Assembly: GCA_005772825.1 (NCBI GenBank)
Contig: SXIP01000047.1
Span: forward strand, 1-38,317
Source: Methylococcaceae bacterium
Lineage (GTDB): Bacteria; Pseudomonadota; Gammaproteobacteria; Methylococcales; Methylomonadaceae
Length of the DNA stretch: 38,317 nt
Direction of reading: 5' to 3'
Both the position numbers and the translations under genes were made by a program. Positions 1-38,317 of this stretch are shown piece after piece (within the stretch, counting starts at the first letter, position 1; each line of letters starts with the position of its first letter). The notes below the pieces were generated by a model. It was given only the letters and a program-made list of their open reading frames with translations. It was not told the DNA's origin and did no database searches.

Positions 1-1
1 G

Positions 2-412
2 AATCATGGCCGCATTGAGCAGCAGGGCTCGCCCAGCGATATTTACGATCATCCGGCCAATGAGTTTGTGTCCCGTTTTATCGGCCAGACCAATATCTTT
101 GCATTGGAACCGCACGATGTCGATTGGCTGCAAACCACCGGCTTGCAGATTGCCCATCAGGGTAATGTGGCCCATGTGCGTCCGCATGATATTGAAATTA
201 CCAAAGCTATCGATGTCAATACAGCGACCGCAACATTGAAAGACTGGCAGCATTTAGGCGCGCTGATCCGTATAGAACTGGTAAAAAACGCATCGAATGA
301 TTCTTCTTCCATCGTCTATGCGGAGATGCCCAACGACCAGTTCAAACGCCTGCACGTTAATAAAGGCGACAAAGTTGACTTGAAAATACGCCAGGCGCAT
401 TGGTTTCATTGA
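2..412 (+). CDS. cysA: Sulfate/thiosulfate ABC transporter ATP-binding protein CysA, C-terminal part
   Basis: The reading frame is open from the window edge, so the 5' end (Walker A, signature and Walker B) lies outside. The visible part starts NHGRIEQQGSPSDIYDHPA, the stretch after the H-loop typical of CysA/MalK-type ATPases ('G+IEQ.G.p.e+Y..P'). It continues as the C-terminal regulatory beta-domain with VAHVRPHDIEI, the TOBE-type 'vRPe.i' segment. The family role is to energise uptake of sulfate or thiosulfate at the inner membrane. The next gene on the same strand is a CysB-like regulator, which supports the sulfur assignment. A GTG-initiated ORF at 68 is only an internal start. Confidence is high for the ABC ATPase and good for sulfate specificity. 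Confidence 0.88.
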   Translation, partial: NHGRIEQQGSPSDIYDHPANEFVSRFIGQTNIFALEPHDVDWLQTTGLQIAHQGNVAHVRPHDIEITKAIDVNTATATLKDWQHLGALIRIELVKNASNDSSSIVYAEMPNDQFKRLHVNKGDKVDLKIRQAHWFH

Positions 413-461
413 TGATCACGGGTAACACAGAGACAGGATTTACGGTTAGAAACACAAAGCA

Positions 462-480
462 CCGGTAAACCTGTTACCGG
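462..480 (+). terminator. Hairpin after cysA
   Basis: A perfect 7-bp stem (CCGGTAA / TTACCGG) with a 5-nt loop lies 50 bases after the cysA stop. It is followed by a loosely T-rich stretch ending in GTGTTTT. It plausibly ends the sulfate transport operon before cysB. There is no clean U-tract. Confidence 0.45.
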
Positions 481-535
481 CGTGTTATCTGTGTTTTACT
501 TGTCAGGTGTATTTAGAAAAGGAATCTTAAAAGTC

Positions 536-1441
536 ATGAACCTGAGCCAAATCGAATTACTGCGCGTTCTCCAGGAAACCAACCTGAACTTGTCAAGAGC
601 CGCCGAAAAGATGCACATTGTGCAGTCGGCGGTGAGTCGGCAACTGCAACTGTTTGAAGCGGAACTGGGTTCGCCGTTATTTGAAAGGCAGGGTAAAAAA
701 TTGATCGGTTTGACGGCGTTGGGCTTGCGCATCATGGAAGAAGTGGCGACGATAAACCGGGCTAAAAATAACATTCAAATGATCGCCGCCGATTATCTGG
801 ACAGTAATCACGGCATTCTGCATATCGCGACGACCCACACACAGGCCAAGTATTTTTTGCCTGTGCCGATCAGGCGGTTCAGGGAAAAATATCCGGGTGT
901 CAGGATTTATATGGTGCAGGCATCACCCGAACAATTGATCGATCAACTGCACGCGCGCAAGGCCGATATTGCTATTTGTACCGAGAAAGTGGATGAATTC
1001 GCCGACCTGGTCGTTGAACATTGTTATGAATGGCATCATGCACTGGTTGTACCGCAGCAGCATCCCTTGAGTGTCGGTGAAATCTCTCTTGAACGCTTGG
1101 CCGAATTTTCCGTTCTCACCTACAGCTTCGGCTATACCGGGCGCTCCACGATTGAACGGGCTTTTAAAGACACGGGTTTGAAGTTGGATATTACCTTGGC
1201 GGCGGCGGATACCGACGTGATAAAAACCTATGTGCGTTTAGGCATGGGTGTCGGCCTGATTGCGCGGATGGCCTACGATGCATCCGTTGACCAGGATCTG
1301 GTCGTACGCGACTTGACGCATCTTATCCCCAGTTCAATTACCAAAATCGCTTATTTAAAACATAATTATCTGCCGCTATACAGCCAGCATTTCATCACGG
1401 AATTACTGCTTGCAGGCAACGCATTCCAGTGCAAGGCATAA
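536..1441 (+). CDS. cysB: CysB-like LysR-family transcriptional regulator
   Basis: 301 residues. The N-terminal winged helix-turn-helix (about 1-60, with NLSRAAEKMHIVQSAVSRQL) is followed by a type 2 periplasmic-binding-like effector domain. The effector domain has ATTHTQAKYFLP, the CysB sulfate/N-acetylserine-binding segment, and TDVIKTYVRLGMGVGLIA, both near-identical to E. coli CysB. It is about 20 residues shorter than E. coli CysB at the C-terminus. The family activates cysteine biosynthesis and sulfate uptake genes with N-acetylserine as inducer. The ATG at 536 is preferred over the GTG at 482: it has AAAAGGA about 12 bases upstream and gives the usual CysB start. It follows cysA, the expected target operon. 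Confidence 0.9.
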   Translation: MNLSQIELLRVLQETNLNLSRAAEKMHIVQSAVSRQLQLFEAELGSPLFERQGKKLIGLTALGLRIMEEVATINRAKNNIQMIAADYLDSNHGILHIATTHTQAKYFLPVPIRRFREKYPGVRIYMVQASPEQLIDQLHARKADIAICTEKVDEFADLVVEHCYEWHHALVVPQQHPLSVGEISLERLAEFSVLTYSFGYTGRSTIERAFKDTGLKLDITLAAADTDVIKTYVRLGMGVGLIARMAYDASVDQDLVVRDLTHLIPSSITKIAYLKHNYLPLYSQHFITELLLAGNAFQCKA

Positions 1442-1446
1442 AACGC

Positions 1447-1478
1447 AAGCGCCCGGACGTTTTCCAGGCGCTTGTTTG
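1447..1478. terminator. Bidirectional hairpin between cysB and the RTX gene
   Basis: Stem arms at 1447-1457 and 1463-1473 pair over 11 positions with one mismatch. The loop is 5 nt. Short T runs follow on both strands (TTGTTTG on plus, GCGTTTTAT on minus). It sits between convergent genes, 6 bases after the cysB stop. Confidence 0.7.
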
Positions 1479-1489
1479 ACAGAAGCCGC

Positions 1490-3022
1490 TTACAATATCA
1501 AATCAGTTTCAGACAGCGTGTCGATGCCCACCAGGGTAATGGCAAGTTCGGCGGCATTGTCGGCGTCCGTACTGCCCAGTAGCTGGTTATTGGCGGCATC
1601 AAAACGCAATTGATTGCTTGCGTTGGTATCGCTGAAAGCCAGGCCGCCGATGAAAGTGAAGCTACTTGCATCCAGATAATGACTGAGGTCGATAGTGTCC
1701 TGACCGCTGTCAAAGTCAGTGATGGCGGCATCACCGACAACAACATCGGCATGATCATTAAAATAAAAGCGGAAGATGTCGTTGCCGTTACCGCCGGTCA
1801 GACTATCGTCATAGACGACGCTTTCCAAGGTATCATTGCCTTCACCGCCCGATAGTACATTGGCACTGTTTCTGTCGAATGTGCCGCCAATCAGCAGATC
1901 GTCGCCACTGCCGCCGAGCAGTATGTCATCACCTTTTCCACCGTCCAGTGTGTCATCGCCGGTTAGGCCTTTCAAGGTATTGAGGTTGATGTCGCCTACG
2001 ATCCAATTATCCAGGGCATTACCGGTACCATTGGTATTATCAAGCGCATCCAAAAACAGATTTTCCAGATGTGCGCCCAGTGCATAACTGATAGACGAAT
2101 ATACGGTATCGACGCCGCCCTTAATTGAACGCGCCTCAAAAACCCTATCTCCGGTGTTGTCGACCCAATAACTGTCATCGCCTTTGAAGCCTGACATGTA
2201 GTCAGCGCCCTGGTCGCCATGAAGATGGTCATCACCGTTTTCGCCATAGATAGAGTCATTGCCTTTGCCGCCGAATAGTTCGTCATCTCCCTCTCCACCG
2301 TAAATGAAATCAGCGCCTTCATCGCCGTAGAGCCGGTCACTGCCCCAGGCGCCATTAATATAGTCATGTCCCTCGCCACCCAGTATCAAGTCGTCTCCGT
2401 CGTCGATGAGAAAGTGGCTGCTGTATAAATTATCATTGCCGGCGCCTCCTTCGATGCGGTTATTACCGACATTGCCCATAATAAAATTGTTCTGATCGTT
2501 ACCGATGGCTTGAATATGATTTGATCCGGTAAGAAAAAAATTCTCCACGCCAAGGGGGACTGTAAAAGAGACGCTACTGTATACTTCATCTCGCGACCAC
2601 CCGTTTGTTGATTCTTCGATGACGGTATCGCCTCCATTATCGACATAATAAATATCATCGCCCAGGCCGCCGCGCATAACATCAGCGCCCAAACCGCCAT
2701 CCAGGCGTTCTTCACCGGAACTGCCGATTAGAATGTCATTGCCTTCATCACCATCCAAATATTCGGGACCTCCTCGGCTACCGCCGCCCGAAAACAGGAT
2801 GTCGTGACCTTGGCCGCCTTTTAACCAGTCATGGCCGCCTCCGCCAATCAATAGGTCATGGCCGTCACCACCCGAGAGCACATCGTCGCCGGCGTCGCCA
2901 TACAGGCGATCGTTGCCTGCATTACCGTTTAATTCGTCATTGCCGTCAAAACCTTCAATAATATCGGCTCCTGATGTGCCGTTGAGGATGTTATCGAGTT
3001 GGTTGCCTTTAATTGTCGCCAT
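1490..3022 (-). CDS. RTX (haemolysin-type) calcium-binding protein
   Basis: 510 residues, with no signal peptide and no cysteine in the repeat blocks. Nonapeptide repeats GGxGxDxLx appear in several blocks: roughly residues 20-130 (NAGNDRLYGDAGDDVLSGG), 195-285 (GGEGDDELFGGKGNDSIYG) and 350-390 (GGKGDDILLGGSGDDLLIGG). They are separated by segments of the D-x-V-Y-S-S-[IV]-S-[FY] type found in RTX adhesins and peptidase C-termini. The last 80 residues resemble the serralysin C-terminal domain (ITDFDSGQDTIDLS) and end DTLSETDLIL, a type I secretion-like tail. Repeats of this kind fold as a Ca-bound beta-roll after export. No catalytic domain is seen, so a surface or matrix protein is more likely than a toxin. 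AGAGGT precedes the ATG. No type I exporter lies in the window. Confidence 0.88.
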   Translation of the reverse strand: MATIKGNQLDNILNGTSGADIIEGFDGNDELNGNAGNDRLYGDAGDDVLSGGDGHDLLIGGGGHDWLKGGQGHDILFSGGGSRGGPEYLDGDEGNDILIGSSGEERLDGGLGADVMRGGLGDDIYYVDNGGDTVIEESTNGWSRDEVYSSVSFTVPLGVENFFLTGSNHIQAIGNDQNNFIMGNVGNNRIEGGAGNDNLYSSHFLIDDGDDLILGGEGHDYINGAWGSDRLYGDEGADFIYGGEGDDELFGGKGNDSIYGENGDDHLHGDQGADYMSGFKGDDSYWVDNTGDRVFEARSIKGGVDTVYSSISYALGAHLENLFLDALDNTNGTGNALDNWIVGDINLNTLKGLTGDDTLDGGKGDDILLGGSGDDLLIGGTFDRNSANVLSGGEGNDTLESVVYDDSLTGGNGNDIFRFYFNDHADVVVGDAAITDFDSGQDTIDLSHYLDASSFTFIGGLAFSDTNASNQLRFDAANNQLLGSTDADNAAELAITLVGIDTLSETDLIL

Positions 3023-3272
3023 AGTACTTACCTCTAAAATTTGCGTGGTTAAAAAATCGTAATGGGAGAATAGCGATTACCAGTAGAGTCTTATAGAGAA
3101 GCTGATTCGGGTCCAATACAAACGGATGGGAGATTTATTGGTTTACATATTCGTTCGGCCTGTCTACTGTATTGAATACGAATAAGCACCGCTATAACAA
3201 GATGCTGTTTCGATCTCCCTATTTGGTGGCCGCTTCAGCGGACTAGCTGCGTATACGCTATAAAGTTGAATG

Positions 3273-4955
3273 TCACGAACAAACCCATTTGATACGTAAC
3301 GCGGTTATTTTTTCGGCTAACGTATCGGTTTCACTGCCCGTTACATAATCGTTATGATCCGGAGTGTTATCCGGGTCGATACGCGTGAGCAGGTGGGCAA
3401 GTTGAGTGCAGGCTTTGGATTTTAAGGCCTGATCCCGGTAATTGCCTGCGCTAATCAATTGATAGAGGGCCGCCGACCGTCGTTGATCAGCCAATGGTTG
3501 TGTGCCAACGCCGATAATGCCGCCACTGGCAATTTGGGTGTTGAAAAAATGTACCGTGTCTAACACGCTCTGTGATACCGGTATGCGTTCGAATGCGCCG
3601 ATGTCGCATTGGCTTCCGGCAGGTTGGGGACGCTTTACGCTACGCTGGTCGGTAAAAAGACATTTTGTTGAGTCTGCTTTATTGACGGCGGGGCTGGCTG
3701 CGGCTAGTGCATGGGTCGGTGTAAAACCTCCGTTATCCAGCAAAAAGCCGAGTTTCGGATCACCGCTGAGAGGTGCGCCGCAACTGCCGTCCTCAATGAG
3801 GTTAACGCCTTGTAATTGCAAAATTGCCCCGGCGGCACTAAAGCAATCGCCGCCTTTTTCGCTGTTGGCGATGAGGCTGTTGGTCAGTTTGAGACTGCCG
3901 CCATTATTGAAGATGCCGCCGCCAAGACTACCTGATACTGTCGTATGGGTTAAGAACATCGTTCCTGAATTAGTTAAAATACCGCCGCCGGTTCCGCTAG
4001 AACAGGATAAGTCAACATCACAAAAAGACAGTGCTTTATTTCCCGATAGGGTGTCATTGATTAGGGTAGATCGTCCACCGTTCGAGACGATACCACCGCC
4101 CTTATACGCCTTATTGTTAGAAATTACGCTTTTGTCGGCGACTAATGTTCCCGATGAGGTTATACCGCCACCGGTTCCGCCACTATAGCCAACGATAAAC
4201 GGTGGTGCTGCGCTATTTCCCGAGACGATGCTTTCTATCAAGGTTAACTCCGACTTATTCCAAATACCGCCACCTTCTCCTCCATAGTAGCCCATCCCGG
4301 AAGCCGCATTGTTTATCACCGCGCTCTTTTTTAGTTTAATCGAGCCTTTGTTACATATTCCCGCTCCTAATTGAGCTTCGTTGCCCGATACGATGCTGCC
4401 GTCGTTAAGGGTAGTGACACTGCCTATGGTAGTGTATATGCCGCCACCGCAGCTAAAATAGCCATTTGCTGAATTATCAGTAATCGCACTGTTTGTGAGT
4501 GCTAATTGTCCGCCGGCGTTAAAGATGCCTCCGCCTCCGCCTAGGTAAGGTGACTGATCAATCTGCCCGTTTTTCAATTTGATGTTATTGAGTGACAGAT
4601 TACCCGTAGCCGCAACATGTATCAGACGAAATGATTCATTGCCGCTTCTAACTACTGCCGCACCATTGCCGTTAATCGTGATAAAACTCGTCACTGACGG
4701 GAGGCCGTTCGGTCCATCGCTATTGTTATTCACCGTCGTCAGTATATAAGTCTTATTGGCGACAAGATTTATGCTGTCCGCCCCGTTGCCTGCTGCACAG
4801 CCACCGGTTGCCTGATCTGTGTTGGCAGAGGTTATAGCGTCAACCAGACTACAGCTGTTATTGACGTTGATTGTTCCTGCATGAGCCGAGCCGGTTGCGG
4901 CAGCCAATATCAAAGCGATGGCATGGCGGCGGAAAGGGAGTGTCTCAATAATCAT
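3273..4955 (-). CDS. Secreted CSLREA-type right-handed beta-helix protein
   Basis: 560 residues. A Sec signal peptide (FRRHAIALILAAATGSAHA) is followed directly by CSLVDAITSANTD, a version of the CSLREA domain (C-S-L-R-E-A-I-x-x-A-N). The middle (about 100-390) is a run of short imperfect repeats of the form GGGI.N.G..L.L..S.I..N.A, as in polymorphic outer-membrane/parallel beta-helix proteins. A separate alpha-helical C-terminal domain of about 95 residues (VLDTVHFFNTQIASGGI onward) ends in Cys-Ser. There is no autotransporter barrel or LPXTG-type anchor. The function is unknown; an extracellular adhesin or polysaccharide-interacting role is only an inference from the fold. GAGGA lies 8 bases before the ATG. 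It shares orientation with the RTX gene but is 250 bases away, so it need not be in the same operon. Confidence 0.8.
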   Translation of the reverse strand: MIIETLPFRRHAIALILAAATGSAHAGTINVNNSCSLVDAITSANTDQATGGCAAGNGADSINLVANKTYILTTVNNNSDGPNGLPSVTSFITINGNGAAVVRSGNESFRLIHVAATGNLSLNNIKLKNGQIDQSPYLGGGGGIFNAGGQLALTNSAITDNSANGYFSCGGGIYTTIGSVTTLNDGSIVSGNEAQLGAGICNKGSIKLKKSAVINNAASGMGYYGGEGGGIWNKSELTLIESIVSGNSAAPPFIVGYSGGTGGGITSSGTLVADKSVISNNKAYKGGGIVSNGGRSTLINDTLSGNKALSFCDVDLSCSSGTGGGILTNSGTMFLTHTTVSGSLGGGIFNNGGSLKLTNSLIANSEKGGDCFSAAGAILQLQGVNLIEDGSCGAPLSGDPKLGFLLDNGGFTPTHALAAASPAVNKADSTKCLFTDQRSVKRPQPAGSQCDIGAFERIPVSQSVLDTVHFFNTQIASGGIIGVGTQPLADQRRSAALYQLISAGNYRDQALKSKACTQLAHLLTRIDPDNTPDHNDYVTGSETDTLAEKITALRIKWVCS

Positions 4956-5414
4956 GGTTTAGTCCTCATTTGAGTTATAAAATGCGTTAAGTTAACGCTA
5001 TCATGCTTCCTGCCCTATAAGGTTTGGCAGATGAGTGTTTGCAAATGACAGTTTTTTCATGACGTGGATTTAACCCAAAAAGCCTGGCAAATGGAATTTA
5101 TCACCGCCGGGTATAACAAAGGTGCTTTTAGCCGCCGAGGGTGAGGGTTTAGAGGGCACTATGAGGGTTTTGTGTTTCTAAACTATTTCTGAAACAGTGG
5201 GAAGTTGTTTCAATTGTTTCTGCGACAGGCTTGTTGGCAGGTTTAAGTCGTATCGGGCAAAAGGTTTTGGCGGGTATTCGTATCAGGAGAGCTTGCGGAG
5301 GGAGACTGCTGTTTGGGTGGAGAAGAGCGCTGATTGTGTGCGTAAATACGCGCCACTTGCAAACTCAACTACGTTGATGCAAATGGCGCGTAGGGTCAGT
5401 TTTTATTATTTTTA
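4956..5414. other. Gene-poor stretch between the beta-helix gene and hppA
   Basis: No convincing gene is seen. A 73-codon plus-strand frame at 5197-5418 runs through the hairpin at 5347-5392, lacks a ribosome binding site and resembles nothing. The 4956-5060 part should hold the promoter of the beta-helix gene, but no clear -35/-10 pair stands out. Confidence 0.5.
5347..5392. terminator. Long hairpin downstream of hppA
   Basis: Arms 5347-5361 and 5378-5392 pair over 15 positions with one mismatch. An inner 5-bp stem (TCAAC/GTTGA) almost fills the loop. On the plus strand it is followed within 6 bases by TTTTTATTATTTTTATT. On the minus strand, the direction of hppA, only TTTACGC follows. It may end hppA transcripts or stabilise their 3' end. 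The T-tract on the wrong side leaves its main direction open. Confidence 0.6.
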
Positions 5415-7553
5415 TTAAAAGCTCAACCAGCCTGAGCCGAATGACGTAGCGAACACAAGGCTGACTATTGTCATCAGTTTAATCAGGATGTTCAGTGACG
5501 GACCGCTGGTATCCTTGAACGGATCGCCAACGGTGTCGCCGACCACGGCGGCTTTGTGGGCGTCTGAGCCCTTACCGCCGTATTGTCCGGTTTCAATCCA
5601 TTTCTTCGCGTTGTCCCAGGCGCCGCCTGCATTCGCCATCATCACCGCGAGCAGGAAGCCTGAAGACATGGTGCCTACGAGCAGGCCGGCAAGCGCTTCC
5701 TTGCCGAGAACATGGCCGACAACCAACGGTACAACGACGGCGAGTGAGCCGGGCAAAATCATTTCACGTAACGCACTTTCCGTACTGATGCCGACGCAGG
5801 CCTTGTAATCAGGCTTGCCGGTACCTTCCATCAAGCCGGGAATTTCGTGAAACTGACGACGTACTTCGAGAACGATTTCGTGGGCTGCCTTGCCGACGGC
5901 CATCATGGTGAGGGCCGAAAACAGGTAAGGCATCATCGCGCCGATCAAAATGCCGGGCAACATGGTCGGTCCCAACATATCCAGGCTCTCGATTTTTGCT
6001 GCGGTCACATAAGCCGCCAATAACGCTAACGCGGTCAATACCGCAGAACCGATGGCAAAGCCTTTGCCGGTCGCCGCTGTGGTATTGCCCAGGCTGTCCA
6101 GCGCATCGGTGCGATGACGGACTTCTTTGGGCAGGCCGCTCATTTCCGCGATACCGCCGGCGTTATCGGCTACCGGTCCGTAAGCATCGGTTGCCAGTGT
6201 AACGCCTAGAGTGCTTAACATGCCCACACCGGCCAGCGCGACAGCATAAAGACCTGCGGCAATCGTACCGTCGGCTTTATGACCCAGCCAAATACTGATC
6301 AGGATCGCGAAAGCGGTAATCAATACCGGTAGTACGGTACTCATCATGCCGACCGCCAAACCTTGGATAATAGTCGTCGCGGCGCCGGTTTGCGTTGCCT
6401 TGGCAATTGCTTGCGTCGGTTTGTCGGTGTAGGAAGTAAAGTATTCCGTTGCATAAGCAATGGCGTTACCGGCAATCAATCCGACCAGGATAACCAGCCA
6501 GTAATTGAAGTGAACGCCCGACAGCAATACGGCCAGTAAAGACAAGCCTAAAATGACGACTGACGCTCCCCAGACGGAACGGCGCAACGCAGCCAGCAAA
6601 TCTTCCAGCGTAGCGTTTTCGTCTATTTTGGCTACATATTTTCTGAGATACAGGGCAATGCGGCCAATTGTCGAATCAGGGGGAAACGTGCTGGCTCTGG
6701 TGACGTCTTGTTCTTCACCAATGACCATATAAATGCCGAACAGGCTGGAAATCACACCCACCGCGGCAACCAGGAACGGCAGACCTATAAATGCCGCCGC
6801 CGAATCATTGCCTAATGCCGCGCCCAGTGTTGCAGCAGCGATAATGGAGCCGCTGTAACTTTCAAACAAGTCGGCACCCATACCCGCTACATCGCCGACA
6901 TTGTCGCCGACATTATCGGCAATAACCGCAGGGTTGCGAGGATCGTCTTCGGGGATGCCTTTTTCGACTTTACCGACCAGGTCAGCGCCGACATCGGCGG
7001 CTTTGGTATAGATACCGCCGCCGACCCGCGCAAACAACGCGATACTGCTGGCGCCGAAGCCGAAGCCGGTAATATAGGTCAGTTGATTTGGATTGCCGTT
7101 AAATATCAAATACAAGATAGTCATGCCGATGAGGCTGAAACTCACCACAGACATGCCCATAATCGCGCCGCTGCCGAAGGCGACCCGCAATCCTTCATGC
7201 AGGCCGCGACTGGCTGCCGCTGCGGTGCGGACATTGGCGCGGACAGCCACATACATGCCGAGATAACCTGCACCCGCCGAGGCAAGAGCTCCCACGACAA
7301 AACAAAGCGCGGTTTGCCAATGCAAAAATGTGGAAATAACCGAAGCAACAATGATCACGAAAACCGCGATGACACGGTATTCGCGCGTTAAAAAAGCCGA
7401 TGCGCCTTCCTGAATAGCCGCAGCGATGGTACGCATTACTTCATTGCCTTGATCATAAGCAAGCACGCGGCGGAATTGCCAAAGTACGAATCCGACTCCG
7501 ACAATGCCCATCAATAATGCGATAACCACCGATACAGATGTTTGTAACACCAT
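5415..7553 (-). CDS. hppA: Membrane-bound cation-pumping pyrophosphatase, K+-dependent type
   Basis: 712 residues with about 16 membrane helices. It hydrolyses pyrophosphate in the cytoplasm and pumps H+ or Na+ across the inner membrane. Signatures visible: [20 protein letters not shown] (178-197), the pyrophosphate/Mg site; [20 protein letters not shown] (213-232); and the second acidic site [20 protein letters not shown] near the C-terminus. In [11 protein letters not shown] (489-499) the residues at the family's 460/463 positions are Ala and Gly, which mark the K+-dependent subfamily (Lys and Thr mark the K+-independent one). The ATG at 7553 has GAGGAG just upstream and gives MVLQTS; the TTG at 7568 is not needed. 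It stands alone as a single-gene unit. Confidence 0.96.
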
Positions 7554-7581
7554 AAATCTTCTCCTCAAAATTTTTATTTTT

Positions 7582-7610
7582 ATTGTAGGGCTTGACTAAA
7601 CTGTTATGAA
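7582..7610 (-). promoter_or_regulatory. Candidate sigma-70 promoter of hppA
   Basis: On the minus strand, TTCATA and TACAAT are separated by 17 bases. The -10 ends 28 bases before the hppA ATG. The -10 matches 5 of 6 consensus positions and the -35 matches 4 of 6. Confidence 0.4.
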
Positions 7611-7859
7611 ACGGAAGTTATCCTTGTTAAAAAGGTTTGTTCTTTCCGATTACCGTCATATCCGAATCCAATCCAGTCAGTAAAATGACTATCTAGCGTC
7701 CGGGTTGACACTCGGTTAATCGCTTCATAATTAGGCAAGCCGGTGTGCAGGTTACTGAAAAGTGAGTGTAACCACAATAAAAAATAATCAACGAAGGTTG
7801 ACTTTATCGACTTGCGGTCGGCGTGGTGTGGTTGAGGGACGTAAAAAATAACGCGAAAT
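7611..7859. other. Rest of the hppA upstream gap
   Basis: Beyond the promoter candidate and the hairpin at 7860 nothing codes convincingly. The 77-codon plus-strand frame at 7917-8150 mostly overlaps the end of the transglycosylase gene and is a shadow. Confidence 0.45.
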
Positions 7860-7894
7860 CCCGGTTTTTGTCTGGTTACGTTACAAAAACCGGG
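7860..7894 (-). terminator. Hairpin terminator of the lytic transglycosylase gene
   Basis: A perfect 12-bp stem (CCCGGTTTTTGT / ACAAAAACCGGG) with an 11-nt loop lies 63 bases past the stop at 7958. On the minus strand it is followed by ATTTCGCGTTATTTTTT. Confidence 0.65.
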
Positions 7895-7957
7895 ACCGGA
7901 AGGTGTTAGATGACGGTTGCTACTTTTGTATGCAGTGAGGCAAACTGAATGCGGTCA

Positions 7958-9718
7958 TTACAAGATGCCGATCGAATTGAGATTTCCCGTACGCGGTGCT
8001 GTCCGGTTTTCACTCATATCAAGCGACAAGAACGGCGTAGAAAATTTGGCTAATCGAGGAGGCGCTGTCAAGGCTGACATTATTGTAGAAAAGGGCGGTT
8101 CCTTTTTTTGCATGTCTGTTGCGACACGGGTTAAGGTAGCTAATGCTTGATGGAGACGTTCGGCATTTTCTGCGGGCAGAAGAAACGTCAGGGAACTGGT
8201 TGCAGGCAATGTCGGGCTTAAAAAGCCGGGATTAAGCAGATTGAATTTCTCGACATTCAGATTGGCAAGTTTGGCGATGGTGCTTACCTCTTTTCCGGCC
8301 AGATGTTGGATGTCGTTGTGATGATTGATTTTAACTTTAACGAAATACGGTTCATTTCTGATCGACGGCAGCTTCAAGTGATAATTGGCAGGGTTTGCAA
8401 AGATGCTCGATAAGGCCAGCAGGCGCGGTACATAGTTGCGGGTTTCTTCCGGCAGGGGCAAGGACCAGAAATCGGTGGGCAGTCCCTCGGCAACGTTGCG
8501 GCTGATGGCGGCATCGACAGCGCCTTGTCCGCAATTATAAGCGGCCAGCGCGAGCAGCCAGTCGCCGTTGAAATGTTGTTTCAACCTGGACAGGAAACGT
8601 ATGGCCGCCTCGGTGGAAGCCGTGATATCGAGCCTTTCATCATAACTATCGCTTTGCTCCAGCTCGAAGTCATTACCCGTGTCGGGAATGAACTGCCAAA
8701 GTCCGGCAGCGCTTTTGGGCGACAGTGCGGTAGGCTGATAGGCGCTTTCTACTATCGGCAGCAAAGCCAGCTCCAAAGGCAGTTTATTTTTGCTGAGTTT
8801 TTCAACGATGTGGTAAATGTAAGGTCGTGCGCGTTCAGCGACCTGACGGAGATAATCGGGACGTTGCGCGTACCAGGCTATCTGTTTATTGACGCGTTCG
8901 TAACGGCTGGCTTGCGGCGAATAACAAGGACTTTCTAGTTTCTGTTGAGTATCGACCGCCTGCGGCTGTTGCGCGACGGCGCCGGTATCTTTATCTGAGG
9001 TTGCAATGCAGCCGGGTTTAAGAGCCGCATTGACGATTCTCGTCTGTGTCTTAGCAGTGGCAACACGGGTTATGACCGGCGCTAAAGCGTTTGACTCCAA
9101 GGGCGATTTGACATCTTGTTTGCGCAATTCGGTGTGAACGCCGATCAATGTACGGAAGCGGGGTTCTAAATTAGTTCTACCTAAAGGGCGTTTGTCATCA
9201 TGCTTGTGTAATTCGGGGTGAAAGCCGATCAATGTGCGGAAACGGATTTTCTCTGCAGCGGTTTTGCCGGGGCTATTGATTTTTTGTGTAGTGATTCGTT
9301 CATGTTGGCGATTTGCTTCCAGGCGCGTCGCGTCCTGTTTGTCGCTGACGGCTGACGCAATCATCGCATTAACTTGGTCCAGTTGCAGCGGCAGACCGGA
9401 GCGCTTGTCGATGCGTACCCGCGCTTTTCCATTCGTAACGGGGAGTAGTGACGGCTCAGTGATTTCCGGATCAAGCAGTCTTTGTTGCGCAAGTTCCGAT
9501 ACAGGACCGGGACGAGGAATTTGCATGCCTGAACGAATGCGTTCCCATACATCGCCGGGCTTGGACGGCGCTTTTTTCCTGCTATGTCGGCCGCTGTGTT
9601 TGCTTTGGTGGTGGTTTATTCCGGCTTTGCCGTTTCCGAAGGAAGCCGAAACCGTATCAGACAGGGTCAATAAGCCAATACCGACCAGCATATTCAATAC
9701 CAACAGTAATAGTCGCAT
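7958..9718 (-). CDS. MltD-like membrane-bound lytic murein transglycosylase
   Basis: 586 residues with a signal peptide (MRLLLLVLNMLVGIGLLTLS). The SLT catalytic domain spans about 295-410: PIVESAYQP (321-329) carries the catalytic Glu324, followed by SPKSAAGLWQFIP and LALAAYNCGQGAV. The family cleaves peptidoglycan glycan strands in the periplasm to 1,6-anhydro products. After the domain, YFVKVKINHHNDIQHLAGKE resembles the spacer before LysM repeats of MltD, but no clear LysM remains. The 270 residues before the domain are Pro/Lys-rich and include a 28-residue tandem duplication (159-179 and 187-207, both RFRTLIG.H.EL.K.D.K.PL). The ATG at 9718 with AAAGGT upstream creates the signal peptide; the longer frame to 9832 has no such feature. 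Confidence 0.88.
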   Translation of the reverse strand: MRLLLLVLNMLVGIGLLTLSDTVSASFGNGKAGINHHQSKHSGRHSRKKAPSKPGDVWERIRSGMQIPRPGPVSELAQQRLLDPEITEPSLLPVTNGKARVRIDKRSGLPLQLDQVNAMIASAVSDKQDATRLEANRQHERITTQKINSPGKTAAEKIRFRTLIGFHPELHKHDDKRPLGRTNLEPRFRTLIGVHTELRKQDVKSPLESNALAPVITRVATAKTQTRIVNAALKPGCIATSDKDTGAVAQQPQAVDTQQKLESPCYSPQASRYERVNKQIAWYAQRPDYLRQVAERARPYIYHIVEKLSKNKLPLELALLPIVESAYQPTALSPKSAAGLWQFIPDTGNDFELEQSDSYDERLDITASTEAAIRFLSRLKQHFNGDWLLALAAYNCGQGAVDAAISRNVAEGLPTDFWSLPLPEETRNYVPRLLALSSIFANPANYHLKLPSIRNEPYFVKVKINHHNDIQHLAGKEVSTIAKLANLNVEKFNLLNPGFLSPTLPATSSLTFLLPAENAERLHQALATLTRVATDMQKKEPPFSTIMSALTAPPRLAKFSTPFLSLDMSENRTAPRTGNLNSIGIL

Positions 9719-10046
9719 TTTATAACCTTTTATTTTATTTATTGTTATCGTGAACATAACATGCGGATTTCTTGGATCCGTAAGATACATGCCGATGGAC
9801 CGATTGGGTTTGCCTGGGTTCAGTTTTTCCAATCAGTAGCTGTCATGAGGCGGCTATCCTACGTTCGGAAGAAATTTTTAAAGTTCCGTAGCGTAATGTT
9901 TGTTCGTGGAATTATTATCGCGTGCAAAGATTAGGTCTCGCTTAAGATTAACCGGCAGTGCATTGAATCCGTCACTGCGTTTAATAATGAAAAGGTAAAG
10001 CCGGGGAATGACGATGGATGAAGCGTGGTTGGGTATTGTTAAGAAG
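9719..10046. other. Gap upstream of the transglycosylase gene
   Basis: A 63-codon minus-strand frame (9878-10069) has no recognisable product, no good ribosome binding site, and begins inside the terminator hairpin of its upstream neighbour. It is not supported as a gene. No clear promoter is visible. Confidence 0.4.
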
Positions 10047-10072
10047 TAAGTGGCTATAAAAATAGCCACTTA
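10047..10072 (-). terminator. Hairpin terminator after the coiled-coil protein gene
   Basis: A perfect 11-bp stem (TAAGTGGCTAT / ATAGCCACTTA) with a 4-nt loop lies 15 bases past the stop codon at 10087. The tail is only moderately T-rich on either strand. Confidence 0.7.
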
Positions 10073-10086
10073 TCTTTGTTGCATGA

Positions 10087-10836
10087 TTAATAAGCGCCTT
10101 GCATCCGGTGTTTTCCATCCCAGAAGGATGATTTTTTAACTTTTTCACCGATGGCTGTAAACATCTGCTCCGTGCCGGTTTTGAGTTGCTTCAGTGCTTT
10201 ATTCAGCCATCCTATTGCATTTGAGTAAAATGTTTTACCGAAAGCCGCTGCGGTTTCCATTTGTTGCAAAGCCGGATCAAGCACCTTTATCTGGAAAATA
10301 ATCTGGCTTTGAGAGGGTAGGGCCAGCAGGGCTACCGTTATTTCCTCAAGCAACACTTTGCTGGGATGAGTCACTTTTCTGTCAACCCAGGCGATCACCA
10401 TTGCAAAATAATTTTTTGCCCGCTCAGGATATTTATTGACGGCATTCGTAGTGGTGTGGATGTTCTGGTAGATAAGCGTTTTTTTCTTACTGATGAAATA
10501 ACTGGATTCATGAACAAACGCCTGAATGGTCTCAACTTGCTTCTGGATTTGTGTTAGCGATGGGTTGATTATTTTTTCATCAATGCCGTTTTTTATTTGC
10601 TGCCTGCACTGGTCAATAATGGTAATGACATTTTGCAGCAGGCTTCGCGGTGTAACAATCAGTTTTGCTTCCAATTCCTGAAGTAGGAACTCGCGATCAC
10701 TTAAAGACTGTTTTAATTGATCGATGATTTCCTGGTTTGATTGCAGTTGTAATGTCAGTGTTGATACCTGGTTTTCCAACCGGGTAAGTTCGGCTAACAT
10801 GTCGTTTGTATCGGTACTACTGATATTTGATTCCAT
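10087..10836 (-). CDS. Hypothetical coiled-coil protein
   Basis: 249 residues, family not recognised. Residues about 10-65 form a heptad-rich coiled coil (MLAELTRLENQVSTLTLQLQ). The rest is amphipathic alpha-helix without signal peptide, cysteine motifs or catalytic motif. The C-terminal half (YPERAKNYFAMVIAWVDRKV) has a phasin- or apolipoprotein-like look, but this is only an impression. The ATG at 10836 is chosen because GAGGAGGAA lies 6 bases before it; the longer frame starts on TTG inside that ribosome binding site. It is a single-gene unit ending at a strong hairpin. Confidence 0.7.
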   Translation of the reverse strand: MESNISSTDTNDMLAELTRLENQVSTLTLQLQSNQEIIDQLKQSLSDREFLLQELEAKLIVTPRSLLQNVITIIDQCRQQIKNGIDEKIINPSLTQIQKQVETIQAFVHESSYFISKKKTLIYQNIHTTTNAVNKYPERAKNYFAMVIAWVDRKVTHPSKVLLEEITVALLALPSQSQIIFQIKVLDPALQQMETAAAFGKTFYSNAIGWLNKALKQLKTGTEQMFTAIGEKVKKSSFWDGKHRMQGAY

Positions 10837-11024
10837 GCAGTTCCTCCTCAATGTTATTTATATTTATTATGTATTCAAGCGGTGCAATACATAACAATTA
10901 AAAATACTAAAGTCAAGAAAAATGACGGCTAAACCAACAGGCAGAAGCGGCTAAATAATTGTTTTGATATTCGTTTTTTGCGTAAGCGGTGTTTAAAGGC
11001 GCGTTGGCGGAATGCGCGTAACGG

Positions 11025-11648
11025 TTATTTCCTGGCCTCAATCAACTTGATAATATCGCTGCTGCTCTCATCAACGCGCACCGATGAAAAAGCACAGGCT
11101 TTGACGTTTTTAACGGTATTGCGGTTAATATTTGCCCCGACCAGCGCAACCACCACCGGATTCAGCAGATTCATCAAGCGGGCCATGACAGGCCTGGAAC
11201 TGACGACATGTTCCAGCAATAAAACCTGTCCGCCGGGTTTGCATACCCGGTAAAGTTCTTTCAATCCTTTCAGCGGCAACGGTACCGAACAAAAAACAAA
11301 AGATGCGATGACGGTATCAAAGCTGTTATCGGCATAGTAAAGCGACTGGATGTCCATCTGATCCAGGTCAACGGCGATATTTTTTCGGTCCCGTTTGTTG
11401 GCGGCCTGTTTGAGCATGGCCTTGCTGAAATCAATGGCGGTAATTCGGGCGTCTTTGGGATAATAGTCAAAATTCTTGCCCGTGCCTACACCGACTTCAA
11501 GAATATGGTGACCATCGACTTTCGCCCATAACTTTTTTCGCCAGCTTTTAAAAAACAATCCTTCCATGACGGCTTCGAGGCCCTCAAAATAGGGAGCTAT
11601 CCGGTCATAGCGTTTTTGTATTGTTGCGCTGTCTGAGGCCGATTTCAT
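11025..11648 (-). CDS. Class I SAM-dependent methyltransferase (UbiE/PmtA-like)
   Basis: 207 residues with a complete Rossmann methyltransferase core. Motif I is LEVGVGTGKNF (50-60), the acidic loop is ITAIDFSKAMLKQA (69-82), motif II is FDTVIASFVFCSVP and motif III is LYRVCKPGGQVLLLEHV. The arrangement resembles UbiE and Rhodobacter-type phosphatidylethanolamine N-methyltransferases; the order '.Y..iA..Y......' at the N-terminus favours the latter. The substrate cannot be decided from sequence. It is divergent from ribA across 174 bases and alone in its unit. The ATG lacks a strong Shine-Dalgarno sequence. Confidence 0.85.
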   Translation of the reverse strand: MKSASDSATIQKRYDRIAPYFEGLEAVMEGLFFKSWRKKLWAKVDGHHILEVGVGTGKNFDYYPKDARITAIDFSKAMLKQAANKRDRKNIAVDLDQMDIQSLYYADNSFDTVIASFVFCSVPLPLKGLKELYRVCKPGGQVLLLEHVVSSRPVMARLMNLLNPVVVALVGANINRNTVKNVKACAFSSVRVDESSSDIIKLIEARK

Positions 11649-11822
11649 AATTTGGTTTCAGGTAATTCATCAGGAAACGCATATTACAGCGCAAACTTAA
11701 CGGCTATCAACAATATTCTTGGTCGTCGGGTAAAATAGCCCAATAAATCAAACACACAACTTTTTAACTTAACCGGCGTTGAATTGGTTAAAATATAAAC
11801 AATTTTTGGATTAATTATTGAC

Positions 11823-12437
11823 GTGAAGCCACAATTAGAAGATTTAGTACAGACGCCTATCCCGACCCGGCACGGCGAGTTCATCCTGCATTATTACAGC
11901 AATAATATTGATGACAAGGAGCATGTTGCCCTGGTTAAAGGCCGTGTTGCCGATCGGGAAAATGTGCCGGTGCGCATCCATTCCGAGTGTTTTACCGGCG
12001 ATGTATTAGGCTCGAGACGCTGTGATTGCGGCGAGCAGCTGGAATTGGCGATGCAGCTTATTGATGAGGCGGGTTACGGTGTATTGATTTATCTGCGCCA
12101 GGAAGGGCGGGGCATCGGCTTGTTAAAAAAACTGCAAGCCTATAATTTGCAGGACAAGGGCATGGACACCGTGGATGCCAATATTCATCTGGGTCATCTT
12201 GCCGATGAACGGGAGTACGGCATTGCCGCGTTAATGCTCGATGACCTGAAGATAAAATCGATAAAGCTGATGACCAATAACCCGAAGAAAATCGATGCCT
12301 TGAAAAAGCTCGGTATTAATGTGGTTGGCCGCATCCCTGTTGAAGTGGTAGCCCACAAGGACAATTTGGGGTATTTAAAAACCAAGGCCAAAAAAATGGC
12401 GCACATGTTGTTTGAGTCCAAAAAGGAAAAGGATTAA
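11823..12437 (+). CDS. ribA: GTP cyclohydrolase II
   Basis: 204 residues, the normal length for monofunctional RibA. It opens the imidazole ring of GTP and releases formate and pyrophosphate, giving the first riboflavin intermediate in the cytoplasm. Zinc ligands C56, C67 and C69 sit in HSECFTGDVLGSRRCDCG. The GTP-binding segment YLRQEGRGIGL, the DTVDANIHLG helix and LMTNNPKKI are all present. It is not fused to RibB. The start is GTG at 11823, which matches the family N-terminus; the upstream ribosome binding site is weak. Riboflavin supply fits the flavin-dependent genes elsewhere in the window, but there is no operon link. Confidence 0.95.
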   Translation: MKPQLEDLVQTPIPTRHGEFILHYYSNNIDDKEHVALVKGRVADRENVPVRIHSECFTGDVLGSRRCDCGEQLELAMQLIDEAGYGVLIYLRQEGRGIGLLKKLQAYNLQDKGMDTVDANIHLGHLADEREYGIAALMLDDLKIKSIKLMTNNPKKIDALKKLGINVVGRIPVEVVAHKDNLGYLKTKAKKMAHMLFESKKEKD

Positions 12438-12480
12438 GCCGAAAGCCGAAAAATCTATAAAAGGGTCGTTCCTTTAGCCT

Positions 12481-13662
12481 TTAGCCTTTAGCCTTCAATA
12501 CCGTTTCAACCAGCTGCACCCAATAGGCTGCGCCGATCGGCAATATCTCGTCATTAAAATCATAATGAGGATTATGCAACAGGCAACTGTTTTCGGAAGA
12601 GCCGTTGCCTATCCAGATATAACAGCCCGGCTTTTCCTGCAACATAAAGGCAAAATCTTCCGAACCCATGCAAGGTGTCGGTTGCTGATTGACGCAATCC
12701 TCACCGGCCACGGCAATGGCCGCCTGTAACGCCATCGCGGTTTCAACGGCGGCATTGACAGTCACCGGATAACCGGCATTTTCCGGGTTAAAGCGGATAG
12801 TTGCGGACACATCAAAACCATCACAAATTGAATTCACCAATCGGGCGATACGCTCGGCAATGGTTTTTTGCACCAAGCCGTCAAAACACCTGAATGTGCC
12901 TCTTAATACCACCGATTCCGGCAAGGCGTTCCAGGTATTTCCGGCGTGAACTTGGGTAATGCTGACCACAGCCGGGTCGGAAGGATTAACAGTCCGGCTG
13001 ACAATGGTCTGTAAGGCCGTGATAATCTGGGCGGCGGCGACAATCGCATCATTGCCCAGATGCGGCATCGCGGCATGCGTGGCTTGCCCGGTAATAATAA
13101 TTTCAAAACAGTCGAATGACGCCATCATCGCACCGGGCTTAACGGCAAAAGAACCCGGCGGAATATCCGGGAAATTGTGCATGCCGAACACACAATCGGC
13201 AGGAAATTGTTCAAACAGCCCGTCATCTATCATCTGTTTCGCACCCGCCCGGCCTTCTTCAGCCGGTTGGAAAATAAAATACACGGTGCCGTTAAAGTTG
13301 CGATGCTCCGCCAAATAGCAAGCCGCGCCCAACAACATGGTGGAATGACCGTCATGACCGCAAGCATGCATTTTCCCGTCGTGGCGGGATTTATGAGCAA
13401 AACTGTTTTGCTCCTGGATGAACAAGGCATCCATATCCGCACGCAAGGCGATTTTCCGGTCGCCGTTGCCTACGGAAAGTGTTGCAACCACACCGGTTTT
13501 GCCCAAGCCCTGATGAACCTCCAAACCGAAACCTCTCAACTTATCGGCGATAAATTTTGCCGTTTCGGTTTCTTCAAAAGCGGTTTCCGGGAACTGGTGC
13601 AGATGTTGCCGCCATTGACGCATTTGGTTGTGTAGTTGATCGATTTTGTTAGGGTTAGGCAT
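12481..13662 (-). CDS. M20D-family amidohydrolase (hippurate/N-acyl-amino acid hydrolase type)
   Basis: 393 residues. Cytosolic di-metal peptidase-like fold: ALRADMDAL (72-80), HACGHDGHSTMLLGA (99-113) with metal ligands C101 and H103, the general base region FQPAEEGRAGA (131-141) and MHNFPDIPPG (161-170). A lid/dimerisation domain follows, and PCMGSEDFAFMLQ and LHNPHYDFND sit near the C-terminus. The family removes acyl groups from N-acyl amino acids, hippurate or indole-acetyl conjugates; the true substrate cannot be told. The stop codon lies in three tandem copies of the 7-mer TTTAGCC. It converges with ribA, 43 bases away. Confidence 0.92.
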   Translation of the reverse strand: MPNPNKIDQLHNQMRQWRQHLHQFPETAFEETETAKFIADKLRGFGLEVHQGLGKTGVVATLSVGNGDRKIALRADMDALFIQEQNSFAHKSRHDGKMHACGHDGHSTMLLGAACYLAEHRNFNGTVYFIFQPAEEGRAGAKQMIDDGLFEQFPADCVFGMHNFPDIPPGSFAVKPGAMMASFDCFEIIITGQATHAAMPHLGNDAIVAAAQIITALQTIVSRTVNPSDPAVVSITQVHAGNTWNALPESVVLRGTFRCFDGLVQKTIAERIARLVNSICDGFDVSATIRFNPENAGYPVTVNAAVETAMALQAAIAVAGEDCVNQQPTPCMGSEDFAFMLQEKPGCYIWIGNGSSENSCLLHNPHYDFNDEILPIGAAYWVQLVETVLKAKG

Positions 13663-13929
13663 TTGAGTGCTTTAGGGTATGAATATTATTGAGATTTGCT
13701 GGTTAGTCGGTGTTCTATAGTTCAGGTAATCTGCAAAAGAAATGGATCAATAGAATAGAGGAATACCTTCATCATAAAACGGTAGCGTAAAATCTAAGTC
13801 TGACCGGCTTTTATGAATCTTCCATGTTGAACTGATCTTGGTCTAATGATGCCTATACTATCCTTTTTATAAAAATTTTTTCGGTATAACTTTCTATCTT
13901 ACTTTATGTGAAATTGAAAGCTTGTTCGT

Positions 13930-14997
13930 TTATCCCATCTCCCCCGCCTCACGATAAGAAACCATGCGCTGCCGTTCTTCGTCCCAGAGGCTTGCGCGGA
14001 AGCATTCGAGGATTTCGCCGGGCGCCAGTGACGTGGTTATCGGCGATTGCAGTTCGGGAATGGCGGCCATGGCTTCGGGTAGGCGATAGAACGGGATATG
14101 CACGTTGAGGTGATGGATGTGGTGATAGCCGATGTTGCCGGTGAACCATTGCATGACTTGGTTGAGTTGCAGGTAGCTTGAGGACTCCATCGCGGCCCGA
14201 TAGAAGGTCCAGGCTTCGGGCGAGATGATTTTCATGCGTTTGAAGCTGTGCTGGGCAAAAAACAGGTAGCTGCCCAGCGCCGATGCGATGGTCATCGGCA
14301 ACAAGATGACGAAGAAAGCCATCTCAAAACCGCCGAATATCCACAATGCGGCAATCAGTCCGCCATGCGCGAGCAGTGACAGTGCCGAATCCCAGTGCTT
14401 GTAAGGATCGCGAAATAGCGGTAACAGGCAGATGTTCAGGAAGAAAACCGTGAAATAACCGAATAACAGGGTCAAGGGATGGCGTTCAATACGGTAGCGG
14501 GCGCGTTCTGCCGTTGTCGCTTGACGCCACATTGTCGTGGATATAATAGGGAATGCGCCGACGCCGGTTAGGGAAATCTGGCCGACATGACCGTGATGGT
14601 AGTTGTGGCTTTTCTTCCATGAATTGGGGGGCGTGAGTCCGAAAGCGCCGTAGGCACGAAACAGTATTGCGGCCAGAATGGAATCCCTGAGAATGGTTCC
14701 GTGCATGTAGTCATGATATGTGATGAATGCGCGTACTATCAGCAGCGCGCCGAGCACGGATAAAACCATTCGGGCCGGCCACCAGGTCAGCAATCCGGCG
14801 CCGACCAGCGCTGCGATCATCAGTGTGAAAGTAATTCCTACGTGCCACCAGCTTTTTGTTCTGGATTCCACGGCAAAGGGCGTTGTCGCCGCCAACAGTT
14901 CTCGGCCCATTCGAATGTCGGCGCTGTGTTCGGGAATATCGGATTCCTGGCCGATAGTCTCTGCGTTTACTTCATTATTCAGGTTGCTTTGTTTCAT
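13930..14997 (-). CDS. Membrane fatty acid desaturase
   Basis: 355 residues with the three histidine boxes of the di-iron desaturase family: HDYMH (95-99), HNYHH (131-135) and HHIHH (292-296). Hydrophobic pairs at about 57-95 and 175-245 would span the inner membrane. It introduces a double bond into an acyl chain using O2 and electrons from a ferredoxin or cytochrome; position and carrier (acyl-lipid or acyl-CoA) are unknown. The ATG at 14997 has GGGGG 6 bases before it; the longer frame from 15021 lacks support. No electron-transfer partner lies beside it. Confidence 0.9.
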   Translation of the reverse strand: MKQSNLNNEVNAETIGQESDIPEHSADIRMGRELLAATTPFAVESRTKSWWHVGITFTLMIAALVGAGLLTWWPARMVLSVLGALLIVRAFITYHDYMHGTILRDSILAAILFRAYGAFGLTPPNSWKKSHNYHHGHVGQISLTGVGAFPIISTTMWRQATTAERARYRIERHPLTLLFGYFTVFFLNICLLPLFRDPYKHWDSALSLLAHGGLIAALWIFGGFEMAFFVILLPMTIASALGSYLFFAQHSFKRMKIISPEAWTFYRAAMESSSYLQLNQVMQWFTGNIGYHHIHHLNVHIPFYRLPEAMAAIPELQSPITTSLAPGEILECFRASLWDEERQRMVSYREAGEMG

Positions 14998-15354
14998 AAA
15001 AATACCCCCGCCACTGCACACAAAACAGGATTCAGGTCGCGGTTGGAACCGACTTGGACCCTTCCCGGTTGTTCAGGGCTTGCAAATGCTGACAAAATCG
15101 TAACGGCTACCCGGTTATTAGGTTAAAAACGTTTATAAAATAAACTGTTGTAAACGTAATGTAATACCGGCGCAGTTATAATTATTTTAGCGTTTTAGTT
15201 TTGAAAAAGTAACCTGTTTACCTTGTCCGGTAAAGGCTCTGATTGCATCATCAATGGACTAAAGCCGGTAATTTTTGGTATAGTTACAGGGCTTTTAGAT
15301 GATTTATCACATCCCTTTTACTCATTTTTCATATTTTCACTCTGGAGAAACTCA
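14998..15354. other. Divergent intergenic region, desaturase and gap
   Basis: No gene is seen. A perfect TATAAT at 15177-15182 has no good -35. A 6-bp inverted repeat TTTACC-N6-GGTAAA lies at 15217-15234, about 120 bases before gap, and could be an operator or a leader hairpin. Confidence 0.3.
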
Positions 15355-16368
15355 ATGCCGATTAAAGTTGCAATCAATGGTTATGGCCGTATTGGACGTA
15401 ATATTATCCGCGCGTTATACGAGTCAGGTCGTACCAATGAGATTCAAATTGTTGCAATCAATGATTTGGGCGACACCAACACGAATGCTCACCTGACTCA
15501 GTATGATTCAGTACATGGGAAATTCCCTTTTGAAGTCAGTATTGATGGCGACTCTATGGTTATCAATGGCGACAGAATCAAGGTTTTCTCTGAAAGAGAC
15601 CCGTCAAAGTTGCCTTGGGGCGATCTGGGCATCGATGTTGTTCATGAATGCACCGGTTTGTTCACCAGCAAGGCAAAAGCTTCTGCCCACATTACTGCCG
15701 GCGCGAAAAAAGTCATCATTTCCGCACCGGGCGGCGAAGATGTCGATGCCACTATTGTTTATGGTGTCAACCACACGGTTCTGAAAGCATCGGACACCGT
15801 TATTTCCAATGCATCCTGCACCACCAACTGTCTGGCTCCGTTAGTAAAACCCTTGCACGATGCGATTGGTGTCGAAAACGGTTTAATGACCACGATACAT
15901 TCTTACACCAATGATCAGGTCCTGACAGACGTATACCACAGTGATTTGCGTCGTGCCCGCTCAGCGACTCAGTCAATGATTCCTACCAAAACCGGCGCCG
16001 CTGCCGCTGTCGGTTTGGTATTGCCTGAATTGTCCGGAAGACTCGACGGATTTGCGATGCGCGTTCCTACTATCAACGTCTCCGTGGTTGACTTGGTTTT
16101 CCAGGCGTCCAGAAATACCAGCAAAGCTGAAATAGACGAGATTCTGACAGCGGCCTCTAACGGCTTCTTGAAAGGTATCCTGGATATTAACGAAAAACCG
16201 CTGGTTTCAGTTGATTTTAACCACAATCCGGCATCGTCTATTTACGAAGCACCATTGACCAAAGTACTGAACGGCAACCTGGTAAAAGTTCTGTCCTGGT
16301 ACGATAACGAGTGGGGTTTCTCAAACCGTATGCTGGATACAACCATTGCCTTAGTTAATGCGCAATAA
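15355..16368 (+). CDS. gap: Glyceraldehyde-3-phosphate dehydrogenase, type I
   Basis: 337 residues. It oxidises glyceraldehyde-3-phosphate to 1,3-bisphosphoglycerate in the cytosol. The NAD fold begins [12 protein letters not shown]; Asp37 in AINDLGD fits NAD preference. The catalytic pair is C155 ([13 protein letters not shown]) and H182 (TTIHSYTND). The phosphate-site segment [22 protein letters not shown] and the C-terminal [12 protein letters not shown] are intact. The ATG at 15355 has TGGAGAAA upstream and gives the standard N-terminus; the frame extending back to 15223 is not coding. pyk follows after 15 bases, so the two glycolytic genes are probably cotranscribed. Confidence 0.97.
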
Positions 16369-16383
16369 CGGATCAAATACCCC

Positions 16384-17829
16384 ATGTTAAGAAGAACCAA
16401 AATTTTAGCAACACTAGGGCCAGCCACCGATAAACCCGGTGTGCTTGAAGGTCTTTTTGCCGCCGGTGTTGACGTAGTGCGAATGAATTTTTCGCACGGT
16501 TCTGCCCAGGATCATATCGATAGAGCCAACACCATACGTGAATTGAGCCGTAAAACCGGACGTCGCGTAGGTATTCTTGCGGACCTGCAGGGGCCTAAAA
16601 TCCGTATCGCCCGATTTAAAGATACCAAGGTATTTTTAAATGAAGGCCAGGATTTTGCGCTGGACATCAATTTTGATCCCAAGGCAGGCGATAACACCCA
16701 GGTCGGTATTACCTACGAACCTTTGGCGCTGGAAGTCAGACCCGGCAGCAGACTGTTGCTGGACGACGGTCGTATTGTTCTGGATGTAGTTAATGTCGAG
16801 AACATGCGTGTTAACTGTACAGTTGTCGTGGGCGGCGATGTGTCCAACTACCAAGGCCTCATCCTGTTGGGCGGCGGTCTTTCTGCGGCGGCTTTAACTG
16901 AAAAAGACAAGGAAGATATCAAAACGATCGCGGTTATGAAGTGCGATTATGTGGCGATCTCCTTTCCACGTTGCGCAGAAGATCTTCATGAAGCGCGCCG
17001 CTTGCTGCAAGCTGAAGGCTGTTATGCCGGTATCGTTTCCAAAGTTGAACGTGCGGAAGCGATTGTGCCTGATGTTATGGACGAGATTATCCTGGCATCG
17101 GATGCAGTCATGGTTGCGCGTGGCGATTTGGGTGTTGAAATCGGTGACGCCAACTTGCCCGCCGTACAGAAAATGCTGATTAAACGCACCAGGGAACTCA
17201 ATCGTGTTGCAATTACCGCCACACAAATGATGGAGTCGATGATTGAAAACGCGATTCCTACCCGTGCGGAAGTATTTGATGTCGCCAATGCTGTTTATGA
17301 CGGCACCGATGTCATCATGCTGTCTGCAGAAACCGCTTCCGGGAAGTACCCGATTAAAGCGGTTGAAGCGATGGACCGTATCTGTATCGAAGCGGAAAAG
17401 CAACGCAGCGTTCGTGAGTCCGATCACCGTCTGAATATTCAATTTGAACGCGATGACGAAGCGATTGCGATGTCCGCCATGTATATGGCCAATCATACCA
17501 AGATTAAAGGCATTGTTGCTTTAACCGAATCCGGTTCCACGCCTTTGTGGATGTCCAGAATCAGTTCCGGTATTCCTATTTTTGCTTTCAGCAGCCAGGA
17601 AAAAACCCTGGGTAGAGTGACCTTGTTTCGCGGCGTTTTTCCTATTTACTTCAAACTTGAAGACCAGGATCATGCCGAGGCGAACCGTAGTGTTGTGAAA
17701 GAACTCAGAAAATGGAATCTCGCTAAAGACGGCGATAAATTCATTATCACCAAAGGCGACCTGAATGGCGTTGAAGGCGGCACCAACGCCTTGAAGGTTA
17801 TTGTGGTCGGACAGGGTTTAACCCCTTAA
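16384..17829 (+). CDS. pyk: Pyruvate kinase
   Basis: 481 residues, normal length. It transfers phosphate from phosphoenolpyruvate to ADP. Motifs: TKILATLGPATD at the N-terminus, RMNFSHG (33-39), the B-domain (about 75-165), ISFPR..EDL, the catalytic lysine K220 in IVSKVERAEA with metal ligand E222, VARGDLGVEI (244-253) and TATQMMESMI. The effector C-domain ends normally. ISFPR has Pro where most family members have a small aliphatic residue. It follows gap by 15 bases with a weak ribosome binding site, consistent with translation from the same mRNA. Confidence 0.97.
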   Translation: MLRRTKILATLGPATDKPGVLEGLFAAGVDVVRMNFSHGSAQDHIDRANTIRELSRKTGRRVGILADLQGPKIRIARFKDTKVFLNEGQDFALDINFDPKAGDNTQVGITYEPLALEVRPGSRLLLDDGRIVLDVVNVENMRVNCTVVVGGDVSNYQGLILLGGGLSAAALTEKDKEDIKTIAVMKCDYVAISFPRCAEDLHEARRLLQAEGCYAGIVSKVERAEAIVPDVMDEIILASDAVMVARGDLGVEIGDANLPAVQKMLIKRTRELNRVAITATQMMESMIENAIPTRAEVFDVANAVYDGTDVIMLSAETASGKYPIKAVEAMDRICIEAEKQRSVRESDHRLNIQFERDDEAIAMSAMYMANHTKIKGIVALTESGSTPLWMSRISSGIPIFAFSSQEKTLGRVTLFRGVFPIYFKLEDQDHAEANRSVVKELRKWNLAKDGDKFIITKGDLNGVEGGTNALKVIVVGQGLTP

Positions 17830-17838
17830 AACCCATCC

Positions 17839-17888
17839 ATCCTGTATTTCAGATCGATACGATATCGATACGATCTGGATTACAGGAT
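17839..17888. terminator. Hairpin between pyk and the globin unit
   Basis: Outer 8-bp arms ATCCTGTA/TACAGGAT and inner 7-bp arms CAGATCG/CGATCTG form a long interrupted stem around a CGATATCG core. It starts 10 bases after the pyk stop and is followed by CACCTTTT. It lies between convergent units and can serve both. Confidence 0.7.
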
Positions 17889-17910
17889 CACCTTTTAATG
17901 AATTGGTCTG

Positions 17911-18264
17911 CTAGAATGTTGCCTCATATTCCAGCATCAGGCGGACAATATCGTGGGTTAGTTGCTGCTTTTCATAACCCTGGCTTCAATCAACTTACTT
18001 TGATAATCGGGCAGGGCAACGACCATGTCCTGTTCAGGATGACAGAGGCAGGCCGGAAAATAATTCTGTTTTTGCAGGGTATCCTTCAGAGCGACTTGAG
18101 AGAAAAAAGGTGGTGCTTTGTCAAGACTGCGCATTAAACAGGATTGGCAATCCCCTTGACGACAACCATGGGGTATTCGGATATTCTTTATTTAACAAGG
18201 CATCCGGTACCGCTTCATCGGCTTGACAGTCAAATCGGGTTTCACCAATTGTTATGCTTGGCAT
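17911..18264 (-). pseudogene. Broken [2Fe-2S] ferredoxin-reductase gene downstream of the globin
   Basis: Not one open frame; three minus-strand frames join into one protein. Frame A starts at the ATG at 18264 (AGGTGG upstream) and reads MPSITIGETRFDCQADEAV, the first strand of a plant-type ferredoxin. One extra base near 18184-18189 shifts to frame B, which reads IPHGCRQGDCQSCLMR, the C-x4-C-x2-C cluster motif, then ACLCHPEQDMVVALP with the fourth Cys and KLIEARV. A missing base near 17968-17972 shifts to frame C, QQLTHDIVRLMLEYE, the start of an FNR-type FAD-binding domain. A TAG then follows at 17911 with the flavin and NAD domains absent. The start lies 20 bases after the truncated haemoglobin stop, so the ancestral operon was globin plus reductase. 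Confidence 0.82.
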
Positions 18265-18284
18265 CGTCACCACCTGGTCTTGTG

Positions 18285-18674
18285 TTATCTGCCTAAGACG
18301 TCATTGCGTGTGCTTTCTGCAATAGCGGCAACCTGGGCTATCAGGTTTTCAGGGACGTTCAGTTCCTGTAATGTTCCTGTCAGGTGTTCCATCACGGCGT
18401 CAAAATGACTGTCGTTCAAGCCCATTTTGACGAAACGAGCATGCGCGGTACGCATATCGGTTCCGGTATAATTATTAGGGCCGCCAAAGGCCATAGTTAA
18501 AAAAGCTCTTTGTTTGGCGGCTTGTTTTTCCATATCGGAACTGTCGAAAAAACGGTTAATCCGGTAATCCGACAGCACTTTGCGGTAGAAAATGTCAACC
18601 GCAGCGTTTACCGCCGCTTCACCGCCGAGTTGATCATATAATGATGGGGCGGCAGCTGTTTGTTCTTCACTCAT
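18285..18674 (-). CDS. Group 1 truncated haemoglobin (TrHb1/GlbN type)
   Basis: 129 residues. A 2/2 globin: SLYDQLGGEAAV at the start of the A/B helices, Phe29-Tyr30 at B9/B10, the GGP turn (AFGGPNNYTG), the proximal histidine His78 in MRTAHARF, and NDSHFDAVMEHL. Group 1 members bind O2 and NO and often act in NO dioxygenation, needing an electron donor. The gene behind it is the ruined [2Fe-2S] reductase, so the globin has lost its likely co-transcribed donor. GGAG lies before the ATG. It is divergent from a SufR-like regulator. Confidence 0.94.
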   Translation of the reverse strand: MSEEQTAAAPSLYDQLGGEAAVNAAVDIFYRKVLSDYRINRFFDSSDMEKQAAKQRAFLTMAFGGPNNYTGTDMRTAHARFVKMGLNDSHFDAVMEHLTGTLQELNVPENLIAQVAAIAESTRNDVLGR

Positions 18675-18694
18675 AATTGTCTCCTGGTGTTTTA

Positions 18695-18731
18695 TAATAG
18701 TTATGCTTTTTTAAGCAAAGCGGGTTTGCTT
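18695..18731 (-). promoter_or_regulatory. Candidate promoter and operator of the globin gene
   Basis: On the minus strand TTGCTT and TATAAA are separated by 16 bases, 20-25 bases before the globin ATG. Overlapping the -35 are three alternating 5-mers, TGCTT (18704), AAGCA (18713) and TGCTT (18727), forming two overlapping inverted repeats. This is a possible site for the divergent regulator, but no known consensus was matched. Confidence 0.3.
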
Positions 18732-18826
18732 GGAGGGGAAGTGTATAACAACCCAATGACTTATGCAATATATAGCTTATAAATGTTTTTTATGATTTAA
18801 TGAAGCCATAATTAACAAAGGCCATT

Positions 18827-19483
18827 GTGCAAAGTATGGGATCCCTAATGCTACAGAAAATAAGCCCCCGCCAGCATCATATTCTTGAGAAATTACTGGA
18901 AAACAGGAATGGCTTAAGCATTGATGACTTGGCGGCGGCGCTGGATATTTCAAGAACAGCCGTGCAACAGCATTTCCTTGCGCTGGAAAAAGACGGTTAC
19001 ATCAAAAAAAACACCTTGCATAAAACTGCCGGACGACCTGTTAGTATTTACGGGATTACTGATAAAGGCATCAATTATTTCCCCAAACAATACGCCTGGT
19101 TTTCCGAGTTGATCTTGAGTGATTTGCAAGATGAAATAAGCCCAGAGCGGTTTACCGGTTATATGCAGAGGCTGGGAGTGAAACTCGCCGATAAACTGCG
19201 CAGCCAGTTTGAAGGAAAAGAGCTGGATGAGCGCATTCATGAGCTGATTTTAATAATGACGGACCTTGGCTTTCAAGTGAAAGCCGATGTTGAGACTGAA
19301 ACCGGCAAACAGGTTTTACAGGCGCAAAATTGCATCTATCATGACTTGGCGGAAAAACATCAGGCAATTTGTGAATTTGATTTGGCGCTGATGTCTTCTT
19401 TATTGGAAAGAGAAGTTAAGCAATTAAGCTGCATGGCGAAAGGTGATTGTGCTTGTAAATTTCGCATTCAGGAAAAAAAGTAA
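18827..19483 (+). CDS. SufR-like helix-turn-helix regulator with C-terminal cysteine cluster
   Basis: 218 residues. The N-terminal winged helix (LSIDDLAAALDISRTAVQQH, then AGRPVSIYGITDKG as the wing) is that of the SufR/DeoR-like group. The C-terminal half carries C169, C182, C202, C208 and C210. The C-x12-C spacing of the first two and the end ...GDCACKFRI match the [4Fe-4S]-binding part of SufR, so it is probably an Fe-S sensing repressor of iron-sulfur, redox or NO signals. No suf gene is in the window. The divergent truncated haemoglobin is the obvious candidate target. The start is GTG at 18827 with AAAGG 5 bases upstream; ATG at 18848 (MLQKIS) is a reasonable alternative. Confidence 0.82.
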   Translation: MQSMGSLMLQKISPRQHHILEKLLENRNGLSIDDLAAALDISRTAVQQHFLALEKDGYIKKNTLHKTAGRPVSIYGITDKGINYFPKQYAWFSELILSDLQDEISPERFTGYMQRLGVKLADKLRSQFEGKELDERIHELILIMTDLGFQVKADVETETGKQVLQAQNCIYHDLAEKHQAICEFDLALMSSLLEREVKQLSCMAKGDCACKFRIQEKK

Positions 19484-19867
19484 ACACTGGAATCAGCATG
19501 TTCCGATAGACTGGGGATTGGCAGGCCGGATAAAGCCGGATGAAACAGATTATTGCCGTGTAAATCGGGTTTTGGATTGGAAAATCAAAGCTCGTAATTT
19601 TTATTTAGAGTTTCCAAACAGCTTTCAGGCCGTATAATATAGGGCATTGTTTGGCGTGCAGTATGTGTCCGGCATTTGCCATATTTTGTCACTTTCTGAC
19701 AAATACTGTTATGATCCGGGACGGTAAATAGCCAAGGACTTGAGTGAGTTTGGTTCAATAGTTTTTTTCTAACTTAACTTTTTCATAAACTACTGATTCT
19801 TTGTTCAAGAAGCCGGAATTTCTGTTAATTTAGATCTTCCTGCTGAAAAATAAGGCAATTGCAGAAT
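19484..19867. other. Long gap upstream of the PilZ gene
   Basis: No gene is seen. It holds a perfect TATAAT at 19633-19638 with a poor -35, and a sigma-70-like pair listed separately at 19686-19715. A short transcript or long leader is possible, but no stable RNA structure was found. Confidence 0.3.
19686..19715 (+). promoter_or_regulatory. Candidate sigma-70 promoter upstream of the PilZ gene
   Basis: TTGTCA and TATGAT are separated by 18 bases, each matching 5 of 6 consensus positions. It would give a leader of about 265 bases and so would be a second, distal promoter for the PilZ gene. Confidence 0.35.
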
Positions 19868-19884
19868 TTGGCACGGCCTATGCT
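19868..19884 (+). promoter_or_regulatory. Sigma-54 promoter of the PilZ gene
   Basis: TTGGCACGGCCTATGCT matches the RpoN consensus TTGGCACG-N4-TTGCW except for one base of the -12 element. The invariant GG (19870-19871) and GC (19882-19883) are separated by exactly 10 bases. Transcription would start near 19895, about 90 bases before the PilZ start codon. Confidence 0.65.
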
Positions 19885-19986
19885 GAAGTTATTAATTGAA
19901 TAGATGTATGGGTATGAGGTTTATTGCCAAAATGAATTCCCCTCACTACATTTGTTAGTACTAATAAAAAAACAACGGACAATTTA

Positions 19987-20403
19987 ATGGAAACGCCAAG
20001 ATTACCGATAGAAGACGTATCTGATCAAACGCCAAGGCCTGTTCCCGATAGACGAAGAGAGCCGCGTTCTGCTGAAGACAGACGAGAACAAAGGCGTTTT
20101 GCCATTTATATAAAATATGTTTTATTTTTGGATGGTGTTGAATACAGGGGGCTTATCGGTAACCTTAGTTTGGGCGGCGCCTACCTCAGCACTATCGAGC
20201 CGTTAATGACGGAAGACAAGTTATTTCGAGACGGTGAAATTGAATTGAAAATTTCAGACAAGCCGATTCGAGTGCATTGCCATATAAGATACGTGGGAAC
20301 GGAACAAAATGAATATCCCAAAGGCGTAGGACTGGCTTTTTCCGAGAATGACGGAAATGCCAGGGCGGCAATCAAAGAGTTTATTATCGGTTTGTTTACC
20401 TGA
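19987..20403 (+). CDS. PilZ-domain protein (c-di-GMP binding)
   Basis: 138 residues, one PilZ domain. The arginine motif RxxxR lies in DRREQRRF (R32/R33 to R36/R37) and the second motif NLSLGG (59-64) matches [DN]xSxxG, so both c-di-GMP contact motifs are intact. The N-terminal 30 residues are a charged, Pro-rich tail. The protein is cytosolic. PilZ-only proteins typically pass c-di-GMP signals to flagella, pili or exopolysaccharide machinery; the partner is not identifiable here. The sigma-54 promoter is consistent with flagellar-type control but does not prove it. Confidence 0.92.
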   Translation: METPRLPIEDVSDQTPRPVPDRRREPRSAEDRREQRRFAIYIKYVLFLDGVEYRGLIGNLSLGGAYLSTIEPLMTEDKLFRDGEIELKISDKPIRVHCHIRYVGTEQNEYPKGVGLAFSENDGNARAAIKEFIIGLFT

Positions 20404-20465
20404 GCCGATTTTATATCCCGTTTCGCCCTTCTAAATCATATCTATTGATTACAGTGGATAAGAAA

Positions 20466-20483
20466 CTGCCTGATGTCAGGCAG
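20466..20483. terminator. Small hairpin between convergent PilZ and yihY genes
   Basis: Perfect 8-bp arms CTGCCTGA/TCAGGCAG with a minimal loop, 26 bases from the yihY stop and 62 from the PilZ stop. No T-tract is present. Confidence 0.45.
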
Positions 20484-20509
20484 CGCAACCCCGTCTAAAT
20501 TCATCAGAC

Positions 20510-21823
20510 CTACATATTTTTTAGCAGAATATTTTGCTCGGAACTTTCCATTAATTGCCGGAAGCTGTTGATTGCATTTATAAACAGCTGTTCCTGACCA
20601 ATATCCGGCAGATGATCTCTACCTTGGTGTTCCAGGGCATTAATCACAAAGGCAACGGTCAGAATATTAATATCGACAGCCGGCTGGTAAACCTCGTCAT
20701 CTATGTTCGGAAGTTTGTATTCGACCAGTATATGACTTGCGGTTAAGGTTGATAACAACGGCCTGACAATTGACAGCGGAATAACCAGTCTTGATGCGAT
20801 TTCATCAGCGGTTAACGGGTTTGCCAATTGACTGAAATTTTTGACAACCAGATGGGTAATTTGCAGGGCAATGATTTTTTTCAGGGACAGACTTAAGTCG
20901 GCTATGCGGTTATTATTACGGCAACTCTCATAATTCTGTAAAAAAAACGCGACTTCACAGCCGAATAACAGGATCATCCACACCAGTTGCAACCAGATGA
21001 CAAATAACGGTAGCGCTGCAAAACTACCGTAAATGGCGTTATACGAGGATACGCCAAATTGCAGGCTTAGATAAACCCATTGTAAAAGGTAATACAAAAT
21101 ACCGGTGACAAAACCGGCAATGATCCCCGTGCGGTAATCTATTTTATGATTAGGCATAAAAATCAAGGTAAAGGTGAATAACCCCACCATCAGCGCCAAC
21201 GGCGACAAACTCAATGCACCCAGCACCAGCGAGGTGCCGAATTTCGGTAGCTCAATAACGGTTATTAACCAAGTTACCTTAATATTCAGCAATACGGTAA
21301 TGCTGCTGGAACCGATCAATAACACCGGCGCCAGTAACATTAATGACAAATAATCGCTTAATTTACGGCTTAACGAGCGACCCTTGTTGACTTTCCAGAT
21401 ATAGTTGAACGACTCTTCAATATTGCTGATAACGTTGATGACGGTCCAAAACAGCACGACCAGACCGAAGCCGGCAACAATCTCGCCTTTAGTGCTGTTC
21501 AGCATGTTTTGTGCAAAGCCGATCAGTTGATGCAGCATGGTGTCTTGAGACGGCACTTTCTCAAGCAGTTGCTGCTCCAGTATTTTTTCAAAGCCAAAGC
21601 CTTTGGCGATACCAAACAACATCGCGAACACAGGCACAATGGACAGTATGCTGTAGAGCGTTAATGCCGAAGCCCTTAGCGGGCAATGATCGCTGTAGAA
21701 CCCCTGGACAGATAGGATGAATATTTTTAGGGACTTGATTACTATGGCTTTAAACGCGGGCATTTGCTGTTCATGCAGCAGCCAGATATCGTTTTTAAGT
21801 CGATTGATTGTTTTCAAATTCAT
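20510..21823 (-). CDS. YihY/BrkB-family inner-membrane protein
   Basis: 437 residues. The YihY/virulence factor BrkB core spans about 30-310 with six membrane helices and family segments LRASALTLYSILSIVPVFAM, FNYIWKVNKGRS, YNAIYGSFAALPLFVIWLQL and LFGCEVAF. The C-terminal 120 residues form a cytosolic winged-helix-like extension (ADEIASRLVIPLSIVRPLLS) found in many long members. The family was once called ribonuclease BN but that activity belongs to another protein; the role here is unknown, possibly transport. No strong ribosome binding site precedes the ATG. It is a single-gene unit. Confidence 0.9.
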   Translation of the reverse strand: MNLKTINRLKNDIWLLHEQQMPAFKAIVIKSLKIFILSVQGFYSDHCPLRASALTLYSILSIVPVFAMLFGIAKGFGFEKILEQQLLEKVPSQDTMLHQLIGFAQNMLNSTKGEIVAGFGLVVLFWTVINVISNIEESFNYIWKVNKGRSLSRKLSDYLSLMLLAPVLLIGSSSITVLLNIKVTWLITVIELPKFGTSLVLGALSLSPLALMVGLFTFTLIFMPNHKIDYRTGIIAGFVTGILYYLLQWVYLSLQFGVSSYNAIYGSFAALPLFVIWLQLVWMILLFGCEVAFFLQNYESCRNNNRIADLSLSLKKIIALQITHLVVKNFSQLANPLTADEIASRLVIPLSIVRPLLSTLTASHILVEYKLPNIDDEVYQPAVDINILTVAFVINALEHQGRDHLPDIGQEQLFINAINSFRQLMESSEQNILLKNM

Positions 21824-22551
21824 CCGTTGATCTTATACATTACAGTATTAAGGGAAGTTATTGTAAACAGGTCCGGGATGATAGCAAGGATTTGTCAGTC
21901 GCTGAAAATTTAAGGCTCAATTGTCTCAATGCAATAGTGGCGGCATTCCCTGTTGCTGATGCTTATCAACGCGCTGTTTTCCAGTTCGGCATTACGCGTT
22001 TTGTTGCCGAATCATCGGATAATCCCGGCTACCTCCGCTTATACTCCGCGCCTCGTTAATGCTCCTGCATTGTCCAAACCTCCTGCATCCGTACAGTCGT
22101 TGCAATGTCAGTGCGGAGTATAAAGCTAATGCAATCCTCATCGAATCTTAATCGAACCCCAAGGTTTTTACTCATTTTGTTTCTGTAAGCTTTACTCCAA
22201 CGTATAACGACTTGGTGAGATGCCATTTATGGTTTTCGGATACTTGTGAGCCAATAACCTTAAAAAAAATGTGATTTATATCGGTAATCGGGCTCACCAC
22301 GCTAGATTTAAATAACGCCGGGTAAATTAATGCGTTTGCCGCGACAAAACGCGAGTTAAAGCCTTAATAACTTGATCATTTGATTCCTGCTCTCCCGGAA
22401 GGAGGGCGAACAGTTGCCCGAGTTATTTCATGCATATTCGTTAGGCGGAATCCAAGAAGCTGTGAGCTGTTCTTCGTAGGCGTTTAACGCCCTATAACAC
22501 CGAAATCGCCTGTGCGATACCGGGGAATTATTTACTTGAGAGTTTATTGAC
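21824..22551. other. 728-base gene-free region upstream of the tlpA cluster
   Basis: No believable gene. An 83-codon plus-strand frame (21808-22059) starts inside yihY and resembles nothing. A 10-bp inverted repeat, TATACTCCGC (22040-22049) and GCGGAGTATA (22113-22122), encloses a further structured 63 bases. Short hairpins occur at the CTCCCGGAAGGAGGG stretch near 22392-22406 and at GGCGTTTAACGCC near 22480. The region should contain the promoter of the redox cluster; no convincing -35/-10 pair and no known riboswitch pattern was recognised. Confidence 0.4.
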
Positions 22552-23073
22552 ATGAAAAAAAATGTGATACAAAAAAAAGTTTTGTTTACCACTGCGGCTT
22601 TTCTGATGAGTGCTTTTTTTAGCATTGATGCGAAAGCGGTGGAAGAAGGTCAGCCCGCTCCACCTTTTACCCTGCCTTCATTATTACAAAACCGGGAAAC
22701 AAATTTACAACAATTCAAGGGCAAGGTTGTTTACCTTGATTTTTGGGCTTCATGGTGCGCTCCGTGCCGAATTTCTTTTCCTTTGTTAAATAAACTGCAT
22801 CAGAAACTTAAAAACCAGGATTTTGAAGTGGTGGCGATAAACCTTGATGAAGAAAAAGACAAGGCGGAAAAATTTCTAAAGGAAATCCCCGTGGATTTTA
22901 CCGTGTTGCGTGATGCCGACGGTAAATGGTCCGATCAATATGTTGTTGAATCAATGCCTACGTCCTTCATCATCGATAGAAACGGCGTTGTGCAGATGAT
23001 TCATCATGGCTTTACCAGTGACGATATAACCGGCATTGAAAACAAAATTACCGAATTGCTGGCAAGCAAATAG
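22552..23073 (+). CDS. TlpA/ResA-like periplasmic thiol-disulfide oxidoreductase
   Basis: 173 residues. A signal peptide (KKVLFTTAAFLMSAFFSIDAKA) is followed by an AhpC/TSA-Redoxin-type thioredoxin fold. The active site is WCAPC (C69, C72) after YLDFWAS, and the cis-proline segment is SMPTSFIIDRNG. Such proteins reduce specific envelope disulfides (cytochrome c apoproteins, Cu-site cysteines). It is the first of five tightly packed genes: the DUF4266 lipoprotein starts 9 bases after its stop. Its likely client is the double Cys at the tail of that lipoprotein, and its likely reductant is the DsbD encoded three genes on. Both are inferences from context. Confidence 0.92.
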   Translation: MKKNVIQKKVLFTTAAFLMSAFFSIDAKAVEEGQPAPPFTLPSLLQNRETNLQQFKGKVVYLDFWASWCAPCRISFPLLNKLHQKLKNQDFEVVAINLDEEKDKAEKFLKEIPVDFTVLRDADGKWSDQYVVESMPTSFIIDRNGVVQMIHHGFTSDDITGIENKITELLASK

Positions 23074-23082
23074 CCGCTCGTT

Positions 23083-23298
23083 ATGAAAGTTATTCGTATG
23101 TTATTGATGATTGGCGCCATTGTCGGCTGCGTAGCTTGTACGGAAGTTTTACCCAGGCAGCGAGGTAATTTGGCATTGCCGCAGATGGCGTTAACGCCTG
23201 ATGCCTTGGAATTTAGCCTGCGCCAACATACCGCGTTCAGTAAAGAAGCGGGCAGCGGCGGTTATGGCGGTGGCGGCGGCGGTTGCGGCTGCAACTAA
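23083..23298 (+). CDS. DUF4266 small lipoprotein with Gly-rich CGC tail
   Basis: 71 residues. The signal peptide ends in a lipobox; Cys19 in GCVAC is the probable lipidated residue, since the family pattern C-x-x-V-x-P-x-x-R-G-x-L starts there. The mature part has LALPQMALTPDALEFSLRQH and then HTAFSKEAGSGGYGGGGGG, and ends CGCN. The Cys-Gly-Cys end after a glycine run is as I remember the family; its function is unknown to me. A membrane-tethered flexible tail with a vicinal thiol pair suggests redox chemistry or metal binding. No canonical ApbE flavinylation motif (D-x-[ST]-[GS]-A-T) is present, so it is not an obvious FMN acceptor. It sits between tlpA and the DUF3570 gene. Confidence 0.88.
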   Translation: MKVIRMLLMIGAIVGCVACTEVLPRQRGNLALPQMALTPDALEFSLRQHTAFSKEAGSGGYGGGGGGCGCN

Positions 23299-23320
23299 AC
23301 ATCGCTCCCTGGTGAAAAAA

Positions 23321-24598
23321 ATGATGAGAATACCTGTGAAACGACATAAAAAAAACACCACCATTGCCCGCTTGGCCTGTGCGGCGCTAACCTTGCCGGG
23401 CATCATGCACACGGCAACGGCGGGACGGGTTGAAGAAACCTACAATGCCGATTTCCAATATGGTCATTATTCGGAAAGCGACAAGCGCATTGACGTCAAT
23501 ATTTTTGAAGGCGCGTTATCCGCGCCACTCGGCAAGGCCTTGACGGTCGATGTCAACTTAGTGCGCGATGTCATCTCGGGCGCTTCGCCGGTTTATAACC
23601 AAAATATCAAGGGGAAGATTAAACAAATTATCAGCGCGGCATCAGCCAAAAGTTCATGCGGGCAATCGATATGCGAGGAACGTAATGCGATAACATCCGG
23701 ATTGACTTATTTTTTTGATGCCGCTTCGATTAATCTAAACGGCGGTTATTCAAAGGAAAATGACTACCAATCAAGGTATGTCGGCAGTAATTTGAGTCTG
23801 GATTTGGGTAATAAAAAGCTGACCACGCTCAATTTCGGCGCTTCTGTGGCTTTTGATGAAATCGACCCGTCCGTTTCTCCCTGGGCGCATAGTACAGCGA
23901 AAAACGGGCGTATCCATGAAAGTAAAACCAGTCAAAGCTATTTGCTGGGCGTGACGCAAATTATCGACAAGGATTCTTTATTTCAAAGCAACCAGACGTT
24001 TAGTTATAGCAACGGCTATTTAACCGATCCTTATAAATGGGTTGAAGTGAAAGTCGCTAATCCGTGGTTCAGCTTCAGTTTGCCCATTGAGGAGGTCAGG
24101 CCGGGGGAAAAATTTCAATGGGCGTGGTTGAATCAATATGTCCGTCATTTCGGGCAATTGAACAATGCGGCCTTGCATTTGGATTATCGGTTTACCAAGG
24201 ATGACTGGGGCATCGATTCGCATACCTTTGAAGCAAGCTGGCATCAACCTATCGCCGATGGCTGGCAGTTGATTCCGCGATTTAGATATTATTCCCAAAC
24301 CAGCGCGGATTTTTATCAGCCGACCTTTAGCGGAAAGCTGTCGAATGACTTCAGGCGCTTGAAAAATCATTCCGCTTATTCGAGCGATTATCGGCTTGCA
24401 GGTTTTGGCGCGATTTCGGGAGGCATCAAATTGACTAAGGAAATTACCAATCTGAAATCAATCAACCAATTAAATTTTCAAACGGGCATTGAATATTACG
24501 ATCATCAAGCCGGTTATCGATTAGACGGTAATAGCTTGGGGCATTTTGCCGATTTTAGTTATTACCTGGTCACTGCGTCTTTTAATTTGAAGTTTTAA
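23321..24598 (+). CDS. DUF3570 outer-membrane beta-barrel protein
   Basis: 425 residues. A signal peptide follows the basic start (KRHKKNTTIARLACAALTLP, cleavage near TATA-GRVEE). The rest alternates hydrophobic and polar residues as in barrel strands, with aromatic girdles and a C-terminal Phe (SYYLVTASFNLKF), the usual outer-membrane assembly signal. Two Cys close together (SSCGQSICEE) may form a loop disulfide. The family has no established function. The ATG at 23321 is chosen; the same frame runs back to 23201 only by overlapping the DUF4266 gene in another frame. It starts 22 bases after the lipoprotein gene and ends 11 before apbE. Confidence 0.88.
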   Translation: MMRIPVKRHKKNTTIARLACAALTLPGIMHTATAGRVEETYNADFQYGHYSESDKRIDVNIFEGALSAPLGKALTVDVNLVRDVISGASPVYNQNIKGKIKQIISAASAKSSCGQSICEERNAITSGLTYFFDAASINLNGGYSKENDYQSRYVGSNLSLDLGNKKLTTLNFGASVAFDEIDPSVSPWAHSTAKNGRIHESKTSQSYLLGVTQIIDKDSLFQSNQTFSYSNGYLTDPYKWVEVKVANPWFSFSLPIEEVRPGEKFQWAWLNQYVRHFGQLNNAALHLDYRFTKDDWGIDSHTFEASWHQPIADGWQLIPRFRYYSQTSADFYQPTFSGKLSNDFRRLKNHSAYSSDYRLAGFGAISGGIKLTKEITNLKSINQLNFQTGIEYYDHQAGYRLDGNSLGHFADFSYYLVTASFNLKF

Positions 24599-24609
24599 TT
24601 CAGCAGGCC

Positions 24610-25518
24610 ATGCTGCAGGTATTTAATTTTGCATTCACAGCCATGGGTTCACCGTGCTGCGTGCAGTTCTGCACAGACTCGAAGGCTCAGGCGGAAGCGG
24701 TTTACCAGTTGGTTTTAAAGCGTATTGATCAGTTGGAGCAGCGCTATTCCCGTTATCGGGATGACAGTTTGATCGCCGAGATAAACCGGCGGGCGGGTTC
24801 GGGCGTTAGCACGCCGATAGATTCCGAAACAGTCGCCTTGCTGCACTATGCAGAGCAGTGTTATCGGGAAAGCAATCAATTGTTCGATGTGACGTCAGGC
24901 GTATTGCGGCGAGTATGGGATTTTAAAAATACCGGCTTGCCCGGCAAGACTGAAATAGACGCGGTTTTGCCGTTAATCGGCTGGAAAAAAGTGCAATGGA
25001 ACGCGCAAGGCATTTACCTGCCGCAAACCGGAATGCAGTTGGATTTTGGCGGCATCGTTAAAGAATATGCCGCCGATGCGGTGGCGGGTTTATTTCACCG
25101 GCAGGGCATATACAACGGAATTGTCGAGTTAGGAGGCGATATTAGAGTGATTGGCCCCATGCCCGATAACCAGGGCTGGCCCATTGCCATTCGCGATCCC
25201 AGGCAACCCGATAAAGTCATCGCGCAATTTAAACTGGCTTCCGGCGCTTTGGCCAGTAGCGGTGATTATGAACGCTTTCAGTTGATAGACGGGATTCGCT
25301 ACAGCCATTTGTTGCATCCCAAAACCGGCTGGCCGGTCACCGGCTTGCAGGCGGTCAGCGTTATTGCCGAACATTGCGTGGTCGCGGGCAGTGTCGCGAC
25401 TATTGCCATGCTCAAGGCTGACAAAGGATTGCCCTGGTTACGGAAATGCGGAGCGCCATTTTTATGCTGTCAAAGTAACGGACAGGTTTTTAACACTTTA
25501 GAGGTAGTAAAGACATGA
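24610..25518 (+). CDS. apbE: ApbE-family FAD:protein FMN transferase, variant active site
   Basis: 302 residues. ApbE enzymes split FAD and attach FMN to a Ser/Thr of exported proteins. Family segments: FDVTSGVLRRVWDF (92-105), LDFGGIVKEYAADA (144-157), VELGGDIRVIG (172-182), GALASSGDYER and YSHLLHPKTGWPV (231-243). The normally conserved Asp of the C-terminal ADALxT motif, a Mg ligand in characterised enzymes, is replaced: VVAGSVATIAML has Gly260 there while Thr264 is kept. HxxDP is HLLHP. No signal peptide or lipobox is visible, unusual for a periplasmic ApbE. Its stop overlaps the dsbD start (ATGA), so the two are translationally coupled. It could be a cytosolic or specialised flavin transferase of the DUF4266/DUF3570 system. 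Confidence 0.9.
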   Translation: MLQVFNFAFTAMGSPCCVQFCTDSKAQAEAVYQLVLKRIDQLEQRYSRYRDDSLIAEINRRAGSGVSTPIDSETVALLHYAEQCYRESNQLFDVTSGVLRRVWDFKNTGLPGKTEIDAVLPLIGWKKVQWNAQGIYLPQTGMQLDFGGIVKEYAADAVAGLFHRQGIYNGIVELGGDIRVIGPMPDNQGWPIAIRDPRQPDKVIAQFKLASGALASSGDYERFQLIDGIRYSHLLHPKTGWPVTGLQAVSVIAEHCVVAGSVATIAMLKADKGLPWLRKCGAPFLCCQSNGQVFNTLEVVKT

Positions 25519-27413
25519 AAAAAATTGCAATTATTACAATGTGTTGGTTATTTGCGATAGTTATGGCTCATGCCGAAATCCCAAAAGCAGGGCTAACAAT
25601 CGCTCCTTTAAATTCCGAGCAGTGGCCGGCAGAGTTTCGACTGACATTGACTGTGCCGAACGATCACCATGCCTATTTGGATGCCGGACAAGAAAATATT
25701 TACATTCCTATCGCCCTGGATTCCAAGGACGCGTTGACCGCCGCCCGGTTAAAGATCACCACGCTGCAAAAACCGGCAGGCGTGTTCGATGGCAAGGTTA
25801 AAGCCACCGTGTTGAGAGGTCAGGGCGATTTTACTTTTTCGCTTACCCCCATAGATCGGCAGCCGCCGGATCGCTTAGTAACGTTAGCGGTTAGCTATCA
25901 GCTATGCAATGACTTGACCCATGTGTGTTTTCGTCCGCAAACCGCGCCAATCAGTGTAACGCTGCCGGTCGCCACAGCCATGCAAAACGCTGTAAGCGCT
26001 GACGAAGCGATCAGCTTTACCGATCAACTGTTGTCATTATTTAAAAATAACCGGGACAACACTTTTGTCATGTTTTGGCTCATGTTTATGGCGGGAATGT
26101 TGTCGGTTGCAACGCCGTGTGTTTACCCGATGTTGCCGATCACTTCAATGTTCATTGTCAACCGCGCCAACGGCATTGCTGAAAAGGAAAAGCTGCATGC
26201 GCTCGTCTATGTCATCGGTATTATCGGCACCTACATGGTCTTAGGCCTAATGGCGGGAATGACCGGCGGGGCGTTTAATACCATTATGCAATCGGCTTGG
26301 GTCAATATTGGTTTTGCCCTGTTTTTTGCTTTTTTCGCCATCGCGTTGCTGGGCTTTTACGAATTGGCCTTTATGCAGAATGAAGTGCATTCCCTCGATC
26401 AACAATCCGCGCGTATTAAAGGTTTAGGCGGCACCTGGATGATGGGCGCTGTCGCGGGATTGGTCATTTCGCCTTGCGTAGGCCCGATTGTCTTCGCGCT
26501 GTTGCTGCAAGTTGCCGACAACATCGCCGACAAAGCCGATGAACTGGTGGCAATCGGCGAGACTTTAACTTTTTGGGACAAACTAGGCATTGCTTCGCAA
26601 GGCAGCATCATGATGGGCGGATTTGGGTTTGGCGTAGGCCTGCCTTTTTTCATCATCAGCGTGGTCAAATTCAAGAAGCTGCCCAAAGCCGGTTACTGGA
26701 TGAACAAAATCAAATATGCGTTCGGCTTGATGATTTTGTACTTCGCTTACCAGTATTTTGCCAAAGGCATGGGCGTGTTGGCAGTCGAGCCTGTTGTGAC
26801 GCGTTCATTGGCTTTTGGCGTAGCGGCCGTATGGATCGCCGTGGTGCATTGCAATGTATTATCGCTGTTACCCCCCGATGCCCAACCCAACCAGAAAATG
26901 CATCATTTTGTCGGAGTGATGTCGTTGATCATCGGTGCTTGCTTAATTGTGGTCGGTCTTGGCAAAACGCCGATTATCGCGGTTGCTCATGCAGAGACGC
27001 CGGCAGTTGCAAGCAGTGAATCGGGCATAACCGCCACCGTGCAAGAGGAGGCGGGAATTTCATGGTATAGAAATTTTGAGTCCGCGCAAAAAGCCGCCCG
27101 GCAATCAGGAAAACCGATATTTATAGATTTTTATGCGAGCTGGTGCGCTAACTGCGTGGCCTTCAAGGAAGAAGTCGCCCATAACCTGAAATTGAATCAG
27201 GCCTTAAGAGAAAAAGCGGTTGCCGTGAAGCTGGTGGACAAAGAGCCGGAATTTGAAAAATTTCGCGCGCAATCGGAGCATCGCCAATTGAAGATCGGCT
27301 TACCCTATTTCGCCATTATTGCGCCGAGTGGAGAATTGATTTGGTCAAGCACTGATTACAAAGCCACGGAAAAAATGATGTCCATCCTCCTTGAACATCA
27401 AGGCGTGGTGTAG
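25515..27413 (+). CDS. dsbD: Thiol:disulfide interchange protein DsbD
   Basis: 632 residues with the full three-domain plan. A signal peptide (to about 20) precedes the periplasmic alpha domain with C131 and C138 (LCNDLTHVCFRP). Eight membrane helices follow, with the cysteines of TPCVYPMLP (C202) and SPCVGPIVF (C321). The C-terminal thioredoxin-like gamma domain has WCANC (543-547). It carries electrons from cytosolic thioredoxin through the membrane to periplasmic thiol proteins. The ATGA overlap with apbE and the tlpA gene upstream suggest that this copy serves the cluster. The short unstructured linker (about 490-515) is Ala/Glu rich. Nothing essential is missing. Confidence 0.96.
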   Translation: MKKIAIITMCWLFAIVMAHAEIPKAGLTIAPLNSEQWPAEFRLTLTVPNDHHAYLDAGQENIYIPIALDSKDALTAARLKITTLQKPAGVFDGKVKATVLRGQGDFTFSLTPIDRQPPDRLVTLAVSYQLCNDLTHVCFRPQTAPISVTLPVATAMQNAVSADEAISFTDQLLSLFKNNRDNTFVMFWLMFMAGMLSVATPCVYPMLPITSMFIVNRANGIAEKEKLHALVYVIGIIGTYMVLGLMAGMTGGAFNTIMQSAWVNIGFALFFAFFAIALLGFYELAFMQNEVHSLDQQSARIKGLGGTWMMGAVAGLVISPCVGPIVFALLLQVADNIADKADELVAIGETLTFWDKLGIASQGSIMMGGFGFGVGLPFFIISVVKFKKLPKAGYWMNKIKYAFGLMILYFAYQYFAKGMGVLAVEPVVTRSLAFGVAAVWIAVVHCNVLSLLPPDAQPNQKMHHFVGVMSLIIGACLIVVGLGKTPIIAVAHAETPAVASSESGITATVQEEAGISWYRNFESAQKAARQSGKPIFIDFYASWCANCVAFKEEVAHNLKLNQALREKAVAVKLVDKEPEFEKFRAQSEHRQLKIGLPYFAIIAPSGELIWSSTDYKATEKMMSILLEHQGVV

Positions 27414-27518
27414 ACAGCTCAAAGATGGGCGGCAAAATGCCTTGAACGAGTTACCCAACAACTTTAAGGCGGGTAGACAACATCGCTATTTGTAACAACT
27501 AAGTCCTCGCGATTACTG

Positions 27519-27627
27519 GTTCCCAGGCTCTGGCTTGAGAACCAAAACCCTCGAAGCTCCAGCTTCGGGAAAAGCAGGAAGCCAGAGCTTCCAAGACCGC
27601 ATTCCCAAGCTGGAGCTTGGGAATGCG
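27519..27627. repeat. Cluster of REP-like palindromes after dsbD
   Basis: Four adjacent palindromes made of AAGCTxxAGCTT-type cores lie in about 110 bases: an imperfect one at 27519-27544 (GGTTCCCAGGCT...), CGAAGCTCCAGCTTCG at 27552-27567, GGAAGCCAGAGCTTCC at 27577-27592, and a perfect 14-bp arm pair around 27598-27627 (core TTCCCAAGCTGGAGCTTGGG). They look like variants of one interspersed element. They separate the redox cluster from the next gene and could also stop or protect transcripts. Confidence 0.7.
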
Positions 27628-27672
27628 CTGAGTAGTTACCTTTTGTTACTTAAATTAATTAAGGATTTACCC

Positions 27673-28374
27673 ATGAATAAAACAACTTATTTTTATAAAA
27701 CCTTGACTGCCTTATGCCTAGTGGCGGCATCACAGTTCATCACAAGCAATGCTTCGGCAACCGCGCAAATTTTCTCAAGTGCGATTTCCAAAGGCATTAA
27801 GGTGACAAGTTGCCAATCCTGCCATTCGGGTTCGCCGGGTCAAGAGGACAAGGGGAATTTAAAGACCAACTATCTGAATGCGTACAAACTGGACCAGTCG
27901 GGTTTGTCCCGTCTTAAGAATTTAATCAACGGCTGCCCTACCGGACAGGTGCTGAATCAAACCACCTTTCTTTGTACAGCGTCTGTTCCGGCTAAACCAA
28001 AAACGGTTTCAGGAGCCGTCGGCTCAAGTACGTCCGGTGCGGCGAAAACCGATGTATACGCGGTTAGCTGCGCCGCCGGTTCGTCTTCTCTTGCTGTGTC
28101 GGTTAGTGATATGCCGCCTGTTAAAGCCCCTATCGTCAGCATTCAAGCGACGAAGGGTTTTTCCACCTCAGCGTTAAGCCAGGATAACAAAGACGGCGAC
28201 GGCAAATTTAGCCCGGAAGTAAAGCTGGCCGGTGGATCAGGCGTATACAATATGCGCGTCAATAAAGGCGCGTCAACCGTAACAGGCGCGGAAACTTACA
28301 CGGCTAAATTCGCGTGCCGGAATGCGGCGGGCGTACAAACCGGTACCACATGGACCATCAAGCAAAATCAATAA
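27673..28374 (+). CDS. Periplasmic monohaem cytochrome c-like protein
   Basis: 233 residues. The signal peptide ends at ...TSNASA. A single c-type haem motif C47-x-x-C50-H51 (SCQSCHSG) is near the N-terminus, followed by helices too few for a standard cytochrome c domain. A second Cys pair lies in GCPTGQVLNQTTFLC. After a Ser/Ala linker (about 105-130) comes a beta-sandwich-like domain with two more Cys and an Asp-rich DNKDGDGKFSPE that resembles a calcium loop. The family is not recognised. It may be a small electron carrier; haem attachment rests only on the motif. The start at 27673 has AAGGA upstream and yields the signal peptide, whereas the longer frame runs through the palindromic repeats. 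Confidence 0.75.
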   Translation: MNKTTYFYKTLTALCLVAASQFITSNASATAQIFSSAISKGIKVTSCQSCHSGSPGQEDKGNLKTNYLNAYKLDQSGLSRLKNLINGCPTGQVLNQTTFLCTASVPAKPKTVSGAVGSSTSGAAKTDVYAVSCAAGSSSLAVSVSDMPPVKAPIVSIQATKGFSTSALSQDNKDGDGKFSPEVKLAGGSGVYNMRVNKGASTVTGAETYTAKFACRNAAGVQTGTTWTIKQNQ

Positions 28375-28385
28375 GCCTTTATTTG

Positions 28386-28428
28386 CCGGGCATCGACAGT
28401 CGCTTCGGACGATGCCCGGTTAAGTTTT
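28386..28428 (+). terminator. Terminator of the monohaem protein gene
   Basis: A perfect 10-bp GC-rich stem (CCGGGCATCG / CGATGCCCGG) with a 14-nt loop, followed by TTAAGTTTTG, 12 bases after the stop codon. Confidence 0.8.
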
Positions 28429-28470
28429 GAATACATAGCCATAGCAACCTATCGACACCTGGAAAAATTT

Positions 28471-29346
28471 ATGTCTTTCACTATGCAGCGACGAGTTTGT
28501 TACACGGTAATGACTGCTATCGTCGCGTTTCCGTTACAAGTGATGGCGGCAACAACCAAAATGCCTGACAAGGTTTCAGACAGCACGGATGTTCGTTTGA
28601 TAGTAAGCGCAAATAAGGGCAGCGAACTGCAACTGGAAGTTAGACACACCCCTTTAGCGCAGGTGCTTGACAGCCTCGCCCGGCAAATCAATATTCCAAT
28701 CCATTATTCGGTTCTTCCCAAAAACGTAGTGACCGCTACCTGTGTCGGGGCAACTTTAAAAGAAATATTGGCGTGCCTGATAGCCGAAAAAGCCGGTTTA
28801 GTCTTTCGCTACTCAAAAACAGCCGTCAATAGCCAGGACATTGCAGAAGCCTGGATAATGGGTTCGACCTTAGCCGAACTACCCGCTCAAAATGGGAATT
28901 GCGCCGCAATGACGACGGTGAAATCAAGCAGTAAACCGACAGCCAAGCAGGCCGGGAAAAAGCACGATTCAGAGCCGGATAGGGTCGGCGAACTGTTGGC
29001 GATGGCTAAATCCAAAAATCCTGAAGACCGCGCAAGCGCTATGGGCGCCATATTAAGTGATGAAATAAAAAGCGCCCCTGCAATAAAAGCCGCATTAGAG
29101 GACGCGTTGACGGATCAGGACGCCGCTGTCAGGGCGCAAGCGGTTTCAACCTTAGCCCGCCTTGAAGGTAATGATGCTGGCGCCGTGTTACAAGATGCGC
29201 TGCACGATAGAGATGTCGATGTCAGGCTAATGGCGGTTGACGGTATTACTGATGATGTTACGCTACTCAGTCAGGCCCTTAACGACAGTGATGAAACCGT
29301 GCGCGGTTTGGCTGCGATAAAACTCGAAGCGTTAAGCCAACAATAA
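28471..29346 (+). CDS. Exported protein with STN-like domain and HEAT repeats
   Basis: 291 residues. A signal peptide (YTVMTAIVAFPLQVMAA) precedes an STN-like module at about 52-118 (LQLEVRHTPLAQVLDSLARQ ... ILACLIAEKAGLVFRYS), the short domain found at the N-terminus of secretins and TonB-dependent receptors. A basic linker (about 145-165) leads to HEAT repeats at 170-291 with acidic helix turns (ALEDALTDQDAAVRAQAV, ALHDRDVDVRLMAV, ALNDSDETVRGLAA). No catalytic motif is seen. It is probably a periplasmic scaffold; its partner may be an outer-membrane channel, perhaps the DUF3570 protein, but that is a guess from proximity. Confidence 0.8.
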   Translation: MSFTMQRRVCYTVMTAIVAFPLQVMAATTKMPDKVSDSTDVRLIVSANKGSELQLEVRHTPLAQVLDSLARQINIPIHYSVLPKNVVTATCVGATLKEILACLIAEKAGLVFRYSKTAVNSQDIAEAWIMGSTLAELPAQNGNCAAMTTVKSSSKPTAKQAGKKHDSEPDRVGELLAMAKSKNPEDRASAMGAILSDEIKSAPAIKAALEDALTDQDAAVRAQAVSTLARLEGNDAGAVLQDALHDRDVDVRLMAVDGITDDVTLLSQALNDSDETVRGLAAIKLEALSQQ

Positions 29347-29428
29347 AATAACGCGCAATGTTCGCTTTTAAAGGTTGAAATAATGCGGGGCATAGCGCAA
29401 ATTTAAGCATTTAAACCATAGGAAAAAT

Positions 29429-29914
29429 ATGGAATCCTCAGCGCATGAAAAATTCCTCCGCCGGGCGATCGAACTCTCGGCGCGGGCCGGTCTGGAATAC
29501 TGCACCGGCGGAGTTTTCGGCGCGCTTATCGTGAAAGACGGGAAGATTGTTTCGGAAGGCATGAACCGGGTTATTGCCAGCCATGATCCGACATGGCATG
29601 CGGAAATGGAGGCGATACGCTCCGCCTGTATTACCTTGCAGCATTTCAAACTGGATGGCTGCATTCTGTACACGTCAGCCGAACCCTGTCCGATGTGCCT
29701 AGCGGCCTGCTATTGGGCGGGAATAAGCCGCGTGTATTACGCCGCATCCGTTGAGGATGCCTTCGAGTACGGCAATTTTGATGATCGCCCCATCTACGAG
29801 CAACTGGCCCTGCCGAAGGAGCAACGCTCGATTAAACTCGTCCAGATGCTGCGTGATGAAGCGGAATTTGTCTGGAAAAAATACCAGGCCAAGCCCGACA
29901 AACTTCATTATTGA
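29429..29914 (+). CDS. guaD: Guanine deaminase-type nucleoside/base deaminase
   Basis: 161 residues of the cytidine deaminase-like fold. Zinc site: H57 and the catalytic E59 in HAEMEAIR, with C87 and C90 in EPCPMCLAACYWAGI. The C-terminal segment FDDRPIYEQLALPKEQRSI matches the Bacillus-type guanine deaminase (FDDxxIYxEixxPxEeRxI) and differs from TadA and cytosine deaminase, so guanine to xanthine is the best call. Cytosolic, purine salvage. It converges with dapE; no operon partner. Confidence 0.85.
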   Translation: MESSAHEKFLRRAIELSARAGLEYCTGGVFGALIVKDGKIVSEGMNRVIASHDPTWHAEMEAIRSACITLQHFKLDGCILYTSAEPCPMCLAACYWAGISRVYYAASVEDAFEYGNFDDRPIYEQLALPKEQRSIKLVQMLRDEAEFVWKKYQAKPDKLHY

Positions 29915-29947
29915 TCGGGCTGGTGGTTATCGAAGGTTTAATCCGCC

Positions 29948-31428
<1,481 letters not shown>

Positions 31429-31437
31429 GAGGTTGGT

Positions 31438-31680
31438 CTATAGCTGGCTGTTCAGTAATTCGTCGATAGTGGGCAGTTGCTTGTCGGCTTTGCAGCGGTT
31501 CTTGTAAAGATCGACGAATTCCATGAAGGCCTGTTCCAGGTCACCCAGAATATCTTCTTCGTTGTCGCGCTCATCGTCGGGCACGTCATCCGAATCCAGG
31601 TATTCGCGTTGTAAATCCACTTCGCTGTTCAGGGCAAGCGTGGCGTAAATAAGGGCATTGTTTGAGATTTTTTCGTTCAT
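31438..31680 (-). CDS. Small acidic hypothetical protein
   Basis: 80 residues, not recognised. No signal peptide or membrane segment; the middle is very acidic (SDDVPDDERDNEEDILGDLE) and the ends helical. It starts the unit containing the ArsC-like gene (9 bases on) and dapE, so it is likely cotranscribed with them. The frame is clean and starts on ATG, but the upstream ribosome binding site is weak. Confidence 0.65.
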   Translation of the reverse strand: MNEKISNNALIYATLALNSEVDLQREYLDSDDVPDDERDNEEDILGDLEQAFMEFVDLYKNRCKADKQLPTIDELLNSQL

Positions 31681-31710
31681 GGCTATGTGTGTGGTTGAGT
31701 TAAATTAGGT

Positions 31711-31727
31711 GTGTATGAAGCATACAC
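31711..31727. other. Small palindrome upstream of the dapE unit
   Basis: A perfect 7-bp inverted repeat GTGTATG/CATACAC with a 3-base spacer, 30 bases before the small acidic protein. It could be an operator; nothing else supports it. Confidence 0.3.
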
Positions 31728-31769
31728 GGCTGGATAAGGATCGTGCATAAAATAACTTCGAAACTTGTT

Positions 31770-31801
31770 CCCTCTCCCTCCGGGAGAGGGCTAGGGTGAG
31801 G
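31770..31801. repeat. Interspersed palindrome of the CCCTCTCCC/GGGAGAGGG type
   Basis: A perfect 9-bp stem CCCTCTCCC/GGGAGAGGG with a 3-nt loop is followed by CTAGGGTGAGGGG. This pattern occurs as a dispersed repeat in many bacterial genomes (general recollection). It lies between yehS and the dapE unit. Confidence 0.65.
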
Positions 31802-31856
31802 GGATCAAATGCTCAAATTATTTCATGGACATTGCTAAAGTATAACAGAGCCCTTA

Positions 31857-32330
31857 TCAGATTGGTTTTCTGCAATAAACAGTCAGGCCCTGTAAAAAAT
31901 TCCTGAGGATTTGGTCGCCGCATTCGCGGTAGTTTTTGTGGCCTTTTTGCCTGAAAAAAGCGCTGAGTTCGCCTTTGGATAACTCAAAATCAGCCAGCTT
32001 TAGCGTCTCAAGCATGTCTTCTTCCCTGAAATTAAAAGCGATCCTGAGTTTTTTAAGAATGCCGTTATTGCTTAAAGGCGGCTCCGGTTTTTTCACAAAT
32101 CCGGGCCGGTTTTCCAGCGGGCCCCGTTTATAAGTGACCAGACCGTCCAGAAATGCGGCCATGAGTTTGTTATCAAGCTCGACATAGCCTTCTTCGGTGT
32201 CCTTTTTGAGCAGGTTGAGTAAGTCGTCGCGACTGATTGTGACATCGTTTAATGCAAAAATCTCCAGCATTTTGGCGTCACTGAAATCCAGCGCGTAGCG
32301 TAATCGCCGTAATACATCATTATTAATCAT
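31857..32330 (-). CDS. yehS: DUF1456 (YehS) protein
   Basis: 157 residues, two tandem DUF1456 repeats. Each begins with a 'NN..L+.+R.A..+...+...I' helix: INNDVLRRLRYALDFSDAKM and NNGILKKLRIAFNFREEDML. The segment HKNYRECGDQILRNFLQGL is nearly identical to E. coli YehS. Cytosolic, with no known biochemical function. The ATG is preceded by a modest ribosome binding site. Stand-alone gene. Confidence 0.9.
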   Translation of the reverse strand: MINNDVLRRLRYALDFSDAKMLEIFALNDVTISRDDLLNLLKKDTEEGYVELDNKLMAAFLDGLVTYKRGPLENRPGFVKKPEPPLSNNGILKKLRIAFNFREEDMLETLKLADFELSKGELSAFFRQKGHKNYRECGDQILRNFLQGLTVYCRKPI

Positions 32331-32500
32331 GGTTTGTTATTTGATTCTAGTTCAGAGCGTAGCGCGGGACACGTTAAAAATCCCGGCAAAACGGCAGAAA
32401 GTGGATGGGTCAATAGTGGAATGATCCAGTGAAACGGTTTTGTAACATTATGTCAGAGATCGGGGTAAACAGGAACGATCATTGAACGGTACACCGGTTT

Positions 32501-33166
32501 CTACAGCGCTATTCTGTAATGACCGGTCATTTTAAATTCAAATAACCGGTCCTCTTCGCGCGTTCCCCTGCCGATATTATGAATAACCAGCGGACGCTGT
32601 GTTATTGGCGCTGTTTTATCACTGACTATCATAATGTGCGGAAGGTGAGGGGGGATAATCGCGGTGACCAGATCACCGGCTTTAAAGTCTTCGGGCTTGC
32701 TGGAGAGCGGTAGTTCGTAACCCTTGCGTTTGAAATAGGTCTGAAGGTTTAACACACGGCGATGGTCGATATTTTTATCGGTTCTTGTTAAACCCCAGTG
32801 CCTCGGATATTGCGAAAAATGCGCTTGCATGTCCTCATGGACCAGTTTCTGCAAATCCAGATTCAGGCTGCTGCGTAAGGCGCGTATCACCACATCGGTA
32901 CAAACGCCCGATTCGATCGGCACATCGCCATTGGGGTATTTTAAAGTGCGGTACGTCGGATCATAGCTGACAGTCTCGCCTATTTGTGCGCGTGCGGCGT
33001 TGACAAAATTATCGATAGCGTTTTGTCCGGCAACCTTTAATAAGCCTGCCGATGTTTCCGGCGACGTATTACCTGACTTTTTATAGTCCCCGGCAGACTT
33101 GATAAGCAAAGGCGCGGTGATCAGGAAAAAACCGATTAACAGGCTGAGTCTTCGATTTTTAGTCAT
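32501..33166 (-). CDS. DUF1287 exported protein (NlpC/P60-like fold)
   Basis: 221 residues with an N-terminal signal or anchor helix (RRLSLLIGFFLITAPLLI). The DUF1287 core (about 50-221) has SYDPTYRTLKYPNGDVP, GVCTDVVIRALR with Cys89, HIMIVSD with His177 and IHNIGRG with His196. This Cys/His order resembles NlpC/P60 cysteine peptidases, so a cell-wall amidase-like activity is plausible but unproven. The start at 33166 has AGGAT upstream and gives the signal helix; the frame to 33265 is longer but unsupported. Confidence 0.88.
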   Translation of the reverse strand: MTKNRRLSLLIGFFLITAPLLIKSAGDYKKSGNTSPETSAGLLKVAGQNAIDNFVNAARAQIGETVSYDPTYRTLKYPNGDVPIESGVCTDVVIRALRSSLNLDLQKLVHEDMQAHFSQYPRHWGLTRTDKNIDHRRVLNLQTYFKRKGYELPLSSKPEDFKAGDLVTAIIPPHLPHIMIVSDKTAPITQRPLVIHNIGRGTREEDRLFEFKMTGHYRIAL

Positions 33167-33289
33167 GCGCTTATCCTGAGGTAAGTTGATTTTAGGGTTA
33201 AAGACCGTTGATTGGGAGAGTGAAACAATAGTCGTTTTCCAGATGGAAGGATTCATCACAGTCACTCTTAAAATCCATGCGTGCGCCGT

Positions 33290-33581
33290 CTACGCGAGGG
33301 CTTGTTGCGCCGGTTCTTCCAAGTTCTCGCTGCCGGCCGCATCGTCGGCGATGGGCGTATCGGGCTGTATGGTCGTCAACAGGCTTTCCGCCTTCCAGCC
33401 GTTGGCGTGTATCGTCGCCATCGGCGTAACGGTTGTTCATCGCCGCCGTCAAATCCGCCCGTTGTGGGAGTTTGGCGAGATTCACATCCAAGTCGCCCCA
33501 GGTCACGTAAACCCGGTTTTCCTGGATGAATTTTTGTTCGTATTCGCCGTGCGAACCGGCGCGGATTAGCCAGATTGCCAT
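33290..33581 (-). pseudogene. Remnant of an Mrr-type restriction endonuclease gene
   Basis: The first ~50 codons from the ATG at 33581 read MAIWLIRAGSHGEYEQKFIQ ... RVYVTWGDLDVNL, the start of a restriction endonuclease family with an N-terminal EVE/PUA-like part and a C-terminal Mrr catalytic domain. Near 33395-33420 the frame shifts. A second frame continues ATIHANGWKAESLLTTIQPD ... DDAAGSENLEE, which looks like the linker just before the Mrr domain of the same family, and ends at TAG 33290. About 100 or more residues between them, and the catalytic domain, are missing: an internal deletion plus truncation. It follows the HEPN-like gene by 17 bases and was the last gene of the restriction operon. 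The assignment rests on pattern memory. Confidence 0.72.
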
Positions 33582-33598
33582 TTTATTTCTCTACTTGA

Positions 33599-34177
33599 CT
33601 AAAAGCGCATCAAAGTATGAAGCATAAAATAACACTGCTTAACCACTTCATGATTTTCATCTTTTGGTTCCAGTTGACCATGTACTAAATGGCAGCGAAT
33701 TTGATAGATAATCTCAAGAAAACCGTTAAATAGCAAAGATTTATCTGCCGTAAGTTTTAGGGTCTTGCTAATAGTTATGCCCTGAGCACGGGGTTTAACA
33801 ATAAGGCTTCCGTAAGTTAGATTTGGTTTTGGTGTAAGCACGCAATTCTCAAAAGTAATCACGCTACTAGCTTGCGTTTCATCCCATAGAAGCTCTGCTC
33901 TAACCAACGAGAAAGAAAGTGCTTCAATGTTACTAATAAGTTCAGCATGCTCTTTTGTACCTTCGACTTGCAACAATTTATCAAAGCGGGCGAATAGCTT
34001 ATTTCGGGTGCTGTGGTCCTCTCGCAATTTATTCAAAAAATCCCTATCGCGTTTTGATGTAATTTCCGAGTAGTGTGAGCGATACCATGAATTTGTCGAC
34101 AACCATAAAATTACTAGTTGCGGAAAATAATCGACCTCGGCTTTTGCCCGCCATTCCTTGTAGTAATCTCCGCTCAC
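33599..34177 (-). CDS. HEPN-like protein in the restriction-modification operon
   Basis: 192 residues, cytosolic, mostly helical at both ends with a central beta part (about 105-145). Near the C-terminus, YQIRCHLVHGQLEP has the R-x4-H pattern (R161, H166) and flanking residues of HEPN RNase/toxin domains (typically vRcnlfHG). HEPN proteins often accompany restriction and abortive-infection loci as RNA-cutting or toxin/antitoxin modules. The specific family is not recognised. GTG start; GTGA overlap with the hsdS stop means translational coupling. Base composition looks more AT-rich than hsdM, as for hsdS, suggesting a mosaic operon. Confidence 0.75.
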   Translation of the reverse strand: MSGDYYKEWRAKAEVDYFPQLVILWLSTNSWYRSHYSEITSKRDRDFLNKLREDHSTRNKLFARFDKLLQVEGTKEHAELISNIEALSFSLVRAELLWDETQASSVITFENCVLTPKPNLTYGSLIVKPRAQGITISKTLKLTADKSLLFNGFLEIIYQIRCHLVHGQLEPKDENHEVVKQCYFMLHTLMRF

Positions 34178-35574
34178 GAATTTGCCTCCAGATAAGTTAA
34201 AGCTGCTTCTTCACTCTGTTTAATTGCAATTTCAACCGCGCGTTTGGCGGATTCGAGGAGATGGGCGGCACGTTGTTTGGCTAGGCGTGCTGATTGTAGA
34301 GATTGTTCAACCGCCTTTTCAGTCGCCGTTGAAAATTTTGGAACGGGCAGATTCAACAAATCGGATTCGGAAATCGCCGGGTACATGCTGGCGCTGGTGT
34401 ACAAATCCATCAATTTGCAGATGATGGGTAATCGGAGATAGGTCACCAATACATCACCACTGATTTGCTTAGGCTGCAAAACGACAAAACCCGAAGAACA
34501 AACAAAGCCGTCTTGCTGTTCGCTAATCAACGCCGACAAACGCCGATTAGGCCGCACTGTAGAAGTTATGACATCGTTGGTTCTGACGTGCTGCGTTGCT
34601 CGGCTTGGCGCTTCGCGTTGGAGGATACATTGCGACTCAGCTGTTCCATCGCTATTTAGCGCGCCAATTTCGATGTAATAAAACTCGCCAGTTTCGTTGC
34701 GCGTAAACCTTTCTTTTCTGGCAGGCGCTACGTCTCTTATTTTTTGGCCGTCGCAACTCAGTCGCTTGAGCAACTGGTCAATGCCGGGATTAAAAAACTC
34801 GGCATCCAAGCGTCTGGCCGCGAAGGTATCGCTGCTGTTGCGAACGTAGCTAAGCAATTCTGGAGCTTGCCAATTTTCCAAACCAAGTGCCCGTTCAAGT
34901 AACCGTGATGCAACTTCAAATTGCCGTAACGAAGATTTTCGAGCTGACTCAGCATTCTGAAAAAACAACGCAATATTCGCCTGAAAATTTGGACTAAGTC
35001 GAGGAATCGGCACCTTACGACCGTCATCAAGGCTCAAATGTAATTGCACATTTCCTTGAAATTGTCGCCATAAAAGCTGTTCACCTATTGAGCTATTCAG
35101 GTAGGCGACAATTGCTTCAGGTTTGTAATGATTCAAACCATAAGAAGATAAAGTGGTCGCGATAGTATCTTGGCTGGTATTGCAGAAATCCACAGTTACA
35201 AGAGAAGCAGCGGGACATGCTGTTTTTGATAAAACGATGTCTCCACGACGCAACTCAGTTTTTCTCTCAGATTGGTGAATTGCTTCAGGAATCCTTGCAA
35301 GATTACTCTCATCGATAACGCCACGGCGTAAATTTAAAATCCGAAGAAACGGTATTCCGTCGTCCGTGTACGAGTCAGCGTTGATGTCGAATATCCCTTT
35401 AACAAATCGGGCAAATAGGGCCCCCAACTCGTCATGTCCATCCGGATAAGCTCGAACAGCTGAATCTGCGGCAAGCATCGGCTTGGAGAAATATCCACTG
35501 TCCAAACGAAGTTTCAAATTCTCCCGCTGTACTTCGGACAAAAGAAGCTCGGTTATTTCCAGCCCCTCCAACAA
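34174..35574 (-). CDS. hsdS: Type I-like restriction-modification specificity subunit (HsdS)
   Basis: 466 residues. Two target-recognition halves, each followed by a helical spacer: half 1 has GDIVLSKTACPAASLVTVDF and IPRLSPNFQANIALFFQNAE, half 2 has TNDVITSTVRPNRRLSALIS, SASMYPAISESDLLNLPVPK and a long helix. It directs methylation and cleavage to a bipartite DNA site with the M subunit upstream. The TTG at 35574 is the annotated start, but the frame is open upstream and codes FDEARYSRLLEGLEI. The codon that would overlap the hsdM stop is ATA (35607-35605), where an ATG would be normal. The stop overlaps the HEPN-like gene. Confidence 0.85.
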   Translation of the reverse strand: MLEGLEITELLLSEVQRENLKLRLDSGYFSKPMLAADSAVRAYPDGHDELGALFARFVKGIFDINADSYTDDGIPFLRILNLRRGVIDESNLARIPEAIHQSERKTELRRGDIVLSKTACPAASLVTVDFCNTSQDTIATTLSSYGLNHYKPEAIVAYLNSSIGEQLLWRQFQGNVQLHLSLDDGRKVPIPRLSPNFQANIALFFQNAESARKSSLRQFEVASRLLERALGLENWQAPELLSYVRNSSDTFAARRLDAEFFNPGIDQLLKRLSCDGQKIRDVAPARKERFTRNETGEFYYIEIGALNSDGTAESQCILQREAPSRATQHVRTNDVITSTVRPNRRLSALISEQQDGFVCSSGFVVLQPKQISGDVLVTYLRLPIICKLMDLYTSASMYPAISESDLLNLPVPKFSTATEKAVEQSLQSARLAKQRAAHLLESAKRAVEIAIKQSEEAALTYLEANS

Positions 35575-35603
35575 GCGCGAATACCGCGCTTCATCAAAGG
35601 GGC

Positions 35604-37745
35604 CTATTGAAAAAAACTTAAGTTCTCTTTCTTGGCAAATTCGATAAAGGCTTCGGCGATGCCGTCATCAGTCAAGCCATCGTGATTGAATAAATCATGC
35701 TTGATGATCAAATGACCGTGCGCGTCCAGCAGCGGCGAGCCGTCTTCCGTCTGCCGGTAGATTTTGTCGCCGGAGTTGTCCTTGCTGGGTTCGCGCATCG
35801 TGGCGAAGAAAATTGGGTAATCGGCTTGTCTGGGGCATAGCGGCCCGGCGTTCGGGTCGTCGTTCCACTTCTGCACGAACAACACGCTGGTTTTGGTGCC
35901 GGTGTGCGGTTTGAAGACGTTGCCGTGCAAGCCGACCACGGCCAGGATGCGGCAATGGGCGGCTAGATAGTCGCGCAAATCCTTGTCGCTGGCGTTGTTG
36001 AAGCGGCCTTGCGGCAATACCACGGCCATGCGACCGCCGGGTTTGAGGAATGACAAGTTGCGTTCGATAAACAGGATGTCGCGGCCAACGTTGTTCTGGT
36101 TTTTCACCTTGACCTTGCGGTAAGTGCCGTCGGCCATTTGGTAGATGGTTTCGTGCGCCGCGTGCAGGGCTTCGGCGAAACCGGGTGCTTTGCTGCGGGC
36201 GTCGACGATGTTGGCGTCGTTGGGATCGACCTTGCTGATTTTGTCCAGGCTGACCGAACGGGCCAAGTCGTATTTGGCCAGGATGCGGGTTTCCTTGATG
36301 TCGCCGGCAAACGGCGGGTTGGCCATCAGTATGTCGAAACCGAAATCGCGGTTACTGGCTTTATCCTGGCGCAGTTTGCGCAGGCGCTTCCAGCCTTCGC
36401 CATAAACGTCGCTCCAGGCTTCGTCGTTGGTTTTTTCGTCCCAGCGTTCGTAATCCAGGGTGTTAAGGTGCAGGACGTTGGTTTGGCCATCGCCGGCGAT
36501 CAGGTTGAGGGTGCGACCGACACGCACGGCTTTTTCGTCGAAATCGATGGCAAACACTTTGCTACGCACGTAGTCTTCGCAACGGGCCGGTTTTTTCTCG
36601 GTGGTGAACAAATGGCTTTTGCTCAAGCCTTCTTCCTTCATGATTTGTTCCCAGACGTGAAAGATACCATGCACCGGAAAGCCGCAACTGCCGGCTGCGG
36701 TGTCAATCAGGGTTTCGTGTTCTTGCGGATTCATCATCTTCACGCACATATCAATGACGTAGCGCGGCGTGAAGTATTGGCCTTTTTCACCTTTGCTGGA
36801 TTTGTTGATCAGGTATTCGAAGGCTTCGTCCACCACTTCCAGGTTGGAATTGAACAGTTTGACCTTTTCCAGCGACGACACGCACACCGCTAAATGGCTG
36901 GGCGTCAGGTCGATTTTGGCGCCGTCCGGGAACACGCCTTCCCATTTATCGCGGGCTTTGTCGAACAGGTCTTGAATTTTGGCTTTGAGTTCGGTTTCGG
37001 TGTCGCCGTAGTTTTTGAAAACCAGGTGGCGCTTGCGGTCGCGGCCGCTTTCCAGTTCGTCGTAGAGTTTGGTGAAAATCAGCTTGAACAGCTCTTCGAA
37101 CACATCGACGCCGGCATTGGCGAGCACCTCGTCTTCCATCTCCAGGATCAGGTCTTTGAGCGATTTTTTCTCATTGACCAGTTTGTCGAGCTTGACCAAG
37201 TCGTCAATCGTCCAGCGTTCGCTGAGAATGTCGGACAGTTTTTCGTGCGCCGACGGAATGGCCGGGATGTCTTCGAAGTAGTTGGGGTCTTTGCGGTGGT
37301 AATAGGAGATTTGTTCACCGTTGGTCCAAACGCCCATCGGTGCGCCGGTGGCGTTGCAGTAACTTTTCAGCTGTTCCTTGCCGTCCTTGAGTTTGGGTTT
37401 TTTCAGCTCGACCAAAATGTACGGCGTGGTGGTTTTGTCCTTGTCGAAGATGCAGATGTCGGCGCGTTTCTTTTCGCGGCCGAAGGTGACTTCGTGCTCG
37501 ACTTCCATCCGGCTGACGGGGTAGCCCAAATCATCGCGCAACACCATCAGGTAAAGCTGACGCACCGCTTCTTCCGGCGTTAGTTTGATCGGCTTGCCGC
37601 GTACCAGGCAAGTGACGTAGGGCGCTGGCTTTTTCGCGGTTTCTTTGAGCGAAATACCGGCTTCCAGCGCTTGAATTTGCTCGGCTTTGAATTGGTTGAG
37701 TTTATAGGCGCTGTCTTTCAACAGTTCGGCGATGGTGTTGGTCAT
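35604..37745 (-). CDS. N6-adenine DNA methylase with N-terminal PD-(D/E)XK nuclease domain
   Basis: 713 residues, longer than a standard HsdM. Residues about 40-150 match the HsdR N-terminal (HSDR_N_2) nuclease fold: LTPEEAVRQLYLMVL, E81/E83/E85, RADICIF with D96 and VELKK with E113 and K115, then WTNG. A helical linker leads to the methylase: GQYFTPRYV (322-330, motif X), DTAAGSCGF (348-356, motif I, unusual for DPxxGSGGF) and NPPF (476-479, catalytic motif IV). No separate hsdR exists, so cleavage could come from this subunit, as in BcgI-type enzymes where A (nuclease-methylase) works with B (specificity). AAGGA abuts the ATG with almost no spacer, an odd ribosome binding site. Confidence 0.88.
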   Translation of the reverse strand: MTNTIAELLKDSAYKLNQFKAEQIQALEAGISLKETAKKPAPYVTCLVRGKPIKLTPEEAVRQLYLMVLRDDLGYPVSRMEVEHEVTFGREKKRADICIFDKDKTTTPYILVELKKPKLKDGKEQLKSYCNATGAPMGVWTNGEQISYYHRKDPNYFEDIPAIPSAHEKLSDILSERWTIDDLVKLDKLVNEKKSLKDLILEMEDEVLANAGVDVFEELFKLIFTKLYDELESGRDRKRHLVFKNYGDTETELKAKIQDLFDKARDKWEGVFPDGAKIDLTPSHLAVCVSSLEKVKLFNSNLEVVDEAFEYLINKSSKGEKGQYFTPRYVIDMCVKMMNPQEHETLIDTAAGSCGFPVHGIFHVWEQIMKEEGLSKSHLFTTEKKPARCEDYVRSKVFAIDFDEKAVRVGRTLNLIAGDGQTNVLHLNTLDYERWDEKTNDEAWSDVYGEGWKRLRKLRQDKASNRDFGFDILMANPPFAGDIKETRILAKYDLARSVSLDKISKVDPNDANIVDARSKAPGFAEALHAAHETIYQMADGTYRKVKVKNQNNVGRDILFIERNLSFLKPGGRMAVVLPQGRFNNASDKDLRDYLAAHCRILAVVGLHGNVFKPHTGTKTSVLFVQKWNDDPNAGPLCPRQADYPIFFATMREPSKDNSGDKIYRQTEDGSPLLDAHGHLIIKHDLFNHDGLTDDGIAEAFIEFAKKENLSFFQ

Positions 37746-37784
37746 TCCTTGGTTCTCTATTTCTTATTGAATTTGTTGTTTATC

Positions 37785-37817
37785 AGTTTACGGTACTGGC
37801 GATGTACGGCAATGTAC
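37785..37817 (-). promoter_or_regulatory. Candidate promoter/operator of the restriction operon
   Basis: Minus strand TTGCCG and TAAACT with a 16-base gap lie 40 bases before hsdM. Two tandem 10-mers, GGCGATGTAC and GGCAATGTAC (37798-37817, plus strand), overlap the -35, and TGTAC-N6-GTACA forms an inverted repeat there. This is a plausible operator; no regulator gene is visible in the window. Confidence 0.35.
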
Positions 37818-37874
37818 AGGAAAGTCGCATATAATCCAAACTAACGTTTTAACTGCGCTACTGGGAAGAAAACC

Positions 37875-38195
37875 ATGTGCGGAAGCGGTCGCCGATACCA
37901 ATGCGGCGAAAATACAACCACTGACCTGCCGGCTATTGATGTTCGTTACTTACAATACCAAGCGCTTTTTGCGCCAGAACGGCTATCGGGCTTGGCATGA
38001 TCGCGTTGCGGTTCGGTTATTACGTCAATACAAATCGCGGCGCGGGACGAGCGGGTCATTATGAGCTATCGTTATCGGTTGAATAGCGATTGAGAAAACA
38101 TGGAGCCCCCGGTCGATTTGGAAAAAACAGGGTGTCAGGCGGCCTGCAAGTTTGGTTTCGCTGCCCAGCGCAGGGGCGAGTTTAACGAGCGGTAA
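37875..38195 (+). pseudogene. Decayed small Cys-containing protein gene with two in-frame TGA codons
   Basis: The ATG at 37875 has GGAAG 7 bases upstream. The frame runs MCGSGRRYQCGENTTTDLPA ... RYLQYQALF, meets TGA at 37998, continues SRCGSVITSIQIAARDERVI and SYRYRLNSD, meets TGA at 38091, and reaches TAA at 38193. Both TGA codons sit where Trp would complete the pattern (LAW-SRCGSV, NSDW-ENM). Near 38140-38150 another frame picks up GGLQVWFRCPAQGRV, the expected continuation 'WFRCP', so there is a frameshift too. It resembles a family of small zinc-ribbon-like conserved proteins I associate with mobile DNA; that name is from memory and uncertain. It lies between the restriction operon and the tRNA gene. 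Confidence 0.7.
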
Positions 38196-38286
38196 TTTTT
38201 TATTGTTTGGGATAGAAATCGTTATCCCGGAACTGGATTCTTTGAAATCCTGCTTAATATGTCATTTTGTAACATATTGACTCAAT

Positions 38287-38317
38287 TGGTCGGGACGACA
38301 GGATTTGAACCTGCTAC
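38287..38317 (-). tRNA. tRNA-Pro, 3' end only
   Basis: The minus strand reads GCAGG-TTCAAAT-CCTGT (T arm) then CGTCCCG-A-CCA: acceptor 3' strand, discriminator A and encoded CCA. A 5' acceptor strand CGGGACG is implied, and first pair C1:G72 with A73 is the tRNA-Pro identity pattern. The anticodon lies beyond the window. The restriction island begins right after its 3' end. Confidence 0.8.

Follow-up and report, generated by a model that had tools for sequence, protein, structure and literature searches.

The window analyzed here, a 38,317-nucleotide stretch of contig SXIP01000047.1, carries five same-strand genes at positions 22552 to 27413 that bring together a thioredoxin-like protein, a small lipoprotein, an outer-membrane barrel, a flavin transferase, and DsbD. 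The question raised by this locus is what such an envelope redox system does, and where and by which enzyme its flavin is attached. The source genome (Methylococcales) is 3.7 Mb and 77% complete, and the nearest relatives of the contig are Methylovulum, Methylobacter, and other Methylococcaceae MAGs. The block had been described in the initial annotation as a run with gaps of 9, 22, and 11 bases and one ATGA overlap; these coordinates proved exact, with an overlap of 4 bases, and all five products matched family profiles. The features of the region are as follows.

22552 to 23073, + strand: TlpA/ResA-like periplasmic thioredoxin with a signal peptide and a WCAPC motif (PF08534, TlpA/Redoxin, 1e-25; also PF00578)
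23083 to 23298, + strand: DUF4266 lipoprotein of 71 aa, with a Gly-rich tail running to a CGCN end (PF14086, 3e-19)
23284 to 23295, + strand: C-G-C-N terminal codons of DUF4266, a CxC redox or metal motif, by direct reading
23321 to 24598, + strand: DUF3570 outer-membrane beta-barrel, predicted ApbE substrate (PF12094, 4e-102; AF2; structural likeness to barrels)
23576 to 23587, + strand: DUF3570 flavinylation site 1 by motif, S-G-A-S in DVISGASP, mature residues 52-55
23633 to 23644, + strand: DUF3570 degraded flavinylation site 2 by motif, S-A-A-S, mature residues 71-74 (SGAS in most relatives)
24610 to 25518, + strand: ApbE flavin transferase of the leaderless Gly/Glu type, with Gly260, Glu152, Cys16, and Cys256 (PF02424, 9e-71)
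25515 to 27413, + strand: DsbD with cysteine pairs in the alpha (C..C), transmembrane (TPC/SPC), and gamma (WCANC) parts (PF02683, 6e-36; PF13899)
27673 to 28374, + strand: secreted protein, single CQSCH motif (possible c-heme), beta domain at the C-terminus, a recurrent neighbor in 26/94 loci
28471 to 29346, + strand: STN-like and HEAT-repeat secreted protein (PF13646), a recurrent neighbor in 17/94 loci

The last two genes, which recur with the system, had been missed in the initial annotation. The CQSCH protein had no Pfam match, and its predicted structure was of poor quality, with a fold that was not usable. No multiheme cytochrome gene was found beside the block, where the neighbor carries a single CQSCH only. 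Promoter and terminator matches were no more frequent than in shuffled sequence, and a plasmid search returned two weak Hymenobacter matches only.

Clusters that combine DsbD with ApbE, DUF3570, a thioredoxin-like protein, and DUF4266 have been described (Meheust et al. 2021, eLife, PMC8238504). In that study, the DUF3570 protein of Chlorobium luteolum was shown by coexpression to be flavinylated by its own ApbE at two [ST]GA[ST] sites, and the C-terminal CxC of DUF4266 was noted. DsbD has been proposed as the feeder of such flavinylation systems. The window block is a member of this DsbD-type system, with which it has the gene set, the substrate motif, and the CxC lipoprotein in common, and all five members lie in one cluster here. 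The initial reading of the block as an envelope redox system working with thiols and flavin was right and already published, and the statement that DUF4266 and DUF3570 have no known function is outdated in view of the Chlorobium result. In the published system, the flavin carrier is DUF3570 and not the lipoprotein. The window differs from that system in its ApbE, whose signal peptide is missing and whose metal-site acid is swapped, and in its degraded second flavinylation site; the outer-membrane topology and the second-barrel fusion discussed below were not described in PMC8238504. In the literature searched, DUF3570 and DUF4266 were named by Meheust et al. (2021) only, and a later paper from the same group modeled other substrates, with DUF3570 absent from its text.

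The outcome that the initial annotation named as a refutation, DUF4266 and DUF3570 usually occurring without ApbE and TlpA, did not arise in the locus survey. Among 94 distinct loci with enough flank, which were partly chosen and so are not independent, TlpA was present in 78, DUF4266 in 89, ApbE in cis in 60, and DsbD in 26. A less biased set was sampled across the phylum with DUF4266 as the sole criterion; its 19 usable loci contained TlpA and DUF3570 in 19/19 each, ApbE within 4.5 kb in 13/19, and DsbD in 4/19. The same block also occurs in relatives at 55-81% DUF3570 identity, and this, with the constant presence of TlpA and DUF3570 in the DUF4266-drawn loci, indicates that the block is more than chance. 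DsbD is a dispensable member of the system, and its low frequency in the DUF4266-drawn loci marks it as an optional donor, in agreement with the 316 clusters without DsbD reported previously (PMC8238504). A strict link of in-cluster ApbE to an intact flavinylation motif was also considered and proved weak (51/60 versus 20/34 loci), perhaps because ApbE is supplied in trans.

The DUF3570 protein was predicted to form a 16-strand barrel by AlphaFold2 with 17 homologues (pLDDT 71.6, pTM 0.68), a model of middling confidence with loops often below 60 pLDDT. The predicted barrel is closed with an even strand count, and the protein has a C-terminal aromatic residue (NLKF). VIA-align gave the model Z scores of approximately 20 to the PelB, CdiB, and BcsC barrels and 16-17 to OmpF-like porins; sequence comparison with solved proteins gave no meaningful match. 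Odd loops average 15.9 residues and even turns 4.1 residues in the model, so that the topology is clear.

The consensus for flavinylation is D-x-x-[ST]-G-A-[ST] (PMC12052999). Site 1 of the window protein (DVISGASP) is an exact match, and site 2 (QIISAASA) is degraded, a trait common to the nearest relative (L035), which leaves one intact motif only. A Gly to Ala change in the motif of another substrate lowered flavinylation to approximately 50% (PMC12052999), and site 2 is therefore perhaps weak or lost. Several relatives have no ApbE in the cluster; in three of them the first S/T of site 1 is gone and the acceptor serine is kept. In the model, both sites fall in one long loop (residues 54-82) opposite the termini, with site 1 at the loop edge. 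Because both termini lie on the short-turn side, a standard topology would turn the long loop with both sites outward, and the flavin loop is presumably at the cell surface. Two relatives (L059 and L060) have hundreds of residues inserted after the motifs of this same loop.

The thiol side of the system is complete, as had been claimed initially: every DsbD cysteine pair and the CXXC of TlpA are present, and the CGCN end of DUF4266 was confirmed at 23284-23295. A CGC[NY] end was found in 127 of 132 distinct DUF4266 relatives, the remainder being mostly cut or frame-shifted reads; CGCN occurs in 94 and CGCY in 33, the latter mainly beside DUF3570 fusions of 850-1050 residues.

The present analysis showed how the genes are ordered, which families and motifs they carry, a predicted barrel that has both sites in one long loop, the co-occurrence, and the ApbE subclade; the direction of electron flow, the DUF4266 step, the surface exposure, the acceptor, and the place of flavinylation are inferred. 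Electrons would pass from cytoplasmic thioredoxin to DsbD in the inner membrane and from DsbD to TlpA in the periplasm, and it is plausible that TlpA in turn reduces the CxC tail of DUF4266, which as a lipoprotein would sit on the periplasmic side of the outer membrane. The CxC tail would then pass electrons to covalent FMN on the DUF3570 barrel, and from there they may be taken up by a surface acceptor, possibly an oxidized metal. The FMN itself would be placed on DUF3570 in the cytoplasm, ahead of barrel export, by the linked leaderless ApbE. It is reasonably probable that the block, as a member of the DsbD-type system, provides such a thiol-to-flavin route across the outer membrane and that its leaderless ApbE acts before export. 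The route would work like the MtrAB(C) porin-cytochrome conduits, in which a barrel and a redox cofactor likewise span the outer membrane, but flavin and thiols replace the multiheme cytochromes, and the barrel has no sequence match to solved ones. Counted against this reading are the loss of the metal-1 Asp, which could mean an inactive ApbE, the presence of an exported canonical ApbE in the genome, the absence of DsbD from most clusters, the middling confidence of the barrel model, the degradation of DUF3570 site 2, and the relatives without ApbE in the cluster.

Another explanation involves metals. Methylococcales DUF3570 proteins often carry a second, Met- and His-rich barrel as a fusion, with motifs such as HHDHGSHHH, MHMHMLD, and MVMPQ in the fused relatives, and this sequence feature hints at a metal as the partner. 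A CxC motif, moreover, can bind metal as well as undergo redox cycling. The system might accordingly serve metal handling, with TlpA and DsbD keeping the DUF4266 CxC reduced for copper or iron binding and the flavin barrel reducing surface metal for uptake or detoxification. The VIT1 iron transporter present in some published clusters (PMC8238504) is in line with this, but the window DUF3570 has no second barrel and no adjoining metal gene, and the second barrel itself had no match in Pfam, NCBIfam, or PDB. Metal handling as the function of the system appears doubtful, and it is compatible with the thiol-to-flavin route.

The ApbE of the window has the family profile and the active-site Ser, His, Thr, and Tyr in common with canonical exported ApbE/Ftp enzymes (E. 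coli, Vibrio, Treponema), but differs from them by the lack of a signal peptide, by Asp to Gly and Gly to Glu exchanges, and by two conserved Cys (MxxPC, CxxAG). Its reading frame starts 11 residues before the MGSPC motif and the conserved core, leaving no room for a signal peptide; a mis-called start hiding one was ruled out, with only 8 further open codons available and the short frame found in nearly all relatives. AGS (Gly260) stands where the canonical ADA motif has the metal-site Asp, and the superfamily active-site Ser and His are kept (SGDYER, YSHLLHPKTG). In E. coli ApbE, D280 binds metal 1 via its side chain and backbone, T166 is a further metal-1 ligand, and metal 2 is coordinated by E169 together with the phosphates of the substrate (PMC4767422). 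An alignment slip at the Asp was ruled out as well, since the adjoining A-x-x-x-T gave a clean alignment and the Gly and Glu changes occur together in 84/85 sequences.

This variant was followed in 130 ApbE sequences, of which 84 were Gly/Glu and 41 Asp/Gly. The 85 Gly enzymes formed one clade in Pseudomonadota, separated without error (FastTree; support 0.99), and 84 of them had acquired a Glu (KG to KE) in the other loop of the metal site, next to the position of E169. Both typical Cys were present in 70/84 Gly/Glu enzymes, and the active-site Ser, His, Thr, and Tyr were mostly kept, the Tyr equivalence being a reading of the present alignment. The roles of these residues, including the Tyr that marks transferases over pyrophosphatases, are taken from PMC4767422 and PMC12052999. 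The metal-site residue was Gly in 66 and Asp in 4 of the DUF3570-linked enzymes, versus 29 Asp and 2 Gly among the unlinked ones. A signal was lacking in 66/73 linked enzymes and present in 29/33 unlinked ones, as scored by a simple 12-residue hydrophobicity window and not by SignalP. Two Bacteroidota loci (L051, L193) and one gammaproteobacterium (L139) have an exported ApbE with the Asp kept. What is new here is that the DUF3570-linked ApbEs of Pseudomonadota form one clade with a rebuilt metal site, nearly all of them leaderless. The leaderless clade is widespread, and the unexpected part is the apparent absence of an export signal together with the rebuilt active site.

The clade also follows DUF3570 from genome to genome, in counts that share ancestry and are not independent events: among 31 Methylococcales genomes, a second short ApbE was found in all 18 with DUF4266 (17 confirmed by residue) and in none of the 13 without it, which had the canonical enzyme only or, once, a fragment. 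Of the 22 sampled Gammaproteobacteria genomes that gave a strong DUF3570 match, at least 20 had a Gly/Glu ApbE; one exception has a cluster copy with a broken frame, and another is truncated where its contig ends. The enzyme occurred without a strong DUF3570 match in just two genomes. On the prevailing view, exported ApbE, drawing on exported FAD, is what attaches covalent flavins outside the cytoplasm. A leaderless clade with a rebuilt metal site, found almost only in DUF3570 genomes, suggests that the flavin is attached in the cytoplasm before export. The cytosolic ApbE of Klebsiella pneumoniae, which flavinylates fumarate reductase (PMC12052999), is likewise leaderless and acts in the cytoplasm, but its substrate is a soluble cytoplasmic enzyme, whereas the presumed substrate here is exported. 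It is tentatively proposed, as a possibility of somewhat less than even standing, that a distinct cytoplasmic ApbE clade with a relocated metal-site carboxylate flavinylates the barrel, and that the precursor then crosses the Sec translocon and folds as a flavin-loaded conduit.

The source genome also encodes an exported canonical ApbE (G000:C280; L032) with a lipobox and the ADA motif, and the periplasm therefore stays a possible place of flavinylation. If this enzyme modified DUF3570 there, the linked leaderless ApbE would have another role or be inactive, as the exchange at the metal-1 ligand (D280 in E. coli ApbE; PMC4767422) would allow, and the periplasmic location required by classical ApbE (PMC12052999) would be provided. 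This is nevertheless unlikely, considering that the leaderless enzyme retains its active-site Ser, His, Thr, and Tyr and that a Glu stands next to the metal-2 ligand in 84/85. In addition, DUF3570 genomes without a cluster ApbE carry the leaderless type elsewhere (the Gly/Glu enzyme in G163, G166, and G296), and genomes without DUF3570 almost never do. The initial proposal of a lipoprotein tail that itself bears flavin or metal and conveys the electrons or metal is very improbable: the DUF4266 tail is Gly-rich and nearly invariant (CGC plus N or Y), but D..[ST]GA[ST] was found in none of the DUF4266 proteins examined, the window DUF3570 has the motif, and the proven substrate is DUF3570 (PMC8238504), so that DUF4266 was rejected as the flavin carrier.

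If the leaderless clade acts on DUF3570, flavin attachment would be possible before export, FAD export would not be needed, and the direct question would arise of what the Sec pore can pass. A thiol-fed barrel with flavin in a surface loop would amount to a heme-free electron conduit across the outer membrane, which would be relevant to the access of methane oxidizers to external electron acceptors or metals.

The DUF3570 protein of the window, a predicted outer-membrane barrel and putative ApbE substrate, was compared with its relatives. The DUF3570 signal peptide is unusually conserved: AAL.LPG occurs in 75 of 144 sequences, chiefly from Methylococcales (N-termini, loci L002-L061). The window protein and most short-form relatives (L035-L049) carry a cysteine pair, CG..IC, in the flavin loop; L045 and L050 lack the pair. 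Several relatives are enlarged in one or both of two ways:

L002 1375-4125; L060 6863-10153; L061 5595-8264: DUF3570 fused to a second, barrel-like C-terminal region
L059 6456-10802; L060 6863-10153: insertions of approximately 300-570 residues in the flavinylation-site loop of DUF3570

The three fused proteins have a His-rich linker and abundant Met (MHMHMLD, MVMPQ), and their second region had no matches in Pfam, NCBIfam, or PDB.

Downstream of DsbD, the window encodes a further exported protein:

27673-28374, + strand: secreted CQSCH protein with a C-terminal beta domain and a single heme-type motif, CQSCH

A Pfam search assigned this protein to no family. Many fused-type clusters also have its C-terminal domain, as proteins of 155-180 residues encoded immediately upstream of TlpA.

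Copy number and gene content vary among the relatives. Two genomes, G096 (L052) and G102 (L053), have 9 or 10 DUF3570 copies each, several of them in tandem, and GGAT replaces the site 1 motif in several copies. Two Hymenobacter plasmids (L192 and L193) bear ApbE, DUF4266, and DUF3570, with one gene of the set appearing split in each. The clusters L040-L049 are without ApbE; three of them, L042, L043, and L049, no longer have the initial S/T residue of site 1 but retain the acceptor serine. The window's own genome has an additional ApbE gene:

L220 210-1133 (G000:C180), at a contig edge: second leaderless Gly/Glu ApbE

This genome may also possess a second DUF3570 cluster, perhaps of the fused type, that is absent from the assembly.

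Follow-up and report, generated by a model that had tools for sequence, protein, structure and literature searches.

An adjacent pair of genes in a Methylococcaceae genome, here called M and S, probably encodes a stand-alone, ATP-independent Type IIB restriction-modification (R-M) enzyme resembling BcgI and BsaXI, which would both methylate and cleave DNA. The domain composition, the conserved catalytic residues, the gene order, and the lack of a visible translocase partner are established; so is the linkage, in the sampled genomes, between the pair and a third gene behind it, H. A methylase carrying its own nuclease is an already-known kind of enzyme; the form that bears H is a new variant. 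The window (the whole stretch of DNA analyzed, 38,317 nucleotides) is an entire contig, C23, of a genome that is 77% complete and lies in 292 contigs. All of its features for which coordinates are given below are on the reverse strand.

Domain organization of M and its relatives

M (35604..37745) is an uninterrupted open reading frame of 713 aa that starts with ATG and encodes an RM subunit consisting of a nuclease, a connector, and an N6-adenine methylase. Pfam places a PD-(D/E)XK (HSDR_N_2) domain at residues 57 to 164 (37254..37577; E = 2.4e-30), and residues 80 to 154 also match HSDR_N (E = 4.9e-6). The motifs RADICIF (residues 94 to 100), VELKK (112 to 116), and TNG (141 to 143), from which an earlier note on this DNA had read an HsdR_N-type nuclease fold, are indeed found inside this domain, for which the predicted secondary structure is a helix (57 to 72), three strands (80 to 88, 91 to 100, and 108 to 113), a second helix (119 to 133), and a final strand (137 to 141). 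The further claim that the nuclease is joined to an HsdM-type methylase and followed by HsdS agrees with the N6_Mtase core at residues 303 to 488 (36282..36839; Pfam and motif conservation), a second methylase block matching Eco57I at residues 556 to 610 (35916..36080; Pfam), and a specificity-type protein downstream. Motif IV of the methylase reads ANPPFA (residues 475 to 480).

Relatives of M were collected by a scan of genome contigs that returned 434 stretches, 422 of which are relatives. The best 80 of these 422, together with four plasmid loci, nine loci from related genomes, and the window itself, make up an alignment of 94 rows, from which a copy of the window (L001) was excluded. The rows span Pseudomonadota, Bacteroidota, Thermodesulfobacteriota, Chloroflexota, Bacillota, Campylobacterota, Ignavibacteriota, Fibrobacterota, and cyanobacterial plasmids. 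A mechanical sort gave 78 rows with a separate gene directly behind M, 13 with an M of at least 900 aa, and 3 with neither. In nine of the rows the open frame is long, at 1158 to 1249 aa (two of these rows are identical in M), and both of the long frames that were scanned (L002 and L040) have a C-terminal Methylase_S domain. Among the relatives the M-S pair recurs with variable neighbors.

Motif I of M, DTAAGSCGF (residues 348 to 356; 36678-36704), had been described as deviant. Its form is odd, but it is not a defect, since it is identical in 72 of the 94 rows and is thus a family trait; a dead methylase, as might be read from a degenerate motif I, was rejected on these grounds.

Three further relatives come from prophages or a phage-like contig. 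Those in a Mycobacterium abscessus prophage (L165, with a second gene behind M) and a Helicobacter heilmannii prophage (L167, a chain of 807 aa) keep the D-ExK residues, and another relative (L166) is located in a phage-like contig. In Bacteroides fragilis Q1F2, 183 bp of the M connector (residues ~178 to 238) recur 4 kb downstream as an inverted copy at 99% (L036:9526-9708 and 13777-13959). This copy, which has no counterpart in the six further Bacteroidales loci inspected, is possibly a relic or an inversion substrate.

The nuclease active site and its counterpart in BsaXI

Alanine mutants of BsaXI at E73, D90, E105, and K107 are inactive (PMC11997821). The equivalent residues of M are E83 (37497-37499), D96 (37458-37460), E113 (37407-37409), and K115 (37401-37403), the codons of which span 37401..37499; the ExK pair, E113/K115, is aligned to BsaXI by a profile, and the pairing of D96 with D90 needs a two-residue gap. 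The nuclease residues that had looked intact thus correspond to residues proven by mutation. They are also conserved among homologues, as was checked for D96, E113, and K115 in particular: E83/D96/E113/K115 (EDEK) is kept in 92 of the 93 rows that are readable there, one row being incomplete before the first four active-site positions, and with Q125 and Y129 added, EDEKQY is found in 92 of all 94. The exception to EDEK is a Mad2 protein of a MADS system (L005), which reads DENEGL at the six positions.

A profile built from 38 relatives of M has RM.BsaXI as its best match in the PDB (8.3e-29), with both domains aligned. The methylase part contributes 4.3e-24; the nuclease part (18-123 to 9-119) is weak when taken alone (i-E = 0.0024). 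Foldseek with the structure model of M ranks BsaXI first to third (best 6e-16, 710 columns), with TM scores by query length of 0.32 to 0.34. VIA comparison of the model with BsaXI yields Z scores of 19.8 to 20.5, and the aligned ranges of the model take in the N terminus; the rmsd is 13.7 to 15.5, so the relative placement of the domains is not fixed by the alignment. Methylase chains predominate in the search with the model, and VIA Z scores for methylase-only chains are as high as those for BsaXI. The full-length model is moderate in quality (mean pLDDT, 64.5), with values of 72 to 89 over residues 1 to 110, ~60 over 111 to 150, and mostly <50 over 170 to 325.

M-S and BsaXI (RM.BsaXI plus S.BsaXI) share an N-terminal PD-(D/E)XK domain, a helical connector, a gamma-class N6 methylase, equivalent E-D-ExK catalytic residues, and a separate S subunit with two target recognition domains (TRDs). 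They differ in that RM.BsaXI has 916 aa and M 713 aa, that the sequence similarity of the nucleases is weak, that motif I of M is DTAAGSCGF, and that M-S is accompanied by a HEPN-like third gene. The knob and paddle of BsaXI are probably absent from M or different in it. Part of the cleavage function of BsaXI is reported to lie in its C-terminal paddle (PMC11997821), and the shorter M protein probably lacks a paddle of that type. BcgI, the prototype of Type IIB, is similar by its description (PMC3874165) in having an RM plus S organization without a translocase; among four RM plus S models, its REase domain is given as the one that does not superpose (PMC11997821). The single-chain Type IIB/IIG enzymes AloI and CjeI, for which a length of ~1250 aa is quoted (PMC3874165), are matched by the several relatives of M that are R-M-S chains of 1158 to 1249 aa, whereas M and S are separate genes in the window.

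The Type IIB features found in M-S are a single chain that joins an N-terminal PD-(D/E)XK nuclease to a gamma-class N6 methylase, catalytic residues equivalent to those of BsaXI, a two-TRD S subunit, and, within the visible DNA, no separate R or translocase subunit. The BcgI-like (Type IIB/IIG) arrangement proposed in the earlier note is in this way backed by homology, predicted fold, conservation of catalytic residues, and gene neighborhoods.

The specificity subunit

S (34174..35574) begins 29 bp after M, which is the commonest spacing among the relatives (32 rows), and encodes a protein of 466 aa. It matches the PADLOC Specificity_I models and, weakly, MAD5, and has no match in Pfam. In an alignment of 64 S proteins of 400 to 520 aa, conservation is highest at the N terminus and in two blocks (~221 to 260 and ~421 to 460), and the stretches between these are more variable. 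This is the pattern expected for two TRDs and indicates a two-TRD specificity subunit. Two layouts of the S gene were observed in Bacteroidales, one in L034, L036, and L057 and the other in L035, L043, and L044: S has either 712 to 715 aa, including an additional S-like part, or 457 to 475 aa with a separate S-like open reading frame of 141 to 264 aa. These layouts possibly reflect a reshuffling of TRDs.

Search for an HsdR

Classical Type I systems are distinguished by an HsdR with an SF2 translocase, and none is found beside M-S. The contig ends 572 bp upstream of the start of M, so the absence of an adjoining HsdR applies to the window up to that point. In 43 of the 94 compared loci the sequence reaches 4 kb or more upstream of M and 5.5 kb or more downstream; the other 51 fall short on at least one side. 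Four of 47 neighboring proteins of at least 650 aa match ResIII, and a motif scan of the neighborhoods flagged 13 open reading frames, including an M protein. Among the flagged frames that were scanned individually, a single HsdR was identified in the 94 loci, L058:1020-3404 (HSDR_N, ResIII, and EcoEI_R_C), and it is followed by its own HsdM-S fusion. The genome of the window has 14 ResIII matches, of which eight have loci and six are weaker. The eight are PriA, RecG, Lhr, RapA, a pair of SNF2 proteins, one DEAD-box helicase, and one ResIII/DEAD protein that has no HsdR_N match; no HsdR was thus recognized in this 77%-complete genome among the eight located matches of the 14. A search of the same genome with PF04313 had no match and carries no weight, as it also missed the domain of M itself (27 bits).

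The claim that no HsdR is present accordingly stands for all visible DNA and for the relatives, in none of which does an HsdR belong to the M-S pair; it does not extend beyond the point 572 bp upstream where the contig stops. Given that limit and the short flanks of 51 of the 94 rows, a helper unlinked to M-S may exist. A Type I system with a lost or borrowed HsdR, in which the N-terminal domain of M would be a relic and an unlinked HsdR would cut, is nevertheless very unlikely. The HsdR_N-like character of that domain and the incompleteness of the genome favor it, but the six residues E83, D96, E113, K115, Q125, and Y129 would not have stayed conserved across 92 of 93 rows in a relic, and the eight ResIII proteins located in the genome are those named above, with the ResIII/DEAD protein lacking an HsdR_N match. 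A Type I system that has lost its HsdR was rejected on two grounds: the catalytic residues are conserved, and the relatives of M-S come without an HsdR of their own in the DNA visible around them.

Comparison with MADS

Among curated profiles, M scores best against MAD2 (320 bits; cut-off, 720) and S against MAD5 (88 bits; cut-off, 400). M is homologous to Mad2 over most of its length, and S is related to Mad5; the M-S and MADS Mad2/Mad5 families are clearly related. These matches speak for a MADS/BREX-like pair, in which M-S would only mark DNA, the N-terminal domain would be structural, and restriction would fall to other proteins. We regard this as quite improbable, for both scores are far under their cut-offs and no kinase (MAD6) or other MAD gene follows S in the window, where the downstream genes are H, a gene remnant, and a DUF1287 gene. 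True Mad2 proteins score 760 to 1016 bits; L005 is one of them (844 bits), with MAD5, MAD6, and MAD7 alongside. A class-wide search with NF047738 found 0 of 369 genomes above the cut-off, and a phylum-wide search with NF047741 found 2 of 398.

The state of the active site also argues against such a pair. We compared 20 proteins: six MADS Mad2 proteins, a solitary methylase with no S gene following (L164), and 13 others, including M of the window. Assignment to Mad2 followed from scores above the cut-off for L005, L105, and L107 and from neighboring above-cut-off MAD6 matches for L161 and L162, and L163 was taken as Mad2 on its ~71% identity to L105 and a 1385-aa frame behind S. Both E113 and K115 are lost in all six Mad2 proteins, which read DEVNVA, DDIFAK, DDVEVV, DDQRGV, DDIDLM, and DDVCSY at the six positions, and in L164 (DGVADL). 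D96, E113, and K115 are kept in all 13 others, that is, in M and the other 12 non-MADS proteins apart from L164; E83 is replaced by Q in L167 and Y129 by N in L109. An S is evident for part of these 13: in L103, L106, and L165 the gene behind M carries no name or a different one, and L108, L109, L110, and L167 each consist of one longer chain, in which Pfam recognizes no S part for L108 to L110. Three of the 13 (L103, L104, and L106) score 626 to 635 bits for MAD2 (NCBIfam), close under the cut-off, and are thus nearer to MADS than M of the window is; their active site is kept nonetheless. MADS membership of M-S was ruled out by score, gene content, and active-site state.

The HsdR_N-like domain itself is retained in all six of the Mad2 proteins examined, despite the loss of ExK. 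From these sequences, the nuclease may have been kept where M-S works alone and may have decayed where MADS effectors are present. The MADS restriction mechanism is listed as unknown in a 2026 review (PMC12904381).

The HEPN-like third gene

Behind S, the operon continues further than first noted, with H (33599..34177) and then the remnant of a gene, R (33293..33581). H encodes a HEPN-like protein of 192 aa, identified by a conserved motif and a weak fold match, and overlaps S by 4 bases. HEPN-type motifs have the form R-x4-6-H, and H has such a motif as R161-x4-H166 (33680-33697), which is invariant in all 14 H proteins. W9, D16, W25, N29, W31, R45, E155, Y158, G167, and P171 are also invariant. 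The structure model of H is good (pLDDT, 86.4). Its best VIA match is RnlA, and this match is weak (Z, 3.5; rmsd, 4.3; 87 aligned); we take residues 247 to 357 of RnlA to be its HEPN part. Foldseek returned nothing below an E value of 2.9, the H profile has no match in the PDB, and no Pfam HEPN or ATPase model matches H above the cut-off. One of the 14 H proteins has a weak match to the Pfam model HEPN_MAE_28990 (E = 0.13).

H is present in 14 of the 94 rows. On the M tree it requires 12 changes, whereas shuffles require 13.2 and 91 of 500 shuffles are as low; H thus comes and goes. This scatter, together with the presence of Mrr and DUF262 genes near M-S in some loci, is what would be expected if H were a defense-island passenger outside the system. 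Such a role for H is unlikely, because in all 14 rows it directly follows S (or, in L016, the long M) at a spacing of -56 to +11 bp. Furthermore, H matches were found in 6 genomes of the 369-genome sample (3 strong) and in 4 of the 398-genome sample (all strong), and in all five distinct genomes with a strong match (that of the window, G288, G096, G600, and G867) H is directly behind M-S. For the three weak matches (19 to 22 bits; G350, G203, and G339), no M, S, or H was recognized alongside. In view of this linkage in the sampled genomes, H seems to be a dedicated partner of some of the M-S pairs.

At least 16 clades of HEPN proteins are described as linked to R-M systems, and PrrC-like gating has been proposed for them (PMC3710099). 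H resembles PrrC/EcoprrI and other HEPN-RM pairs in being a HEPN-type gene behind an R-M pair (PMC3710099). It differs from them in being small, in matching no Pfam HEPN or ATPase model above the cut-off, and in having a partner that is Type IIB-like and not Type I. Among the papers listed by a literature search on HEPN with Type IIB, the two terms did not appear together.

R is a decayed gene for an Mrr_cat-type endonuclease (PADLOC PDC-S02). Its first 51 aa are 82% identical to an intact 346-aa protein (L074:13184-14224) and are followed by a short out-of-frame piece; Mrr_cat is located at residues 203 to 315 of the intact protein, and the remnant lacks this catalytic part. HNH-like and integrase-like genes, judged by eye, follow the intact copy. 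The gene next after R in the window encodes DUF1287 (Pfam). On a Klebsiella plasmid (L003:13687-16916), two DUF262 genes come after an M-S-H operon; DUF262 is given as a domain of GmrS (PMC4619093).

The 3' end of a tRNA is a usual insertion site of islands. An apparent tRNA 3' end (38287..38317), seen by eye at the contig edge on the M side, is a possible island boundary; ARAGORN calls no tRNA in the window. An island flanked by the tRNA, with a direct repeat at the opposite end, was considered; the window holds no second copy of the tRNA tail, which leaves the boundary unproven.

Proposed mechanism and implications

In the mechanism that we propose, two M chains and one S chain would assemble, and the two TRDs of S would recognize the two half-sites of a bipartite target. 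On host DNA, the methylase domains would add an N6-methyl group to one adenine per half-site. Where both adenines are unmethylated, the PD-(D/E)XK domains, with E83, D96, E113, and K115, are predicted to cut outside the site at fixed distances, probably on both sides and after several complexes have met. H is probably cotranslated with S because it overlaps S, and it would be a dedicated third component of the subtype, most likely a HEPN ribonuclease. The M-S complex may hold H in check and release it when phages defeat the complex, as a PrrC-like second line; this gating is the least certain step of the mechanism, and we consider it rather doubtful.

A broader proposal, which we offer tentatively, is that M-S-H is a three-gene class with a HEPN RNase restrained by the complex and that MADS was derived from M-S stock. 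If this is true, DNA cutting would come first in M-S-H and an RNA-cleaving shutdown second. MADS would then have arisen by inactivation of the fused nuclease and recruitment of a kinase and other effectors, the M-S family would represent the working ancestor type, and the restriction step of MADS would become testable.

For the family at large, proteins annotated as "N-6 DNA methylase" in several phyla, plasmids, and prophages become predicted self-contained Type IIB enzymes whose nuclease should be active. Whether ExK is kept or lost provides a one-look rule for separating M-S pairs that cut from MADS pairs, and the tight linkage of M, S, and H gives a Type IIB system a HEPN-like partner that can be tested.
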